Virus record (IMG/VR): IMGVR_UViG_3300025087_000015
Location: 1-44,709 of that record
DNA: 44,709 bases
Origin: a virus
Strand: one strand, 5' to 3'
Positions 1 to 44,709 of the stretch are shown one piece after another; the first letter of the stretch is position 1, and every line of letters begins with the position of its first letter. Below the pieces are notes generated by a model. That model was not told the origin of the DNA and searched no databases. It saw only the letters and a program-made list of their open reading frames with translations. The translations under genes were made by a program, and so were the position numbers.

Positions 1-109
1 CCATAGTATACACGATATTATCCCGCCACGCCGACGACAAGCAGGACGTGGTAGATAGGAAACCTATAATAGAACCCACCATTGAATATTTAACAGCGGC
101 AGGATGTTA
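1..109. repeat. terminal direct repeat, left copy
   Basis: These 109 bases are identical to the last 109 bases of the window (44601-44709). A reading frame opening at 44381 continues in frame across the join to 455. The repeat therefore marks either a circular assembly overlap or a short true terminal redundancy; the sequence alone cannot separate the two. Confidence 0.95.
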
Positions 110-455
110 CCTTTCCATCCATGATGAAAGAGTCTCGCAGGATAAAAAATGGGGTACACAAAACCACGACGATTTGAAGTGGTTAGCCATACTCATGGAA
201 GAGGTGGGTGAAGTTGCTATGACGTTATTAGACAACAAGGCTAAGGGCCACCCCGAATATTTACGAAATAAAGAACTAATACAGATTGCCGCTGTAGTTG
301 TCGCATGGATGGAGTGCTTAACACGGGACGGCAGAGGCGCAAAAGTATGGGAGCAGAAATCAATACTAACTCCCCGCCAGCCGTCCACTCCCCCGTCTAT
401 AAAAGGATTCGACGAGGTGAGGAAGGCGCATAAAGATAAGGAGTCAAAGCCATGA
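1..455 (+). CDS. MazG-like nucleotide pyrophosphohydrolase (3' part; start lies at 44381 across the circular join)
   Basis: Joining the window ends gives one 224-residue protein: 89 residues come from 44381 onward and 135 follow. The C-terminal half has an all-alpha MazG/NTP-PPase look, with the metal-binding EExxE-type motif (LMEEVGEVA) followed by a second helix with ELIQIAAVVVAW. Phage MazG-like enzymes hydrolyse nucleoside triphosphates to monophosphates and are linked to nucleotide-pool or alarmone control; that role here is inferred. The N-terminal extension (VWITVDKARALL-like helices) is not recognised. The stop overlaps the next start as ATGA (452-455). Translation from the internal GTG at 48 is possible but has no ribosome site and would lose a clearly coding N-terminus. 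Confidence 0.75.
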   Translation, partial: IVYTILSRHADDKQDVVDRKPIIEPTIEYLTAAGCYLSIHDERVSQDKKWGTQNHDDLKWLAILMEEVGEVAMTLLDNKAKGHPEYLRNKELIQIAAVVVAWMECLTRDGRGAKVWEQKSILTPRQPSTPPSIKGFDEVRKAHKDKESKP

Positions 456-814
456 ATAATAAGGACGTGCGTGATATAAAATTAATGTTGGCGGTAATCG
501 CCGCTATGGTATCATGGTGCGGCCCGTTTCATACATGGTTTAAAATTCTTATGATATCCATGGCCCTACTTACCGGAATAACCGGATGGGTACTGATTTA
601 TTTAGAGTGGCGGCTTAAGAGATTGATGGAGGAATCCGACCACGACAAGGAGATAAAAACCATGAAGCGTAAAAGCGTGGATACTTTGGCGTTATCAAAA
701 TGGTGTAGTGCCAATGGACAGGCTTGTGGATATGGGATTTACCCATGCGATAGGGACTGTAAAGCAAGATTCCGCGCACAGGCACGAAAGAAGATTAAGG
801 AGGGGAAGGTATGA
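452..814 (+). CDS. two-helix membrane protein with Cys-rich C-terminus
   Basis: A 120-residue protein of unknown function. Residues about 9-25 and 30-52 are hydrophobic (LMLAVIAAMVSW and MISMALLTGITGWVLIY), consistent with a membrane hairpin. A charged C-terminal tail follows, with four cysteines (WCSANGQAC, YPCDRDC) that could bind metal. It overlaps MazG upstream and the lipoprotein gene downstream by ATGA, so it belongs to the same translation-coupled operon. An in-frame ATG at 662 has its own AAGGAG nine bases upstream, so a separate 50-residue soluble Cys protein may be made from inside this gene. Confidence 0.65.
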   Translation: MNNKDVRDIKLMLAVIAAMVSWCGPFHTWFKILMISMALLTGITGWVLIYLEWRLKRLMEESDHDKEIKTMKRKSVDTLALSKWCSANGQACGYGIYPCDRDCKARFRAQARKKIKEGKV

Positions 815-1011
815 AATACTTAATAGTCCTCCCGTTGGTGTTCCTGACGGGTTGCGGGGTGGGTATAGAGAACGACAGACTCCAAGAACGGAGATACGCT
901 GAGTATCAGCGTGTCCAGAAATACAACACTGATATGTGCATGAAGTCCAGCGGCACGATTGTACTATCACAATGGGACTGGCATTTCGTAGAGTGCAAAA
1001 TTGGGAAATGA
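811..1011 (+). CDS. small predicted lipoprotein
   Basis: A 66-residue protein starting with MKYLIVLPLVFLTGCG. The basic and hydrophobic N-terminus ends in a classic lipobox (LTGC), predicting signal peptidase II cleavage before Cys15 and lipid anchoring. The mature part is polar, has two more cysteines and is not recognised. The start follows AAGGAGGGG and overlaps the upstream stop by ATGA. Phage lipoproteins in such operons often act in superinfection exclusion or as Rz1-like spanins. It lacks the proline richness of Rz1, so no role is assigned. Confidence 0.7.
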   Translation: MKYLIVLPLVFLTGCGVGIENDRLQERRYAEYQRVQKYNTDMCMKSSGTIVLSQWDWHFVECKIGK

Positions 1012-1058
1012 TTTGCGACACCCACAAACTTTACGGGAGTGTAGCATAAAGGAGGATT

Positions 1059-1355
1059 ATGAAAAAGTGTAAATATGATACCGGGACAATGTGTGAAATG
1101 CCTACGCTTAATTGTATACATAAATCGTGGACTATTCGGTGGAATAACTATTGCGCCCCAAAACCCAAACCCCGCAAGGCCGTCAGGCGTGAGGCCGTTA
1201 AGGTGTTTAAGGCGTGGACAACACGGGGGAAGAATGGAAAACCTTATGGTATTATACACAAAAATCCCACTAAAATAGATGTTTATGCACCATCAGATTG
1301 GTTCCCCTGCCTCATCGTTGTTGACCAGAAGTATCTCAAGGGTGATAGCAAATAG
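1059..1355 (+). CDS. hypothetical Cys-containing protein
   Basis: A 98-residue protein with a strong ribosome site (AAAGGAGG) before the ATG. The first third has four cysteines (KKCKYDTGTMCEMPTLNC and YCAPKPK), suggesting a small metal-binding fold, followed by a basic stretch (KPKPRKAVRREAVKVF). It is not recognised. This is the last gene of the rightward operon that starts near 40.4 kb and runs through the circular join; a hairpin terminator lies immediately after its TAG stop. Confidence 0.6.
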   Translation: MKKCKYDTGTMCEMPTLNCIHKSWTIRWNNYCAPKPKPRKAVRREAVKVFKAWTTRGKNGKPYGIIHKNPTKIDVYAPSDWFPCLIVVDQKYLKGDSK

Positions 1356-1358
1356 CAA

Positions 1359-1383
1359 CCCCGCAGTCTACTACCCTGCGGGG
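1359..1383. terminator. hairpin between convergent operons
   Basis: CCCCGCAG (1359-1366) and CTGCGGGG (1376-1383) form a perfect 8-bp stem with a 9-base loop, right between the convergent stops at 1355 (+) and 1414 (-). No long U-run follows on either strand; the minus-strand side reads TTGCTATTTG. It is best read as a bidirectional or weak intrinsic terminator. Confidence 0.6.
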
Positions 1384-1413
1384 CGCACCGGATCACCGAA
1401 GCGATACGGGGGG

Positions 1414-1827
1414 TTATGGGACAGGCGGCACATTGTCGGCGGGAGTGCCCTTGTGCGCGGTGATTTGCGCCAGGAAGACGGATTCAAGGCGCGTAAAAGC
1501 GAGTTGTAGAAGTTCCTTGGCCTTGGCCCGCACCTTTGGGCTATTGGCTACAACCCTGTAAGGCATAGGTATAAGGGCCACTCCCCAATTAACTATAAAC
1601 TCTGCTTTCTGCTCACCGGTTCCCGGTCCAAACTTTTCCTCCGCGTATACCAAATGCGCCACCAGCAATTTATCCTCCGATGGCCCGCCCTTGGCGAACA
1701 TGGCCTCAAGAAACAGGTTGGCCTTGGCAGCCAGTAGGTCCGGTATCTTCTTTATAGCCCATCCCAGGGCCGCTACGATAGCGATAGGGCCTAACCAGTT
1801 AAGTGCGTGTGCTTGTAGCCATTCCAT
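1414..1827 (-). CDS. holin candidate (LLH-type) with one N-terminal membrane helix
   Basis: A 137-residue protein. One hydrophobic N-terminal segment (WLGPIAIVAALGWAIKKIPDLL) is followed by an amphipathic region containing AEEKFGPGTGEQKAEFIVNW, which resembles the pattern in LLH-type phage holins (AEQ...G.GK...V). The ATG at 1827 was chosen over 1842 because GGAGG lies 8 bases upstream of it; the gap to the previous stop is 2 bases. It is the last gene of the virion block, next to other lysis-type genes, which fits release of endolysin. Family membership is inferred by eye. Confidence 0.55.
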   Translation of the reverse strand: MEWLQAHALNWLGPIAIVAALGWAIKKIPDLLAAKANLFLEAMFAKGGPSEDKLLVAHLVYAEEKFGPGTGEQKAEFIVNWGVALIPMPYRVVANSPKVRAKAKELLQLAFTRLESVFLAQITAHKGTPADNVPPVP

Positions 1828-1829
1828 AA

Positions 1830-2342
1830 TCAAAACCTCCATTCCGCGCCCGCAAAAATAGTAAACATCGCTTTCCCCTCTACTCCAGGCCCGGTTATTA
1901 CATAGGACACATTTGGGCCAAAGGACATAGTGATGTCTGGTTGACCGGGGGGCGGCGGTGAAAGTATGGCCTTTAGGTTGGCGAACTTGTCAGGATCGGG
2001 GTACAGGGCCGTCAGTATCATCAGCGTGCCGGCCTTGGTAGCCGGCAATAGGTTGACGGACGCGCCGGCCGCCACGGAGGGACCGCCCAGGCCTTGCCCT
2101 AGAGTGCCGCCAATGCTCAAGGGGACGGCTTCCACCACGCCCTTGTAGGTTACTATGGCAAGCGCACCGCCAGCGTCCTGGTGGCCTTTAAGGTCATTGT
2201 AGACACCCGTGGCTACTACCGGGTTGTGGAGGTCTATCAGCTTGAACTGTCCCGCCTGTACATTATCCGCGCAAACCAGCGTCCCTATTAGGCCCCATAG
2301 CAGTATCAGGCCCTTTCTTGAAACCCTTTCGCAGTATTTCAT
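1830..2342 (-). CDS. exported protein, possible outer-membrane or virion accessory
   Basis: A 170-residue protein with a signal peptide: a basic start (MKYCERVSRKG), a hydrophobic core (LILLWGLIGTLVC) and a likely signal peptidase I site at VQA|GQF. The mature part is glycine- and alanine-rich, contains a PPPPG stretch, and ends in an aromatic residue (AEWRF), as outer-membrane beta-barrel proteins do. The ribosome site AAGGAG precedes the ATG. It sits in the lysis-type cassette. A role in envelope disruption or surface modification is possible, but no family is recognised. Confidence 0.6.
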   Translation of the reverse strand: MKYCERVSRKGLILLWGLIGTLVCADNVQAGQFKLIDLHNPVVATGVYNDLKGHQDAGGALAIVTYKGVVEAVPLSIGGTLGQGLGGPSVAAGASVNLLPATKAGTLMILTALYPDPDKFANLKAILSPPPPGQPDITMSFGPNVSYVITGPGVEGKAMFTIFAGAEWRF

Positions 2343-2344
2343 CT

Positions 2345-2539
2345 TTAAGCTCCTTTTGGCTTTGTGGCGTTCTCCCGTTCAGCACATACATCTTTAGAAT
2401 CTTGTCCTTTGTCCACTGGTACAGAATTCTTATCTTTTTCATGGCGTTTGGCCTTTCTCCTGGCCTTGTGTTCGGCCAGCTTCTTGAATAGGAATTGTAT
2501 CAATTCCGTGATGAAAACAAAAGCGACTTTTCCCCACAT
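2345..2539 (-). CDS. small membrane-anchored basic protein
   Basis: A 64-residue protein with an N-terminal hydrophobic helix (VAFVFITELIQFLF) followed by a highly charged tail (KKLAEHKARRKAKRHEKDK). This single-anchor, charged-tail form resembles small holin-like or spanin-like phage proteins, but there is no specific family match. GGGGAG precedes the start. It ends 2 bases before the start of the 170-residue exported protein, so the two are probably co-translated. Confidence 0.5.
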   Translation of the reverse strand: MWGKVAFVFITELIQFLFKKLAEHKARRKAKRHEKDKNSVPVDKGQDSKDVCAERENATKPKGA

Positions 2540-2541
2540 AG

Positions 2542-2772
2542 CTACTCCCCTATATCCTTGCCTACCGATTTCTCCGAGATACCGATATGCACACCCAGCG
2601 TAACGGCTAAATCGCTTACGAACTGGCGCATATCGTCGTTAACCTTTCCCTGTACGAAATGGTATATATCGTATGCCTTTGGATAGCCCGTGATAAACAC
2701 AACCTGGTCTTTGTCGGCCTCGGCGTGTTTGCAGATTGATATGGTCATGGCGTAGTTTTTAAGCTCAAGCAT
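2542..2772 (-). CDS. hypothetical protein
   Basis: A 76-residue soluble protein between the DUF5675 gene and the small membrane gene, spaced by a few bases on both sides. It starts MLELKNYAMTISICKHAEAD and has no hydrophobic helix or recognised motif. The ribosome site is weak, and the internal ATG at 2748 (MTISICK) is an alternative start. Its position in a lysis-type cassette is the only functional hint. Confidence 0.5.
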   Translation of the reverse strand: MLELKNYAMTISICKHAEADKDQVVFITGYPKAYDIYHFVQGKVNDDMRQFVSDLAVTLGVHIGISEKSVGKDIGE

Positions 2773-2777
2773 AATGT

Positions 2778-3218
2778 CTACCGCGGCACCGCCTCTAGGA
2801 TCGTCAGGGTGAATTCTTCCCCGCGCATATCGCCCATCATACCTATCACCGCTACCCGGCTGGTTACGATACCCATTTGCTTAAACCCGCCGTCCAGAGG
2901 TATCAACTTGGCTTCCATGCCTAAAGCAATACAGCCCTGTAGTTCCTGTGCAAAATTGGCCGGGTGCAGCAAGATGTCGGTGCGGCCCTTAACATCTTTG
3001 ACACCATAAACCATCCCGTATCCGAACCCGTAGTCCCTGGCCTTGTGCTTGTTTGACCACCGCAGCTCGCACTTGTATACACCGGCCGGGATACAGGGGA
3101 AAGGCCCCGTCTTGGCCCGTTCCAGCGTTACGCACCTATAGCCGGTATCGGATAGGTAGTCACCGAAAGTCCCCTCGTCCGTGGAAAAGGTGTGGCGGTT
3201 TATCGTAGCGGTTCTCAC
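2778..3218 (-). CDS. DUF5675 family protein
   Basis: A 146-residue protein with the hallmarks of DUF5675: an N-terminal TFSTDEGTFG..L, a central ERAKTGPFPCIPAGVYKC, then GRTDILLHPANFAQELQGC with the conserved His and Cys. These resemble the His/Cys pair of L,D-transpeptidase-like folds, and the family is common in phage lysis or tail regions. A cell-wall role is plausible but unproven. The GTG start at 3218 overlaps the upstream stop (GTGA), so expression is coupled to the membrane protein before it. No other endolysin candidate was found in the window, which makes this the best candidate by position. Confidence 0.65.
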   Translation of the reverse strand: MRTATINRHTFSTDEGTFGDYLSDTGYRCVTLERAKTGPFPCIPAGVYKCELRWSNKHKARDYGFGYGMVYGVKDVKGRTDILLHPANFAQELQGCIALGMEAKLIPLDGGFKQMGIVTSRVAVIGMMGDMRGEEFTLTILEAVPR

Positions 3219-3502
3219 GGCTTCCCCCCTCCACCTACCAGATTGCCAAGTTTGAAGACCAGCCAGGCTAGCGAACCTACCGCGGGAACGCCCACGCCCA
3301 CGGCCTTAATAACGCCCTGGCAGTAGGTTCTGGTTGATTCAAGTGAGGTCAGGCGTTCTTTTACAGGCTCTATCTCCGCCTTTATAGCGGCGTTAAACTC
3401 GTCTATGGTTCTCTGTTCGCTCTGTTGTATCTCACTGACCAGAAAGTTATGCCTCTTTTCAGAAGCAAGTATAAACTCGTCCAGTTTTTCCTTAACGCCC
3501 AT
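3215..3502 (-). CDS. coiled-coil protein with C-terminal membrane helix (XhlA-like holin accessory)
   Basis: A 95-residue protein. An N-terminal charged helical region (EKLDEFILASEKRHNFLVSEIQ) predicts a coiled coil, and a C-terminal hydrophobic helix (VIKAVGVGVPAVGSLAWLVFKL) ends the protein. This layout matches XhlA/hemolysin-type holin partners. The ATG at 3502 was chosen because GGAGG sits 9 bases upstream, inside the end of the preceding lipoprotein gene; a longer frame from 3544 would have no ribosome site. It overlaps genes on both sides. Confidence 0.6.
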   Translation of the reverse strand: MGVKEKLDEFILASEKRHNFLVSEIQQSEQRTIDEFNAAIKAEIEPVKERLTSLESTRTYCQGVIKAVGVGVPAVGSLAWLVFKLGNLVGGGGKP

Positions 3503-3653
3503 AGCCCATTGCCTCCACTTTCCCGGTTGCCTTACCCAAGTCAAAGAAAAGCTTGTTCATCTGCTTACGATTACCCGCGCACCCGCACATCGTAGCGGTC
3601 ATAGCCGCCGTGGTAGCGAGTATCAGTAGTGTCTCAAGCCAGTATCGTTTCAT
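3492..3653 (-). CDS. small lipoprotein (Rz1-like candidate)
   Basis: A 53-residue protein, MKRYWLETLLILATTAAM followed by TATMCGCAGN. The basic, hydrophobic start leads to a cysteine in a loose lipobox, so it is probably a lipoprotein. The mature part is short and charged (KQMNKLFFDLGKATGK). Its start overlaps the upstream stop as ATGA (3650-3653), and its end overlaps the next gene. A small lipoprotein in a lysis cassette suggests an Rz1-type outer-membrane spanin partner, but proline richness is absent. Confidence 0.55.
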   Translation of the reverse strand: MKRYWLETLLILATTAAMTATMCGCAGNRKQMNKLFFDLGKATGKVEAMGYGR

Positions 3654-3748
3654 ATCCCGAATACCACAAGCCATAGCAACAGCCCTATGGGTATACTTAC
3701 CCATAGCCAACACAGGTGCTTTACGAAGTCCTCGTTAGGCCGTTTCAT
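3650..3748 (-). CDS. 32-residue single-pass membrane peptide
   Basis: Starts MKRPNEDFVKHLCW and continues into one hydrophobic helix (LWVSIPIGLLLWLVVFGI). Start and stop both overlap neighbours by ATGA (3745-3748 and 3650-3653), which is the main evidence that it is translated. An in-frame ATG at 3775 would add nine residues. The function is unknown; the size and form fit a pinholin-like or lysis-regulating peptide. Confidence 0.5.
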   Translation of the reverse strand: MKRPNEDFVKHLCWLWVSIPIGLLLWLVVFGI

Positions 3749-3837
3749 TCCGTTGCCACTTTTAGTATAAGGCATAGTCCCGTTATCCCTGTGAGCATTA
3801 TCAAACCGAGGACGAGCATGGCGAATATGCCTATCAC
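3745..3837 (-). CDS. 30-residue hydrophobic peptide
   Basis: A GTG-start gene that overlaps the tail-fibre stop as GTGA (3834-3837) and the next start as ATGA (3745-3748). It encodes an almost entirely hydrophobic peptide (IGIFAMLVLGLIMLTGITG, then LCLILKVATE), enough for one membrane span. Coupled overlaps at both ends and a membrane-like composition support it, despite the lack of a free ribosome site. The role is unknown; a holin-type peptide is possible. Confidence 0.5.
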   Translation of the reverse strand: MIGIFAMLVLGLIMLTGITGLCLILKVATE

Positions 3838-6800
3838 TTTGGTATCCCGTAGACCGCAAAGTACGAACCTATTCCGATATTACCGTTATAATAGGAGTAC
3901 AACTTCATGGACGTAACCGTGAAATCTATAGTTGTCATTGACCCATTACCGGAATGTTGATTGCCGTATGAGTTCCCTGTGTTGTATAGACCATAAGAAA
4001 GGCCGTAATCTATCTGACGCAGTAAAACACTTGTACCCATTGGTCTGACGATTCTTATTTTGCCTACGGCTGTTAGACTGTTTAGATTGGCCACAGCGGG
4101 TATCTGTAATACTGTTCCAGTTGGCTGAACGGTTTGTCCCGCCGATGAATAATGGACAGCAAAGGTATCGTTGTTAAAGTAAAGTTGATACCCATTCTGG
4201 ATAGCGTTCACATTGGTGACAGATGAAACTACCACGGAGAAATATATAGCCAGTTCTTTGTATAGCGTTTCATCGAAGGCCGCGTTAAGGTCTTGTATCC
4301 CAGTTGCAACAAGGACAGAATAAGAGGAAATGAAGACTGGCTGCTTTTCCAGCGCATAACTATTTTCTTTGATACTACCGACGACATCTAATGCGCTGGT
4401 GGGAAGTATCTTACCTATCCCGACATTAACTGCGTCCGCGCCAGTTCCGCCGAGTACCATGCAGTTAGAGCAGTCAACCTTTGCGCTTTTTCCGATGGCT
4501 GTTGCATTGGTTAGACCAGAGTTGAACCTGTAAGTATCCGCAAAATGGCCCATGAAGGTGTTATAGGTCCCGGTCGTGTTGGAATATCCAGCGGCGTATC
4601 CCATTCCGGTGTTATACCCAAAAGTAGTGTAGAGCAAAGAGTACATCCCGACGGCTGTATTTTGTTCGCCGGATATATTATTTGTGAGGCTTTGGTTCCC
4701 TAGTGCGGTGTTGAAATTACCGCCATTGTTCCAGAATAATGAGGCCCACCCAAAAGCGGTGTTAAAATTACCGCTGGTGTTCATGGTTAGAGCGTCTGAA
4801 CCGAGGCCGACATTTAATCTTCCAGTGGTATTCCGTTTCAGGCATACCGCGCCGACACAAGTATTTTCCTGTCCGGTGGTGTTAGCCATTAACGCTTGGT
4901 CCCCGATGGCTATATTGTAAAGATTCTGCATTGTAGATGCTTGCAATGTGTAATTACCTATGCCTATACTGTTGCTGTTCCGGTGGAAATTGATGGACCC
5001 ATTGATTATAATCGTGGAACCGAACACGCTTATCCCAGTATTCACCTTGAAAGCGGTTGACCTTGTAACCGAGTAGTCCGAGCCGTTGACTACCACCTCG
5101 CCATTACTCACCACCAACGTTGACCCGCCCACGCTGAACGCGCTACCCGTTATCGTGGCTGTGCCGCCAACGATGAGTTGTTCACCGATGGTTACGGAAC
5201 TGGTGATTATCGCTCCGCCAGTAACATCTAACGCATAACCGGTTTCTCCCGCACTTGTTCCCAACATCAAGTTAGACTTTATACGACTGGATTTTGTGTC
5301 GTCAGCCGTGAAAAAGATGTAAGGGTTATTTCCATCGTCGTGAAGTATCAGATTCCCTTTACTGGCATTATTCTGTACTACAAGTAAATCCCTAGTGGGT
5401 GTTCTTAAATAAAATCTAGGGGAGTTGTCTACCATCTCTATGTCACCATTAATGGTCGCGCTTCCTATTGTTATCGGCCCAGTACCTGTTATTTGATTGG
5501 CTTGTAGGTCAACTGTCTGTGTAGCGATATGATTGCCGAAGTTATCACCCGCCGAACTGGCGGGCCACGATTCATTACATACCCCTCCCAAGCAAATACT
5601 GGTAGAGGTTGCGGTTTGGAAGTCCTGCGTACCCGTCCAAGTATTAGTTCCCTTTAACTGGTCATAGCCCAAAGCGGAACCAGTAGACAGGGCATAAGTA
5701 TTAAGATTAATCATCTGTGCCGTCGTAGTAGACATACTCGCCCACAACACGCCCGTTGACACCGCCACGGCCTCTACGCGCTCGGTACTGGTGGATAGCG
5801 CGGTTACGATTGCAGCAGTTGAGGTTATCACGCCCGTCAGCCCACCGCCATACCCAGTTATTGATCCAACCGCTACGCTGTAGATACCCGTGTTGATATT
5901 CTTGGTAGCACCATTATACGGCACGAAGTTCGCTACGGAAGCGGATTGCGTGGGTATCTCCATATGCGAATCGTACACCCCGCCGAAGTACACGCTCAAC
6001 ACGGGTGCAACGCCTGAACCCGAAGTCGTGTACATTCCCTCCACCAGTATCCTGTCCCCCGCAATCAAGGTTATAGTTCCCGTACTTAAAATCATACGAT
6101 AGCCCTCTACCGTTTCGCTCAAGACGGGAGATAGTGCCGTTTCACCTATCAGTCCCCAGTTCGCTTTATCGGTGCAATCCCCCGCCAATGTATTGCACTT
6201 GTAGAACCTGCCCCATAACCTACACTCCTGCGTTGACGGGCCATCATCATCAACAGAAGCGTAGACACGGACTATCCAAGAGCCGTTAGGCAGGAACGAA
6301 CCGGACGGATACCCGCTTATCGTCGTCCAAGTGCTGATTACTACCAAAGATGTTAATTTCGTTGTTACGGGAACCGTAGTGGTCTGCACCAGCGTCAGCG
6401 TTGAATACATGGCATAGTAAGCGTCTATGTCTGCCATATCGTCGGTGAAGAAGAATGTTTCGTCGCTGGTTACTGGCGGCAGTTGCCAAGATAACTGCCC
6501 GTCGTTATACTGGAGGAAAAAGCCCTCAACGCCATCAGTGGAGTACGGGAGCGTGTAGTCTATGTAATCCAACTGTGCCACCGAACCGCCAATCTCCGTA
6601 TAATACGGGTTGCCTATCCTCACCCCGTTGTTAAAGGTGTTCAGCCCCGTGAATGTCTGCGTACTCGCTCTGTAAGCCGCCGTTGATAAGGCAGAATCTA
6701 TGCGGGGGAAAGCACCGATGAAATCGCCATTTACGGCGTGTATATTACCATTAGTTACGGATATTCCGTCACTTTCTACGGATATTTGGGATGTGGTGTA

Positions 6801-7481
6801 AAGTGTCCCCTGTATTCCAACACCACCAACTATGGGTAGTCTATTAATACCCACACCATCGTTGCTTATGTAAATCTTATTGCCTAATGTAATGTCGTTT
6901 GTCGTTACGCTAAAGCTACTAGTGAATGTCCATGTGCCCGTGATTACCTCATCGTCAACCGTATACGCCGCCGTGGATAGGGCCGCTGCATGGGCGTTTA
7001 AGACACTAGTTATCGTGGATAGGTCTATCAATGCCGGGGATATCGCAGTATTAACAGGCAAATATAATCCCGCATGATTGCCCCAACTATAGGCGGTATC
7101 CCAATTAGCGAGATTGAAGCCGGTGTTGCCTTTAAGCGTTACAGAGGATGAAAGGAGCGTAAGCAACGACCCCGCCGTACCGTTCCCCGTAAACTGATCC
7201 GTATTAGCCGATATGCCTATTGCGCCTACGCCGGCGGATACCATGGATGTCTTATCCTGGAATATTATCCCGAAATTGCTCGTAGTGGTAGAGAATACTA
7301 AATTTCCGTTATTTATAACCGCGCCACTGGATAGTGTCAGCGTCTCGCTATTCAAATGTCGCAACTCCGCCGCAATGTTTCTGAAGTTCTGGTCAATATT
7401 GGGGTCTTTAATAGCAAACTGAGGCTCATAGGTATGGGCCGTGATAGAAAAAAAAAGAAGTAAAACACTATTTTTCAACAT
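3834..7481 (-). CDS. tail fibre / receptor-binding protein with signal peptide and YadA-like head repeats
   Basis: A 1215-residue protein. It begins with a signal-peptide-like segment (MLKNSVLLLFFSITAHTYE). A long Ser/Thr-rich region follows with fibre phrases (LDVTGGAIITSSVTIGEQL, DLSTITSVLNAHAAALSTA). Residues about 835-1010 hold YadA/Hep-Hag-like beta-roll repeats of the form NTTG..N.A.G..SL, as in trimeric adhesin heads. The last 200 residues are a distinct domain ending in YGIPK, the likely receptor-binding tip. No S74 peptidase motif is visible. The start overlaps the end of the preceding ejection-protein gene by 14 bases, and the stop overlaps the next tiny gene (GTGA). Confidence 0.85.
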   Translation of the reverse strand: MLKNSVLLLFFSITAHTYEPQFAIKDPNIDQNFRNIAAELRHLNSETLTLSSGAVINNGNLVFSTTTSNFGIIFQDKTSMVSAGVGAIGISANTDQFTGNGTAGSLLTLLSSSVTLKGNTGFNLANWDTAYSWGNHAGLYLPVNTAISPALIDLSTITSVLNAHAAALSTAAYTVDDEVITGTWTFTSSFSVTTNDITLGNKIYISNDGVGINRLPIVGGVGIQGTLYTTSQISVESDGISVTNGNIHAVNGDFIGAFPRIDSALSTAAYRASTQTFTGLNTFNNGVRIGNPYYTEIGGSVAQLDYIDYTLPYSTDGVEGFFLQYNDGQLSWQLPPVTSDETFFFTDDMADIDAYYAMYSTLTLVQTTTVPVTTKLTSLVVISTWTTISGYPSGSFLPNGSWIVRVYASVDDDGPSTQECRLWGRFYKCNTLAGDCTDKANWGLIGETALSPVLSETVEGYRMILSTGTITLIAGDRILVEGMYTTSGSGVAPVLSVYFGGVYDSHMEIPTQSASVANFVPYNGATKNINTGIYSVAVGSITGYGGGLTGVITSTAAIVTALSTSTERVEAVAVSTGVLWASMSTTTAQMINLNTYALSTGSALGYDQLKGTNTWTGTQDFQTATSTSICLGGVCNESWPASSAGDNFGNHIATQTVDLQANQITGTGPITIGSATINGDIEMVDNSPRFYLRTPTRDLLVVQNNASKGNLILHDDGNNPYIFFTADDTKSSRIKSNLMLGTSAGETGYALDVTGGAIITSSVTIGEQLIVGGTATITGSAFSVGGSTLVVSNGEVVVNGSDYSVTRSTAFKVNTGISVFGSTIIINGSINFHRNSNSIGIGNYTLQASTMQNLYNIAIGDQALMANTTGQENTCVGAVCLKRNTTGRLNVGLGSDALTMNTSGNFNTAFGWASLFWNNGGNFNTALGNQSLTNNISGEQNTAVGMYSLLYTTFGYNTGMGYAAGYSNTTGTYNTFMGHFADTYRFNSGLTNATAIGKSAKVDCSNCMVLGGTGADAVNVGIGKILPTSALDVVGSIKENSYALEKQPVFISSYSVLVATGIQDLNAAFDETLYKELAIYFSVVVSSVTNVNAIQNGYQLYFNNDTFAVHYSSAGQTVQPTGTVLQIPAVANLNSLTAVGKIRIVRPMGTSVLLRQIDYGLSYGLYNTGNSYGNQHSGNGSMTTIDFTVTSMKLYSYYNGNIGIGSYFAVYGIPK

Positions 7482-9753
7482 TTGGGGGTATCCCGTACAT
7501 TGTCATAAACTGTGCGGCCCTGGCGCTATATTTGGCAGCGCCTTCTGTATTGGGTTTAACTTTCAAACCTTCCATAAGCAATTTGCGGCCGGTATCAGAA
7601 GCGTATATTTTTGACAGGCCGTACGCTCCAGTGTTCTGGAGAATACCTAAATGCTTTTGATTCTCTGCCTTTATCCCCTTAGTAGCCAGATTGTTTACAA
7701 GTAAGGATATTTCTTTTAATTCCCTGACGGCTTGCGGATCCATTACCCTGGCAAGTATCTCCGGCTTATATGTACGCATAACGGTATCTATGGCGGACAT
7801 ATTTAATTCTCCGCTTTCGGGAATAGCGGTATCTATAATATCCTGGAAAAATCTTTTTTGTAACGGCGTGATATTCTCTTTACCCAAAACTGCTAAAGCG
7901 CCTTCAAATTCCTGCGTCCTTGCCGGATTGAGAACATATTTGACCATTTTCATGGAGTCTTTTTCTGAAAGCACCTTAATATCTTCCGGTATCCCTTTTA
8001 TCTTGCCTGATAACTTTTTAAGAGCTTCAATCTGCGGCTTGGAGAAAATACGGGACAATATCTCCGGCCTGTATCCTTGTAATACGGAATCAATAGCCTT
8101 TGCTTGCAACTCGCCTTCCGCCGGGATTGCTTTTCCGATTATGTCTTGAAAGAACCGTTCCTGTACGGGTTTTATGCCAGTCTTACCTATGGCCCGTTTA
8201 ACCATATCAAATTCCTTTATGCGCCCGGTGTTTATTAAATATGTAACAATAGCTACAGGGTCCTTCTCAGCCAGAGCGCGTATTTCATCTGATTTGAACA
8301 CTCGCGCGAAGTCGGTGTATTTCTTTTTCGCCAATGTATTTAATGCCCGCGCCTCTTTAGGCTGTGTCCTTAGATAATTGTCAAGGTCTTTCTGTAACCC
8401 TTGTTTTATCTGGACAAGTAACCGGCCCTTTTGCGTAGACTGGCCCGCCGCCCCTTTGAGCCCGCTTTGCATAGCAATAGCGTTTTCCTGTACAATCTTG
8501 TCATTTATTTTAGTAATAGCGTCGCTCACATTTCCAAAAGTGGGACGTTTGTATGGAGTTTGTCCGCCGGGTGTAGCTTTTGAAAATGAAGATGTTATTG
8601 AAAGCAAGTCTGGATCACCTTTGATAATAGCCCTTTGTTCCGCCGTTTGTATGGCGTTAGAGGTAAGAAGAGTATGCTTCAGCGGGACTTCCCTATTCAT
8701 ATCAATAATGGCGTTGCGTTTAGCATAGATATCTTTAATAACCGCATTTTCCGCCTGTGACTTGGCTATTACCGATTCCGTTACGGTCCTATTGACATCT
8801 TCCATGCTTAACTTTGTGCCGTATCTTTCGGATAACCTTGTCCCGATAGCGGATATTCCAGACCGTTTTTTCTTTCCTAATTCTCTGGCCGTCCTCGCCG
8901 CTTCCAACCCTACCTGTTCAGTGCTTAGTAGTGTGCCGTATTTTCTGGAAATGCCTAATTTAAAATCACGCAATGCCTGTATTTGTGCGCTTCTTGCCTC
9001 GTTCATGGAATCAGCGCCTATCCATGTATTGCTCATTAAATCCTCAAATTTTTTAAGCCGGGGGTTATTATTTATATCAGCCGGCGTAAGTTTGATTTTG
9101 AGTTTGCCGGCAATCTCGGCAAGTTTAGGGGCGTTGGCCTTAATGGTGGAAACAAAGGGTTTAGTCAATCCTTTTAGTGCCAATGTCCCTACACCCATGC
9201 CAGTTTCAAGCAATGCACCCTCTCCTGCGGCCTTTCCTATACCTATTGCGGCTTCACTGGGAGACAGGCTAGGAAGCCCCAGGACGCGATTTGCCAGTTG
9301 CCGGGCGCTTTCCCCCGCCATTGCGCCTAAACCCGCACCGAAAGCGCCTGTAGCCAGTCCTGTGGCTATTGAAGCCCCGCTAGTAACAGGGGCAGCTGCG
9401 GCTTGTGCGGCTATCAAAGGCGAAACGGCTACCCCCCCAGCGATCATACCGGCGGCGGGGAACAGACCCGTAACCTTTTCGCCTATTCTTTGCGTGGTTG
9501 TAAGCCCTTGTTTAATTCCTGTGGCCTTGCCCGCGCCAATTATGGGTTCTTTTGACGGGAATTCAAGGGATATCGGCTCTTTGGCCTTGTATGCTTCGCT
9601 CAATGGTTTAAAGACTTCTTTCCCGGTCAATGACTTTATATGCTTAGATACCTCTACTATGTCTTTGGCTGAACCATTGGATAAATCTAACTCGAAGGAT
9701 TCACCTTTTGAATATGCGTCCGTTATTTCAGCAAGCACTTCTTTCAATGGCAT
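7468..9753 (-). CDS. large ejection / internal virion protein
   Basis: A 761-residue protein with a helical, charged N-terminus and a glycine/alanine-rich hydrophobic stretch at about residues 98-165 (AAGMIAGGVAVSPLIAAQ, FGAGLGAMAGESARQLA). A long helical remainder carries two internally similar blocks, KDPVAIVTYLINTGRIKEFD and KDSMKMVKYVLNPARTQEFE, each followed by ..RFFQDIIG/D.AIP..GEL. It is the third and largest of three consecutive genes with ejection-protein character, matching the three-protein sets of P22 and T7 that form a DNA channel through the envelope. AAGGAC precedes the ATG. Assigned by size, composition and order. Confidence 0.7.
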   Translation of the reverse strand: MPLKEVLAEITDAYSKGESFELDLSNGSAKDIVEVSKHIKSLTGKEVFKPLSEAYKAKEPISLEFPSKEPIIGAGKATGIKQGLTTTQRIGEKVTGLFPAAGMIAGGVAVSPLIAAQAAAAPVTSGASIATGLATGAFGAGLGAMAGESARQLANRVLGLPSLSPSEAAIGIGKAAGEGALLETGMGVGTLALKGLTKPFVSTIKANAPKLAEIAGKLKIKLTPADINNNPRLKKFEDLMSNTWIGADSMNEARSAQIQALRDFKLGISRKYGTLLSTEQVGLEAARTARELGKKKRSGISAIGTRLSERYGTKLSMEDVNRTVTESVIAKSQAENAVIKDIYAKRNAIIDMNREVPLKHTLLTSNAIQTAEQRAIIKGDPDLLSITSSFSKATPGGQTPYKRPTFGNVSDAITKINDKIVQENAIAMQSGLKGAAGQSTQKGRLLVQIKQGLQKDLDNYLRTQPKEARALNTLAKKKYTDFARVFKSDEIRALAEKDPVAIVTYLINTGRIKEFDMVKRAIGKTGIKPVQERFFQDIIGKAIPAEGELQAKAIDSVLQGYRPEILSRIFSKPQIEALKKLSGKIKGIPEDIKVLSEKDSMKMVKYVLNPARTQEFEGALAVLGKENITPLQKRFFQDIIDTAIPESGELNMSAIDTVMRTYKPEILARVMDPQAVRELKEISLLVNNLATKGIKAENQKHLGILQNTGAYGLSKIYASDTGRKLLMEGLKVKPNTEGAAKYSARAAQFMTMYGIPPNVEK

Positions 9754-9762
9754 ATTTTGTCC

Positions 9763-11109
9763 TTAAAGTGATATCTTCCTTATCGCCTTACCAGTTGACG
9801 GAGTCTGTGCCGGTTTCTGTTGTTTCTTTTTTCCTTTAGATGGATTCAACCTTAAATTAATCTCGTCTAATTGTTCGTTGTAACTGGTTTCTCGGTTTCG
9901 CATTTCCAGGATCATTATATCCATCTTCTCCCTAAATGCGTCGTAGGATTGACCCTTATTTATCAAATCCTGTATTTCCTTATTGGCCGTATCGGAAAGT
10001 GCCTGGACACTTCCCGCCCCGCCACTTATAACCTTTGCATATTCCTTCGTAGCGGCGGTTAATGCGAGTTGGAAATTCTCAACATCTTTATCACCAGCGT
10101 ATTGTCCCTTGACACGATTTATCCACCATTTATTAAAAACAGTATTACCCTGTGCGTCAAGTTTCTGCGCCATCTTATCGGCCAATTCAATATTCTTCCT
10201 TGCCTGTTTCTCAAAAGATAAAGTCTGTTCTTTGATGTTTGTGAGTTTTATTAAGGCACCTTTATCTGCCTCATAACCCGCCTTTTGTGCGGCAAGCGCC
10301 TGTCCATCGTTACCAGCCGACTTAGCTATCTTTGAAGCTTTATTAAGTATTTCACCCCTCATAGAAGCAGCACCCATTCCCAAACCCTCTAATTGCCCCG
10401 TAGCAAGGTATTTCTCTGCCATTAACTGTTTAGTGTCATCGGTAAGAATTCCCGCACCAGTACCACCACCTATACCGCCTCCGATTTCCTTTGTCGCATT
10501 TTGCACGGACTTTACATAATCCATGAATTTCATTCCCGGTTGAGTAGTTGTCACCAATTTTTTAAGAATGTCCGGTTTATCCTGATATGCTATCAAGGTG
10601 GAATTGTATTGTTCAGGGGAAACGAGTATGTCAGTTTTACCCGGAGCGAATTCCTTTTCTCTTGGTTTCACAAACGGCCCACCAGTAAGTTTAGCCAGTT
10701 CTGCGGAAGCCTGTGTAAACCCTTCCGGGATACCGGGGCTTAACGCCGCACGGATATCCGCTTCGGATGGTATGCCGCCTATGCCTCGGCCAGTAGCGAA
10801 CATAACATCACGCTGTGTAGGAGTTTTAGGGGTGAACGCTTCAAACTGGCTTTTGGCCTTCATCTCGGCCTCTAATTTCTCAATGCCTAATTTTTGGTCA
10901 TACTCCTTCTGCGCCTGAATCATCTTCATGGCGTTCTTGGCCTTATCTTCTTTGGTCTTGTAGAAGTCGTTTACAGTAGCAAAGACATTCTGTATGGCCT
11001 CTGCCTGTTTCTGTGAACGCTCCCGTTTACGCTGTTCATTTTCTTTGGCGGCGTTTAATATTTCGCCCATGAGTTGCGGGTTTAACCTGGGTATGTATTC
11101 GGGTGACAT
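9763..11109 (-). CDS. ejection / internal virion protein, coiled-coil rich
   Basis: A 448-residue, mostly helical, highly charged protein. The N-terminus (ENEQRKRERSQKQAEAIQNV) and the region IKEQTLSFEKQARKNIELAD predict coiled coils. There is a Gly-rich linker (GGGIGGGTGAGIL) near the middle and a Lys/Gln-rich tail. No membrane helix or signal peptide is present. It sits between the 217- and 761-residue proteins, the typical place for the middle member of a podovirus ejection trio. A similar MSxxYIPRLNP-type start is common in such proteins. The specific role is inferred. Confidence 0.65.
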   Translation of the reverse strand: MSPEYIPRLNPQLMGEILNAAKENEQRKRERSQKQAEAIQNVFATVNDFYKTKEDKAKNAMKMIQAQKEYDQKLGIEKLEAEMKAKSQFEAFTPKTPTQRDVMFATGRGIGGIPSEADIRAALSPGIPEGFTQASAELAKLTGGPFVKPREKEFAPGKTDILVSPEQYNSTLIAYQDKPDILKKLVTTTQPGMKFMDYVKSVQNATKEIGGGIGGGTGAGILTDDTKQLMAEKYLATGQLEGLGMGAASMRGEILNKASKIAKSAGNDGQALAAQKAGYEADKGALIKLTNIKEQTLSFEKQARKNIELADKMAQKLDAQGNTVFNKWWINRVKGQYAGDKDVENFQLALTAATKEYAKVISGGAGSVQALSDTANKEIQDLINKGQSYDAFREKMDIMILEMRNRETSYNEQLDEINLRLNPSKGKKKQQKPAQTPSTGKAIRKISL

Positions 11110-11117
11110 AGTATTTC

Positions 11118-11771
11118 CTATCTATCGAAGATACTGCCAACACTTGAACCGATGGAACTGCCAGCAACACCACCAGCGGGACCTCCATAAATAGTACCGA
11201 CGATACCACCGGCGGCACCTAGAATGGGTTGCATTATCCCTTTCTTGTTGCCCTTTTTATAGGCGGACAGTGAGCGATTAAACATATCCAAATCCGACCG
11301 CCGGCCAAGTTCCTGCCCCATAAGTTGCGCCAAAGTATCAGCCAGACTATTGGCCCGCTCATAATCCATGCCGTAGGACGTGGTAAGGAATTGGAGCATT
11401 TCCTGCCGCTTTTGGGAAGCGTCCTGCGCCAATAGCCCGGTAATCTGCCCCTGCTGGCCCACTTCCTGCTGATATGAGGCTTGCGCGATATCTCCGCTCT
11501 CAATGCTGGACCCGGTAAGTCCCCTGCTCTGCGCCGTAGTGGATACATCGGCCATAGTCCGGGCCTTGCTTTCCTTGCCCTGCCGGACTATCTCGGCTAT
11601 CGCCTGTTGGAGATACGGGTCAGTCCCAGGCTGTAAAAGCGGTATTATCTCCTTGCCCGCCGTCTCCCGGTATGAACCCCTTTGACTGGTAAGCAGATTC
11701 GCTATACCGCCGTAACTCGGATCGGCTTGCGATAGTTTTGTAAGTTCGTCCCAATCTATAAATTCATTCAT
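11118..11771 (-). CDS. small ejection protein with Gly-rich C-terminus
   Basis: A 217-residue protein. The helical Gln-rich body (YQQEVGQQGQITGLLAQDA) is followed by a C-terminal glycine/alanine segment (ILGAAGGIVGTIYGGPAGG), a membrane-insertion type sequence seen in P22 gp7 / T7 gp14-like proteins. The N-terminus (PYLQQAIAEIVRQGKESKAR and SRGLTGSSIESGDI) resembles phage internal proteins that start with dispersed short helices. It is the first of three ejection-type genes. Confidence 0.65.
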   Translation of the reverse strand: MNEFIDWDELTKLSQADPSYGGIANLLTSQRGSYRETAGKEIIPLLQPGTDPYLQQAIAEIVRQGKESKARTMADVSTTAQSRGLTGSSIESGDIAQASYQQEVGQQGQITGLLAQDASQKRQEMLQFLTTSYGMDYERANSLADTLAQLMGQELGRRSDLDMFNRSLSAYKKGNKKGIMQPILGAAGGIVGTIYGGPAGGVAGSSIGSSVGSIFDR

Positions 11772-11801
11772 TTTTTTATACCTCTACTTTTAACTATTCT
11801 A

Positions 11802-14800
11802 TCATTTTACTGGGAGTTTGCGAAGATACAGAGACATGTTAAAAAGCGTCCATGCACCTGCCGAAGATGAATTATTCTTGAATTCCACGTCCAAGAACCG
11901 ACCTGTTAAATTGTTGCTCACGGAGAATGGGATTTTGCTTACCAGTATCCCTGCTGTGGAATCTTCGCCGGTGTTCACGTCGTTAAGCGTTACTGCTGTA
12001 TTGGATAGGTCAAGGTGGTATGACGGCGTGATGTTTATATCCAATATACTTTCCGTTTCCGGCGCGAAAGAGGCGTACATCTTAATAAATTCCTTCTCCG
12101 CGTCCGGATCGCCGAATGAATACGCCTTTGTCCGTATTTCGGAAGTGAACGCCTTACCGTCATCATCCTCGCCTATTTCCAATTGGTACAGTTTACCGGT
12201 GGAGTTAGCATCTCCGCAGAACAACTTTCGGTTGAATATCGCCATTGAGTAACAACTCATGCCGTCCAGGAACGTTACCGCGTCGTTCTTATCAGCGACA
12301 AAGACAAAATCATTACGCCCGCTTGCTGAACTAGTCGTATAGGCCATGTAATAGCGTTCGAGATATACGGCTGACGCTGTAGGCGGTCTGGACGTACCTT
12401 CTAGCCAGTTTATCGTAACGTCGCGTAATAGCGCGGTATGCGTGGCGGCGCTGATGGTGAATATCTCTTTGATCCCAAGATATGCCGCCGTGCTTATGAT
12501 TATGGGCGCATTGTTGCTTTGTGCGTTCCATGTGGCCGTAGCACGTTCTACGCTATCGCAGGACGCACCGGTACTGACATAATAGGATATGCTCCCGTTA
12601 TCCAGTACAGAATTAGCTTGGAAGTTACCCCAACTGTTGATAGCGTCCGTTTGAGCGCAATCATGGATATATTCGCCGGTGGTAGCGGCCTGAAGCGTAA
12701 TGCTATGGAGTGATGGCGTTTGAGTGCTGTAATCAGTTGAGAAGTCGGCCTTATACTGCCAGTATTCCTTTGTTAGCGGTATCCGGTATATCCCGCTTGT
12801 GGTCGTGCTGACCAGCGTCCAACTGCTCCATGTAGGCAGGACGGACGTTGAGCTTTCCCGGACGCTGTACGCGATTGTGGACCCGACAGGCACGGTATTG
12901 GAGAACGAGAACGGCCCGCCGATAGGCGTTGGAAAAGTAGTGTCGAATATCGATGACGTGAATGTACCGGATGAATTATATCCGCCAAAAAAAAGATTAT
13001 CAATGCTCATCCCATATACGCTGGCATATGGAATGTCATATAGAAATATATGAAAAAATTGGTAACCAGATGTTGATGTTATAGTGGTATCTGTCCCAGT
13101 TAATGGTCCCGCAGCACAGGCATTCCCGGAGAATCCCGTAGTTGTTGAGGATGTTACGGAAAAATCGCCATTTAAATTACGCGTAATCACGAAATCACAA
13201 CTGCTATATGCGCCTGTTACATTCTGCAATGTAACAGAACTTACTTGCGTTTCAGAACCGGACTCTACACGGACAATCCTCTCACGCATATTGTAAGTAT
13301 TGAATTCAAAATAATAACCAGACGTGGTAGCCGTATCTATCGTAGACGATATAAAATAATATTTAAGGATTGTCCCTAATTGCCCGCCGGAACGGTCAAC
13401 CGTCCTAGCAGTTAATCCCCACTTTCCGTATGAATATGCGGACGTTGAATAATATAGTTTCTGATTCCCGTCTCCGCTCGGACATATTGAAGTCGCGGGT
13501 GAACAATACATACAGAATCTACCAACCCCGCCTAGAGAATCCTCATTGCCGCAAGTGCCGTTTGTGCCATTTGCACTAAATGCGGTTGTTCCACCTTCTA
13601 CCGATAATGGCCGGGTATTGGCATCTGTATTGGCTACAATCGTCCACGATGAAGAAGTATCATTAAAATCATCAAGCACTGAATAGGAATTACTTGTTAT
13701 CTGTATATCCCCACTAACTTGCGTGGTTGAAATATTAACCAATGTGCCTGTACTCCAATCTTCCGCCGTGGTATCCGTATGCGTCCATGTGGAAGGTACA
13801 AGAGACCCCGGCGAGATAGTAGCCGATATCTTTGCGCCGGGACCGCTAACTTGCAGATTACCAGCCTCCCAATGCGCCTGCGTAGTGTAAATCTTGTTCC
13901 GGCCTACCGCTGTATTGCCTATGAGCGTATCAAAGATATTCTTGACCCCGGAAAATTGCGGCTCGATACTCCCGCTGGTCATCTTCTCAATACCCCGGCG
14001 GCTCATCCAGAATAATGCGCCGTCCTTCTCCTGTATGCTCCTATCTTCAATACAGCCCACTTCCCGCGAGATAGTCCTGACTATGAAATCATTGCGCCCG
14101 AATCCGTAAACGCCGTATATTTCATCATCATTGCCGACAAATAGGAAGTCCTTGAACCCGGCATATAGGCATTTAATGGGCTTTGCGTTCTCCCCGCCAA
14201 AGGCTAAAGCAACGGGATCTATGCTGGTGGTCGGCCCGGTGGTCCATTCTTCACCATCCAGCGCCTTTGACATGTAAACATAGGACAGACTGCCGGCTAC
14301 GCCAGCCGTTACTATCCGGTTGCGCCAACCATCTATGAGGTTGCCTAGCGGTCCCTCTGTAACCGTCTTGGTGCTGGTTGCGTCCCAATAGGCCATTGAA
14401 TCCACGCCATTGGCAAACCATATTTTACCCAAATAAGCTACTGCGTCCATGTCGTTTACAGTGGACAGGCTATAAAGGCCCGGAATGGCCTCAAACACGC
14501 CTATAGACGTGGCTTTATAGATAGTTTGGCTGGATAGCGCCAAAACGTAGGCGGTGCCGTCTGAAGCGGTATAGGGCCACGCCCCGCGCACGGACTTTTC
14601 ATCAGTAAAGACACTAGAATTGAACTGCGAGAACCCATTCCGGCGGGTAACGCCTAACTGATCGAAATAAACATTTCGCGCCCACTGGACGCTATTATCG
14701 GGAATTAAAGCCGGATTGTAGCGGGTGATTACCCCGCCCTGGAAGTTAGGAACGTGGAATATCTCTATCCCGTCCTGCGCCTGGGAATATGCGGGAGTGA

Positions 14801-14843
14801 AGAAGAATAACAGTGTAAAGAGTAAATATTTCATACATACCAT
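11802..14843 (-). CDS. beta-propeller tail hub / DNA-stabilisation protein with signal peptide
   Basis: A 1013-residue protein. It opens with a strong signal peptide (MKYLLFTLLFFFTPAYS|QAQDG, AxA-type site). Next comes NFQGGVITRYNPALIPDNSV with an RNVYFDQLGVTRRNGF motif, which is typical of podovirus tail-hub or packaged-DNA stabilisation proteins. Repeated blade-like phrases follow (DAVAYLGKIWFANGVDSMAY, FKDFLFVGNDDEIYGVYG). The C-terminal half is a Ser/Thr-rich, fibre-like beta region. The ATG at 14834 is an equally likely start, since no ribosome site decides. It probably closes the head-tail channel. A signal peptide is unexpected for a virion hub. Confidence 0.7.
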   Translation of the reverse strand: MVCMKYLLFTLLFFFTPAYSQAQDGIEIFHVPNFQGGVITRYNPALIPDNSVQWARNVYFDQLGVTRRNGFSQFNSSVFTDEKSVRGAWPYTASDGTAYVLALSSQTIYKATSIGVFEAIPGLYSLSTVNDMDAVAYLGKIWFANGVDSMAYWDATSTKTVTEGPLGNLIDGWRNRIVTAGVAGSLSYVYMSKALDGEEWTTGPTTSIDPVALAFGGENAKPIKCLYAGFKDFLFVGNDDEIYGVYGFGRNDFIVRTISREVGCIEDRSIQEKDGALFWMSRRGIEKMTSGSIEPQFSGVKNIFDTLIGNTAVGRNKIYTTQAHWEAGNLQVSGPGAKISATISPGSLVPSTWTHTDTTAEDWSTGTLVNISTTQVSGDIQITSNSYSVLDDFNDTSSSWTIVANTDANTRPLSVEGGTTAFSANGTNGTCGNEDSLGGVGRFCMYCSPATSICPSGDGNQKLYYSTSAYSYGKWGLTARTVDRSGGQLGTILKYYFISSTIDTATTSGYYFEFNTYNMRERIVRVESGSETQVSSVTLQNVTGAYSSCDFVITRNLNGDFSVTSSTTTGFSGNACAAGPLTGTDTTITSTSGYQFFHIFLYDIPYASVYGMSIDNLFFGGYNSSGTFTSSIFDTTFPTPIGGPFSFSNTVPVGSTIAYSVRESSTSVLPTWSSWTLVSTTTSGIYRIPLTKEYWQYKADFSTDYSTQTPSLHSITLQAATTGEYIHDCAQTDAINSWGNFQANSVLDNGSISYYVSTGASCDSVERATATWNAQSNNAPIIISTAAYLGIKEIFTISAATHTALLRDVTINWLEGTSRPPTASAVYLERYYMAYTTSSASGRNDFVFVADKNDAVTFLDGMSCYSMAIFNRKLFCGDANSTGKLYQLEIGEDDDGKAFTSEIRTKAYSFGDPDAEKEFIKMYASFAPETESILDINITPSYHLDLSNTAVTLNDVNTGEDSTAGILVSKIPFSVSNNLTGRFLDVEFKNNSSSAGAWTLFNMSLYLRKLPVK

Positions 14844-15545
14844 TTAACGATTCGGGGCCACGTTGACATTCGGGCTATACCCCGGTCGCGCCCGGCAATA
14901 TTCACCAAAAAGCGCCCGATTAACCATGTACCGCTGCATATACCTGTCACCTTCAGCCGCCATGCCGACAACGTATAACATTCTCGCGGCGGCAAAGTAT
15001 GCAAGCATGGGGTGGAACGGCGTAAACTCGGTTATGCCATTGAACGGCGTTATAGTGGACGTTATAACATCGGCCCGCGCGTAATACTCCACCTTTACAG
15101 TAGTGGTCGTGGTGTTCGTCACCGGATATGGATAGAACCCGATCTTTGTCCGACTGGAAAAGTTGACAAAGAAATTAACAGGTTCCCCGGTAATCGTTTC
15201 CCATTCACTTGAAGCCAGGTCCAACTTAGCAGGGGACTTTTCCTCTAACCGCTGATCATCCGATAATACCCGGTCAATCTGGATGAAATTTGAAGGCAAG
15301 TTATAATACACTGTCCCCGAGCTGGTGTCAAAGACGTAGGCTTCCCGGATACAGAGCGTATTACTGATCGTGTCTTTCTGCGCCTCATTGAGCAGATTTG
15401 TCACTTGCCGCTCGGTAAACAGTTCCTGCCCGGTAAATGCGGGGTCCATGCCCATTGTCCGTACATCACCTATCAAATCGGATACTGTCCCCGCGTATAT
15501 CTGCCTGGTGGAAAATAACAACAGGATTATAAGGTATCTGGTCAT
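14844..15545 (-). CDS. head-tail adaptor, copy 2, with signal peptide
   Basis: A 233-residue protein, paralogous to the gene just upstream over its whole length. Both share LLNEAQKDTI/FINEGQRDTI, LCIR(E/K)xYxFDTSSGT and RLEEKSPxKLD, plus a shared NFSSRTKIGF(Y/H)PYPVT and a C-terminal AYxAAxMLY..GxAxxxDRYMQRY. The pattern matches T7 gp11/P22 gp4-type adaptors: an LxNEAQ helix, Y.LP..., a proline-rich strand and an FH..L..Y helix. It starts with a signal-like segment (MTRYLIILLLFSTRQIYA|G). The ATG overlaps the upstream stop (ATGA), consistent with a tandem duplication kept in one operon. Confidence 0.7.
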   Translation of the reverse strand: MTRYLIILLLFSTRQIYAGTVSDLIGDVRTMGMDPAFTGQELFTERQVTNLLNEAQKDTISNTLCIREAYVFDTSSGTVYYNLPSNFIQIDRVLSDDQRLEEKSPAKLDLASSEWETITGEPVNFFVNFSSRTKIGFYPYPVTNTTTTTVKVEYYARADVITSTITPFNGITEFTPFHPMLAYFAAARMLYVVGMAAEGDRYMQRYMVNRALFGEYCRARPGYSPNVNVAPNR

Positions 15546-16249
15546 TTCGCCGCCTGTTTATTCGGTAGAGCGTTCTTGTTCCGGCAATATTCCATGAGTT
15601 CCGCCCGGTATGCCGAATAGCGTTGCATGTACCTGTCAGCGGCATTTGCAAGCCCGTCTATGTATAACATCTGCGCCGCCGCGTAGTATGCCAGCATTTG
15701 CTGATACGGGATGAATTCAGTTATGGAGTTGAACGGGGTGCTGGACGTGGAAAGGTCATACACCTGCGCGTAATACTCAGCCTTTATAGTTGACGTGGAC
15801 CCGCCAGTTACGGGATAAGGATGGAATCCTATTTTAGTCCTGCTTGAAAAATTGGTGAAGTAATTGGTAGGCGGGCCGGTGTCGGTTTCCCAGGTGGTTG
15901 ATTCCTGGTCCAGTTTTAACGGAGATTTCTCTTCAAGGCGCTCACCGTCTGAAAGCAACCTGTCCATGCGGATATAATCGCCGGGCATGGGATAATACGC
16001 GGTCCCGCTGCTGGTGTCGAACGTGTATTCCTTGCGGATACAGAGCGTACCGGCTATGGTGTCGCGCTGACCTTCATTGATGAAGTCAAGGATTTGAGTA
16101 TCAGAAAAGCGGACACGGCCCAAAGCGGAGGGATCTCGCCCTAGAATCCGTGCCGTACTAATCAATTCACTGGCTGTTTTGGAAATCCCGCTAATCGGGT
16201 TTATTATCGAGGCCAGTATTAAGGCCCCAAGTATCAAGGCTCTCTTCAT
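15542..16249 (-). CDS. head-tail adaptor, copy 1, with signal peptide
   Basis: A 235-residue paralogue of the downstream gene (see that entry for the shared motifs). The ATG at 16249 was chosen because GGAGG lies 7 bases upstream; a longer frame opens at 16264. The N-terminus MKRALILGALILASIINPIS is basic then hydrophobic, predicting export or membrane anchoring. Adaptors join portal to tail in podoviruses. Two diverged copies suggest either hetero-oligomeric rings or two stacked rings. Confidence 0.7.
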   Translation of the reverse strand: MKRALILGALILASIINPISGISKTASELISTARILGRDPSALGRVRFSDTQILDFINEGQRDTIAGTLCIRKEYTFDTSSGTAYYPMPGDYIRMDRLLSDGERLEEKSPLKLDQESTTWETDTGPPTNYFTNFSSRTKIGFHPYPVTGGSTSTIKAEYYAQVYDLSTSSTPFNSITEFIPYQQMLAYYAAAQMLYIDGLANAADRYMQRYSAYRAELMEYCRNKNALPNKQAAK

Positions 16250-16289
16250 ACTGGCCCTCCGCATATCTTACAACTACATCATTAAAAGG

Positions 16290-16730
16290 TTACTGAAAAT
16301 CTGAACTATCGGTAGAATCATATTGATATTCGCCGTACAGAGATACGGGTGTAGCCGCTATTATTGCACTACTAGCCACACTCCTGGCGTACAACGGTGC
16401 TTCGTTGTAGTCCTCTATAACTATACCGATATTCGGCATATGCCTGCCATCGGTAGTAGCTGAGCAAGTTGTAGCACTAGCAGAAACTGTAGACAAGCAT
16501 ATCTCAAGCATAGCAGTTCCAGTTCCGTGTATCACAGCGTACCTTCTACGGACATCACTTGATAAAACCGTAGTCCAGGCGGTAGTAGTCACGGAAACAC
16601 TGAAACCAGCCCTGCTATCACCGTCATTTCTCGCTATCTTCGTAACGAATGGAGATTGTCTCCCTGCCGCAAAGACCAGGCCGACAGAAGCGGTTACGAT
16701 AAGTAACGCCAATTTCGTCTGTATCTTCAT
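16290..16730 (-). CDS. small exported beta-rich protein (virion accessory candidate)
   Basis: A 146-residue protein with a textbook signal peptide (MKIQTKLALLIVTASVGLVFA|AGR; V-x-A site). The mature part is Ser/Thr/Ala-rich and beta-prone (GFSVSVTTTAWTTVLSSDVR). It has two cysteines (EICLSTVSASATTCSATT) and an aspartate/serine-rich end. It lies between the capsid and adaptor genes, so it is probably a head decoration or neck protein. The ribosome site AAAGGAG precedes the ATG. Not recognised as a family. Confidence 0.6.
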   Translation of the reverse strand: MKIQTKLALLIVTASVGLVFAAGRQSPFVTKIARNDGDSRAGFSVSVTTTAWTTVLSSDVRRRYAVIHGTGTAMLEICLSTVSASATTCSATTDGRHMPNIGIVIEDYNEAPLYARSVASSAIIAATPVSLYGEYQYDSTDSSDFQ

Positions 16731-16739
16731 ATGTCTCCT

Positions 16740-17276
16740 TTACTGGGCAGTAATATCACCAGCGTGTACATTAGTGGAGCTAACATACACGAAAGCACCC
16801 TTACCTACACCAGTAGATATAACAAGTGCAGTGTTTATATTATCCACAATGCAATCAGAGCATACATACATTTGGTAAGTGGCAGTAGGGGTAAGTGCGT
16901 CCAGTTGGGCGATTGTCCTTGCGGACATAAGTAACCCGCCGGTAAACGTAGAACTGGAAGCCGATAGCGTCCCACTGAACGCGGCAGTAGTGCCGGTAGT
17001 CGCGCCCTCGTTGCTTATCGCGTCCACATAAGCGGTGCCGTCTATGTAGATATTCTTGAACTGAAGGCTGGACGTTCCCAGATCAACATTATCATCGGTA
17101 GTGGGGATAAAGTTACCAGAAGAATCAACGCATACTTCCGCGCCGCTGACACCGACGCACCATACGTCCCGGTCGTCGGCGCTGCTAGTAACCCTTGCAA
17201 AGGTTATCTTCTCCGTCAGCACGGCAAAGGTTACAAACATTACCAGTACAGCGGTAAGGCCAAGAATCTTTTTCAT
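16740..17276 (-). CDS. exported fibre-like protein
   Basis: A 178-residue protein with an N-terminal signal segment (MKKILGLTAVLVMFVTFAVL, then TEKITFA|RV). The next part has the phrase DDNVDLGTSSLQFKNIYIDG, typical of phage tail-fibre and spike shafts (LGssxxxfkNiYidG). Four cysteines (DVWCVGVSGAEVCVD and YVCSDCIVD) could form disulfides if exported. AGGAGAGG lies before the ATG. It sits next to the similar-sized exported gene, and both share high Ser/Thr content. Likely a head fibre or short appendage. Confidence 0.6.
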   Translation of the reverse strand: MKKILGLTAVLVMFVTFAVLTEKITFARVTSSADDRDVWCVGVSGAEVCVDSSGNFIPTTDDNVDLGTSSLQFKNIYIDGTAYVDAISNEGATTGTTAAFSGTLSASSSTFTGGLLMSARTIAQLDALTPTATYQMYVCSDCIVDNINTALVISTGVGKGAFVYVSSTNVHAGDITAQ

Positions 17277-17277
17277 T

Positions 17278-17808
17278 TTACCTCTCCTGTCTGCATTTAT
17301 TTACATTGCGTAGTTCGGGGTTGTCGGGGTCCAGTTTCGCGGCGGCGCATTTGAGCTGGTCGCACATACGCTTGAATTCAGGGTTCCCGACTTCGTTTAC
17401 TACCGCTTTCTCTACTGCCCGGCTATAGTTAGCGTCTTTCTCCGGGTTATCGGGCTTCGGGTACATACCCATCTCGGCGATAGTAAGCCCATGCTTTGAG
17501 ATATACTCTTTGGCTTGGTCGAAGTCTATTTGAGCTTTGTGCTTCTCCGCCGCCGTCCCTTCTTTAGGCCCGAGGTACTCTAGTGCCCTTTCGTCCCGCT
17601 CAAGTTGCTTCTCAAGTGCCCCGATATCTATGTTCTCCACCTTCATGGCCGTTGTGCCATCGTCCAAGCTTTTCCCGGTCTTTAGGCTTTCAAGGTATTC
17701 GCGCTTACTTGCTATCTCTGCGCGTCGCCTGTCTGCCTCGCCGGGGCTTATCGGCACTCTCGGCGGTCTGCCTACTGGCCTACCTGTTGGCGTACGTTTT
17801 ACTGCCAT
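17278..17808 (-). CDS. hypothetical protein with AT-hook-like N-terminus
   Basis: A 176-residue charged helical protein starting MAVKRTPTGRPVGRPPRVP, where GRPVGRPPR resembles an AT-hook (minor-groove DNA-binding) core. The rest is coiled-coil-like (EADRRRAEIASKREYLESLK, IGALEKQLERDERALEYLG) with two C-terminal Cys. The ATG at 17808 has GGAGGG upstream; the longer frame from 17877 does not. Position directly after the capsid gene suggests a head-completion or internal DNA-associated protein, but this is inference only. Confidence 0.6.
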   Translation of the reverse strand: MAVKRTPTGRPVGRPPRVPISPGEADRRRAEIASKREYLESLKTGKSLDDGTTAMKVENIDIGALEKQLERDERALEYLGPKEGTAAEKHKAQIDFDQAKEYISKHGLTIAEMGMYPKPDNPEKDANYSRAVEKAVVNEVGNPEFKRMCDQLKCAAAKLDPDNPELRNVNKCRQER

Positions 17809-17877
17809 GATGGTATCCCTCCTATCACTTGATGAATCCCTGCCGGCAATAGTGCGCGGCAGGGGAATCTCTGTCAC

Positions 17878-18786
17878 TTAAGAGATGTTATGTCCATAGC
17901 AGAAGTGCCATGCCGGTGAACCGACGTTGCAGGACATATACCCCGCGTGTTTCGAGGTTATGGTGTCTATCTCTCCGGCATAGAAGAACTCAACGGGGTT
18001 CCATTCGTAGAACTTGAGGAACTTCTTCATCAGCTTCGAGTTCACCATGAACCAGTCGGCGGTGGCGGCGGTGGACCCGCTGGACAGCCAATTATGCCAC
18101 ACGGCCAACTTGTATTTGCCCTGGTGGAAGTTGATGTTGTTCGTGGCGGTGTTGACTTCCTTCGTGGACTTAATCAGCGTCATAGCCGATTCTTCCAGTT
18201 CGGTAGGCACAATCAGCGTATCGGGGAAGTGGGTGGTGATATTGTCCCGGTTGGTCTTGAACTTTATCATCAGCCTGCGGGTAGCTTCCACGGCGGCGGG
18301 AGAGAATGCCGATGAACCGGCATTACCCTGATTGGACCCGCCCACATCGGAGGTATGCGCCGAGTAGCACAACACCTGCGAATCGGCCACGGTCGTAGTG
18401 GAGAAAGCGCCGTTGAAGAAACTTGCAGCCAGTGATTCGCGCTTAGCGCGGAATCTGTCGGCCAGCGCGGCAACCTGCTGACGGACAACGCCGTACAGGT
18501 CGTTCCGGCGTAGCTTCTTGGTCACTTTCACGCCCATTGCGTATTCAACCTCTTCGGTTGACTTACGGTAGGACTGCTTGCTTTCGTCGTAGAATATTTC
18601 GCCGTCGAACACCGGCACCGAGCCGAGGTCTCCGAGCAGAAGTTCGTAAACGATAGCCTGGTCCGGTTCAACGACATCGAACAGAGCCGGTATCATTGAC
18701 TGGAAGTCGCCATATTCGTTAGCGAATACTTCCGACAGGTCCTTCTGGACCACATAACTGTAATTTGCCTGCGTTAAAGCTGCCAT
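17878..18786 (-). CDS. major capsid protein
   Basis: A 302-residue protein located after the scaffold and decoration genes, with a strong ribosome site (GGAGG) before the ATG. The N-terminal helix-rich arm (YSYVVQKDLSEVFANEYGDF) is followed by an E-loop-type region (GEIFYDESKQSYRKSTEEVE). A core with RAKRESLAASFFNGAFSTTT and a C-terminal beta domain (YKLAVWHNWLSSGS) complete it. FFNGAF and the ..VLCYSAHTSD segment resemble Mu gpT-like major head subunits of HK97 fold. No signal peptide. Position and size make this the best capsid candidate. Confidence 0.8.
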   Translation of the reverse strand: MAALTQANYSYVVQKDLSEVFANEYGDFQSMIPALFDVVEPDQAIVYELLLGDLGSVPVFDGEIFYDESKQSYRKSTEEVEYAMGVKVTKKLRRNDLYGVVRQQVAALADRFRAKRESLAASFFNGAFSTTTVADSQVLCYSAHTSDVGGSNQGNAGSSAFSPAAVEATRRLMIKFKTNRDNITTHFPDTLIVPTELEESAMTLIKSTKEVNTATNNINFHQGKYKLAVWHNWLSSGSTAATADWFMVNSKLMKKFLKFYEWNPVEFFYAGEIDTITSKHAGYMSCNVGSPAWHFCYGHNIS

Positions 18787-18812
18787 TTAATCCTCCTGTG
18801 TCTTTCCTTTCT

Positions 18813-19559
18813 TTAGCTCAACGGCGCAAATATCGTGTCCACCGGGGAAACGATACTGCGGAATACCGGGTGCAACCCATTAAGCTGTAGATTGTGGTGC
18901 AGGCCGGGATCAAGGTCTATCCATCCTTCCTGCCCGTCGTATTTCATCTGATTGCGGAGCGTGGTGGCGTAGAACGTGCCGGCTGCCGCGTCGGTTACGA
19001 GTTTGTCCATCGTGGACTTAATGTTATGGACTTTCCAGAACAAGGGCTTAATATGCACAAGCGTGGAATCAGCAGCTACAAGAGCCGTAGTCGGCGCGGA
19101 CTTCAGGAACAGGTCCGTATCGTCATTGTATATAACAAACAGGAGTTGGCCTACGCCGGTGCCGGAATACACATACAGCCAACCACCGCAAGCGGCGGCC
19201 TCTATGGAGGTTACGCGGACCTGCGTAGTTGACTGCATGGACGCGATAGCCATCGTGTCAGTGATGTCGTATTCAGCGGCCACAAGGCAACCGGGGTAAA
19301 ACGGGTCCACTTCAGCCATCACATGGGCCGCGCCGGTGTAGGTGTCGGAATCTCCGACTTCGCTGTAATCGTGGAGCGCAACAAGCACACCGACTTTATC
19401 AGCAGACGTTTCGTCGGCAAGGACAAGGCACCCGCTATCGTCGCTGGCGGAACCCGCCGAAGTAACGCCGGGCATAAGCATAGCGCCGGCCTGGATATCG
19501 GAGCCTTTACCGTCTATGGGGAATTTCATCAACCCGCGACTGCCTGAAACGATTATCAT
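18813..19559 (-). CDS. head decoration / capsid-associated protein
   Basis: A 248-residue protein just upstream of the capsid gene, starting MIIVSGSRGLMKFPIDG. The first half (SDIQAGAMLMPGVTSAGSAS, DETSADKVGVLVALHDYSE) looks like small head decoration domains. The second half is beta-rich (GGWLYVYSGTGVGQLLFVIY). It has its own sigma-70 type promoter about 100 bases upstream and a good site (GGAGGT). It is not matched to a known family; a decoration or stabilising role is inferred from position. Confidence 0.6.
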   Translation of the reverse strand: MIIVSGSRGLMKFPIDGKGSDIQAGAMLMPGVTSAGSASDDSGCLVLADETSADKVGVLVALHDYSEVGDSDTYTGAAHVMAEVDPFYPGCLVAAEYDITDTMAIASMQSTTQVRVTSIEAAACGGWLYVYSGTGVGQLLFVIYNDDTDLFLKSAPTTALVAADSTLVHIKPLFWKVHNIKSTMDKLVTDAAAGTFYATTLRNQMKYDGQEGWIDLDPGLHHNLQLNGLHPVFRSIVSPVDTIFAPLS

Positions 19560-19658
19560 GATACTACCTCCGCGTAAGCGATTCAGAGGTGAAGCGTCAA
19601 GATGTTCGTTGGTGAATCTACAAGGTGAGACTGAATAAAACCGTTCTACTTCATATCA

Positions 19659-19687
19659 AGTATTGCACATTTACAAAGCCGTGTCAA
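19659..19687 (-). promoter_or_regulatory. sigma-70 promoter for capsid genes
   Basis: On the minus strand, TTGACA (19687-19682), a 17-base spacer and AATACT (19664-19659) lie in the gap between the zinc-ribbon gene and the decoration gene. The predicted transcript would start near 19652, giving a leader of about 90 bases before the ATG at 19559. The site would boost capsid and decoration protein over upstream packaging genes. Confidence 0.6.
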
Positions 19688-19708
19688 GGAAAATCTTTTA
19701 AAAATTAA

Positions 19709-20014
19709 TCATATTCCATTTTTGGAGCCGCACATCGGGCAACCTGCGTTATTTTTTACTACTTGTTCACCGTGCCCGTCAGAATATTTAGTCACGTTGG
19801 AATATCCGCCGTTCCCGTCAAGTGTTCCACCTTCATGGGACACCTTTATTTTATCGAAGATGAATCCGCACTGTTTGCAATGCACACGCCTAGCAGCACT
19901 ACCCTTTCCCTGTCCCCGACTGTTGCGGGCGGAGTTAGGACGTACCTTTCCGTCCCGCGCAGTCGGTGATGGGAACCAGTCCTTTTCAGGTAAACTTTTT
20001 CCTGTCAGCGCCAT
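19709..20014 (-). CDS. zinc-ribbon protein
   Basis: A 101-residue protein: an N-terminal basic Ser/Arg/Gly-rich half (GKVRPNSARNSRGQGKGSAA) followed by two CxxC knuckles (HCKQCGF at about 45-51 and GCPMCGSKNG at the C-terminus), forming a probable four-Cys zinc ribbon. AGGTGG precedes the ATG. It sits between scaffold and decoration genes; function unknown, possibly a nucleic-acid-binding head protein. Confidence 0.6.
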   Translation of the reverse strand: MALTGKSLPEKDWFPSPTARDGKVRPNSARNSRGQGKGSAARRVHCKQCGFIFDKIKVSHEGGTLDGNGGYSNVTKYSDGHGEQVVKNNAGCPMCGSKNGI

Positions 20015-20022
20015 TGTTCCAC

Positions 20023-20811
20023 CTATTTGAATACCGGCGGTTTGTCAAAGTCGGCGGGTATGCTTACGCCGTTTGGGTTCTTGGTCTTATGCTGGATTTT
20101 CTTCCAGGTGGCTTTATCCACCTTGCCGAGTTTCAGGCGCAACCCGTTTTCGCCGGTGTATTCGCCATTCGCCATCTCTCCTTCTACAAGGCCGTCATCC
20201 CCGCCGCCGTCATCATCGTTTCCTTTAGGATTGGGACTGTCGTTGGGTTTGCCTTTCGGAGTGGCCGGTTCGGGAGTGGTGGACATATGTTTTCCTTTTG
20301 CGTAGGTTACGGCTATTTCCATCTGTCTCTTGAGTTTGGCCGGATCGAGTTTATCGGCCAGCGGGACAGTTTCCAGATATTCCTTTATCGCGCCGCGCAG
20401 TTTTATCAACTTCGGATTGGCCTCTACAGCGTCCTGCACCGCGTCAGCAGTGTTGCTCTTCGCGTCTATTGCATTCTGCCGGGTGGTCAATTCGTGGTGC
20501 TTGAAGTCGGTTATTATCTGGTCCCTTGTCTTGCCGGTCTTTTCCTCTATAACGGCCCATTGGTCAGATGTGTATGATTCCAGCGTAGCAGAAGTCAGGG
20601 GTGCCGGCGCAGGCGCAACCGGAGCGGGCGGCGGAGTATTCCGCGCCTTTAACTCGGCGTTCTCCGCCTTCAACTTTTCAAGTTCCTGCTGCTCGGGAGT
20701 GGGTTCCGGGTCACCTTCAGGCGCGGATTCCGGTATCGGTTCGGGGACGGGAGCGCCACCACCCGGAGTGCCGTCAACATTATCATCCATCAGCATTTTA
20801 AGCCAGTCCAT
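20023..20811 (-). CDS. scaffold protein candidate
   Basis: A 262-residue acidic, proline-rich, largely helical protein placed between portal and capsid. Residues about 40-60 give a coiled coil (PEQQELEKLKAENAELKARN), followed by an APAPAP linker. A helical middle (TRDQIITDFKHHELTTRQNA) and a low-complexity acidic stretch (NPKGNDDDGGGDDGLVEGE) follow. The C-terminus is basic (KVDKATWKKIQHKTKNPNG), as in scaffolds that bind capsid subunits. The start overlaps the upstream stop as TAATG with GGAGGG before it. Confidence 0.7.
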   Translation of the reverse strand: MDWLKMLMDDNVDGTPGGGAPVPEPIPESAPEGDPEPTPEQQELEKLKAENAELKARNTPPPAPVAPAPAPLTSATLESYTSDQWAVIEEKTGKTRDQIITDFKHHELTTRQNAIDAKSNTADAVQDAVEANPKLIKLRGAIKEYLETVPLADKLDPAKLKRQMEIAVTYAKGKHMSTTPEPATPKGKPNDSPNPKGNDDDGGGDDGLVEGEMANGEYTGENGLRLKLGKVDKATWKKIQHKTKNPNGVSIPADFDKPPVFK

Positions 20812-21194
20812 TATATTATCCCTCCTGTGGTTCCTTTGCTATCGCTTTTTTCCAATTCAGAGATTCTTATGTTATCGTCCTCAACTGAATTATTGAGCCA
20901 TTCGATTTGTTTATCCGCTTCACAGAGATTGGATTTTAGCCCTTTCGCCATTAACCGGACTTTGGATGAAGAGCGGAGTATTACCTGTTCGTTGTGCGCG
21001 TCCAGTAATTCCTTGCTGTCCAATATGGCGAATATGGAATCTTCTGCCTGTTTAACTATCGCGTCATATTCGGATATCAGGTCCGCGTTCTTGTTCAACT
21101 TAGCCAGTCGGTTCAACTTAGCGATCCGTTCCTTCTTAATCCGGATATGCGTTTGCAATTGCCCTATTTCCTCTTTTACCTGTTTTGATATCAT
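20811..21194 (-). CDS. coiled-coil protein between portal and scaffold
   Basis: A 127-residue, almost entirely helical charged protein (EEIGQLQTHIRIKKERIAKL, SEYDAIVKQAEDSIFAILDS) ending in GTTGGII. The start abuts the portal stop (TAAATG) and the stop overlaps the scaffold start (TAATG), so all three are co-translated. Position suggests an assembly helper or secondary scaffold. Not recognised. Confidence 0.6.
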   Translation of the reverse strand: MISKQVKEEIGQLQTHIRIKKERIAKLNRLAKLNKNADLISEYDAIVKQAEDSIFAILDSKELLDAHNEQVILRSSSKVRLMAKGLKSNLCEADKQIEWLNNSVEDDNIRISELEKSDSKGTTGGII

Positions 21195-23204
21195 TTATCC
21201 CTCCGCCGCTGTCTTTGCTAAAGGGGGCGCACCGACACCTGCGAGTGCGCTTACAGGGCTGCCGGGATTGCCGGGGTTATTGGTGCCCGGTTGCGGTGCC
21301 TGCTGGCCGGCGGATTCAGGCATTTTGGCAATATACTGCTCCCATCCAGGTATCCGCGAGGCTATAATAAAATCATTATTTATCTGTAATATGGTCTTCG
21401 GGTCTATCTTGAACGGCACCCCACCCATAGCGGCTACGCCCTGGAATACGCGGAGTATCTTCTGCATCTCCGCTTCAGGTGAGAACGGTATCCCGTTTGA
21501 TTTCAGCGTCCACTTAACAAAATCGGAAACCAGCAGGGCGGAATTAATAACGTCCTCTTCGCCGAACATATTGCGGAACGGTATCTTTGAACTCGCGTTC
21601 TGGTAAAGCAGGGCGGTATGTAATGCCATCATAGCGGGGATAGCACGTTTCCATTCATCTATATAATCGGCTACGCGGTAATTCGCCTGTTGCAATAACA
21701 TAGCGGTCTTGTTGCCGGGCGCACCAGGATCGCCGGGGTCTTCCTGCCCGGACATGCCCATTGATGGGCCTATAAGCGCCTCAAGGAAGCGGATAGCAAG
21801 CGATTCGTCGCGAGTGCTGTCATTGTTAAGCGTGGCAAGTTGGAACTGCCGCGGTAATTCGCCTTTCAGGAATAGGTCATTGGGTGTCCAGAGTATCCCG
21901 CCCGGTGTAAATTGGTAGGTATCGCCAAGCGCATCTTTCATAGAATCAGGCGCTATGATGGTTACGGAATCCGTAAGCCTGCGCTGGTTACTGCGGTGAC
22001 GGTGTAATGCGTTTATCTCGCCGAACAGGTCCTTCCCGTCTTTAAGCAGCGATATGCCGGCCAGGCGGTTATCCCTGCCTATGAATTTAAACGGCACGAT
22101 ACATGGGATATTTTTACGGGTGCGATACCGCTCAACGCGCAATACCCGCTCATGTTCCGGCCAGTAAATAACATTGTAAACCTCAACGCGGCGATCGTTA
22201 TCTAAATCGGCTTTGACTATCAGCCTGGCAAATTTATAAGCGTCCTTGTAGTCCGATGATATCCCCTCCACACTATCGCGCTCACTATCCCATTCATCTT
22301 CATATGTGGCGTTCTCGAATTTATCAGATATCCCGTCTATGGCTTCGTTGTAGTAATAATTGCGCTTGCGCTTCTCTAAGAATTTGTTCCGTCCTTCCTT
22401 GAAGGTGTAGCCGTATATTGTAAGGTCACGCACGTTATCAACGAAGAACGGAAAATGAATAAAGTTTATCAGCGGGAACAGTGTATACTGTGGGCCGTTG
22501 CGGCTGATAAAGTCGTGTTCGTATTCTACACGGACTTCGGTATCTTCGGTAGGGTTAAGCAGGGTTTCGATAATCTCGGTGTATTCATCTTCGGAACACC
22601 CGGCAGATTCAAAATCGGGGTAATCGGATTGGAACTCTTCGGCGTTGGTATAGGTCTTGCTGTCTATACCGCGCTCCACCTCGCGTACGAATTCGCCGTA
22701 TACCAGCGCCATCCCGTCACGGAAACACGGCAGGTCGGTGTCTTTGAGGGTGTCGGCCAGGTTGCATGTTTCGCCTACCGTCCAATTCAGCGCGGCCTCC
22801 AACTTGTTGCGCGTACCCGCGTCCATATCTCCGCCCGGCTTGATACCGGCGCTTATCAACTGCGGCCCGCCGAATATGGCCCGGCGGAAATTAGCTCGTA
22901 GGCTGCGGAACTTCTCGGCAGGTAAACGCAAATCTATCTGGCTGGATGATTCAGCGCCGAACGGAAAATCAGTCGCCTCTTCAACACCTTCCATTAGCCG
23001 GTTCAATGACTTCAACTCTTCGCGGACCTTACCGTATGCGTCGTCCCATGCCCGGTAATTGGACTTGATGATCTTTTCCAACTGCTTCAACTTGCGTTGG
23101 CTAAGCGGTAACTTCGTGGAATAGTTGTAACTATCGGCCTCGCGCACGTCGCGCTTTATCTTGGCGATAACGTCAGAATCTGGAGCTTTAAGAAAAAATA
23201 TCAT
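21195..23204 (-). CDS. portal protein (P22-like)
   Basis: A 669-residue protein with an order typical of podovirus portals: an N-terminal helical region (KQLEKIIKSNYRAWDDAYGK), then a core with DLRLPAEKFRSLRANFRRAI. The crown/wing part has FKFIGRDNRLAGISLLKDGK followed by LHRHRSNQRRLTDSVTIIAP, where the phrase on choosing among replicate RNQRR residues is like P22 gp1-type proteins. A Gly/Pro-rich tail (GQEDPGDPGAPGNKTAMLLQ, then PGTNNPGNPGSPVS) follows. It forms the twelve-fold DNA channel. The start overlaps the preceding stop by ATGA. Confidence 0.8.
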   Translation of the reverse strand: MIFFLKAPDSDVIAKIKRDVREADSYNYSTKLPLSQRKLKQLEKIIKSNYRAWDDAYGKVREELKSLNRLMEGVEEATDFPFGAESSSQIDLRLPAEKFRSLRANFRRAIFGGPQLISAGIKPGGDMDAGTRNKLEAALNWTVGETCNLADTLKDTDLPCFRDGMALVYGEFVREVERGIDSKTYTNAEEFQSDYPDFESAGCSEDEYTEIIETLLNPTEDTEVRVEYEHDFISRNGPQYTLFPLINFIHFPFFVDNVRDLTIYGYTFKEGRNKFLEKRKRNYYYNEAIDGISDKFENATYEDEWDSERDSVEGISSDYKDAYKFARLIVKADLDNDRRVEVYNVIYWPEHERVLRVERYRTRKNIPCIVPFKFIGRDNRLAGISLLKDGKDLFGEINALHRHRSNQRRLTDSVTIIAPDSMKDALGDTYQFTPGGILWTPNDLFLKGELPRQFQLATLNNDSTRDESLAIRFLEALIGPSMGMSGQEDPGDPGAPGNKTAMLLQQANYRVADYIDEWKRAIPAMMALHTALLYQNASSKIPFRNMFGEEDVINSALLVSDFVKWTLKSNGIPFSPEAEMQKILRVFQGVAAMGGVPFKIDPKTILQINNDFIIASRIPGWEQYIAKMPESAGQQAPQPGTNNPGNPGSPVSALAGVGAPPLAKTAAEG

Positions 23205-23476
23205 TCCTGCTCTTGTATGCCTTGCAGTTCTATGTTCGTTTCCGGCGGCTGGCCATCGCGAAGTTCGATCCCGCGTACTTTAAACTTTACCAGCGCCGTG
23301 CCTATCTTACCGATATTGGTCTTGATACCGGATTTACGCATACGGATGGACGGATAATACTTCTTCGGTTTAGAGGTATTGGATATGGAGGGCATTTCCA
23401 TAGCGTCGTCGCCAAGGTCAATGAATTTAGCGGATTTCCTGCTTGACTTAGCGGCCTTGGCGGGTTTGCGTTTCAT
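23201..23476 (-). CDS. small basic protein upstream of portal
   Basis: A 91-residue protein with a lysine-rich N-terminus (MKRKPAKAAKSSRKSAKFID). The second half is KKYYPSIRMRKSGIKTNIGK and a beta-like segment (ALVKFKVRGIELRDG). The start overlaps the upstream stop (TAATG) and the stop overlaps the portal start (ATGA), so expression is coupled to portal. Similar YYPS-type short proteins occur beside portals in some phages; function unknown. Confidence 0.6.
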   Translation of the reverse strand: MKRKPAKAAKSSRKSAKFIDLGDDAMEMPSISNTSKPKKYYPSIRMRKSGIKTNIGKIGTALVKFKVRGIELRDGQPPETNIELQGIQEQE

Positions 23477-23649
23477 TAATACGCGCCCGCTTTACCCATC
23501 TTCATCATAGGCATTTTTGAAGATTTGCTCTTGGCCTTCTTAACCTTCTTGGGCTTCTTGCCTTTCCCGGTAATACGCGGAACGTCCGCTTTAGGAAATG
23601 ACAGTTCTTCTTTCGCCGCCTGGAATCTTGCCATTGATCGCTTTTTCAT
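23476..23649 (-). CDS. 57-residue lysine-rich protein
   Basis: Encodes MKKRSMARFQAAKEELSFPK followed by a long Lys run (GKGKKPKKVKKAKSKSSK) and a methionine-rich end (MPMMKMGKAGAY). Its TAA overlaps the next ATG (TAATG). It is very basic and likely binds nucleic acid or acidic scaffold; not recognised. Coupled position upstream of portal supports it as a real gene. Confidence 0.5.
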   Translation of the reverse strand: MKKRSMARFQAAKEELSFPKADVPRITGKGKKPKKVKKAKSKSSKMPMMKMGKAGAY

Positions 23650-23664
23650 GTGTCGTTTCCTCTC

Positions 23665-23835
23665 TTACTTCTTGACGGGCGGCAGAACTTTTCCGCCCTT
23701 GACCGGCTTCGCGGGGTTCAGGCCGGCAATCGGGTCATTGCAGATAGGGCCTCCGACCACGGACTCCGCGCTCTTATACGGCAATTCTTTGCCGGCTTTG
23801 TTTTTGTGATTGGGTTTACCGGGATTAACTTTCAT
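23665..23835 (-). CDS. 56-residue basic protein
   Basis: Encodes MKVNPGKPNHKNKAGKELPY and continues with SVVGGPICNDPIAGLNPAKP before a C-terminal VKGGKVLPPVKK. Lys/Pro/Gly-rich with a single Cys; resembles its 57-residue neighbour in composition only. It fits the gap between the 102-residue gene and the next gene; role unknown. Confidence 0.45.
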   Translation of the reverse strand: MKVNPGKPNHKNKAGKELPYKSAESVVGGPICNDPIAGLNPAKPVKGGKVLPPVKK

Positions 23836-23844
23836 GGGTTGTCC

Positions 23845-24153
23845 TCACTTACCGAATAATTTGCTTACACCGCTACGGAAAGAGAATTTATTCACTTCGT
23901 CCCGCGTTATTATCTTGGTTTTCTTACGTTCCGCGAACCAGTCCTTCACCACGTCATGCAACGTGTAGATGAATCCATGCGCCATGACGGGGGACATCTT
24001 CGCAATGGGAATTGTCACGATCATCAAAGCGCCATCCTGCGTGAATGACAGGCGGGCATGTTCATCGTCACGCTCTATACCCATCACTTCTTTCTTGGGT
24101 TCTTCTTTCAGGTCTATCTTTTCAACGGGTGGTTTTGTTTGTTCGGTTGACAT
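23845..24153 (-). CDS. hypothetical protein, possibly leaderless
   Basis: A 102-residue protein starting MSTEQTKPPVEKIDLKEEPK, with a charged N-terminus, a central beta/hydrophobic region (GALMIVTIPIAKMSPVMAHG) and a basic C-terminus. The ATG at 24153 was chosen: the earlier ATG at 24168 lies inside the -10 box of a strong promoter. The distance from that -10 to the ATG is 6 bases, so the transcript probably begins at or next to the start codon. Unrecognised. Confidence 0.55.
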   Translation of the reverse strand: MSTEQTKPPVEKIDLKEEPKKEVMGIERDDEHARLSFTQDGALMIVTIPIAKMSPVMAHGFIYTLHDVVKDWFAERKKTKIITRDEVNKFSFRSGVSKLFGK

Positions 24154-24159
24154 TGGGAT

Positions 24160-24189
24160 ATTATACATTGCTTTTTAAAAGATTGTCAA
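24160..24189 (-). promoter_or_regulatory. sigma-70 promoter upstream of portal operon
   Basis: Minus strand TTGACA (24189-24184), 18-base spacer and TATAAT (24165-24160). The -10 ends 6 bases before the ATG at 24153. A GGGCTTGACA core is shared with the second promoter 400 bases upstream. Confidence 0.7.
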
Positions 24190-24577
24190 GCCCTTTGTAA
24201 TCAGCCATCTTTCCCCTGCATAATTAAGCGCGGGGAATCGGCTGTGTGCTTATGTGATTGATACGGTACTAACTAAACGCTATGCAGGTACGGGGTAGAC
24301 ATGGCGGGTCTAATATCCCCTTGATTTTGTACAAATCACAAAAGGAATTATTTTTTGTTCAGGATGATACTACTTCAAGGTGATGACAGAAATTCTTAAC
24401 TGCCATATTTAGCGTTGCAGATATTACTTGATCTGCGGCATTTGCGTGTCCGTATCGTGGAACGGTTTGGAAGTCCGAGTATTTTGTTTGTGGGTCTAAA
24501 ACAAGAGAAGCCTTTGAGGTAACGGCCTCATTGGCTTCAGGAGTGGTAGATTTGCCCGTTAACAAATCACTAAATAA
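24190..24577. other. non-coding or weakly coding spacer between two tandem promoters
   Basis: About 390 bases between the two leftward promoters. The only frame of note is 24565-24359 (minus), 68 residues, TTG start, no ribosome site, no recognised motif. The stretch contains a near-palindrome around TTTTGTACAAAT (24326-24337), a possible operator. It could be an untranslated leader, a small RNA or a poorly supported gene. I see nothing more definite in it. Confidence 0.4.
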
Positions 24578-24606
24578 ATTTTAGCACATACACTTTAGTA
24601 TGTCAA
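24578..24606 (-). promoter_or_regulatory. sigma-70 promoter downstream of terminase
   Basis: Minus strand TTGACA (24606-24601), a 17-base spacer and TAAAAT (24583-24578), just after the terminase nuclease stop. It would start transcription near 24571 toward the portal and capsid genes. Confidence 0.65.
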
Positions 24607-24613
24607 GCCCTAT

Positions 24614-25210
24614 TTATACTATCCCGCCTTTCTTACCCGGCGGCCGGTAATTCATAACGCGCAATATCTCGCGCAACGGCTGACGGCGTACTACTGCCAA
24701 CTGCTCAACGACATACGCACTTGTCTTTAAAATATGTGCGGCGATAGCGGCCTCAATAACGCAATCATCGTGACTGCCGGCTTCAGCCTCTAGCTTCCCG
24801 GTCTTACGGCGCACGAATGTCCGCAACTCCGATATCGTATCCGTGCTATTGACCTTAATTGTGGACTCTCGTACAGCTTCGCGCAATGCTGTTATAATAA
24901 GCGGCCTGGTCTTAGCGTTAGTCTCCCACGGCTTACCAGTCTCCGGGTCCGCCCATAACTTCGGATATTCCAGGTCAACCAGTTTCGCAATGGTGGCATT
25001 GCCGGGATACTTGTTCTCCACGGCTATCATAGCCCATCCATAATAAGCGCCGATATCGCGTAGGATATACCCGAATTCAGAGGGATCGCAATAACCGTGC
25101 CAGTGGGCGCACTGCTCCCATGTATTAAGACACCAGACTGACGCACTGGACATATCCTGCCCCTCAATCCCGTCCGCCGCGTCAGCAGTTATTAAAAATG
25201 ATTCCTGCAT
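24614..25210 (-). CDS. terminase large subunit, nuclease part
   Basis: A 198-residue protein equal to the C-terminal RNase H-fold nuclease domain of TerL. It begins with ITADAADGIEGQDMSSASVW (first catalytic Asp after beta-1), then IAVENKYPG (second acidic residue), and ends with GSHDDCVIEAAIAAHIL (the distal Asp pair). It cuts concatemeric DNA during packaging. The frame is continuous with the ATPase gene upstream: only a TAA at 25217-25219 and two codons separate them. AAGG lies about 11 bases before this ATG, so re-initiation is possible. Confidence 0.8.
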   Translation of the reverse strand: MQESFLITADAADGIEGQDMSSASVWCLNTWEQCAHWHGYCDPSEFGYILRDIGAYYGWAMIAVENKYPGNATIAKLVDLEYPKLWADPETGKPWETNAKTRPLIITALREAVRESTIKVNSTDTISELRTFVRRKTGKLEAEAGSHDDCVIEAAIAAHILKTSAYVVEQLAVVRRQPLREILRVMNYRPPGKKGGIV

Positions 25211-25216
25211 ATTTGA

Positions 25217-26203
25217 TTATGCCTTAGATCGCATGGTCCGCCATACGCTGAAATTGCCCTGCTTGTTAGGCTGGATGGATATCTGCCCGCCGTTATTAAT
25301 AATGTCACCATGCCACTTCAGCGGGCTTATACCGGCTTCCTGCCGCTTGATATCCTGCCATTTAAAAACCATCTGCCCGGACGTGAGAAACGCCTCTTCC
25401 CAACTTGAAGGATATTCTTGCGGGAACTTCTCCGGGTCATCCATATCCTCTATCTTCTTGCGCCGCCAGCGTAACTGTCCCCATGATAGATTGAGCGCTT
25501 TCTTTAACTCCGTTTCATCCGGGGTTAACTCAAACGCTGATTGGTCCGCGCTGCAATACTCTTCATCCTCAAACCAGCCGAAGAAATGCGGCTTGATGTT
25601 ATTCTTTCCTTCGATACTACGCAACCATAGTCTATGACTATCCGTGCCCGCGCCATTGGCCGTAGTCTCCCGGACTACCAGGCCGTTATTACGCATAGCT
25701 TCTTTAACGCCGGTGACTATGGACATATCGGGGTAGAAACACAACTCGGATAAATGCAAATGCGTGATATCATCACCGCGCCCAAATGCCCGAGTACCGG
25801 CTGTACCTATCCAAAACGTGCTGTTTGTATCGGGAAATGATATCTCGCTCTCGCTGTTTTTCTTTGTGCGGATTGGTATCTCGCACGTCTCGATATAATA
25901 CCGGACGCGCTCCAACAGCCGGACAGTGGCTTTATCCTCGTGCGAGACCATCACGGCCCGCTGATTCTTTTGAAATATACAGGCGTGCAACCAAAGCGCA
26001 GATATACCGGCACTGAACCCCATCTTGCGTGCCTTGATGATATAATCGTTATCGGTATGATTCGCCCACCATTTAGAGAACGCCCTGCGCCAGCGGAACG
26101 GAACCTTGAGCGAATCTTTATTAACGATTGATAGGCAGGACTCTATAAAATACTGCGGCTCTGCGAGACGGGCGAGTACTTCTTGCTCGGATGGATTCGG
26201 CAT
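25217..26203 (-). CDS. terminase large subunit, ATPase part
   Basis: A 328-residue protein carrying the TerL packaging ATPase. The Walker A-type motif is KARKMGFSAG (about residues 56-65). The Walker B/catalytic region is ITHLHLSELCFYPD, and coupling motif III is ETTANGAG. The region WRRKKIEDMDDPEKFPQEYP follows, with the usual EAFLTSG segment. It ends (FSVWRTMRSKA) exactly at the linker to the nuclease domain, where an in-frame TAA sits. The stop may be a natural split, a recent nonsense change or a readthrough site. Confidence 0.85.
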   Translation of the reverse strand: MPNPSEQEVLARLAEPQYFIESCLSIVNKDSLKVPFRWRRAFSKWWANHTDNDYIIKARKMGFSAGISALWLHACIFQKNQRAVMVSHEDKATVRLLERVRYYIETCEIPIRTKKNSESEISFPDTNSTFWIGTAGTRAFGRGDDITHLHLSELCFYPDMSIVTGVKEAMRNNGLVVRETTANGAGTDSHRLWLRSIEGKNNIKPHFFGWFEDEEYCSADQSAFELTPDETELKKALNLSWGQLRWRRKKIEDMDDPEKFPQEYPSSWEEAFLTSGQMVFKWQDIKRQEAGISPLKWHGDIINNGGQISIQPNKQGNFSVWRTMRSKA

Positions 26204-26205
26204 GG

Positions 26206-26478
26206 TTATTTATCAACGCTTACGCGGGGGAATTTCGCCCATGCCGCCAACACCGCCCGCTCGATTATCTCCCTGGCCTCGGCGTTAACGGGATGGCATA
26301 TCTCTTCGTATGATTCATCCAGCTTTTTTCGCGTTGGCATGGCAACCATAATAGTGCTGTCAGGGCGCTGAATGAGCTTCAACCCGCGCACCACTATCCC
26401 ACCGTCTACGACAATTACAGCATAGCGGATAAAATTACCATGACCATGACCGTAAAACTCCACCTTTGATATACGCAT
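26206..26478 (-). CDS. SpoVG-like regulator
   Basis: A 90-residue protein with the SpoVG pattern: AVIVVDGGIVVRGLKLIQ, a following FVAMP-like VAMPTRKKLD, then ICHPVNAEAREIIERAVLAA. SpoVG proteins are small site-specific DNA/RNA-binding regulators in many bacteria. The residues and length match the family closely. It overlaps or abuts its neighbours in the terminase operon (2-base gap to terL), which suggests a role in switching or tuning late expression. Phage-borne SpoVG-like genes are known, but one inside the packaging operon is notable. Confidence 0.75.
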   Translation of the reverse strand: MRISKVEFYGHGHGNFIRYAVIVVDGGIVVRGLKLIQRPDSTIMVAMPTRKKLDESYEEICHPVNAEAREIIERAVLAAWAKFPRVSVDK

Positions 26479-26480
26479 GA

Positions 26481-26681
26481 TTATTCCGGCTTGATTTCCT
26501 CTACGTCGATTTTGAATATCATGGGCGTGGCTTTTCGCTCTCCGGCCTTCTCACCATCGGCCAGGCAGAAACATACCGCACCGGGCGGCGGGCAGCTGTC
26601 CCAAAACTTAACAGTTACCGGCTCCAAATGCGGCCCGGCGTGATTGCAGGTATATGTTATTATGATTCGCTTCTTTTGCAT
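26481..26681 (-). CDS. hypothetical protein
   Basis: A 66-residue protein starting MQKKRIIITYTCNHAGPHLE, with three further Cys (SCPPPGAVCFC) and an acidic end (IDVEEIKPE). It is beta-rich and has no recognised family. It lies between the SpoVG-like gene and a tiny basic gene with short spacing, in the terminase operon. Confidence 0.5.
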   Translation of the reverse strand: MQKKRIIITYTCNHAGPHLEPVTVKFWDSCPPPGAVCFCLADGEKAGERKATPMIFKIDVEEIKPE

Positions 26682-26696
26682 GATTGGATATCTCCC

Positions 26697-26798
26697 TTAT
26701 AGATACGCACCCGGATACTGGCCGGCATTATTATACCGCGTCCACTTAGCGGCCTTACGGCGTATTACCTTTTTGCGCTTGGTGGCCTTGCGTGCCAC
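26697..26798 (-). CDS. 33-residue basic peptide
   Basis: GTG-start reading frame encoding MARKATKRKKVIRRKAAKWT then RYNNAGQYPGAYL. It begins 2 bases after the GroES-like stop and ends shortly before the next gene. The strongly basic composition suggests nucleic acid binding; support is positional and compositional only. Confidence 0.4.
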   Translation of the reverse strand: MARKATKRKKVIRRKAAKWTRYNNAGQYPGAYL

Positions 26799-26800
26799 GA

Positions 26801-27151
26801 TTACGGCCTACCCAGGATATCGCCGTCGCTGATCCACACATAGAGATCACCATTATACTCCTCGCTCGGATACGCGGATAATACGCAACCGGTATCTATT
26901 ATGTCTCCGGCTTTGAGGTCGGGTACACATGCGTCCGTCATATCGGCCTGGGGAGATATAGATATTACCTCACCCTGCCATTTGTCTATACGCGATTTTG
27001 TCTTGTCGCTGGCGGGCGGCAGGATGATCCCGCACGGCGTGGCTTTGGGGATATACCGCACCAGTATACGGTGATTAGCGGGGCGATACGTCGCGGGGTT
27101 AAACATGATTCCCGATTTGCTTTTCCTTGCTTCCGTGGTCTCATTTATCAT
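26801..27151 (-). CDS. GroES-like co-chaperonin
   Basis: A 116-residue protein with the Cpn10 pattern: NHRILVRYIPKATPCGIILP (mobile-loop region with GGIIIP-like GIILP), then a GEVISISP beta strand, LKAGDIID, and DGDILGRP at the C-terminus (resDILa-like). It would cap the host GroEL ring to fold capsid proteins, as phage T4 gp31 does. The family call is by motif; the loop has CGIILP in place of GGIVLP. GGAGGG precedes the start. It lies next to terS. Confidence 0.75.
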   Translation of the reverse strand: MINETTEARKSKSGIMFNPATYRPANHRILVRYIPKATPCGIILPPASDKTKSRIDKWQGEVISISPQADMTDACVPDLKAGDIIDTGCVLSAYPSEEYNGDLYVWISDGDILGRP

Positions 27152-27260
27152 CTATCCCTCCATTATTGCTATGCAACATTACTGCCAAAGTTATCAACAG
27201 GTTACTAACATTTTAAACGCTCTACAATCGCCCAGGACGCATTTAAAAAACCGGGGCTTA

Positions 27261-27965
27261 TCATTTGCCCTTACCGCCCCGCCCATCCTCCAATGCGTCA
27301 CCCTGCCTGTCCGGCGGCGGCTCTACACTGGCCTCCGGCACTGCTGGCGGCAACTCCAGCCCCCTGCTATTACGCGCATTAATGACTATATTATAGATAT
27401 TTTGTGCGCTCTGCCCCTGCTGGCCGGGGTCAGGTAGCGTATCCAATCCCTGCAACCGGAGCGCTAATTTTACATGCTCCCGCCGCTCGGTATGGTCCGG
27501 GATATTCTCCGGCTTTCCGTTCTCATCCACGCCGCGGCCCTGTTTCGTCGCGTCCAGTCCCTCCCGGATACGCCCCATCAATAACCCATGCGTGATCCCG
27601 GCCAACTCCATCTGCTCACGGAGATATTGCTGTACTGCAGGCAATCTATATGTTATTGATACTAGGGCGGGGCTGCATTTCATCTCGTGCGCTATGGTTT
27701 TAAAATTATCAGCAGTGGGGATACGGCGTAATATCCCGCGCTGTTTACCCGATAGGTGTATAACATTTCCATCGGGGGACATTAATACACGTGGTATTTT
27801 TTTAACACGCGTGCGTTTATCAGTAATATTATTCGGTGTATTGCGTTGTTTCTCCGGTGTAGTACCCGGTAATGGTGTAGCGGGTCCGGGGGATATATCA
27901 GGATTGGTATTATCAATATGGGGGATATGTGGAGTATTGGGGATATCGGGATGATTATCTTGCAT
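27261..27965 (-). CDS. terminase small subunit
   Basis: A 234-residue protein. The N-terminus is Pro/Asn-rich (MQDNHPDIPNTPHIPHIDNT), followed by a DNA-binding helical region (NFKTIAHEMKCSPALVSITY). The TerS-type block is MELAGITHGLLMGRIREGLD with ATKQGRGVDENGKPENIPDH and EHVKLALRLQGLDTL, as in phage small terminases. ATG at 27965 is preferred: the frame from 27986 starts inside the promoter -10. It recognises packaging sites and loads TerL. Confidence 0.75.
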   Translation of the reverse strand: MQDNHPDIPNTPHIPHIDNTNPDISPGPATPLPGTTPEKQRNTPNNITDKRTRVKKIPRVLMSPDGNVIHLSGKQRGILRRIPTADNFKTIAHEMKCSPALVSITYRLPAVQQYLREQMELAGITHGLLMGRIREGLDATKQGRGVDENGKPENIPDHTERREHVKLALRLQGLDTLPDPGQQGQSAQNIYNIVINARNSRGLELPPAVPEASVEPPPDRQGDALEDGRGGKGK

Positions 27966-27976
27966 GATGATTTTTG

Positions 27977-28006
27977 ATGATAGCATTTTCAGAAAAAGCG
28001 TGTCAA
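27977..28006 (-). promoter_or_regulatory. sigma-70 promoter for terS
   Basis: Minus strand TTGACA (28006-28001), 18-base spacer and TATCAT (27982-27977). Only about 11 bases separate the -10 from the ATG at 27965, so the leader would be very short. Confidence 0.6.
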
Positions 28007-28192
28007 GGGAATTTTTTAAGATTTGGGATATAAGATATTACTTATCTATCCCCCCTTACCCCCCTTGCTGATATAATTAATGATATGAATTATCTTTGTG
28101 TTTCGTCAGAGGTGTTTTTTTTGCGTTAGGAGTATAAGATTTTCTTATGGTAGCATGGGTATTAAATCTTCTAATATAGGTCCTTTTGGGCC
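28007..28192. other. AT-rich divergent spacer between terS and the early genes
   Basis: About 190 bases with no supported gene. It is AT-rich and holds TTTTTTTTGCGTTAGGAG (28115-28132) and ATATAATTAATGATATGA, possible additional promoter or protein-binding sites. No hairpin terminator is evident. Confidence 0.4.
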
Positions 28193-28258
28193 TTGCGTAA
28201 TGGTTATATACTATGTATACTATTATATATAATAATATAGATACCTTAGATATGGAGG
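28193..28258 (+). promoter_or_regulatory. early promoter and leader module, copy 1
   Basis: TTGCGT (28193-28198), 17-base spacer and TATACT (28216-28221). The transcribed part contains ATATAGATACC then TTAGATATGGAGG (28235-28258), with the ribosome site GGAGG. A near-identical module recurs at 28500-28555. Confidence 0.65.
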
Positions 28259-28267
28259 AAAGAACTT

Positions 28268-28441
28268 ATGAAAGAAATAATATACCACAATAGCAGGGGC
28301 GCGAGGTGCGGTCAGATGGTCAAGACACGGCGGACGGCTTGCAAGTACCGCCCTGGTGCTGCCAAGATAGTCAAAGTGTCCGGCGGATATATGGCCTTTG
28401 ATAGCATGGTAGACTATCGCCTTTGGCTGTCGCAAATATAG
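28268..28441 (+). CDS. 57-residue early protein
   Basis: ATG after GGAGG; encodes MKEIIYHNSRGARCGQMVKT and then RRTACKYRPGAAKIVKVSGG with a final YRLWLSQI. Basic, with two Cys. It is the first gene behind early promoter module 1 and is not recognised. Typical of short host-takeover genes by position. It ends with TAG, and nothing coding follows in that frame. Confidence 0.55.
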   Translation: MKEIIYHNSRGARCGQMVKTRRTACKYRPGAAKIVKVSGGYMAFDSMVDYRLWLSQI

Positions 28442-28499
28442 GGCGGGTATTGCGCCGGGCAACGCTCCCGGCCAAATTCCGGGAAATCAAATATGGGTC

Positions 28500-28555
28500 T
28501 TGACAATATATATATTATGATATATACTATTATATAGATACCTTAGATACGGAGG
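28500..28555 (+). promoter_or_regulatory. early promoter and leader module, copy 2
   Basis: TTGACA (28500-28505), 17-base spacer and TATACT (28523-28528), a near-perfect sigma-70 site. The leader 28532-28555 repeats that of module 1 (ATATAGATACCTTAGATA then an ambiguous base and GGAGG). Confidence 0.8.
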
Positions 28556-28563
28556 GAAACATT

Positions 28564-28854
28564 ATGAAAACGAAAGCGACGCATACGCCGGGGCCGTGGA
28601 AAGTGGACGAGTCCGGGGACTTCGTAGAGACAGAGTATCCGGTCAACTTCAAGGGTAACTATATCCATATTTGCGACTTCCGCAGACCGGAAGATCGCGC
28701 CAACGCCGCCTTGATCGCCGCCGCGCCTACGATGCTGGCCGCGCTGGAAGCGATAGCAGGATGGGCCAGCGATACCGGCCCGCTTAAACACAAGACACCT
28801 ATGGGTATATCAGAATACGCCCGCGCTGCCGCGGCCAAAGCCAGGGGCGAATAG
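28564..28854 (+). CDS. conserved phage protein (HTPGPW / NAALIAAAP family)
   Basis: A 96-residue protein with the signature HTPGPWKVDESG at the N-terminus and ANAALIAAAPTMLAALEAIA in the middle, a small family very common in phage early regions, of unknown function. GGAGGG precedes the ATG. It lies directly behind the stronger of two repeated promoter modules, so it is probably an abundant early product. Confidence 0.75.
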   Translation: MKTKATHTPGPWKVDESGDFVETEYPVNFKGNYIHICDFRRPEDRANAALIAAAPTMLAALEAIAGWASDTGPLKHKTPMGISEYARAAAAKARGE

Positions 28855-28882
28855 TAAATCTAGGTAAAAGGGGAATAATACA

Positions 28883-29214
28883 ATGAAACGCAAATACGAA
28901 ATGAAACTTGAAAACTGGATGGTGAACAAATGCAAGCCGTCCTTGTGGCGCAATGAAGACGGCCTTGTCCTGTATGAGGGGGAATTTGTAACCGAATCGG
29001 TGTTAAACCCGCATACGGCCTATTCCATTGTGTCCGTGCAATTCTACGCGCCTAAGGGCAAAGGCCCGGCGTTTATGCGGCGGGCGATTTCAAAAGGCGC
29101 AAGGACGGGATACGCTTTGCGGAAAGACCTGTCCACCTTTGCGACTTTTGGGAAGCAATCCTGAAGTCCGTAGTCCAGTACCGCAAGCCCGGCGGGGAAC
29201 GGGCGGGAGGGTAA
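28883..29214 (+). pseudogene. hypothetical early protein, apparently frameshifted
   Basis: The open frame from 28883 encodes MKRKYEMKLENWMVNKCKPS to about 29058 and then runs to a stop at 29164 with a non-protein-like end (FATFGKQS). A -1 shift near 29058 continues as YAAGDFKRRKDGIRFAERPV and DFWEAILKSVVQYRKPGG to a TAA at 29212-29214, which is more protein-like. Either a single-base indel or frameshifting explains it. The ORF as read is 93 residues; the corrected protein would be about 110. Confidence 0.4.
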
Positions 29215-29223
29215 GGGGAAGAT

Positions 29224-29532
29224 ATGGACCGCAATGAAACCATAAAGCGAATCAAGGACGCATTGAAAAAGCGATCCGGCAAATCATGGAGCGTAACGGG
29301 CGGGCGCGGGACTGCTTACGGCTGGATAACAATAAGCGCACCCCCGGCCCGCTGTATAGATGGCTGGAAGGTAACAGAAGAGGACAGGAAGGAACTGGCC
29401 GCGCTCTTAGGCAAGGAAAGCGTACACCACCAAGGGGAATCAATCCCGGCCAGTAACCAGTATTACCAGGAATACATAGACCGCGCCGAAGGGCGGCAGC
29501 CGTCAGTTATCGGTGTCCGATATTGGGATTAA
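29224..29532 (+). CDS. conserved hypothetical protein
   Basis: A 102-residue protein with the pattern SGKSWSVTGGRGTAYGWITI, then SAPPARCIDGWKVTEEDRKE, and later VHHQGESIPASNQYYQEYID followed by SVIGVRYWD. This matches a widespread family of unknown function seen in phages and bacteria (GGRGTAxGWIxI...SIPAS...YIDRAEG). AAGGGGAAG precedes the start. No catalytic motif is identified. Confidence 0.65.
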   Translation: MDRNETIKRIKDALKKRSGKSWSVTGGRGTAYGWITISAPPARCIDGWKVTEEDRKELAALLGKESVHHQGESIPASNQYYQEYIDRAEGRQPSVIGVRYWD

Positions 29533-29548
29533 GGGAGAATAAACCACC

Positions 29549-29761
29549 ATAAAAAACGATAAAATGCGCTCTTTGCCTGTCCGCGCCTGCGCCATATTCT
29601 GTAAAGACCATAAAGAATGGGGAACATGGGGCGTAATGGAAGATCACGGGGATTATTACAACATACTCGGCAACAACGGAAACCGGATATTATTTAAATC
29701 CGAAGCTGTCCGCTTCTGGGATACCGTTAGCGCGGGATGTTTAGCTAAGGGGGATAAATAA
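29549..29761 (+). CDS. hypothetical protein, start codon unclear
   Basis: A 65-residue frame from ATG at 29564 (MRSLPVRACAIFCKDHKEWG). The ribosome site (AAGGGAG) lies 24 or more bases before that ATG but 10 before an in-frame ATA at 29549 (ATAAAAAACGATAAA), suggesting an original ATG lost to ATA or rare ATA initiation. The start quoted includes the five extra codons. Unrecognised. Confidence 0.45.
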   Translation: MKNDKMRSLPVRACAIFCKDHKEWGTWGVMEDHGDYYNILGNNGNRILFKSEAVRFWDTVSAGCLAKGDK

Positions 29762-29763
29762 TC

Positions 29764-29988
29764 ATGGCAAAAAGACCTATGAACTTTTGGGAAATGGCAT
29801 TTGAAAAGACGGGCAATAAGGACGTTGACCCACGCGTAAAAAGAGCCATCACGCGCATATACGAATCGTACCCGATGGACTGTATGCCTAACGGGATATG
29901 TGACCCCATGTATATTATGAACGTAATTTGCATGGAATTGGGAATCGGTGACGGTTGCGGTAATTTTAATCTACCGCCTGTAAAATAA
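29764..29988 (+). CDS. hypothetical protein
   Basis: A 74-residue protein beginning MAKRPMNFWEMAFEKTGNKD, with Cys and Met rich middle (DCMPNGICDPMYIMNVICME). It starts 2 bases after the preceding stop. A short charged helix and a Cys cluster suggest a small folded protein; not recognised. Likely early gene. Confidence 0.5.
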   Translation: MAKRPMNFWEMAFEKTGNKDVDPRVKRAITRIYESYPMDCMPNGICDPMYIMNVICMELGIGDGCGNFNLPPVK

Positions 29989-30001
29989 TGGAGGCAACAC
30001 A

Positions 30002-30184
30002 ATGAAACTATCGCAATATGTGCGGCAGTGCGGGAGCGTGGAGAAAGCGGCCAATAAGATAGGCTGTACCACGCTCACGCTTTGGAATACCTACCACGGC
30101 AAGACAAAGCCTGGCGCTTTGCTCTTGTCCGCTATGGAGCGCGTGAAAATAACGGAGGTGGACACAGTGGAGGTAAAGAAATGA
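30002..30184 (+). CDS. small helix-turn-helix DNA-binding protein
   Basis: A 60-residue protein; MKLSQYVRQCGSVEKAANKI is followed by CTTLTLWNTYHGKTKPGA, the pattern of a Cro/YdaS-type HTH (recognition helix ..TLWNTYHG). AGGCAAC precedes the start. The stop overlaps the next ATG as ATGA (30181-30184). A candidate early regulator, perhaps of the divergent promoters. Confidence 0.55.
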   Translation: MKLSQYVRQCGSVEKAANKIGCTTLTLWNTYHGKTKPGALLLSAMERVKITEVDTVEVKK

Positions 30185-30363
30185 AACCGGCTAAACTGGC
30201 GGACAAGATACAGAGGATAGCAGCACAACGGACAGCGGAGTATTTTAACCGGAATAAGCCGTACTGGAAGGCTATACTGTTAAGCGATCCCGCCGAATAC
30301 CATGCGCGTTATGTTAAGCGTTTCGGATTTGAGCGTAGGAAAGCCGGTAACTCCCTGGCATAA
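30181..30363 (+). CDS. hypothetical basic helical protein
   Basis: A 60-residue protein (MKPAKLADKIQRIAAQRTAE) with basic ends (KRFGFERRKAG). Coupled to the HTH gene by ATGA. Last gene of the early block; the terminator follows at once. Unrecognised. Confidence 0.55.
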   Translation: MKPAKLADKIQRIAAQRTAEYFNRNKPYWKAILLSDPAEYHARYVKRFGFERRKAGNSLA

Positions 30364-30376
30364 CTCCTGCCTGACC

Positions 30377-30413
30377 CCCCGCTATAGGCACATAATCGCC
30401 GTGGCGGGGTTTT
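30377..30413 (+). terminator. intrinsic terminator of the early operon
   Basis: CCCCGC (30377-30382) pairs with GCGGGG (30404-30409), followed by TTTT (30410-30413), just after the last rightward early gene and before the convergent stop at 30413. The loop is large (21 bases), so this is a moderate call. Confidence 0.55.
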
Positions 30414-30625
30414 CATTTCCCATCCTTGCTCTTGTTATGGCCTAATTTGGGCCTGGGATAGGCCGTGGCAGTCTTTTCGGGGCCGATGTTGGTCTTGATA
30501 CCCAATATGCCATGTTTGCGGCCCATAGCGGACAGTGTATCGTTTATCCCGGCTACATACCCGCGCTTGTAGGCCGTGTCTATCAACTGGTTGGTTTTCT
30601 TTAGGAACTGGTCTATCGTTTTCAT
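30413..30625 (-). CDS. hypothetical protein
   Basis: A 70-residue protein (MKTIDQFLKKTNQLIDTAYK) with a basic C-terminus (KLGHNKSKDGK). ATG at 30625 was preferred over 30667 because GGAG lies about 10 bases before it. Last gene of the leftward DNA-metabolism operon; unrecognised. Confidence 0.5.
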   Translation of the reverse strand: MKTIDQFLKKTNQLIDTAYKRGYVAGINDTLSAMGRKHGILGIKTNIGPEKTATAYPRPKLGHNKSKDGK

Positions 30626-30626
30626 A

Positions 30627-30854
30627 TTAATCATCTCCTTCAATTGGGGGTGAAATCCTATCCTCAAATGCTTGCATATCAGACATATCTTTCATACTGG
30701 CATCTTGTGCATCCCTCTTGTCTATTTTATCTTTTTTAACGAATCCTTCTCCAAGGCAGAATTTACAACCCTCTGTAGGCGGTCCCTCTAAACTCCAAGG
30801 AGCTGATACTTCGCCGCTTCCACCGCAATCTGGACACTGGATAAGTCTAGCCAT
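30627..30854 (-). CDS. zinc-finger protein (DnaJ-type CxxCxGxG)
   Basis: A 75-residue protein starting MARLIQCPDCGGSGEVSAPW, which gives CxxCxGxG, and a second pair CKFCLGEGF, as in DnaJ zinc fingers. The C-terminus is acidic and polar. ATG at 30854 follows GGAGG. It would bind zinc and perhaps protein or nucleic acid. No operon role is known. Confidence 0.55.
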   Translation of the reverse strand: MARLIQCPDCGGSGEVSAPWSLEGPPTEGCKFCLGEGFVKKDKIDKRDAQDASMKDMSDMQAFEDRISPPIEGDD

Positions 30855-30864
30855 AATTATCCTC

Positions 30865-31257
30865 CTAGAACGGGATTCCTTCAATCTTGGCTTCCGTGGT
30901 CTTGTTGGGATCGTATGGCTTTGGGTGATAGTTGACCCTTGGTATCAAATCTCGGTCTTTAGGGCCGTATTCGCTACCCCAATGTCTATCCCGTGTATCG
31001 GGGCTATCATGCTTGTACAACTGGCAGGTAGCGCACTTATCTAACTTGTGCCTGTGCTTTTCCATTTCGTCATAGGCCCATGGTGGTAGGGAACTTTGTA
31101 GCCGGCGGACGCAACGGCGGTATCGCCCGATCTCTATCAGGGGTTTACCGGTCCCGATTGTGCGGCTGTCCCATACGCGTTCCCATATCAGCCAGTTATG
31201 GTAACAGGGCTGGGCGGCCACTTGGCTCTTGTTGCTGTCTTTATATACGTCGGGCAT
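30865..31257 (-). CDS. hypothetical protein
   Basis: A 130-residue protein with MPDVYKDSNKSQVAAQPCYH, a basic middle (IEIGRYRRCVRRLQSSLPPW) and a CATC pair (KCATCQLYKHDSPDTRDRHW) that with His could bind zinc. It lies after the replication initiator in the same operon, but no family is recognised. Confidence 0.5.
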   Translation of the reverse strand: MPDVYKDSNKSQVAAQPCYHNWLIWERVWDSRTIGTGKPLIEIGRYRRCVRRLQSSLPPWAYDEMEKHRHKLDKCATCQLYKHDSPDTRDRHWGSEYGPKDRDLIPRVNYHPKPYDPNKTTEAKIEGIPF

Positions 31258-31267
31258 ATTATCTCCG

Positions 31268-32026
31268 TTATTCTTTTATTCTTTTATGGCACTCACCGCA
31301 ATCTATCGGGCCGTTATATCCCTTTTTTATCTGGCCTATGTTTCCACAGTCACAAGTAAACTCATCATATCCAGGCTGAATATCAGTCCAGCGGCCCTGA
31401 TTAAGCCATGTAGTAGGCATAGGGATATACTGCCCATTTTCTTTTTTCCATTGTTCGCTGGTAACTTGCCATGATAGGGTTTTAAGACATCTCTTAAGTG
31501 GTGGTTTCTTTTTCTTCCACGCTTCGAGTGCCTTGTCTTTGCCAATCTTGTAGGGGTATGCCGTCCAAAATTGGACAAACTCAATAGGTAAAATATCTTT
31601 TAACGGTGGTTTAACCGTCTTTGAACCGTTATCTAACCCCGTACTTGCTTCATGAACACTTCCCATTCCCTTTCCCATTATCTTATCTATCCCCGATTTA
31701 TATTCGGGAATAATACTATCTTTTTCTGTATGATGGGGTTTTTGGTGTTTGAGGAAGTTTACAATCTGTATATAACCCTTATTGTCTACTTGATAACGGA
31801 TTATGAAAGGTTTATCGCCTGTACTCAAAATACATAGAGTTTTATCCATATCTGTTTTATCGTAAGGCATTATCATAACCTTTAGGTGTTTGGGGCGATC
31901 CTCTAATCTACCAAGTTTATCAGCCATGCACCAAAGGCCCTGGAACACCAACCTTGCCTCGAATGGTAATTCTGATATATGTTCATCAGTAAAGAAATCT
32001 GGTTTAATGTATCGTATTCTAGGCAT
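31268..32026 (-). CDS. replication initiation protein with C-terminal zinc ribbon
   Basis: A 252-residue protein. The N-terminal winged-helix pattern MPRIRYIKPDFFTDEHISEL, then LVFQGLWCMADKLGRLEDRP, is typical of phage replication-organiser proteins (DnaD/O type). The C-terminal half has a helical domain (EFVQFWTAYPYKIGKDKALE) and a zinc ribbon (TCDCGNIGQIKKGYNGPIDC, then GECHKRI). It probably recruits host helicase to the origin. Confidence 0.65.
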   Translation of the reverse strand: MPRIRYIKPDFFTDEHISELPFEARLVFQGLWCMADKLGRLEDRPKHLKVMIMPYDKTDMDKTLCILSTGDKPFIIRYQVDNKGYIQIVNFLKHQKPHHTEKDSIIPEYKSGIDKIMGKGMGSVHEASTGLDNGSKTVKPPLKDILPIEFVQFWTAYPYKIGKDKALEAWKKKKPPLKRCLKTLSWQVTSEQWKKENGQYIPMPTTWLNQGRWTDIQPGYDEFTCDCGNIGQIKKGYNGPIDCGECHKRIKE

Positions 32027-32044
32027 ATTATTGTTTGCTTTATA

Positions 32045-32578
32045 TCATGGGACGACAAGTTCTTTTATCCCTGTGACATCTTTAATTATTTCGGCAGCTA
32101 TCAGATATGGGGATTTAACAATTTCAGAACCGGTAAACCTATATGTTTTATGCCCTGATTTTTGTATATCACGATCTCTCTTTTTCTCATATCTTCTTTC
32201 TGTTTCTGTTCTGTCGTGGAACTGCTGTGAATCACATTCTACTACCACGCTGATTTTTTTTCCTCCTGATAAAACATTTATATCGTCTACCAATACTATC
32301 CTAAAATCAGTTCTATATCTGCCGATAGGGAATTGAGGGTATATGTCAATACCATACGAGAATAAATCTTTACCAGTTGATAATGTATATTCACTTGCTA
32401 CCTTTATCCCGTTGGCTCTGATTAATGCCATCAATGCTATGTAGAGTATCTGTTCTATGGGTGAATTAACATTATACTTTTCCATAGTGGTTATAGTTTG
32501 GTTTTCAAAATACTCCCCGGCAGCAGATTCCACTATTTTAGTAGCCTTATCTAAAAATATTTTTACATTATCTTCCAT
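32045..32578 (-). CDS. DUF559-like PD-(D/E)XK nuclease
   Basis: A 177-residue protein. The N-terminus is helical; the central YRTDFRIVLVDD and VVVECDSQQFHDRTETERRY, followed by RDRDIQKSGHKTYRFTGSEI, matches DUF559/Vsr-like endonuclease folds (active Asp and Glu-x-Asp). GGAGGG precedes the ATG. It could act in host DNA degradation or repair. Upstream is a 128-base gap with a hairpin. Confidence 0.6.
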   Translation of the reverse strand: MEDNVKIFLDKATKIVESAAGEYFENQTITTMEKYNVNSPIEQILYIALMALIRANGIKVASEYTLSTGKDLFSYGIDIYPQFPIGRYRTDFRIVLVDDINVLSGGKKISVVVECDSQQFHDRTETERRYEKKRDRDIQKSGHKTYRFTGSEIVKSPYLIAAEIIKDVTGIKELVVP

Positions 32579-32706
32579 ATTATCCCTCCAAAAAATTTAA
32601 CCTACTCCCGCCAGGTTGCGTCTAGCGGTTTCGGCATAAATTAGAAAACGCCGCGCAACTCGGCTATACTACCCAAATATCATACCATTCTACGATTGGC
32701 AAGGGG
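32579..32706. other. structured 5' gap upstream of DUF559-like gene
   Basis: 128 bases without a gene. GTTGCG (32615-32620) can pair with CGCAAC (32654-32659), with an inner CGGTTTC region, so a leader hairpin is likely. No clear sigma-70 promoter was found; the gap may be processed or hold a weak promoter. Confidence 0.35.
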
Positions 32707-33702
32707 CTATTTCCAACCGTCAACCCGTTCTAGTTCGTCTGTATCTTCTGTAAATAAATCTTGGTTTTCTGTCTTCACTCTCGTTTCAAGATATTCTAGA
32801 TTTTTAACCGCTTGCCGATAATATGACTGTTTCAATTCAATGCCTATCCCCAACCGCTTGTTTTCAACGGCTGAATAGACTTCAGATCCCACTCCCATGA
32901 ACGGGGTCAGGACTTTCTCTCCGGGGTTACTCCATAAAATAATAGCGCGGTCTATTATGTCTAACTGTAATGGGTGGACGTGTTTTTCATCCTCCTGGTC
33001 TTTAGCCTCGCGAAACGGTAATACATGATTTGCCCTGATATCATCCCAAAAGCAAGAGGCGTATTGCCGCCATATCCAATGACTGAATCGGTTTTCAGTT
33101 TGTTTACCCTTCCAGTTTTTGTATTCCAAAAGTTCGGCTGGCATTTTCCTTTCACCTGAATAAGTTTCCAATCCAGTAGGATGAACTACCGGGGTTTTGT
33201 TCTCCCCCCTGCGCCTGAACACCAGTAGGTAATCTGCCGAGGCATTGGCGCAATGTGTTGAATCGTCCACAATGGTCTTATGGGCCAGGTTCTTAGCCAT
33301 TGTCCTATTGCGGACCCGCAGAGGCTCTTTCCATACGCAATATCTAGCTGTATACTTAAACCCCTCTTTTTCGTGTAGCCGTATTATATCGCCGGGTAAA
33401 TCCCTCATATGGTCGCAGCCGCAATTACCGGACGGTATATCAGCGCAATGAACGGCGGTCATTCTCCCCGGCATAGTCAGCCGGTATAGTTCTTTTATTA
33501 CGAAAGAATAATGATCAGAGAACTGATTGTAGTCCTTGCCGTTTGATAAATCTCTTTCGTCGCTGGAATAATGGTAAAGCCCTCCAAACGGCGGAGAGTA
33601 TACTGATAAATGTATACTTTCATTGGGGAACTTTTGCATTGATTCAATACAATCCCCATTATAAACCGCGTATTTCTTTGTTATCTTTTGATCTATAACC
33701 AT
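32707..33702 (-). CDS. DNA (adenine-N6 or cytosine-N4) methyltransferase
   Basis: A 331-residue protein with beta-class amino-methyltransferase order: motif IV SVYSPPFGGLYHYSS early (SPPF, N4-type or DPPY-like), a variable middle, and motif I LTPFMGVGSEVYSAVENKRL with FMGVG near the C-terminus. It modifies DNA, perhaps to evade restriction. The start overlaps the helicase-like gene upstream by 10 bases, so both are co-translated and may work as a pair. Confidence 0.75.
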   Translation of the reverse strand: MVIDQKITKKYAVYNGDCIESMQKFPNESIHLSVYSPPFGGLYHYSSDERDLSNGKDYNQFSDHYSFVIKELYRLTMPGRMTAVHCADIPSGNCGCDHMRDLPGDIIRLHEKEGFKYTARYCVWKEPLRVRNRTMAKNLAHKTIVDDSTHCANASADYLLVFRRRGENKTPVVHPTGLETYSGERKMPAELLEYKNWKGKQTENRFSHWIWRQYASCFWDDIRANHVLPFREAKDQEDEKHVHPLQLDIIDRAIILWSNPGEKVLTPFMGVGSEVYSAVENKRLGIGIELKQSYYRQAVKNLEYLETRVKTENQDLFTEDTDELERVDGWK

Positions 33703-35054
33703 GATGGTGTTTCCTCCTGTAGTTTTCCCCAGTCCTGTCTTTTCAGTTTTAAACTATTATTCATTTCTGCGACAAGATTCTGGAACATCTTATCAGCGGC
33801 CTTTGACTTACGCTGTAAATTCTTTAATACCTTTTCTTCCCCATCCGTATAAATCAAATCTACATTTACCTGATTCTTTTGTCCAAAGCGCCAACAACGC
33901 CGGACACTCTGATAATACTGCTCGTAAGAGTGTGAGGGAAAAAATGTCATATGGGAGCAGTGTTGGAAGTTTAAACCCCATGCCCCTATCTTAGGCTTGG
34001 TAACAAGCACTCGTATTTGTCCATCTAAAAAAGCCTTAAACTTTTCTTCTTTTTCATCATCTGAATCCGATCCACTTATTTGAGTTGCGCCTGGGATTAT
34101 CTTTTCCAATAAATCCCCCTCATTATTGAGATAGCACCACGCCATACCGGGTAATTTGTGAGATAGCAAAGAAGCGGCCTTTTCACATCGTTCCTGTATT
34201 GTATCTTTCCGTTCTTCCCTTTGTTCCGGCAAGGTGGAAGCGGCCATTACAAATAAATATCCGTCGCGCATTTTCCCATGCTTTACTATATGCTCGGTTT
34301 CTTGTAAAGGCGGGAGTATGAACGGTCCATCATTGAATCCCAAATCCGACGGCTTTCTTATGGCCCTAGCCCAGGAACATATCCACCGCCAGAAAGGGGT
34401 TTCAGCATGGCCCTTAAATCTCCATTTTGGTTGTTCCCCGTACATTCGGCGCATTCCGCTATTATTATTGTCGTTCTTGAAGAAACGGTTAAGCATATCC
34501 ATATGGCCCATGTACCCTAACGCCTCGCTGGAAGTTCCCAGCTCTATATAATCATTGGGGGCGGCTGTTGCAGTTGTTAAAAGTCTATACTTCATCTTCC
34601 GCATAAATTCCGTAACCTGATATTTTATTGCGCCGTCAAATGATTTTAATATGCTGGATTCGTCGGCTACTACTCCGGAGTAGTCCTCCGGTGATAAATA
34701 ATGCAATCGTTCGTAATTGGTTATATTAATTGTTCCTGGGATCATTTTGTCTTTTATCCGTTTAGCGGATATATCAAATTTCTTTGCTTCCTGTTCCGTC
34801 TGGTATGATACTGCCAGTGGAGTTAATATCAATACGGGCTTATTGGTTTTCTTGACAACGTTATCGGCCCATACTAATTGCATTGGGGTTTTACCCATTC
34901 CGCAATCTGCGAATATGGCACACCGCCCCATGCGGATCGCCCAATCTACTAATGATTTTTGAAAATCAAATAAAAACCCCGGTATGGTTATAGGGTCAAA
35001 CCCTTCTCCCTCGCTGTATCTATTCTTTTCTTCTAAAAACTTTTGATAGCTCAT
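33693..35054 (-). CDS. SNF2-type helicase / translocase
   Basis: A 453-residue SF2 protein. Motif I is ADCGMGKTPMQL, motif II VVADESSILKSF (DESS), motif III TTATAAPNDYIELG, and the C-terminal helicase motifs are GAWGLNFQHCSHMTF and YYQSVRRCWRFGQ (SNF2 motif VI). It shares a conserved pairing with the methyltransferase it overlaps, an arrangement found in many phages and thought to aid DNA modification or translocation. It ends in KLQEETPSWL. Confidence 0.8.
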   Translation of the reverse strand: MSYQKFLEEKNRYSEGEGFDPITIPGFLFDFQKSLVDWAIRMGRCAIFADCGMGKTPMQLVWADNVVKKTNKPVLILTPLAVSYQTEQEAKKFDISAKRIKDKMIPGTINITNYERLHYLSPEDYSGVVADESSILKSFDGAIKYQVTEFMRKMKYRLLTTATAAPNDYIELGTSSEALGYMGHMDMLNRFFKNDNNNSGMRRMYGEQPKWRFKGHAETPFWRWICSWARAIRKPSDLGFNDGPFILPPLQETEHIVKHGKMRDGYLFVMAASTLPEQREERKDTIQERCEKAASLLSHKLPGMAWCYLNNEGDLLEKIIPGATQISGSDSDDEKEEKFKAFLDGQIRVLVTKPKIGAWGLNFQHCSHMTFFPSHSYEQYYQSVRRCWRFGQKNQVNVDLIYTDGEEKVLKNLQRKSKAADKMFQNLVAEMNNSLKLKRQDWGKLQEETPSWL

Positions 35055-35062
35055 ATCTCCCC

Positions 35063-35506
35063 TTATTTCATCGTAGCAAGTTTGGCTTCAAAGTATCTAA
35101 CCAATTCCATAACTTCTGCCGCACTCTTTTTCCAGGGCTTACCCTTTTGCGATTCAAGCTCCTTTACCCGTTCCTCACCTACTAGGCGCACATGGGTAGC
35201 ACGAAAGTATGCGTCACTATCAACAATACCCCGCCGCATATGCTCTTGATAATTGCAACCCCGGCACGATCCGCAGCAAGCGTCAGCCTCATATCGCGTA
35301 GCCATATTCTTACGGGGAAAGAAGTGAAAATTAACTTCTATCTTCCGTATCAGGCATATCGGGCATTTACCGTACTTGCGCTGGTCCCGTAACCGGACAT
35401 AATATGAAAACACTTTATCTAGTAGATCAATACTGCGCTTGTACTGGCTAGGCATACGCTTTTTCTTTATGCCCTTATTGCGATATTTCTTAAAGAGGAA
35501 AGCCAT
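35063..35506 (-). CDS. ninG: NinG/Rap-like recombination nuclease
   Basis: A 147-residue protein with the NinG pattern: LLDKVFSYYVRLRDQRKYGK then CPIC, a His/Phe segment (VNFHFFPRKNMATRYEADAC) and CGSCRGCNYQEHMRRG, followed by GEERVKELES. NinG/Rap proteins resolve or nick Holliday junction DNA in lambda. ATG at 35506 overlaps the upstream TAA (TAATG) with GAGG before it; a start at 35524 is less supported. It fits the RecT/exonuclease operon. Confidence 0.75.
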   Translation of the reverse strand: MAFLFKKYRNKGIKKKRMPSQYKRSIDLLDKVFSYYVRLRDQRKYGKCPICLIRKIEVNFHFFPRKNMATRYEADACCGSCRGCNYQEHMRRGIVDSDAYFRATHVRLVGEERVKELESQKGKPWKKSAAEVMELVRYFEAKLATMK

Positions 35507-35703
35507 TATATCGAATCCTCGCACATTACCGGGATAGGCGCGTTATGTGATCCCGTCCAGATATGGCACTTAGGGCTAAACCCCGGCGCGTGTAGCATGG
35601 CCGCTATGCTAGGGTAATACGGGGAAGGTATAGGGCTATCAGGCCGGGAGAAGAAGAACACTTGCCCTGCCACTGGCTTAACGGGTTTAGGTTCCTTTAT
35701 CAT
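35506..35703 (-). CDS. hypothetical protein
   Basis: A 65-residue protein (MIKEPKPVKPVAGQVFFFSR), proline- and serine-rich with two Cys. It overlaps the NinG-like gene (TAATG) and its own start overlaps the upstream stop. Unrecognised. Confidence 0.5.
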   Translation of the reverse strand: MIKEPKPVKPVAGQVFFFSRPDSPIPSPYYPSIAAMLHAPGFSPKCHIWTGSHNAPIPVMCEDSI

Positions 35704-36011
35704 ATCAGCGTGTCCTGTATCGGTTCCTTGTCCTGTTCGGGGTTATGGTTTACTACTTCCTCCGCGTTATTAACGGGATTATCATATGCGTGATTCCAGC
35801 AGTAATACGCTAATCTCTGGCCGCTTTCGTTCATCATATATGCCCTGTCCAACCGGCCATTACGCGCCCATAGTCGCATTTTAGGGGCCAATGTGCTTAT
35901 GCTCATCGTCAAGCCGCAAAGGTCTTTCACCTTGTCAGGCGTGTAATACCCGTCGTGATGTTCAGCTAAGAACCCCCGCGCAATCGCTAACTGTGCTTTA
36001 TGATCATCCAT
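35700..36011 (-). CDS. hypothetical DNA-binding-type protein
   Basis: A 103-residue protein (MDDHKAQLAIARGFLAEHHD) with a winged-helix-like stretch (DKVKDLCGLTMSISTLAPKM) and a C-terminal Asn/Glu-rich tail. GGAGGG precedes the ATG. Possibly a small HTH regulator; not a firm match. Confidence 0.45.
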   Translation of the reverse strand: MDDHKAQLAIARGFLAEHHDGYYTPDKVKDLCGLTMSISTLAPKMRLWARNGRLDRAYMMNESGQRLAYYCWNHAYDNPVNNAEEVVNHNPEQDKEPIQDTLI

Positions 36012-36012
36012 A

Positions 36013-36144
36013 TTATCCCTCCATCCGCTTAACCTTGACTATCAGCGCATTGTTGCGGTCGTTCACCTTCAGGCCAGCCTTACGCAATATCTCGGCCTTG
36101 TTACGGGCGAAAAACCGCTTGCCTTTGAATAGGTAGAGGGCCAT
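36013..36144 (-). CDS. 43-residue basic protein
   Basis: Encodes MALYLFKGKRFFARNKAEIL then RKAGLKVNDRNNALIVKVKR. ATG at 36144 follows GGGAGG; the TAA lies just before the next start. Basic and compact; function unknown. Confidence 0.5.
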   Translation of the reverse strand: MALYLFKGKRFFARNKAEILRKAGLKVNDRNNALIVKVKRMEG

Positions 36145-36145
36145 A

Positions 36146-36499
36146 TCAAAACCTCCCGTTACTCGGTACTGAATACCTCATTAAACTCTGAATCCCGCTA
36201 AGTCCTGATTGCGTAGCGTCCATGACTTTTTCAGCGATCTTGACCTTCAGGCGCAAATAGCAGATTTCGTAATAGTCCGCTTTCTGTTCGTCCGTAAGAG
36301 CTGCCGCCATCTCGGCGCGTTCCATCCCCAACTTCCTTGACAGGTCTGGATTAGCATGACACCACAATAGAGTAGTCTGCTTTACCCTACGCTCCACATC
36401 CGCTAAACGCTCCCCCAATGCCTCGTAAGCGTCTATCTGTTGCGATAGGCGTTCATCGTGCGCCGCTATCCGTTGCGCGTATTCGATTATGTCGGCCAT
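36146..36499 (-). CDS. helical hypothetical protein
   Basis: A 117-residue coiled-coil-like protein (AAHDERLSQQIDAYEALGER, DVERRVKQTTLLWCHANPDL). AAGGAG precedes the ATG at 36499. Its 5' end overlaps the last 47 bases of the homing endonuclease gene. Similar short helical proteins sit near phage recombination genes; role unknown. Confidence 0.5.
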   Translation of the reverse strand: MADIIEYAQRIAAHDERLSQQIDAYEALGERLADVERRVKQTTLLWCHANPDLSRKLGMERAEMAAALTDEQKADYYEICYLRLKVKIAEKVMDATQSGLSGIQSLMRYSVPSNGRF

Positions 36500-37484
36500 G
36501 ATTGATCTCCTTAATTTTATCTATACATTTGGAAATGTTTTTATTAATATCGTGTTCCCAGAATCTATACACTTTATACCCTATAAATTGGAGTGTAAAA
36601 TCTTGTTGTTTATCTTTTATTCTTGTTTCTAGTCTGTTATGCCAGTAATCTCCATCACAATAAATACAAATATTGGGATCTATGAAAAAATCGGGGATAG
36701 TTCTAGCTTGCAATATAGGATATTGCTTCTGGAATAATATGCCACGCTGTGCAAGCTCTTGTTCCATCTTAATTTCTATGGATGTATCCTTTTTCTTTCC
36801 ATTCAATATACCTGCTATAGCTCGGCAATGGTAGGAACAATATTTAACGTGCCCATATCCTATTCTGGATTTTGATTTATAAAATTCTTTTTTACATAAC
36901 TTACAGACACATTTAATCTTACCACCTCGCCATTGTGTGCTATTGCTTCCACTTCTATATTTTCTGTTCACTGTGCCAGTACATTTAAGGGAGCAATATT
37001 TACCACCACCATCTTTTATTTTAGATGGATATGCCATAAAATGTTTACCGCAAGCACTGCATATTTTATCTATTTTGTTGTATCTACCTTTAAAACTACA
37101 TTTCCGTGAACAATATTTACTCGTGTCTTTTCTATGCGCATAAGTAGTAAATTGTGTTCCGCAGAATTTGCAAATTTTCTTAATCTCACCTCCTCTCCAA
37201 TTACTACCATTTTCTCCTATGTGATTCTTCCCATGTAAAATACTGCGGCATTTTTCCGAACATGTCATTGCCGTATTGGCCCTATACTTATTGACATAGA
37301 AAAACTTACCACATATATTACATATCTTTTCAACTTTTCCACCTCTCCATGCAGGGCTTCTTATCCCTATATCATTTTGTGAATGCCAAACACCATAACA
37401 TTTAAGGGAACAGAAGTTTTCTTTCTTAATTCTATAAGGGGGGATATCTTTTTCTTTTCCGCAGATACTGCATTTTTTAATCAT
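36453..37484 (-). CDS. zinc-finger homing endonuclease (Vsr-like)
   Basis: A 343-residue protein with five tandem CxxC-x17-19-CxxxC zinc fingers in the first two thirds (for example CSICGKEKDIPP and CKFCGTQFTTYA), some with a WRGG linker. The C-terminal nuclease domain has IPDFFIDPNICIYCDGDYWH and YKVYRFWEHDI, an EDxHD/Vsr-like signature. It is AT-richer than its neighbours. ATG at 37484 follows GGAGG. It likely invaded this operon and cuts intronless or empty target alleles. Confidence 0.7.
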   Translation of the reverse strand: MIKKCSICGKEKDIPPYRIKKENFCSLKCYGVWHSQNDIGIRSPAWRGGKVEKICNICGKFFYVNKYRANTAMTCSEKCRSILHGKNHIGENGSNWRGGEIKKICKFCGTQFTTYAHRKDTSKYCSRKCSFKGRYNKIDKICSACGKHFMAYPSKIKDGGGKYCSLKCTGTVNRKYRSGSNSTQWRGGKIKCVCKLCKKEFYKSKSRIGYGHVKYCSYHCRAIAGILNGKKKDTSIEIKMEQELAQRGILFQKQYPILQARTIPDFFIDPNICIYCDGDYWHNRLETRIKDKQQDFTLQFIGYKVYRFWEHDINKNISKCIDKIKEINHGRHNRIRATDSGAR

Positions 37485-37502
37485 AAAATCGGCCTCCATG
37501 GT

Positions 37503-37562
37503 TGCTCCGCAAAGAGGTTACCATGAAGGCACAATATTTTATAGTGATTGCTTTGCGGAGCA
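37503..37562. repeat. 12-bp inverted repeat at the 5' edge of the homing endonuclease
   Basis: TGCTCCGCAAAG (37503-37514) and CTTTGCGGAGCA (37551-37562) are perfectly complementary with a 36-base loop. It lies between the homing endonuclease start and the upstream gene; no U-run follows, so a terminator role is uncertain. Confidence 0.7.
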
Positions 37563-37580
37563 TTATTATAGGATAGCATA

Positions 37581-38222
37581 TTATATTGATTTTTGGTAGA
37601 AAATAATTCCAGGTACATTAATACTATTTCCTGTGGCCCGTGCCTGTTGTGTTAATCTGGTATCATCTATTTTTAAATATGCTCTGGGTACTAACGATTC
37701 ATTTTCTACTCGCCATGTCCAGATCTTCCTTACTATCGTAGCCGCCTTGGGAACGCTTTTAGGGATTATCACCGGCTCCACATATACCGGGGCCTGTATG
37801 ATTGCCTCCGCTTCTTCCGCGTTGCCGGCGGCTTTAGCGGCTTCAGCTTGCCGTATTGCTTCATCGTCCGCTGCCTTTTGAGCGATAACGCGCTGACGAT
37901 CTTCTTCCTCGCGGCGTAGCCGTTCCTGTTCGTCCTGGTATACGGACATTTTTTGCTTAATCATTGTGCGCGGGGGAACCACCTTATCCAAGTGCGCTTT
38001 TTCCTGGGCGCATATCACGGCGTGGGCCGTATGTGCCGCTTCCTTGCTTTCTTTGAAGTCTGCCTTTATCTCGTTTTCAAGGCCCTTTAACCCTACGCAA
38101 GCGCGATCAGCCGCCATATATGTTTCGTTATTCGTAATTACTAGCGCGACGGCATATGCCATTGCGTCCGCTTCCTTTGCCGCTAACTTCTTTTCATCCG
38201 GTACTATCATTGTGTTTTCCAT
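37581..38222 (-). CDS. coiled-coil recombination-associated protein
   Basis: A 213-residue protein. Central coiled coil (DEQERLRREEEDRQRVIAQK) and C-terminal WTWRVENESLVPRAYLKIDD with VPGIIFYQKSI, a common pattern in phage proteins beside RecT/exonuclease genes (VPGI.F.). It is thought to be an accessory to recombination; the exact role is unknown. The start is preceded by GGAGGATA. Confidence 0.6.
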   Translation of the reverse strand: MENTMIVPDEKKLAAKEADAMAYAVALVITNNETYMAADRACVGLKGLENEIKADFKESKEAAHTAHAVICAQEKAHLDKVVPPRTMIKQKMSVYQDEQERLRREEEDRQRVIAQKAADDEAIRQAEAAKAAGNAEEAEAIIQAPVYVEPVIIPKSVPKAATIVRKIWTWRVENESLVPRAYLKIDDTRLTQQARATGNSINVPGIIFYQKSI

Positions 38223-38242
38223 TATCCTATCCTCCTATAATT

Positions 38243-38815
38243 TTACTTATAAAACTGTGCCGCCTGATAGGCAGCTACCATGATTTCAACCCGGCGCATA
38301 TCTCCGGTGTCCTCATGTTTCTGTAACCTGTAAATCCCATCGTAAAGGCGTAACTCATAGCGATCACGGACGGGTATCTTATTTGCGTTAAGTAGTAGGT
38401 AATACAAAGCCGTTTGCGCTATTGTTCGCTTGTTCTTCTGCTTTGGCTTGTAGTCAATGACTGAAAGCCTGCCGCCTATTTTCATCACTGTGTCAGGTGT
38501 ACCGCAATATTTAAGAGTAGGGTGGAAATAAGGAATTTCACCACTTACATATTCCGGTTTGACTTCGGAAAGGAACTTGACAAAGCCGTCTACTGCCGGG
38601 GCTATTTCAACATACGGCGGTTCTTTTGAATCAGATACTTTATTCCCTTGCGCCAAGAACGAATACCACTCATGTCGATAGTGTCCATTCTCGCGGCCTT
38701 CCTCGGTGTAAAAACCGGACGGGGGGAAATATATATTTAGAATATCCGTAACGGACGGCGTTGATAGTCCGTTATTAGCAAACTGCGGATACCTGTCTAT
38801 TTTAGTTTCGTTCAT
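38243..38815 (-). CDS. PD-(D/E)XK exonuclease (RecB/Cas4-like)
   Basis: A 190-residue protein with YFHPTLKYCGTPDTVMKIGG and LSVIDYKPKQKNKRTIAQTA, matching a nuclease core (GxxD...DYK with Lys and later Gln). It lies beside the single-strand annealing gene, so it probably chews duplex ends to make the strands it anneals. Short for the family but the core is intact. The N-terminus (TPSVTDILN) is also typical. Confidence 0.65.
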   Translation of the reverse strand: MNETKIDRYPQFANNGLSTPSVTDILNIYFPPSGFYTEEGRENGHYRHEWYSFLAQGNKVSDSKEPPYVEIAPAVDGFVKFLSEVKPEYVSGEIPYFHPTLKYCGTPDTVMKIGGRLSVIDYKPKQKNKRTIAQTALYYLLLNANKIPVRDRYELRLYDGIYRLQKHEDTGDMRRVEIMVAAYQAAQFYK

Positions 38816-38864
38816 AAATCCATGCCGGGGTAAACTGGCCCCCCGGCTAGCCCTGCCAGGAGAA

Positions 38865-39872
38865 CTATTCCCCCACTTCTGCGGTTACAGCCAGCATTTC
38901 CACAATGTTGTAGTTAAGCCAGCGGCCTGACTGCGTGACCTCGTAGGTGAAACTGACCTTTTCACCGTTGTCCATGTGCTTGAGCAGTGTATCAATGATG
39001 GTCTGGTCAGCCGTGGAGAATCCTATATCCTTGCCCTCGCCGTCCTTGTAGCCTTCCACAAAGGTTTTTGTGTACCCGCCCTTATTTGGCTCGGACATGG
39101 ACGTTATGAACCCGATAGCCGTATTCGGCCCTTCCTGTGCCGGTTTAGGGCTTGCCGGGGGGGTCAAGGGCTTCGCTGGCGCGTCTTTCGGTGCTTCGGT
39201 GGGGTCCTTACCCTTATTTAGCCTTGCCTTGGCTTGTGCGGCCTTGGCCTCTAATTCCTCTTTGGTGGGCTGTGCCGATACCGGGCCGGTGCGCTGTGGG
39301 TGGACTGTTTCGGCCTTGACTTCAATGGTTCCTGTCATTTCCCCCGGCAGTTCGTCAGCCGTATACGGCATACCGCCAAGTTCATCGGGGAACGCCAGTC
39401 GGAAGCCCTGCGCCGTGACTACCTTTTTAAGCATGGTTATCGGCTTTGTCAGCCAAACGGACTGATTGAGGTTGTATTCGTCAAACGATACCTCATGCTC
39501 AAAGGGCTGTTTCCAGCTTTTCCGGTGGATGGTTATCTGCGCTTTCAGTGTATGGTCTTTGATTGCGCCGGTAGTGGTGACTTTCCAGCCGTCCAGATCG
39601 CCTATCCGTTCAGCGCGTTTCAGATAGACCTCGTAGCCGGTTATGATGGACAGTTTGCGCCCGTCCTTCGTGTTGTACGGATTGCAGTATATCTCCCGTT
39701 TGAACGGGTTAAGCCGGTAGGCTATTGCCACGTTGATAAACTGCGTTTTTTCCGCGTCGTTCAGTTTCGCCGCTATGCCAAAGCTATTCATATAGGACAG
39801 AATCAAGTCCTTAGTGATAGCCTCGCCTATCTCCCGCTTGTCCTGATTTACTGTGACTGGTACATTTTCCAT
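38865..39872 (-). CDS. single-strand annealing protein (RecT/Bet-like)
   Basis: A 335-residue protein. The N-terminal core has AYRLNPFKREIYCNPYNTKD and IITGYEVYLKRAERIG, then VTAQGFRLAFPDELGGMPYT, typical of Bet/RecT annealers. A Lys/Ala/Pro-rich linker (PKDAPAKPLTPPASPKPAQ) leads to a C-terminal domain of about 90 residues (GFITSMSEPNKGGYTKTFVE), perhaps an OB-like or interaction domain. ATG at 39872 follows GGAG. Confidence 0.8.
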   Translation of the reverse strand: MENVPVTVNQDKREIGEAITKDLILSYMNSFGIAAKLNDAEKTQFINVAIAYRLNPFKREIYCNPYNTKDGRKLSIITGYEVYLKRAERIGDLDGWKVTTTGAIKDHTLKAQITIHRKSWKQPFEHEVSFDEYNLNQSVWLTKPITMLKKVVTAQGFRLAFPDELGGMPYTADELPGEMTGTIEVKAETVHPQRTGPVSAQPTKEELEAKAAQAKARLNKGKDPTEAPKDAPAKPLTPPASPKPAQEGPNTAIGFITSMSEPNKGGYTKTFVEGYKDGEGKDIGFSTADQTIIDTLLKHMDNGEKVSFTYEVTQSGRWLNYNIVEMLAVTAEVGE

Positions 39873-39905
39873 TGTTATTATCTCCTTATTAGTTTCTCGC
39901 AAATC

Positions 39906-40079
39906 TTACTTCGCTTTTGCTACTTTGCTGAACCGCGTGCGCTTGCGGTCGTGTTTCCTTTTCTTCTGACCGGGATGGTCCAAACGGTTTAATTCATGGC
40001 GAACATCTGCCGCCCTGCGGACATAATCTTTATCCGCTATCACTTCCTCCAAGTTGTTCATACCTAATTTTTGTATCAT
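39906..40079 (-). CDS. 57-residue basic protein
   Basis: Encodes MIQKLGMNNLEEVIADKDYV with a basic C-terminus (KKRKHDRKRTRFSKVAKAK). ATG at 40079 follows GGAGGATAT. It is first or second in the recombination operon; DNA-binding is likely from charge, not known. Confidence 0.5.
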   Translation of the reverse strand: MIQKLGMNNLEEVIADKDYVRRAADVRHELNRLDHPGQKKRKHDRKRTRFSKVAKAK

Positions 40080-40144
40080 TTTATATCCTCCTTTGATTTC
40101 CCGCAAATCGTCCGCCGTTGATGCCCGGCGGATTCCTCATTCAT
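40076..40144 (-). CDS. 22-residue leader peptide
   Basis: Encodes MNEESAGHQRRTICGKSKED then IK; its start has GGAGGT upstream and its stop overlaps the next ATG (ATGA). A hairpin, TCCGCCG (40111-40117) with CGGCGGA (40126-40132), lies inside, so it may be a regulatory leader peptide or simply untranslated leader. Confidence 0.35.
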   Translation of the reverse strand: MNEESAGHQRRTICGKSKEDIK

Positions 40145-40306
40145 GCGTTACCTCCGGTTAATTGCCATATCGAAATTTAGGCCAGTGGCACGGCTAGGGG
40201 GTTAGACATACCGCCCACTGGCGCAAAGCGGCGCACGGCATAAGGCCCGCAAAGGTTTTATGCCTGCGCTCAAATAATCTATGTAGTGGTTTGCGGGCCA
40301 TGCCAT
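40145..40306 (-). promoter_or_regulatory. structured leader of the recombination operon
   Basis: Starts from the minus promoter near 40300. It contains interleaved complements: GGCATAA (40237-40243) with TTATGCC (40258-40264), and GGCCCGCAAA (40244-40253) with TTTGCGGGCC (40290-40299), in A-B-A'-B' order, i.e. a pseudoknot-type arrangement. A third pair, GCCAGTGG (40181-40188) and CCACTGGC (40215-40222), follows. No gene is supported here. Confidence 0.55.
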
Positions 40307-40335
40307 ATTATAGCAGATTGTTTTCCGTTGTCTAA
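40307..40335 (-). promoter_or_regulatory. extended -10 sigma-70 promoter for the recombination operon
   Basis: Minus strand TTAGAC (40335-40330), 17-base spacer ending TGC and TATAAT (40312-40307), giving an extended -10 (TGCTATAAT). It drives the leftward operon. Confidence 0.75.
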
Positions 40336-40381
40336 TTAATTCTTCTAATAGTGCCATTAGATTTATTAATACCTTAAAACC

Positions 40382-40410
40382 TTGACAAGCCGCTTTCCGT
40401 AACATATAAT
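40382..40410 (+). promoter_or_regulatory. consensus sigma-70 promoter for the repeat-protein operon
   Basis: TTGACA (40382-40387), exactly 17 bases, TATAAT (40405-40410): a perfect consensus. Transcription should begin near 40417, at the base of the structured leader. Confidence 0.9.
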
Positions 40411-40416
40411 CTATTC

Positions 40417-40531
40417 TAGGATGAAGACAGCAACGGCGGTTTCGTATTTTAAGAACGCCCCCGAACATACCGCCGCTTGTCTTCATCCACTTGCTGCGAA
40501 CCGGGGGCGTTCCTTTTTGGGAGGATAACAT
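40417..40531 (+). ncRNA. structured leader RNA with pseudoknot and attenuator-like stem
   Basis: Stem 1: GGATGAAGACA (40419-40429) with TGTCTTCATCC (40478-40488), extended by CGGCGGT (40434-40440) with ACCGCCG (40469-40475). Stem 2: GAACGCCCCCG (40453-40463), inside the loop of stem 1, with CGGGGGCGTTC (40502-40512), followed by five T and then the ribosome site GGGAGG. The stems either coexist as an H-type pseudoknot or compete, with stem 2 plus the U-run acting as a terminator. All three pairings are perfect. Known riboswitch families are not recognised. Confidence 0.7.
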
Positions 40532-42085
40532 ATGAAAACCATAACCATTAACACACAAGCCGAGTTTGACGCGCTGCCGAAAGAGTTTGCCGAGTATACC
40601 GAAATATATGTCATAGGAAAACTCAATACCATAAATACTAATAGAGTTAACTCACATATTGTCGTGGGCGGCAACGCCACGATAAACGACGTGGGCGGCA
40701 ACGCCACGATAAGCGACGTGGGCGGCAACGCCACGATAAACGACGTGAGCGACAACGCCACGATAAACGACGTGGGCGGCAACGCCACGATAAACGACGT
40801 GGGCGGCAACGCCACGATAAGCTACGTGGGCGGCAACGCCACGATAAGCGACGTGGGCGGCAACGCCACGATAAACGACGTGGGCGACAACGCCACGATA
40901 AGCTACGTGCGCGACAACGCCACGATAAGCTACGTGGGCGGCAACGCCACGATAAGCTACGTGCGCGACAACGCCACGATAAGCTACGTGCGCGACAACG
41001 CCACGATAAGCTACGTGCGCGGCAACGCCACGATAAGCTACGTGGGCGGCAACGCCACGATAAACGACGTGGACGACAACGCCACGATAAGCTACGTGGG
41101 CGGCAACGCCACGATAAGCTACGTGCGCGGCAATGCCACGATAAGCTACGTGCGCGGCAACGCCACGATAAGCTACGTAGGCAACAACGCCACGATAAGC
41201 TACGTGCGCGGCAACGCCACGATAAACGACGTGGGCGGCAACGCCACGATAAGCGACGTGGGCGACAACGCCACGATAAGCTACGCGCGCGGCAACGCCA
41301 CGATAAACGACGTGAGCGACAACGCCACGATAAGCTACGTGGGCGGCAACGCCACGATAAGCGACGTGGGCAGCGACGCCACGATAAGCTACGTGCGCAA
41401 CAACGCCACGATAAGCTACGTGCGCGACAACGCCACGATAAACGACGTGGGCGACAACGCCACGATAAGCTACGTGGGCGACAACGCCACGATAAACGAC
41501 GTGGGCGGCAACGCCACGATAAACGACGTGGGCGACAACGCCACGATAAGCTACGTGCGCGGCAACGCCACGATAAGCTACGTGCGCGACAACGTCACGA
41601 TAAGCTACGTGCGCGGCAACGCCACGATAAGGGTATATTCGTCTACGGTTACGATTGGTGGATTATTCTTTTTCGCCACCTTGATAATGCAGTTCTGCGT
41701 CTGCAAAGTGCTTAAAAAATCCAAGACCGCCAAGATAGTAAAGCACGTTAAAACAAAAATATCCAACAAGGACTTTGCCGATACCCTTAAAAAAACAAAA
41801 GACGGATATATCCTCTACAAGAGCGTGAATCCCGATACGCTTTGCGATTTCCTAACCGGCAAGATAAAATACGAGGGTGTCGTTACCTGTCCCGATTGGA
41901 AACCCGATACGGATATAGAGTGTGGGAACGGGCTACATCTATCTCCTACCCCAGATATGGCGTTATCGTATAATAAGGGTAAATTGTTAAAATGCGCAGT
42001 TAAGCTGAATGACTTTGCCGTGTACCAGGGTAACCTCACTAAAGTGCGCTGCTCAAAGGTCATCGTGCTTGGCGAGGTGAAATAA
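40532..42085 (+). CDS. repeat protein: 36 nonapeptides, hydrophobic segment, C-terminal DUF7666-like domain
   Basis: A 517-residue protein. Residues 1-47 are an N-terminal cap (MKTITINTQAEFDALPKEFA). About 36 repeats of nine residues follow, consensus NATI(S/N)(Y/D)V(G/R)(G/D), predicting a beta-solenoid. Next is a hydrophobic segment (TIGGLFFFATLIMQFCVCKV) and a C-terminal 110-residue domain (KDGYILYKSVNPDTLCDFLT, with GNGLHLSPTPDMALSYNKGK) that resembles DUF7666. Nonapeptide length recalls RTX beta-rolls, but the calcium Asp is absent. Function unknown. It is the first gene behind a perfect promoter and structured leader. Confidence 0.8.
   Translation: MKTITINTQAEFDALPKEFAEYTEIYVIGKLNTINTNRVNSHIVVGGNATINDVGGNATISDVGGNATINDVSDNATINDVGGNATINDVGGNATISYVGGNATISDVGGNATINDVGDNATISYVRDNATISYVGGNATISYVRDNATISYVRDNATISYVRGNATISYVGGNATINDVDDNATISYVGGNATISYVRGNATISYVRGNATISYVGNNATISYVRGNATINDVGGNATISDVGDNATISYARGNATINDVSDNATISYVGGNATISDVGSDATISYVRNNATISYVRDNATINDVGDNATISYVGDNATINDVGGNATINDVGDNATISYVRGNATISYVRDNVTISYVRGNATIRVYSSTVTIGGLFFFATLIMQFCVCKVLKKSKTAKIVKHVKTKISNKDFADTLKKTKDGYILYKSVNPDTLCDFLTGKIKYEGVVTCPDWKPDTDIECGNGLHLSPTPDMALSYNKGKLLKCAVKLNDFAVYQGNLTKVRCSKVIVLGEVK
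40673..41644 (+). repeat. 27-bp tandem coding repeat array
   Basis: 36 in-frame copies of a 27-base unit (AACGCCACGATA followed by a variable 15 bases), from 40673; unit 35 starts exactly at 41591 (34 x 27 from the first). Variation is limited to a few codons (AAC/AGC, GAC/TAC, GGC/CGC, GGC/GAC/AAC), while the rest is nearly identical at the DNA level, pointing to recent expansion or gene conversion. Confidence 0.95.
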
Positions 42086-42086
42086 T

Positions 42087-42299
42087 ATGCTAGACATAAA
42101 AGTATACCGCAAGCGCAACGATTGGAAGCGTGCGGCGATCATGTGGCGCATGGGCGCTATCCTGCTGATGGTCACGCAGTTGGTAACGGCGGTGTTCCTG
42201 TACAGGACGACGGCGGCGAACATATCACTGGTCAGCGAGTTAGAGGATAGCCGGGGCGTTACGAATGTCGTGGATTGCGGGAAAGAGAGGGGGAGATAA
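42087..42299 (+). CDS. single-pass membrane protein
   Basis: A 70-residue protein with a basic start (MLDIKVYRKRNDWKRAA) and one hydrophobic helix (IMWRMGAILLMVTQLVTAVF), then a short polar tail. GGTGAAAT precedes the ATG. It may act at the membrane with the adjacent repeat protein. Unrecognised. Confidence 0.6.
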   Translation: MLDIKVYRKRNDWKRAAIMWRMGAILLMVTQLVTAVFLYRTTAANISLVSELEDSRGVTNVVDCGKERGR

Positions 42300-42300
42300 T

Positions 42301-42450
42301 ATGTCCCTAATCCTCACTAGAAACGCCGGTTACACATGGCTGCTGATAGATAACGGCCCCGGCCTACCCGGTGACTATCTGCTGAAAGTCCCTGTAGACC
42401 GCCCAGAGGTAGCCGTGTTTTGGGCTGACTTTTATTCGGAGTGGTTGTAA
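42301..42450 (+). CDS. 49-residue hypothetical protein
   Basis: Encodes MSLILTRNAGYTWLLIDNGP and further GLPGDYLLKVPVDRPEVAVF. ATG at 42301 follows GGGGAG at close distance; the preceding stop is 2 bases away. Soluble; unrecognised. Confidence 0.5.
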   Translation: MSLILTRNAGYTWLLIDNGPGLPGDYLLKVPVDRPEVAVFWADFYSEWL

Positions 42451-42482
42451 CTGCCGGTGAATTGCTTGTAGAGGAGGATTAT

Positions 42483-42650
42483 ATGAAAATAATAGCCATA
42501 AAAGAATGTGCCGACGGTAACGAATCAGTAGGTACGCATTGGAAAGAGGTTAAGACATTTGATGACGAAACCACACTTAAAGAAGTCATGTTGTGGGCCG
42601 ACAAAATAGGCTATAAATCCAATGTTATATTAGTTGAGGAAAAGAAATGA
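42483..42650 (+). CDS. 55-residue hypothetical protein
   Basis: Encodes MKIIAIKECADGNESVGTHW, then KEVKTFDDETTLKEVMLWAD, ending VEEKK. Strong site (GAGGAGG) before the ATG; its stop overlaps the next start (ATGA). Unrecognised. Confidence 0.55.
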   Translation: MKIIAIKECADGNESVGTHWKEVKTFDDETTLKEVMLWADKIGYKSNVILVEEKK

Positions 42651-42775
42651 CCTACCCCCTTTGGCAACTCGTCACGATAGCCCTCGCGTCGTTCCTGGCG
42701 GGGTTTATATTCTGCGCGTGTTATAGCGCATGGCTGGATAGGCACATGGCTCGGAGATATGGGAGGAGGGGATGA
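42647..42775 (+). CDS. 42-residue membrane peptide
   Basis: Encodes MTYPLWQLVTIALASFLAGF with IFCACYSAWLDRHMARRYG, one membrane helix and a basic tail. It overlaps both neighbours by ATGA, which supports translation. Function unknown. Confidence 0.55.
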   Translation: MTYPLWQLVTIALASFLAGFIFCACYSAWLDRHMARRYGRRG

Positions 42776-43395
42776 AAATACTGGAGATATTCAGCGGGAC
42801 CAAGTCCATATCCAAAGCGTTCAAAGTGCGGGGCCATGAAACATTTACCGTAGACTTTAACCCCGACCTTGAGCCGGATATGGTGGTGGATATACTTGCT
42901 TTGGACTTAAAGGCCCTGCCGTGGATACCAGATGTTATCTGGGCCTCTCCACCTTGCCAAACATTCTCCGTAGCGAGTATAGGTCACCACTGGGCAGGCG
43001 GGAAAGGGGCGTATATCCCTAGGACCGAGGCCGCTAAAATAGGCTTGTTAATTTTGCGCCGGACAGAAGAAATAATAAAAGAGATCGATCCTCGGTTATG
43101 GTTTATGGAAAATCCACGCGGATTAATGCGGAAATTAACTACAATGCCGGGGCGCAGGACGGTTACATACTGCCAGTATGGCGATACCAAAATGAAACCA
43201 ACAGATTGTTGGTCAAATGCGTCTAATTGGATACCCCGGCCCATGTGCCATAATGGGGATTCATGCCATGAGGCCGCACCCAGGGGCGCAAAGACCGGGA
43301 CGCAAGGCATTAAGGGCGCGAGGGATAGGGGAATAATCCCGGCGCAGTTATGTAATGAGATAGTTGATGTTTGTGAACAGGAAATAAAGCCGTGA
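42772..43395 (+). CDS. C5-cytosine DNA methyltransferase
   Basis: A 207-residue protein with DNMT-type motifs: I, MKILEIFSGTKSISKAFKVR; IV, WASPPCQTFSVAS, with the catalytic Cys in PPC; VI, WFMENPRGLMRKL (ENP). It is short, with no long target-recognition domain (usual C5 enzymes are over 300 residues), as in small phage enzymes. It probably protects phage DNA or marks it. The start overlaps the previous stop by ATGA. Confidence 0.75.
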   Translation: MKILEIFSGTKSISKAFKVRGHETFTVDFNPDLEPDMVVDILALDLKALPWIPDVIWASPPCQTFSVASIGHHWAGGKGAYIPRTEAAKIGLLILRRTEEIIKEIDPRLWFMENPRGLMRKLTTMPGRRTVTYCQYGDTKMKPTDCWSNASNWIPRPMCHNGDSCHEAAPRGAKTGTQGIKGARDRGIIPAQLCNEIVDVCEQEIKP

Positions 43396-43487
43396 TCCTC
43401 TACGCCTTCTACCCCTGGCGCAGCCGTTTGATATATTTTCTTCGTGCGGTGTTCGTGATAGCGGCGGTTATGATGGCGATACTTTAA
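43392..43487 (+). CDS. 31-residue membrane peptide
   Basis: GTG start overlapping the methyltransferase stop (GTGA); encodes MILYAFYPWRSRLIYFLRAV followed by FVIAAVMMAIL, one hydrophobic helix. Overlap and composition support it; function unknown. Confidence 0.45.
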   Translation: MILYAFYPWRSRLIYFLRAVFVIAAVMMAIL

Positions 43488-43500
43488 GGGAGGGACTCTT

Positions 43501-43662
43501 ATGAAACTAGAAACCATAAACGACTTGGTAGCTGAACTCAAGGTGATGAAAGACGAATTCACGCCGCCCAAGGACAAGTACGAGGAAGGGGCGCAGGACG
43601 CGTATGACATTGCCATTGAGTACGCCGAGAAGGTGAAGAAAGCTATGGAGGTAGCGAAATGA
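43501..43662 (+). CDS. 53-residue hypothetical protein
   Basis: Encodes MKLETINDLVAELKVMKDEF and then KYEEGAQDAYDIAIEYAEKV. AGGGAGG precedes the ATG; its stop overlaps the next start (ATGA). Helical, charged; unrecognised. Confidence 0.55.
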   Translation: MKLETINDLVAELKVMKDEFTPPKDKYEEGAQDAYDIAIEYAEKVKKAMEVAK

Positions 43663-43931
43663 GATTATTTATTATTGAGATGCGGGAGGGTTGGAAACCT
43701 GAAAAGACATAGCGCGTATTAAATCAACCACCCAGTTGTGAGTTGTGCCCGTTTAAGGACGCGAAACAAGCCCCCAATACTGAATGGTATGATGACGACC
43801 TAGGAGATTTCTGCGCACCAGGATCGTGCCCCTTTGCCGCCGCCCGTCCGGTGGTCAAGGTCAAGGACTGTAACAATTTGGAATACTACGCGGCGAAGAA
43901 GGACACGGAAGATAAGGGGAAGGGGATATGA
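43659..43931 (+). CDS. amber-interrupted small Cys protein
   Basis: The frame starts at ATG 43659 (MRLFIIEMREGWKPEKT), meets TAG at 43710-43712, then continues in the same frame as RVLNQPPSCELCPFKDAKQA through DFCAPGSCPFA to a TGA at 43929-43931 that overlaps the next ATG. The post-stop part has four Cys in a plausible zinc-binding layout and ends in a canonical ATGA overlap. It is either a nonsense mutant or a suppressed or readthrough gene. Confidence 0.45.
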
Positions 43932-44149
43932 ATATTAAGCAGTTTTCAGTAGGAGACGAGGTTGTGATTTATTAGACAGACCGTCCGCCGATGATTTGTA
44001 CGATAGAGGCGTGTCCATGCGAGGGTGATGAATTGTGGTATATGAAGTACGCTGAACATGGAATAGCGGTAAACGCCCAAAGCAGAAGTTTCTCATTTAT
44101 GGCCATGGAAAAACCCCGCCAGTCTGCCACGGGCAAGGAGAAAGTATGA
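43928..44149 (+). CDS. amber-interrupted small protein
   Basis: ATG at 43928 (MNIKQFSVGDEVVIY) meets TAG at 43973-43975 and continues in frame as TDRPPMICTIEACPCEGDEL and on to TGA 44147-44149, which overlaps the next ATG (44146). Three Cys after the stop. Same situation as its neighbour: single in-frame amber, distal end in a coupled overlap. Without the stop it would be a 73-residue protein. Confidence 0.45.
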
Positions 44150-44211
44150 CAAAGAGTGGCCCCATAACGCTGATAGGCTGGCTGACTAAAACGGCAAAGG
44201 AGAAATTATGA
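44146..44211 (+). CDS. 21-residue peptide
   Basis: Encodes MTKSGPITLIGWLTKTAKEK followed by L, overlapping both neighbours by ATGA (44146-44149 and 44208-44211). Possibly a coupling peptide; low confidence that it is functional. Confidence 0.3.
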   Translation: MTKSGPITLIGWLTKTAKEKL

Positions 44212-44384
44212 CGTACAAGTATGTGCGGTCCGGTAGAATGTGTAAACACTGGGACGGCGCAGATGTCCCTTGTAAAATATATGGTACGCCTATCGGCTGT
44301 CCCGAAAATACGGATAACTGTTTTGGACTCCGCAGAGTCAAGGTACGGAAACAAACCAAACCTAAAAAGGAGGCGGGAATATGA
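44208..44384 (+). CDS. 58-residue Cys-rich protein
   Basis: Encodes MTYKYVRSGRMCKHWDGADV with CKIYGTPIGCPENTDNCFGL, four Cys and a basic end (KVRKQTKPKKEAGI). The stop overlaps the MazG start at 44381 (ATGA). Likely zinc-binding; unrecognised. Confidence 0.55.
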   Translation: MTYKYVRSGRMCKHWDGADVPCKIYGTPIGCPENTDNCFGLRRVKVRKQTKPKKEAGI

Positions 44385-44709
44385 ACGACAAGATAGGGCT
44401 GGAAAAGATGGTGGAGACACTTGAAAACATACTTAAAAGCGGGGCACGACTTGAAGATAAGGTAGGGCGTATTTGGATAACCGTAGACAAAGCTCGCGCC
44501 CTTCTCGCCGATGAAAGGGCTCAGAAGCCAGTAGCCACGGGACTGGTGGAAGCTATTAAAAAAGATATAGCGAAATCAAAACTACCGGGATTAAACAAGG
44601 CCATAGTATACACGATATTATCCCGCCACGCCGACGACAAGCAGGACGTGGTAGATAGGAAACCTATAATAGAACCCACCATTGAATATTTAACAGCGGC
44701 AGGATGTTA
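44381..44709 (+). CDS. MazG-like pyrophosphohydrolase, 5' part (continues at position 1 across the join)
   Basis: ATG at 44381, just after AAGGAGGCGGGA; the frame stays open to the window end and continues in phase through the repeated 109 bases to 455. This part encodes the N-terminal 89 residues plus the first 20 residues of the part listed at the window start. See the entry at position 1 for motifs. Confidence 0.75.
   Translation, partial: MNDKIGLEKMVETLENILKSGARLEDKVGRIWITVDKARALLADERAQKPVATGLVEAIKKDIAKSKLPGLNKAIVYTILSRHADDKQDVVDRKPIIEPTIEYLTAAGC
44601..44709. repeat. terminal direct repeat, right copy
   Basis: Identical to 1-109. The coding frame of the MazG-like gene passes through it unbroken. 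Confidence 0.95.

Follow-up and report, generated by a model that had tools for sequence, protein, structure and literature searches.

Interleaved two-stem phage leaders: a possible undescribed family of RNA switches, each serving one gene

In the attenuators of plasmid pT181, a pre-emptor segment pairs with the 5′ arm of the terminator. The HK022 put RNA is a polymerase-binding antiterminator that has no terminator of its own, the T4 gene 32 leader forms an H-type pseudoknot whose stems cross at the start of the mRNA, and type III toxin-antitoxin systems combine tandem RNA repeats (ToxI) with a ToxN/AbiQ-like gene. Attenuation in pT181 operates via kissing hairpins with an antisense RNA (PMC3753616), and both phage P4 CI RNA immunity and Gifsy-1 IsrK rely on conditional termination in a leader transcript before the gene (PMC4825925). 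Here we describe a phage leader, hereafter leader D, that shares a feature with each of these and differs from all of them.

Leader D lies in a window (the whole stretch of DNA analysed, 44,709 bases) that is a virus record whose ends carry an exact 109-bp direct repeat (1-109 and 44601-44709) and that is, for this reason, probably a complete phage genome, though classed as linear. No DNA-level resemblance to any named phage was found for the window, and its closest RecT relatives belong to phages and to prophages of Spirochaetota and Elusimicrobiota. The gene under leader D (40532..42085, + strand) encodes a 517-aa protein with ~36 copies of a 27-bp (9-aa) repeat and a conserved C-terminal domain; it matches repeat-protein families only and no toxin family. 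The repeat array spans 40663-41631, and the C-terminal domain recurs in other phages, at times without repeats (L256-L264).

Transcription is expected from a sigma70-type promoter, TTGACA-N17-TATAAT (40382..40410, + strand; −35 at 40382-40387, −10 at 40405-40410), which matches the consensus at 12/12 positions. Only one other 12/12 site exists in the genome (24189-24160, − strand); it has an 18-nt spacer, adjoins a small gene and shows no structured leader, so that the leader D promoter is the sole one with a 17-nt spacer. As the start predicted from the promoter falls at 40417-40419, the first stem (S1) begins at +1/+2 and constitutes the 5′ end of the transcript. Its outer 5′ arm GGATGAAGACA (40419..40429) pairs over 11 bp with the outer 3′ arm TGTCTTCATCC (40478..40488), and its inner part pairs CGGCGGT (40434..40440) with ACCGCCG (40469..40475) over 7 bp. 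The second, terminator-like stem (S2) has its 5′ arm GAACGCCCCCG (40453..40463) within the S1 loop and its 3′ arm CGGGGGCGTTC (40502..40512) downstream, 11 bp in all; the arms of the two stems interleave without any overlap, and in an alternative S2 hairpin the S1 outer 3′ arm would fall in the region of the apical loop. A tract of five U only, preceded by C, follows at 40514..40518 as the predicted termination region, then the Shine-Dalgarno sequence GGGAGG (40519..40524) and the ATG of the repeat protein at 40532, all on the + strand. The promoter, the 11+7 bp stem, the crossing 11-bp stem, the U5 and the ribosome site had all been placed exactly so in a preliminary description of this locus, which lacked a further 6-bp alternative pairing within the leader (CAGCAA/TTGCTG) and the interleaved leader at the neighbouring divergent promoter (element A, below). 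No leader peptide was identified in leader D, and no tandem repeat precedes the repeat-protein gene.

The same description held that these pairings could not be random, which is borne out. Leader D is the only crossing pair of perfect inverted repeats of at least 9 bp in the 44.7-kb genome, and crossing repeats of 10+11 bp appear in 0/60 Markov-shuffled genomes. Its summed stacking energy of −47.6 kcal/mol was reached by none of 20,000 dinucleotide shuffles (best −43.3), and shuffling the 175-nt stretch before the ATG 1,000 times likewise gave no match. The fold of the S1 region lies 5.6 SD below that of shuffled sequence. Rfam 15 returned no match in the window at gathering and none at E<=5 for 40150-40560. 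The leader has no copy elsewhere in its own genome and no homologue detectable by DNA search of phages; the exact S2 pattern retrieved just unrelated terminators in GC-rich phages from viral contigs. Homologous leaders upstream of similar repeat proteins, where the preliminary description had proposed to look for compensatory changes, did not materialize: among the repeat-protein homologues examined none has a D-like leader, and D itself consequently offers no covariation test. Covariation is instead seen in relatives of the class, where stems are fully replaced.

These relatives were found by scanning for the layout. Scans for crossing stems yield mostly chance matches when left unconstrained, so the evidence below comes solely from scans that are anchored or limited in geometry. 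Promoter-anchored scans covered 2,537 sites in ~2.8 Mb of related phages and prophages with no U-tract requirement, and a descriptor scan required S1 crossing S2 plus a U-tract within geometry limits at any position, with or without a promoter. The former gave 8 interleaved pairs at <=−33 kcal/mol versus 0.17 expected and the latter 11 real matches at <=−33 kcal/mol versus 0 in shuffles, figures that are optimistic because thresholds and loop ranges were set during exploration and shuffled sequence lacks the terminator density of natural DNA. The 8 promoter-anchored pairs amount to 7 distinct ones, 5 of them outside the phage of the window, and at <=−30 a U-rich tail follows S2 in 6 of 8 distinct matches. 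Descriptor matches comprise L084, L083, L082 (one phage), L152, L070, L179 and L125. Some candidates were discarded: in L115 several G-U pairs are required to form S2, and the element points away from the gene; matches in L052, L057, L062, L126 and L153 are low-complexity GT/GTGCAC arrays; those in L060 and L134 are parS-like palindromes. In L060 (6853-6760, − strand; also in L134) several copies of TGTTTCACGTGGAACA, near the parS consensus, suggest a partition site.

A terminator-like stem with a U-tract between promoter and start codon, as in D (11-bp S2 and U5 before the Shine-Dalgarno), is thus found in the descriptor matches and also in L168, L237, L111 and Flavobacterium phage 11b; sequences from L237 and phage 11b alone played no part in defining the class. 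In L111, whose RecT is the closest (58%), promoter-anchored scanning of loci from RecT-related phages and prophages revealed three D-like leaders, preceding two regulator-like genes and one ParB-like gene; two of these leaders include an inner 7-bp stem like that of D. The same phage carries a type II hammerhead ribozyme at 8395-8458, above the Rfam threshold. Phage 11b, scanned after the class had been defined, has one D-like leader before the CDS at 33738. In the inspected members the element sits between a sigma70 or Bacteroidota promoter (several carry the Bacteroidota box TAnnTTTG) and a start codon located 11-26 bases past S2; S1 starts at about +1 to +6 in all members, and most precede single accessory genes. 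With no Rfam family over the elements in nine related loci either, and the layout recurring at the promoters of other phages, the earlier proposal of a cis-regulatory RNA leader outside any recognised family is well supported.

The clearest case of covarying replacement concerns a GIY-YIG endonuclease gene. This gene was first known with a D-like leader in two phages, whose proteins are 51% identical; a third homologue (L237) came from a protein-based search, and its upstream region, inspected only afterwards, showed the same layout, matched by 0/2,000 shuffles. Among the three leaders (L152, L237 and L083) layout, geometry, position and distance to the ATG are kept and every stem sequence is different: S1 reads AGAGTCGTCG, AGTTGCGTT and TAGCCTTCGAA, and S2 reads CCCGCAAA, AATCAAACC and ACCCTTGATT. 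A further GIY-YIG homologue, in L242 (1340-1404), has a plain terminator-like hairpin and U6 directly before the start codon with no S1, and several others have no such structure upstream.

Folding predictions give an order to the two stems. The MFE structure of leader D (−37.9) contains S1, and S2 cannot be represented simultaneously; the predicted S1 state lies at −32.5 versus −30.3 for the S2 state. Predictions for nascent RNA have S1 dominating until the S2 3′ arm is made in nearly all D-like members, and for the full-length RNA the S2 state is predicted to be the more stable in many of them, with D and phage 11b leaning to S1. The interior of S2 also pairs more than in shuffles (Fisher p=6e-5 over 11 elements; D alone p=0.07), which a full S1 would prevent, and this favours two exclusive states. 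It also implies that the alternative state is a long hairpin, resembling an intrinsic terminator, with a loop that could pair with the start of the transcript, as throughout the D-like class. Given that S1 is predicted to form first and that the S2 state resembles a terminator hairpin, we read the class as kinetic attenuators.

For leader D itself we therefore propose, with a probability of roughly one half, a transcription attenuator for one phage gene in which S1 acts as antiterminator and S2 as terminator. Polymerase would start at the perfect promoter with the S1 5′ arm as the very 5′ end of the RNA, and S1 (11+7 bp) would close before the S2 3′ arm exists and lock the S2 5′ arm inside its loop; read-through into the repeat-protein gene would then be the default. 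If S1 were delayed, or its 5′ arm captured by a protein, an RNA or an altered choice of start site, S2 could form instead, with an apical loop that contains the S1 3′ arm, and together with U5 it might release a ~100-nt leader RNA ahead of the start codon. Since the S1 state is the more stable in D, a strong trigger would presumably be needed to switch this leader off. No trans or antisense partner of leader D was found in this phage: the genome holds no other complementary stretch of at least 12 nt, and the − strand has no promoter of at least 9/12 within 40382-40700. The idea of an insulator, with upstream read-through preventing S1, is not supported, as S1 is predicted to fold whether or not upstream sequence is included.

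The preliminary description put forward two mechanisms, of which exclusive antiterminator and terminator states fit the family better, with the S2 interior pairing and a U-tract in most members; an H-type pseudoknot fits less well. In the latter, S1 and S2 would co-form at the mRNA 5′ end as a stabiliser against RNase or a gate for ribosome access. Coexistence is sterically possible since the arms, in contrast to those of classical attenuators, never overlap; L2+L3 is long enough to span S1 in the listed members, and the position of S1 near +1 throughout the class would also suit such a role.

Further support for a pseudoknot comes from a second type of leader. About 50 bp upstream of the D promoter, a divergent promoter of the recT operon (TAGACA-N16-TATAAT, 40307..40334, − strand; 11/12 with an extended −10) also opens on an interleaved two-stem leader, element A (40231..40299, − strand). 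Here S1 is GGCCCGCAAA (40299-40290/40253-40244, − strand) and S2 is GGCATAA (40264-40258/40243-40237), extended by GCGC, with L2 AACC and L3 0; taken alone element A is modest, as 118 of 20,000 shuffles are as good. Further inverted repeats follow at 40225-40100 on the − strand (GCCAGTGG/CCACTGGC and CCGCCG/CGGCGG), making a structured leader of ~200 nt ahead of the first gene of the operon. A paralogue of element A, element B (37492..37562, − strand), lies upstream of a DUF559/Vsr-like endonuclease gene and has an S1 of 12 bp and an S2 of GCCTTCATGGT/ACCATGGAGGC, whose 3′ arm contains the Shine-Dalgarno GGAGG of the ATG at 37484. A and B are more alike in sequence than any of 1000 shuffles, and S2 has been replaced between them with its pairing retained. 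Element C, of the same type, follows a strong promoter in a RecT-related phage (L011). Elements A, B and C share the geometry of L2 4-5 nt and L3 0, and all three lack a U-tract and significant inner pairing; this, together with the covered Shine-Dalgarno in B, speaks for a pseudoknot. Leaders of relatives of the B endonuclease show no interleaved structure, and two of them seem to lie in group I introns; in L100 and L101, near 2780-2960, DUF559-type endonuclease relatives are preceded by sequence like the 3′ core of a group I intron. Bacteroides phage B124-14 (L230, 2977 onward, + strand) has a weaker promoter-linked interleaved pair with L3=0 that is within chance expectation for the scan; no gene is annotated on the + strand of the gap around it, and it is possibly a small RNA. 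For the D type, with an S2 that mostly ends in a U-rich tract and an interior whose pairing a full S1 would block, we consider the pseudoknot doubtful.

It is a good deal less probable that this promoter chiefly yields a stable, structured small RNA with its 3′ end at U5 and that transcription extends into the gene just through leaky read-through. Together the promoter, the compact fold and the terminator do make up a ~100-nt unit, and Gifsy-1 IsrK offers a phage precedent in which a small RNA and a read-through mRNA arise from one promoter (PMC4825925). Against this, what is kept across the class is position relative to the start codon and not sequence, and no target complementarity of at least 12 nt exists in the phage. 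A put-like RNA that modifies RNA polymerase to ignore downstream terminators, as in HK022, would account for structured leaders at both divergent promoters, one of them heading the recT operon, yet it is hardly credible when most members precede single accessory genes, S2 itself is terminator-like and no conserved sequence is available for recognition by polymerase. Single weak scan matches do look random, but chance, like inverted repeats acting at the DNA level (operators, for example), is a very improbable explanation of D and its class given the shuffling results, the recurrence at promoters and the replacement of stems with pairing kept.

Returning to the attenuator reading, the same design with entirely different sequences at the promoters of other phages suggests that D-like leaders are a family of RNA on/off switches, so far undescribed, each acting on one phage gene. 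We tentatively extend this, as a conjecture somewhat less likely to hold than to fail, to a widespread, sequence-independent class of phage riboregulators (in phages of Elusimicrobiota/Spirochaetota-like and Bacteroidota-like hosts) in which a terminator immediately ahead of the start codon has a loop complementary to the 5′ end of the same transcript, and the availability of that 5′ end alone sets expression, with the terminator-free L3 = 0 form as a related pseudoknot gating ribosome access. Structured RNAs are normally detected via conserved sequence; in the D-like class nothing but geometry and position is retained, and this would account for family libraries having missed it. If the attenuator reading holds, phages of poorly studied bacteria would carry numerous small switches, each self-contained, that separate accessory genes such as endonucleases, antirepressor-like regulators and repeat proteins from the remaining programme. 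Flavobacterium phage 11b, which comes from an isolated Flavobacterium host, makes the idea directly testable.

The arrangement of a loop complementary to the 5′ end has no description in the literature searched, which is weak evidence of novelty since only open-access papers were covered. Compared with known systems, type III toxin-antitoxin loci resemble leader D in the order of promoter, pseudoknot-like RNA, terminator and gene; they differ in that D has no tandem RNA repeats and its downstream gene has no toxin family match. The T4 gene 32 leader likewise has crossing stems at a phage mRNA 5′ end, whereas D has far longer stems, a U-tract after the second one and an S2 interior that competes with S1. 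Like HK022 put, D is a structured RNA at the start of an early phage transcript, but its S2 resembles a terminator and no sequence is conserved in its class. P4 CI RNA and IsrK are also phage leader transcripts with conditional termination before a gene (termination being predicted in D); those use a trans-acting RNA, for which D has no partner of at least 12 nt in this phage. The attenuators of the pT181 type appear nearest in logic to the D-like class. They differ from D, over which no antisense promoter was seen and whose 5′ end is complementary to the part of the putative terminator that would form its apical loop; what pT181/pIP501-type attenuators have in common with it is that an upstream leader segment would decide whether a terminator forms ahead of one gene.
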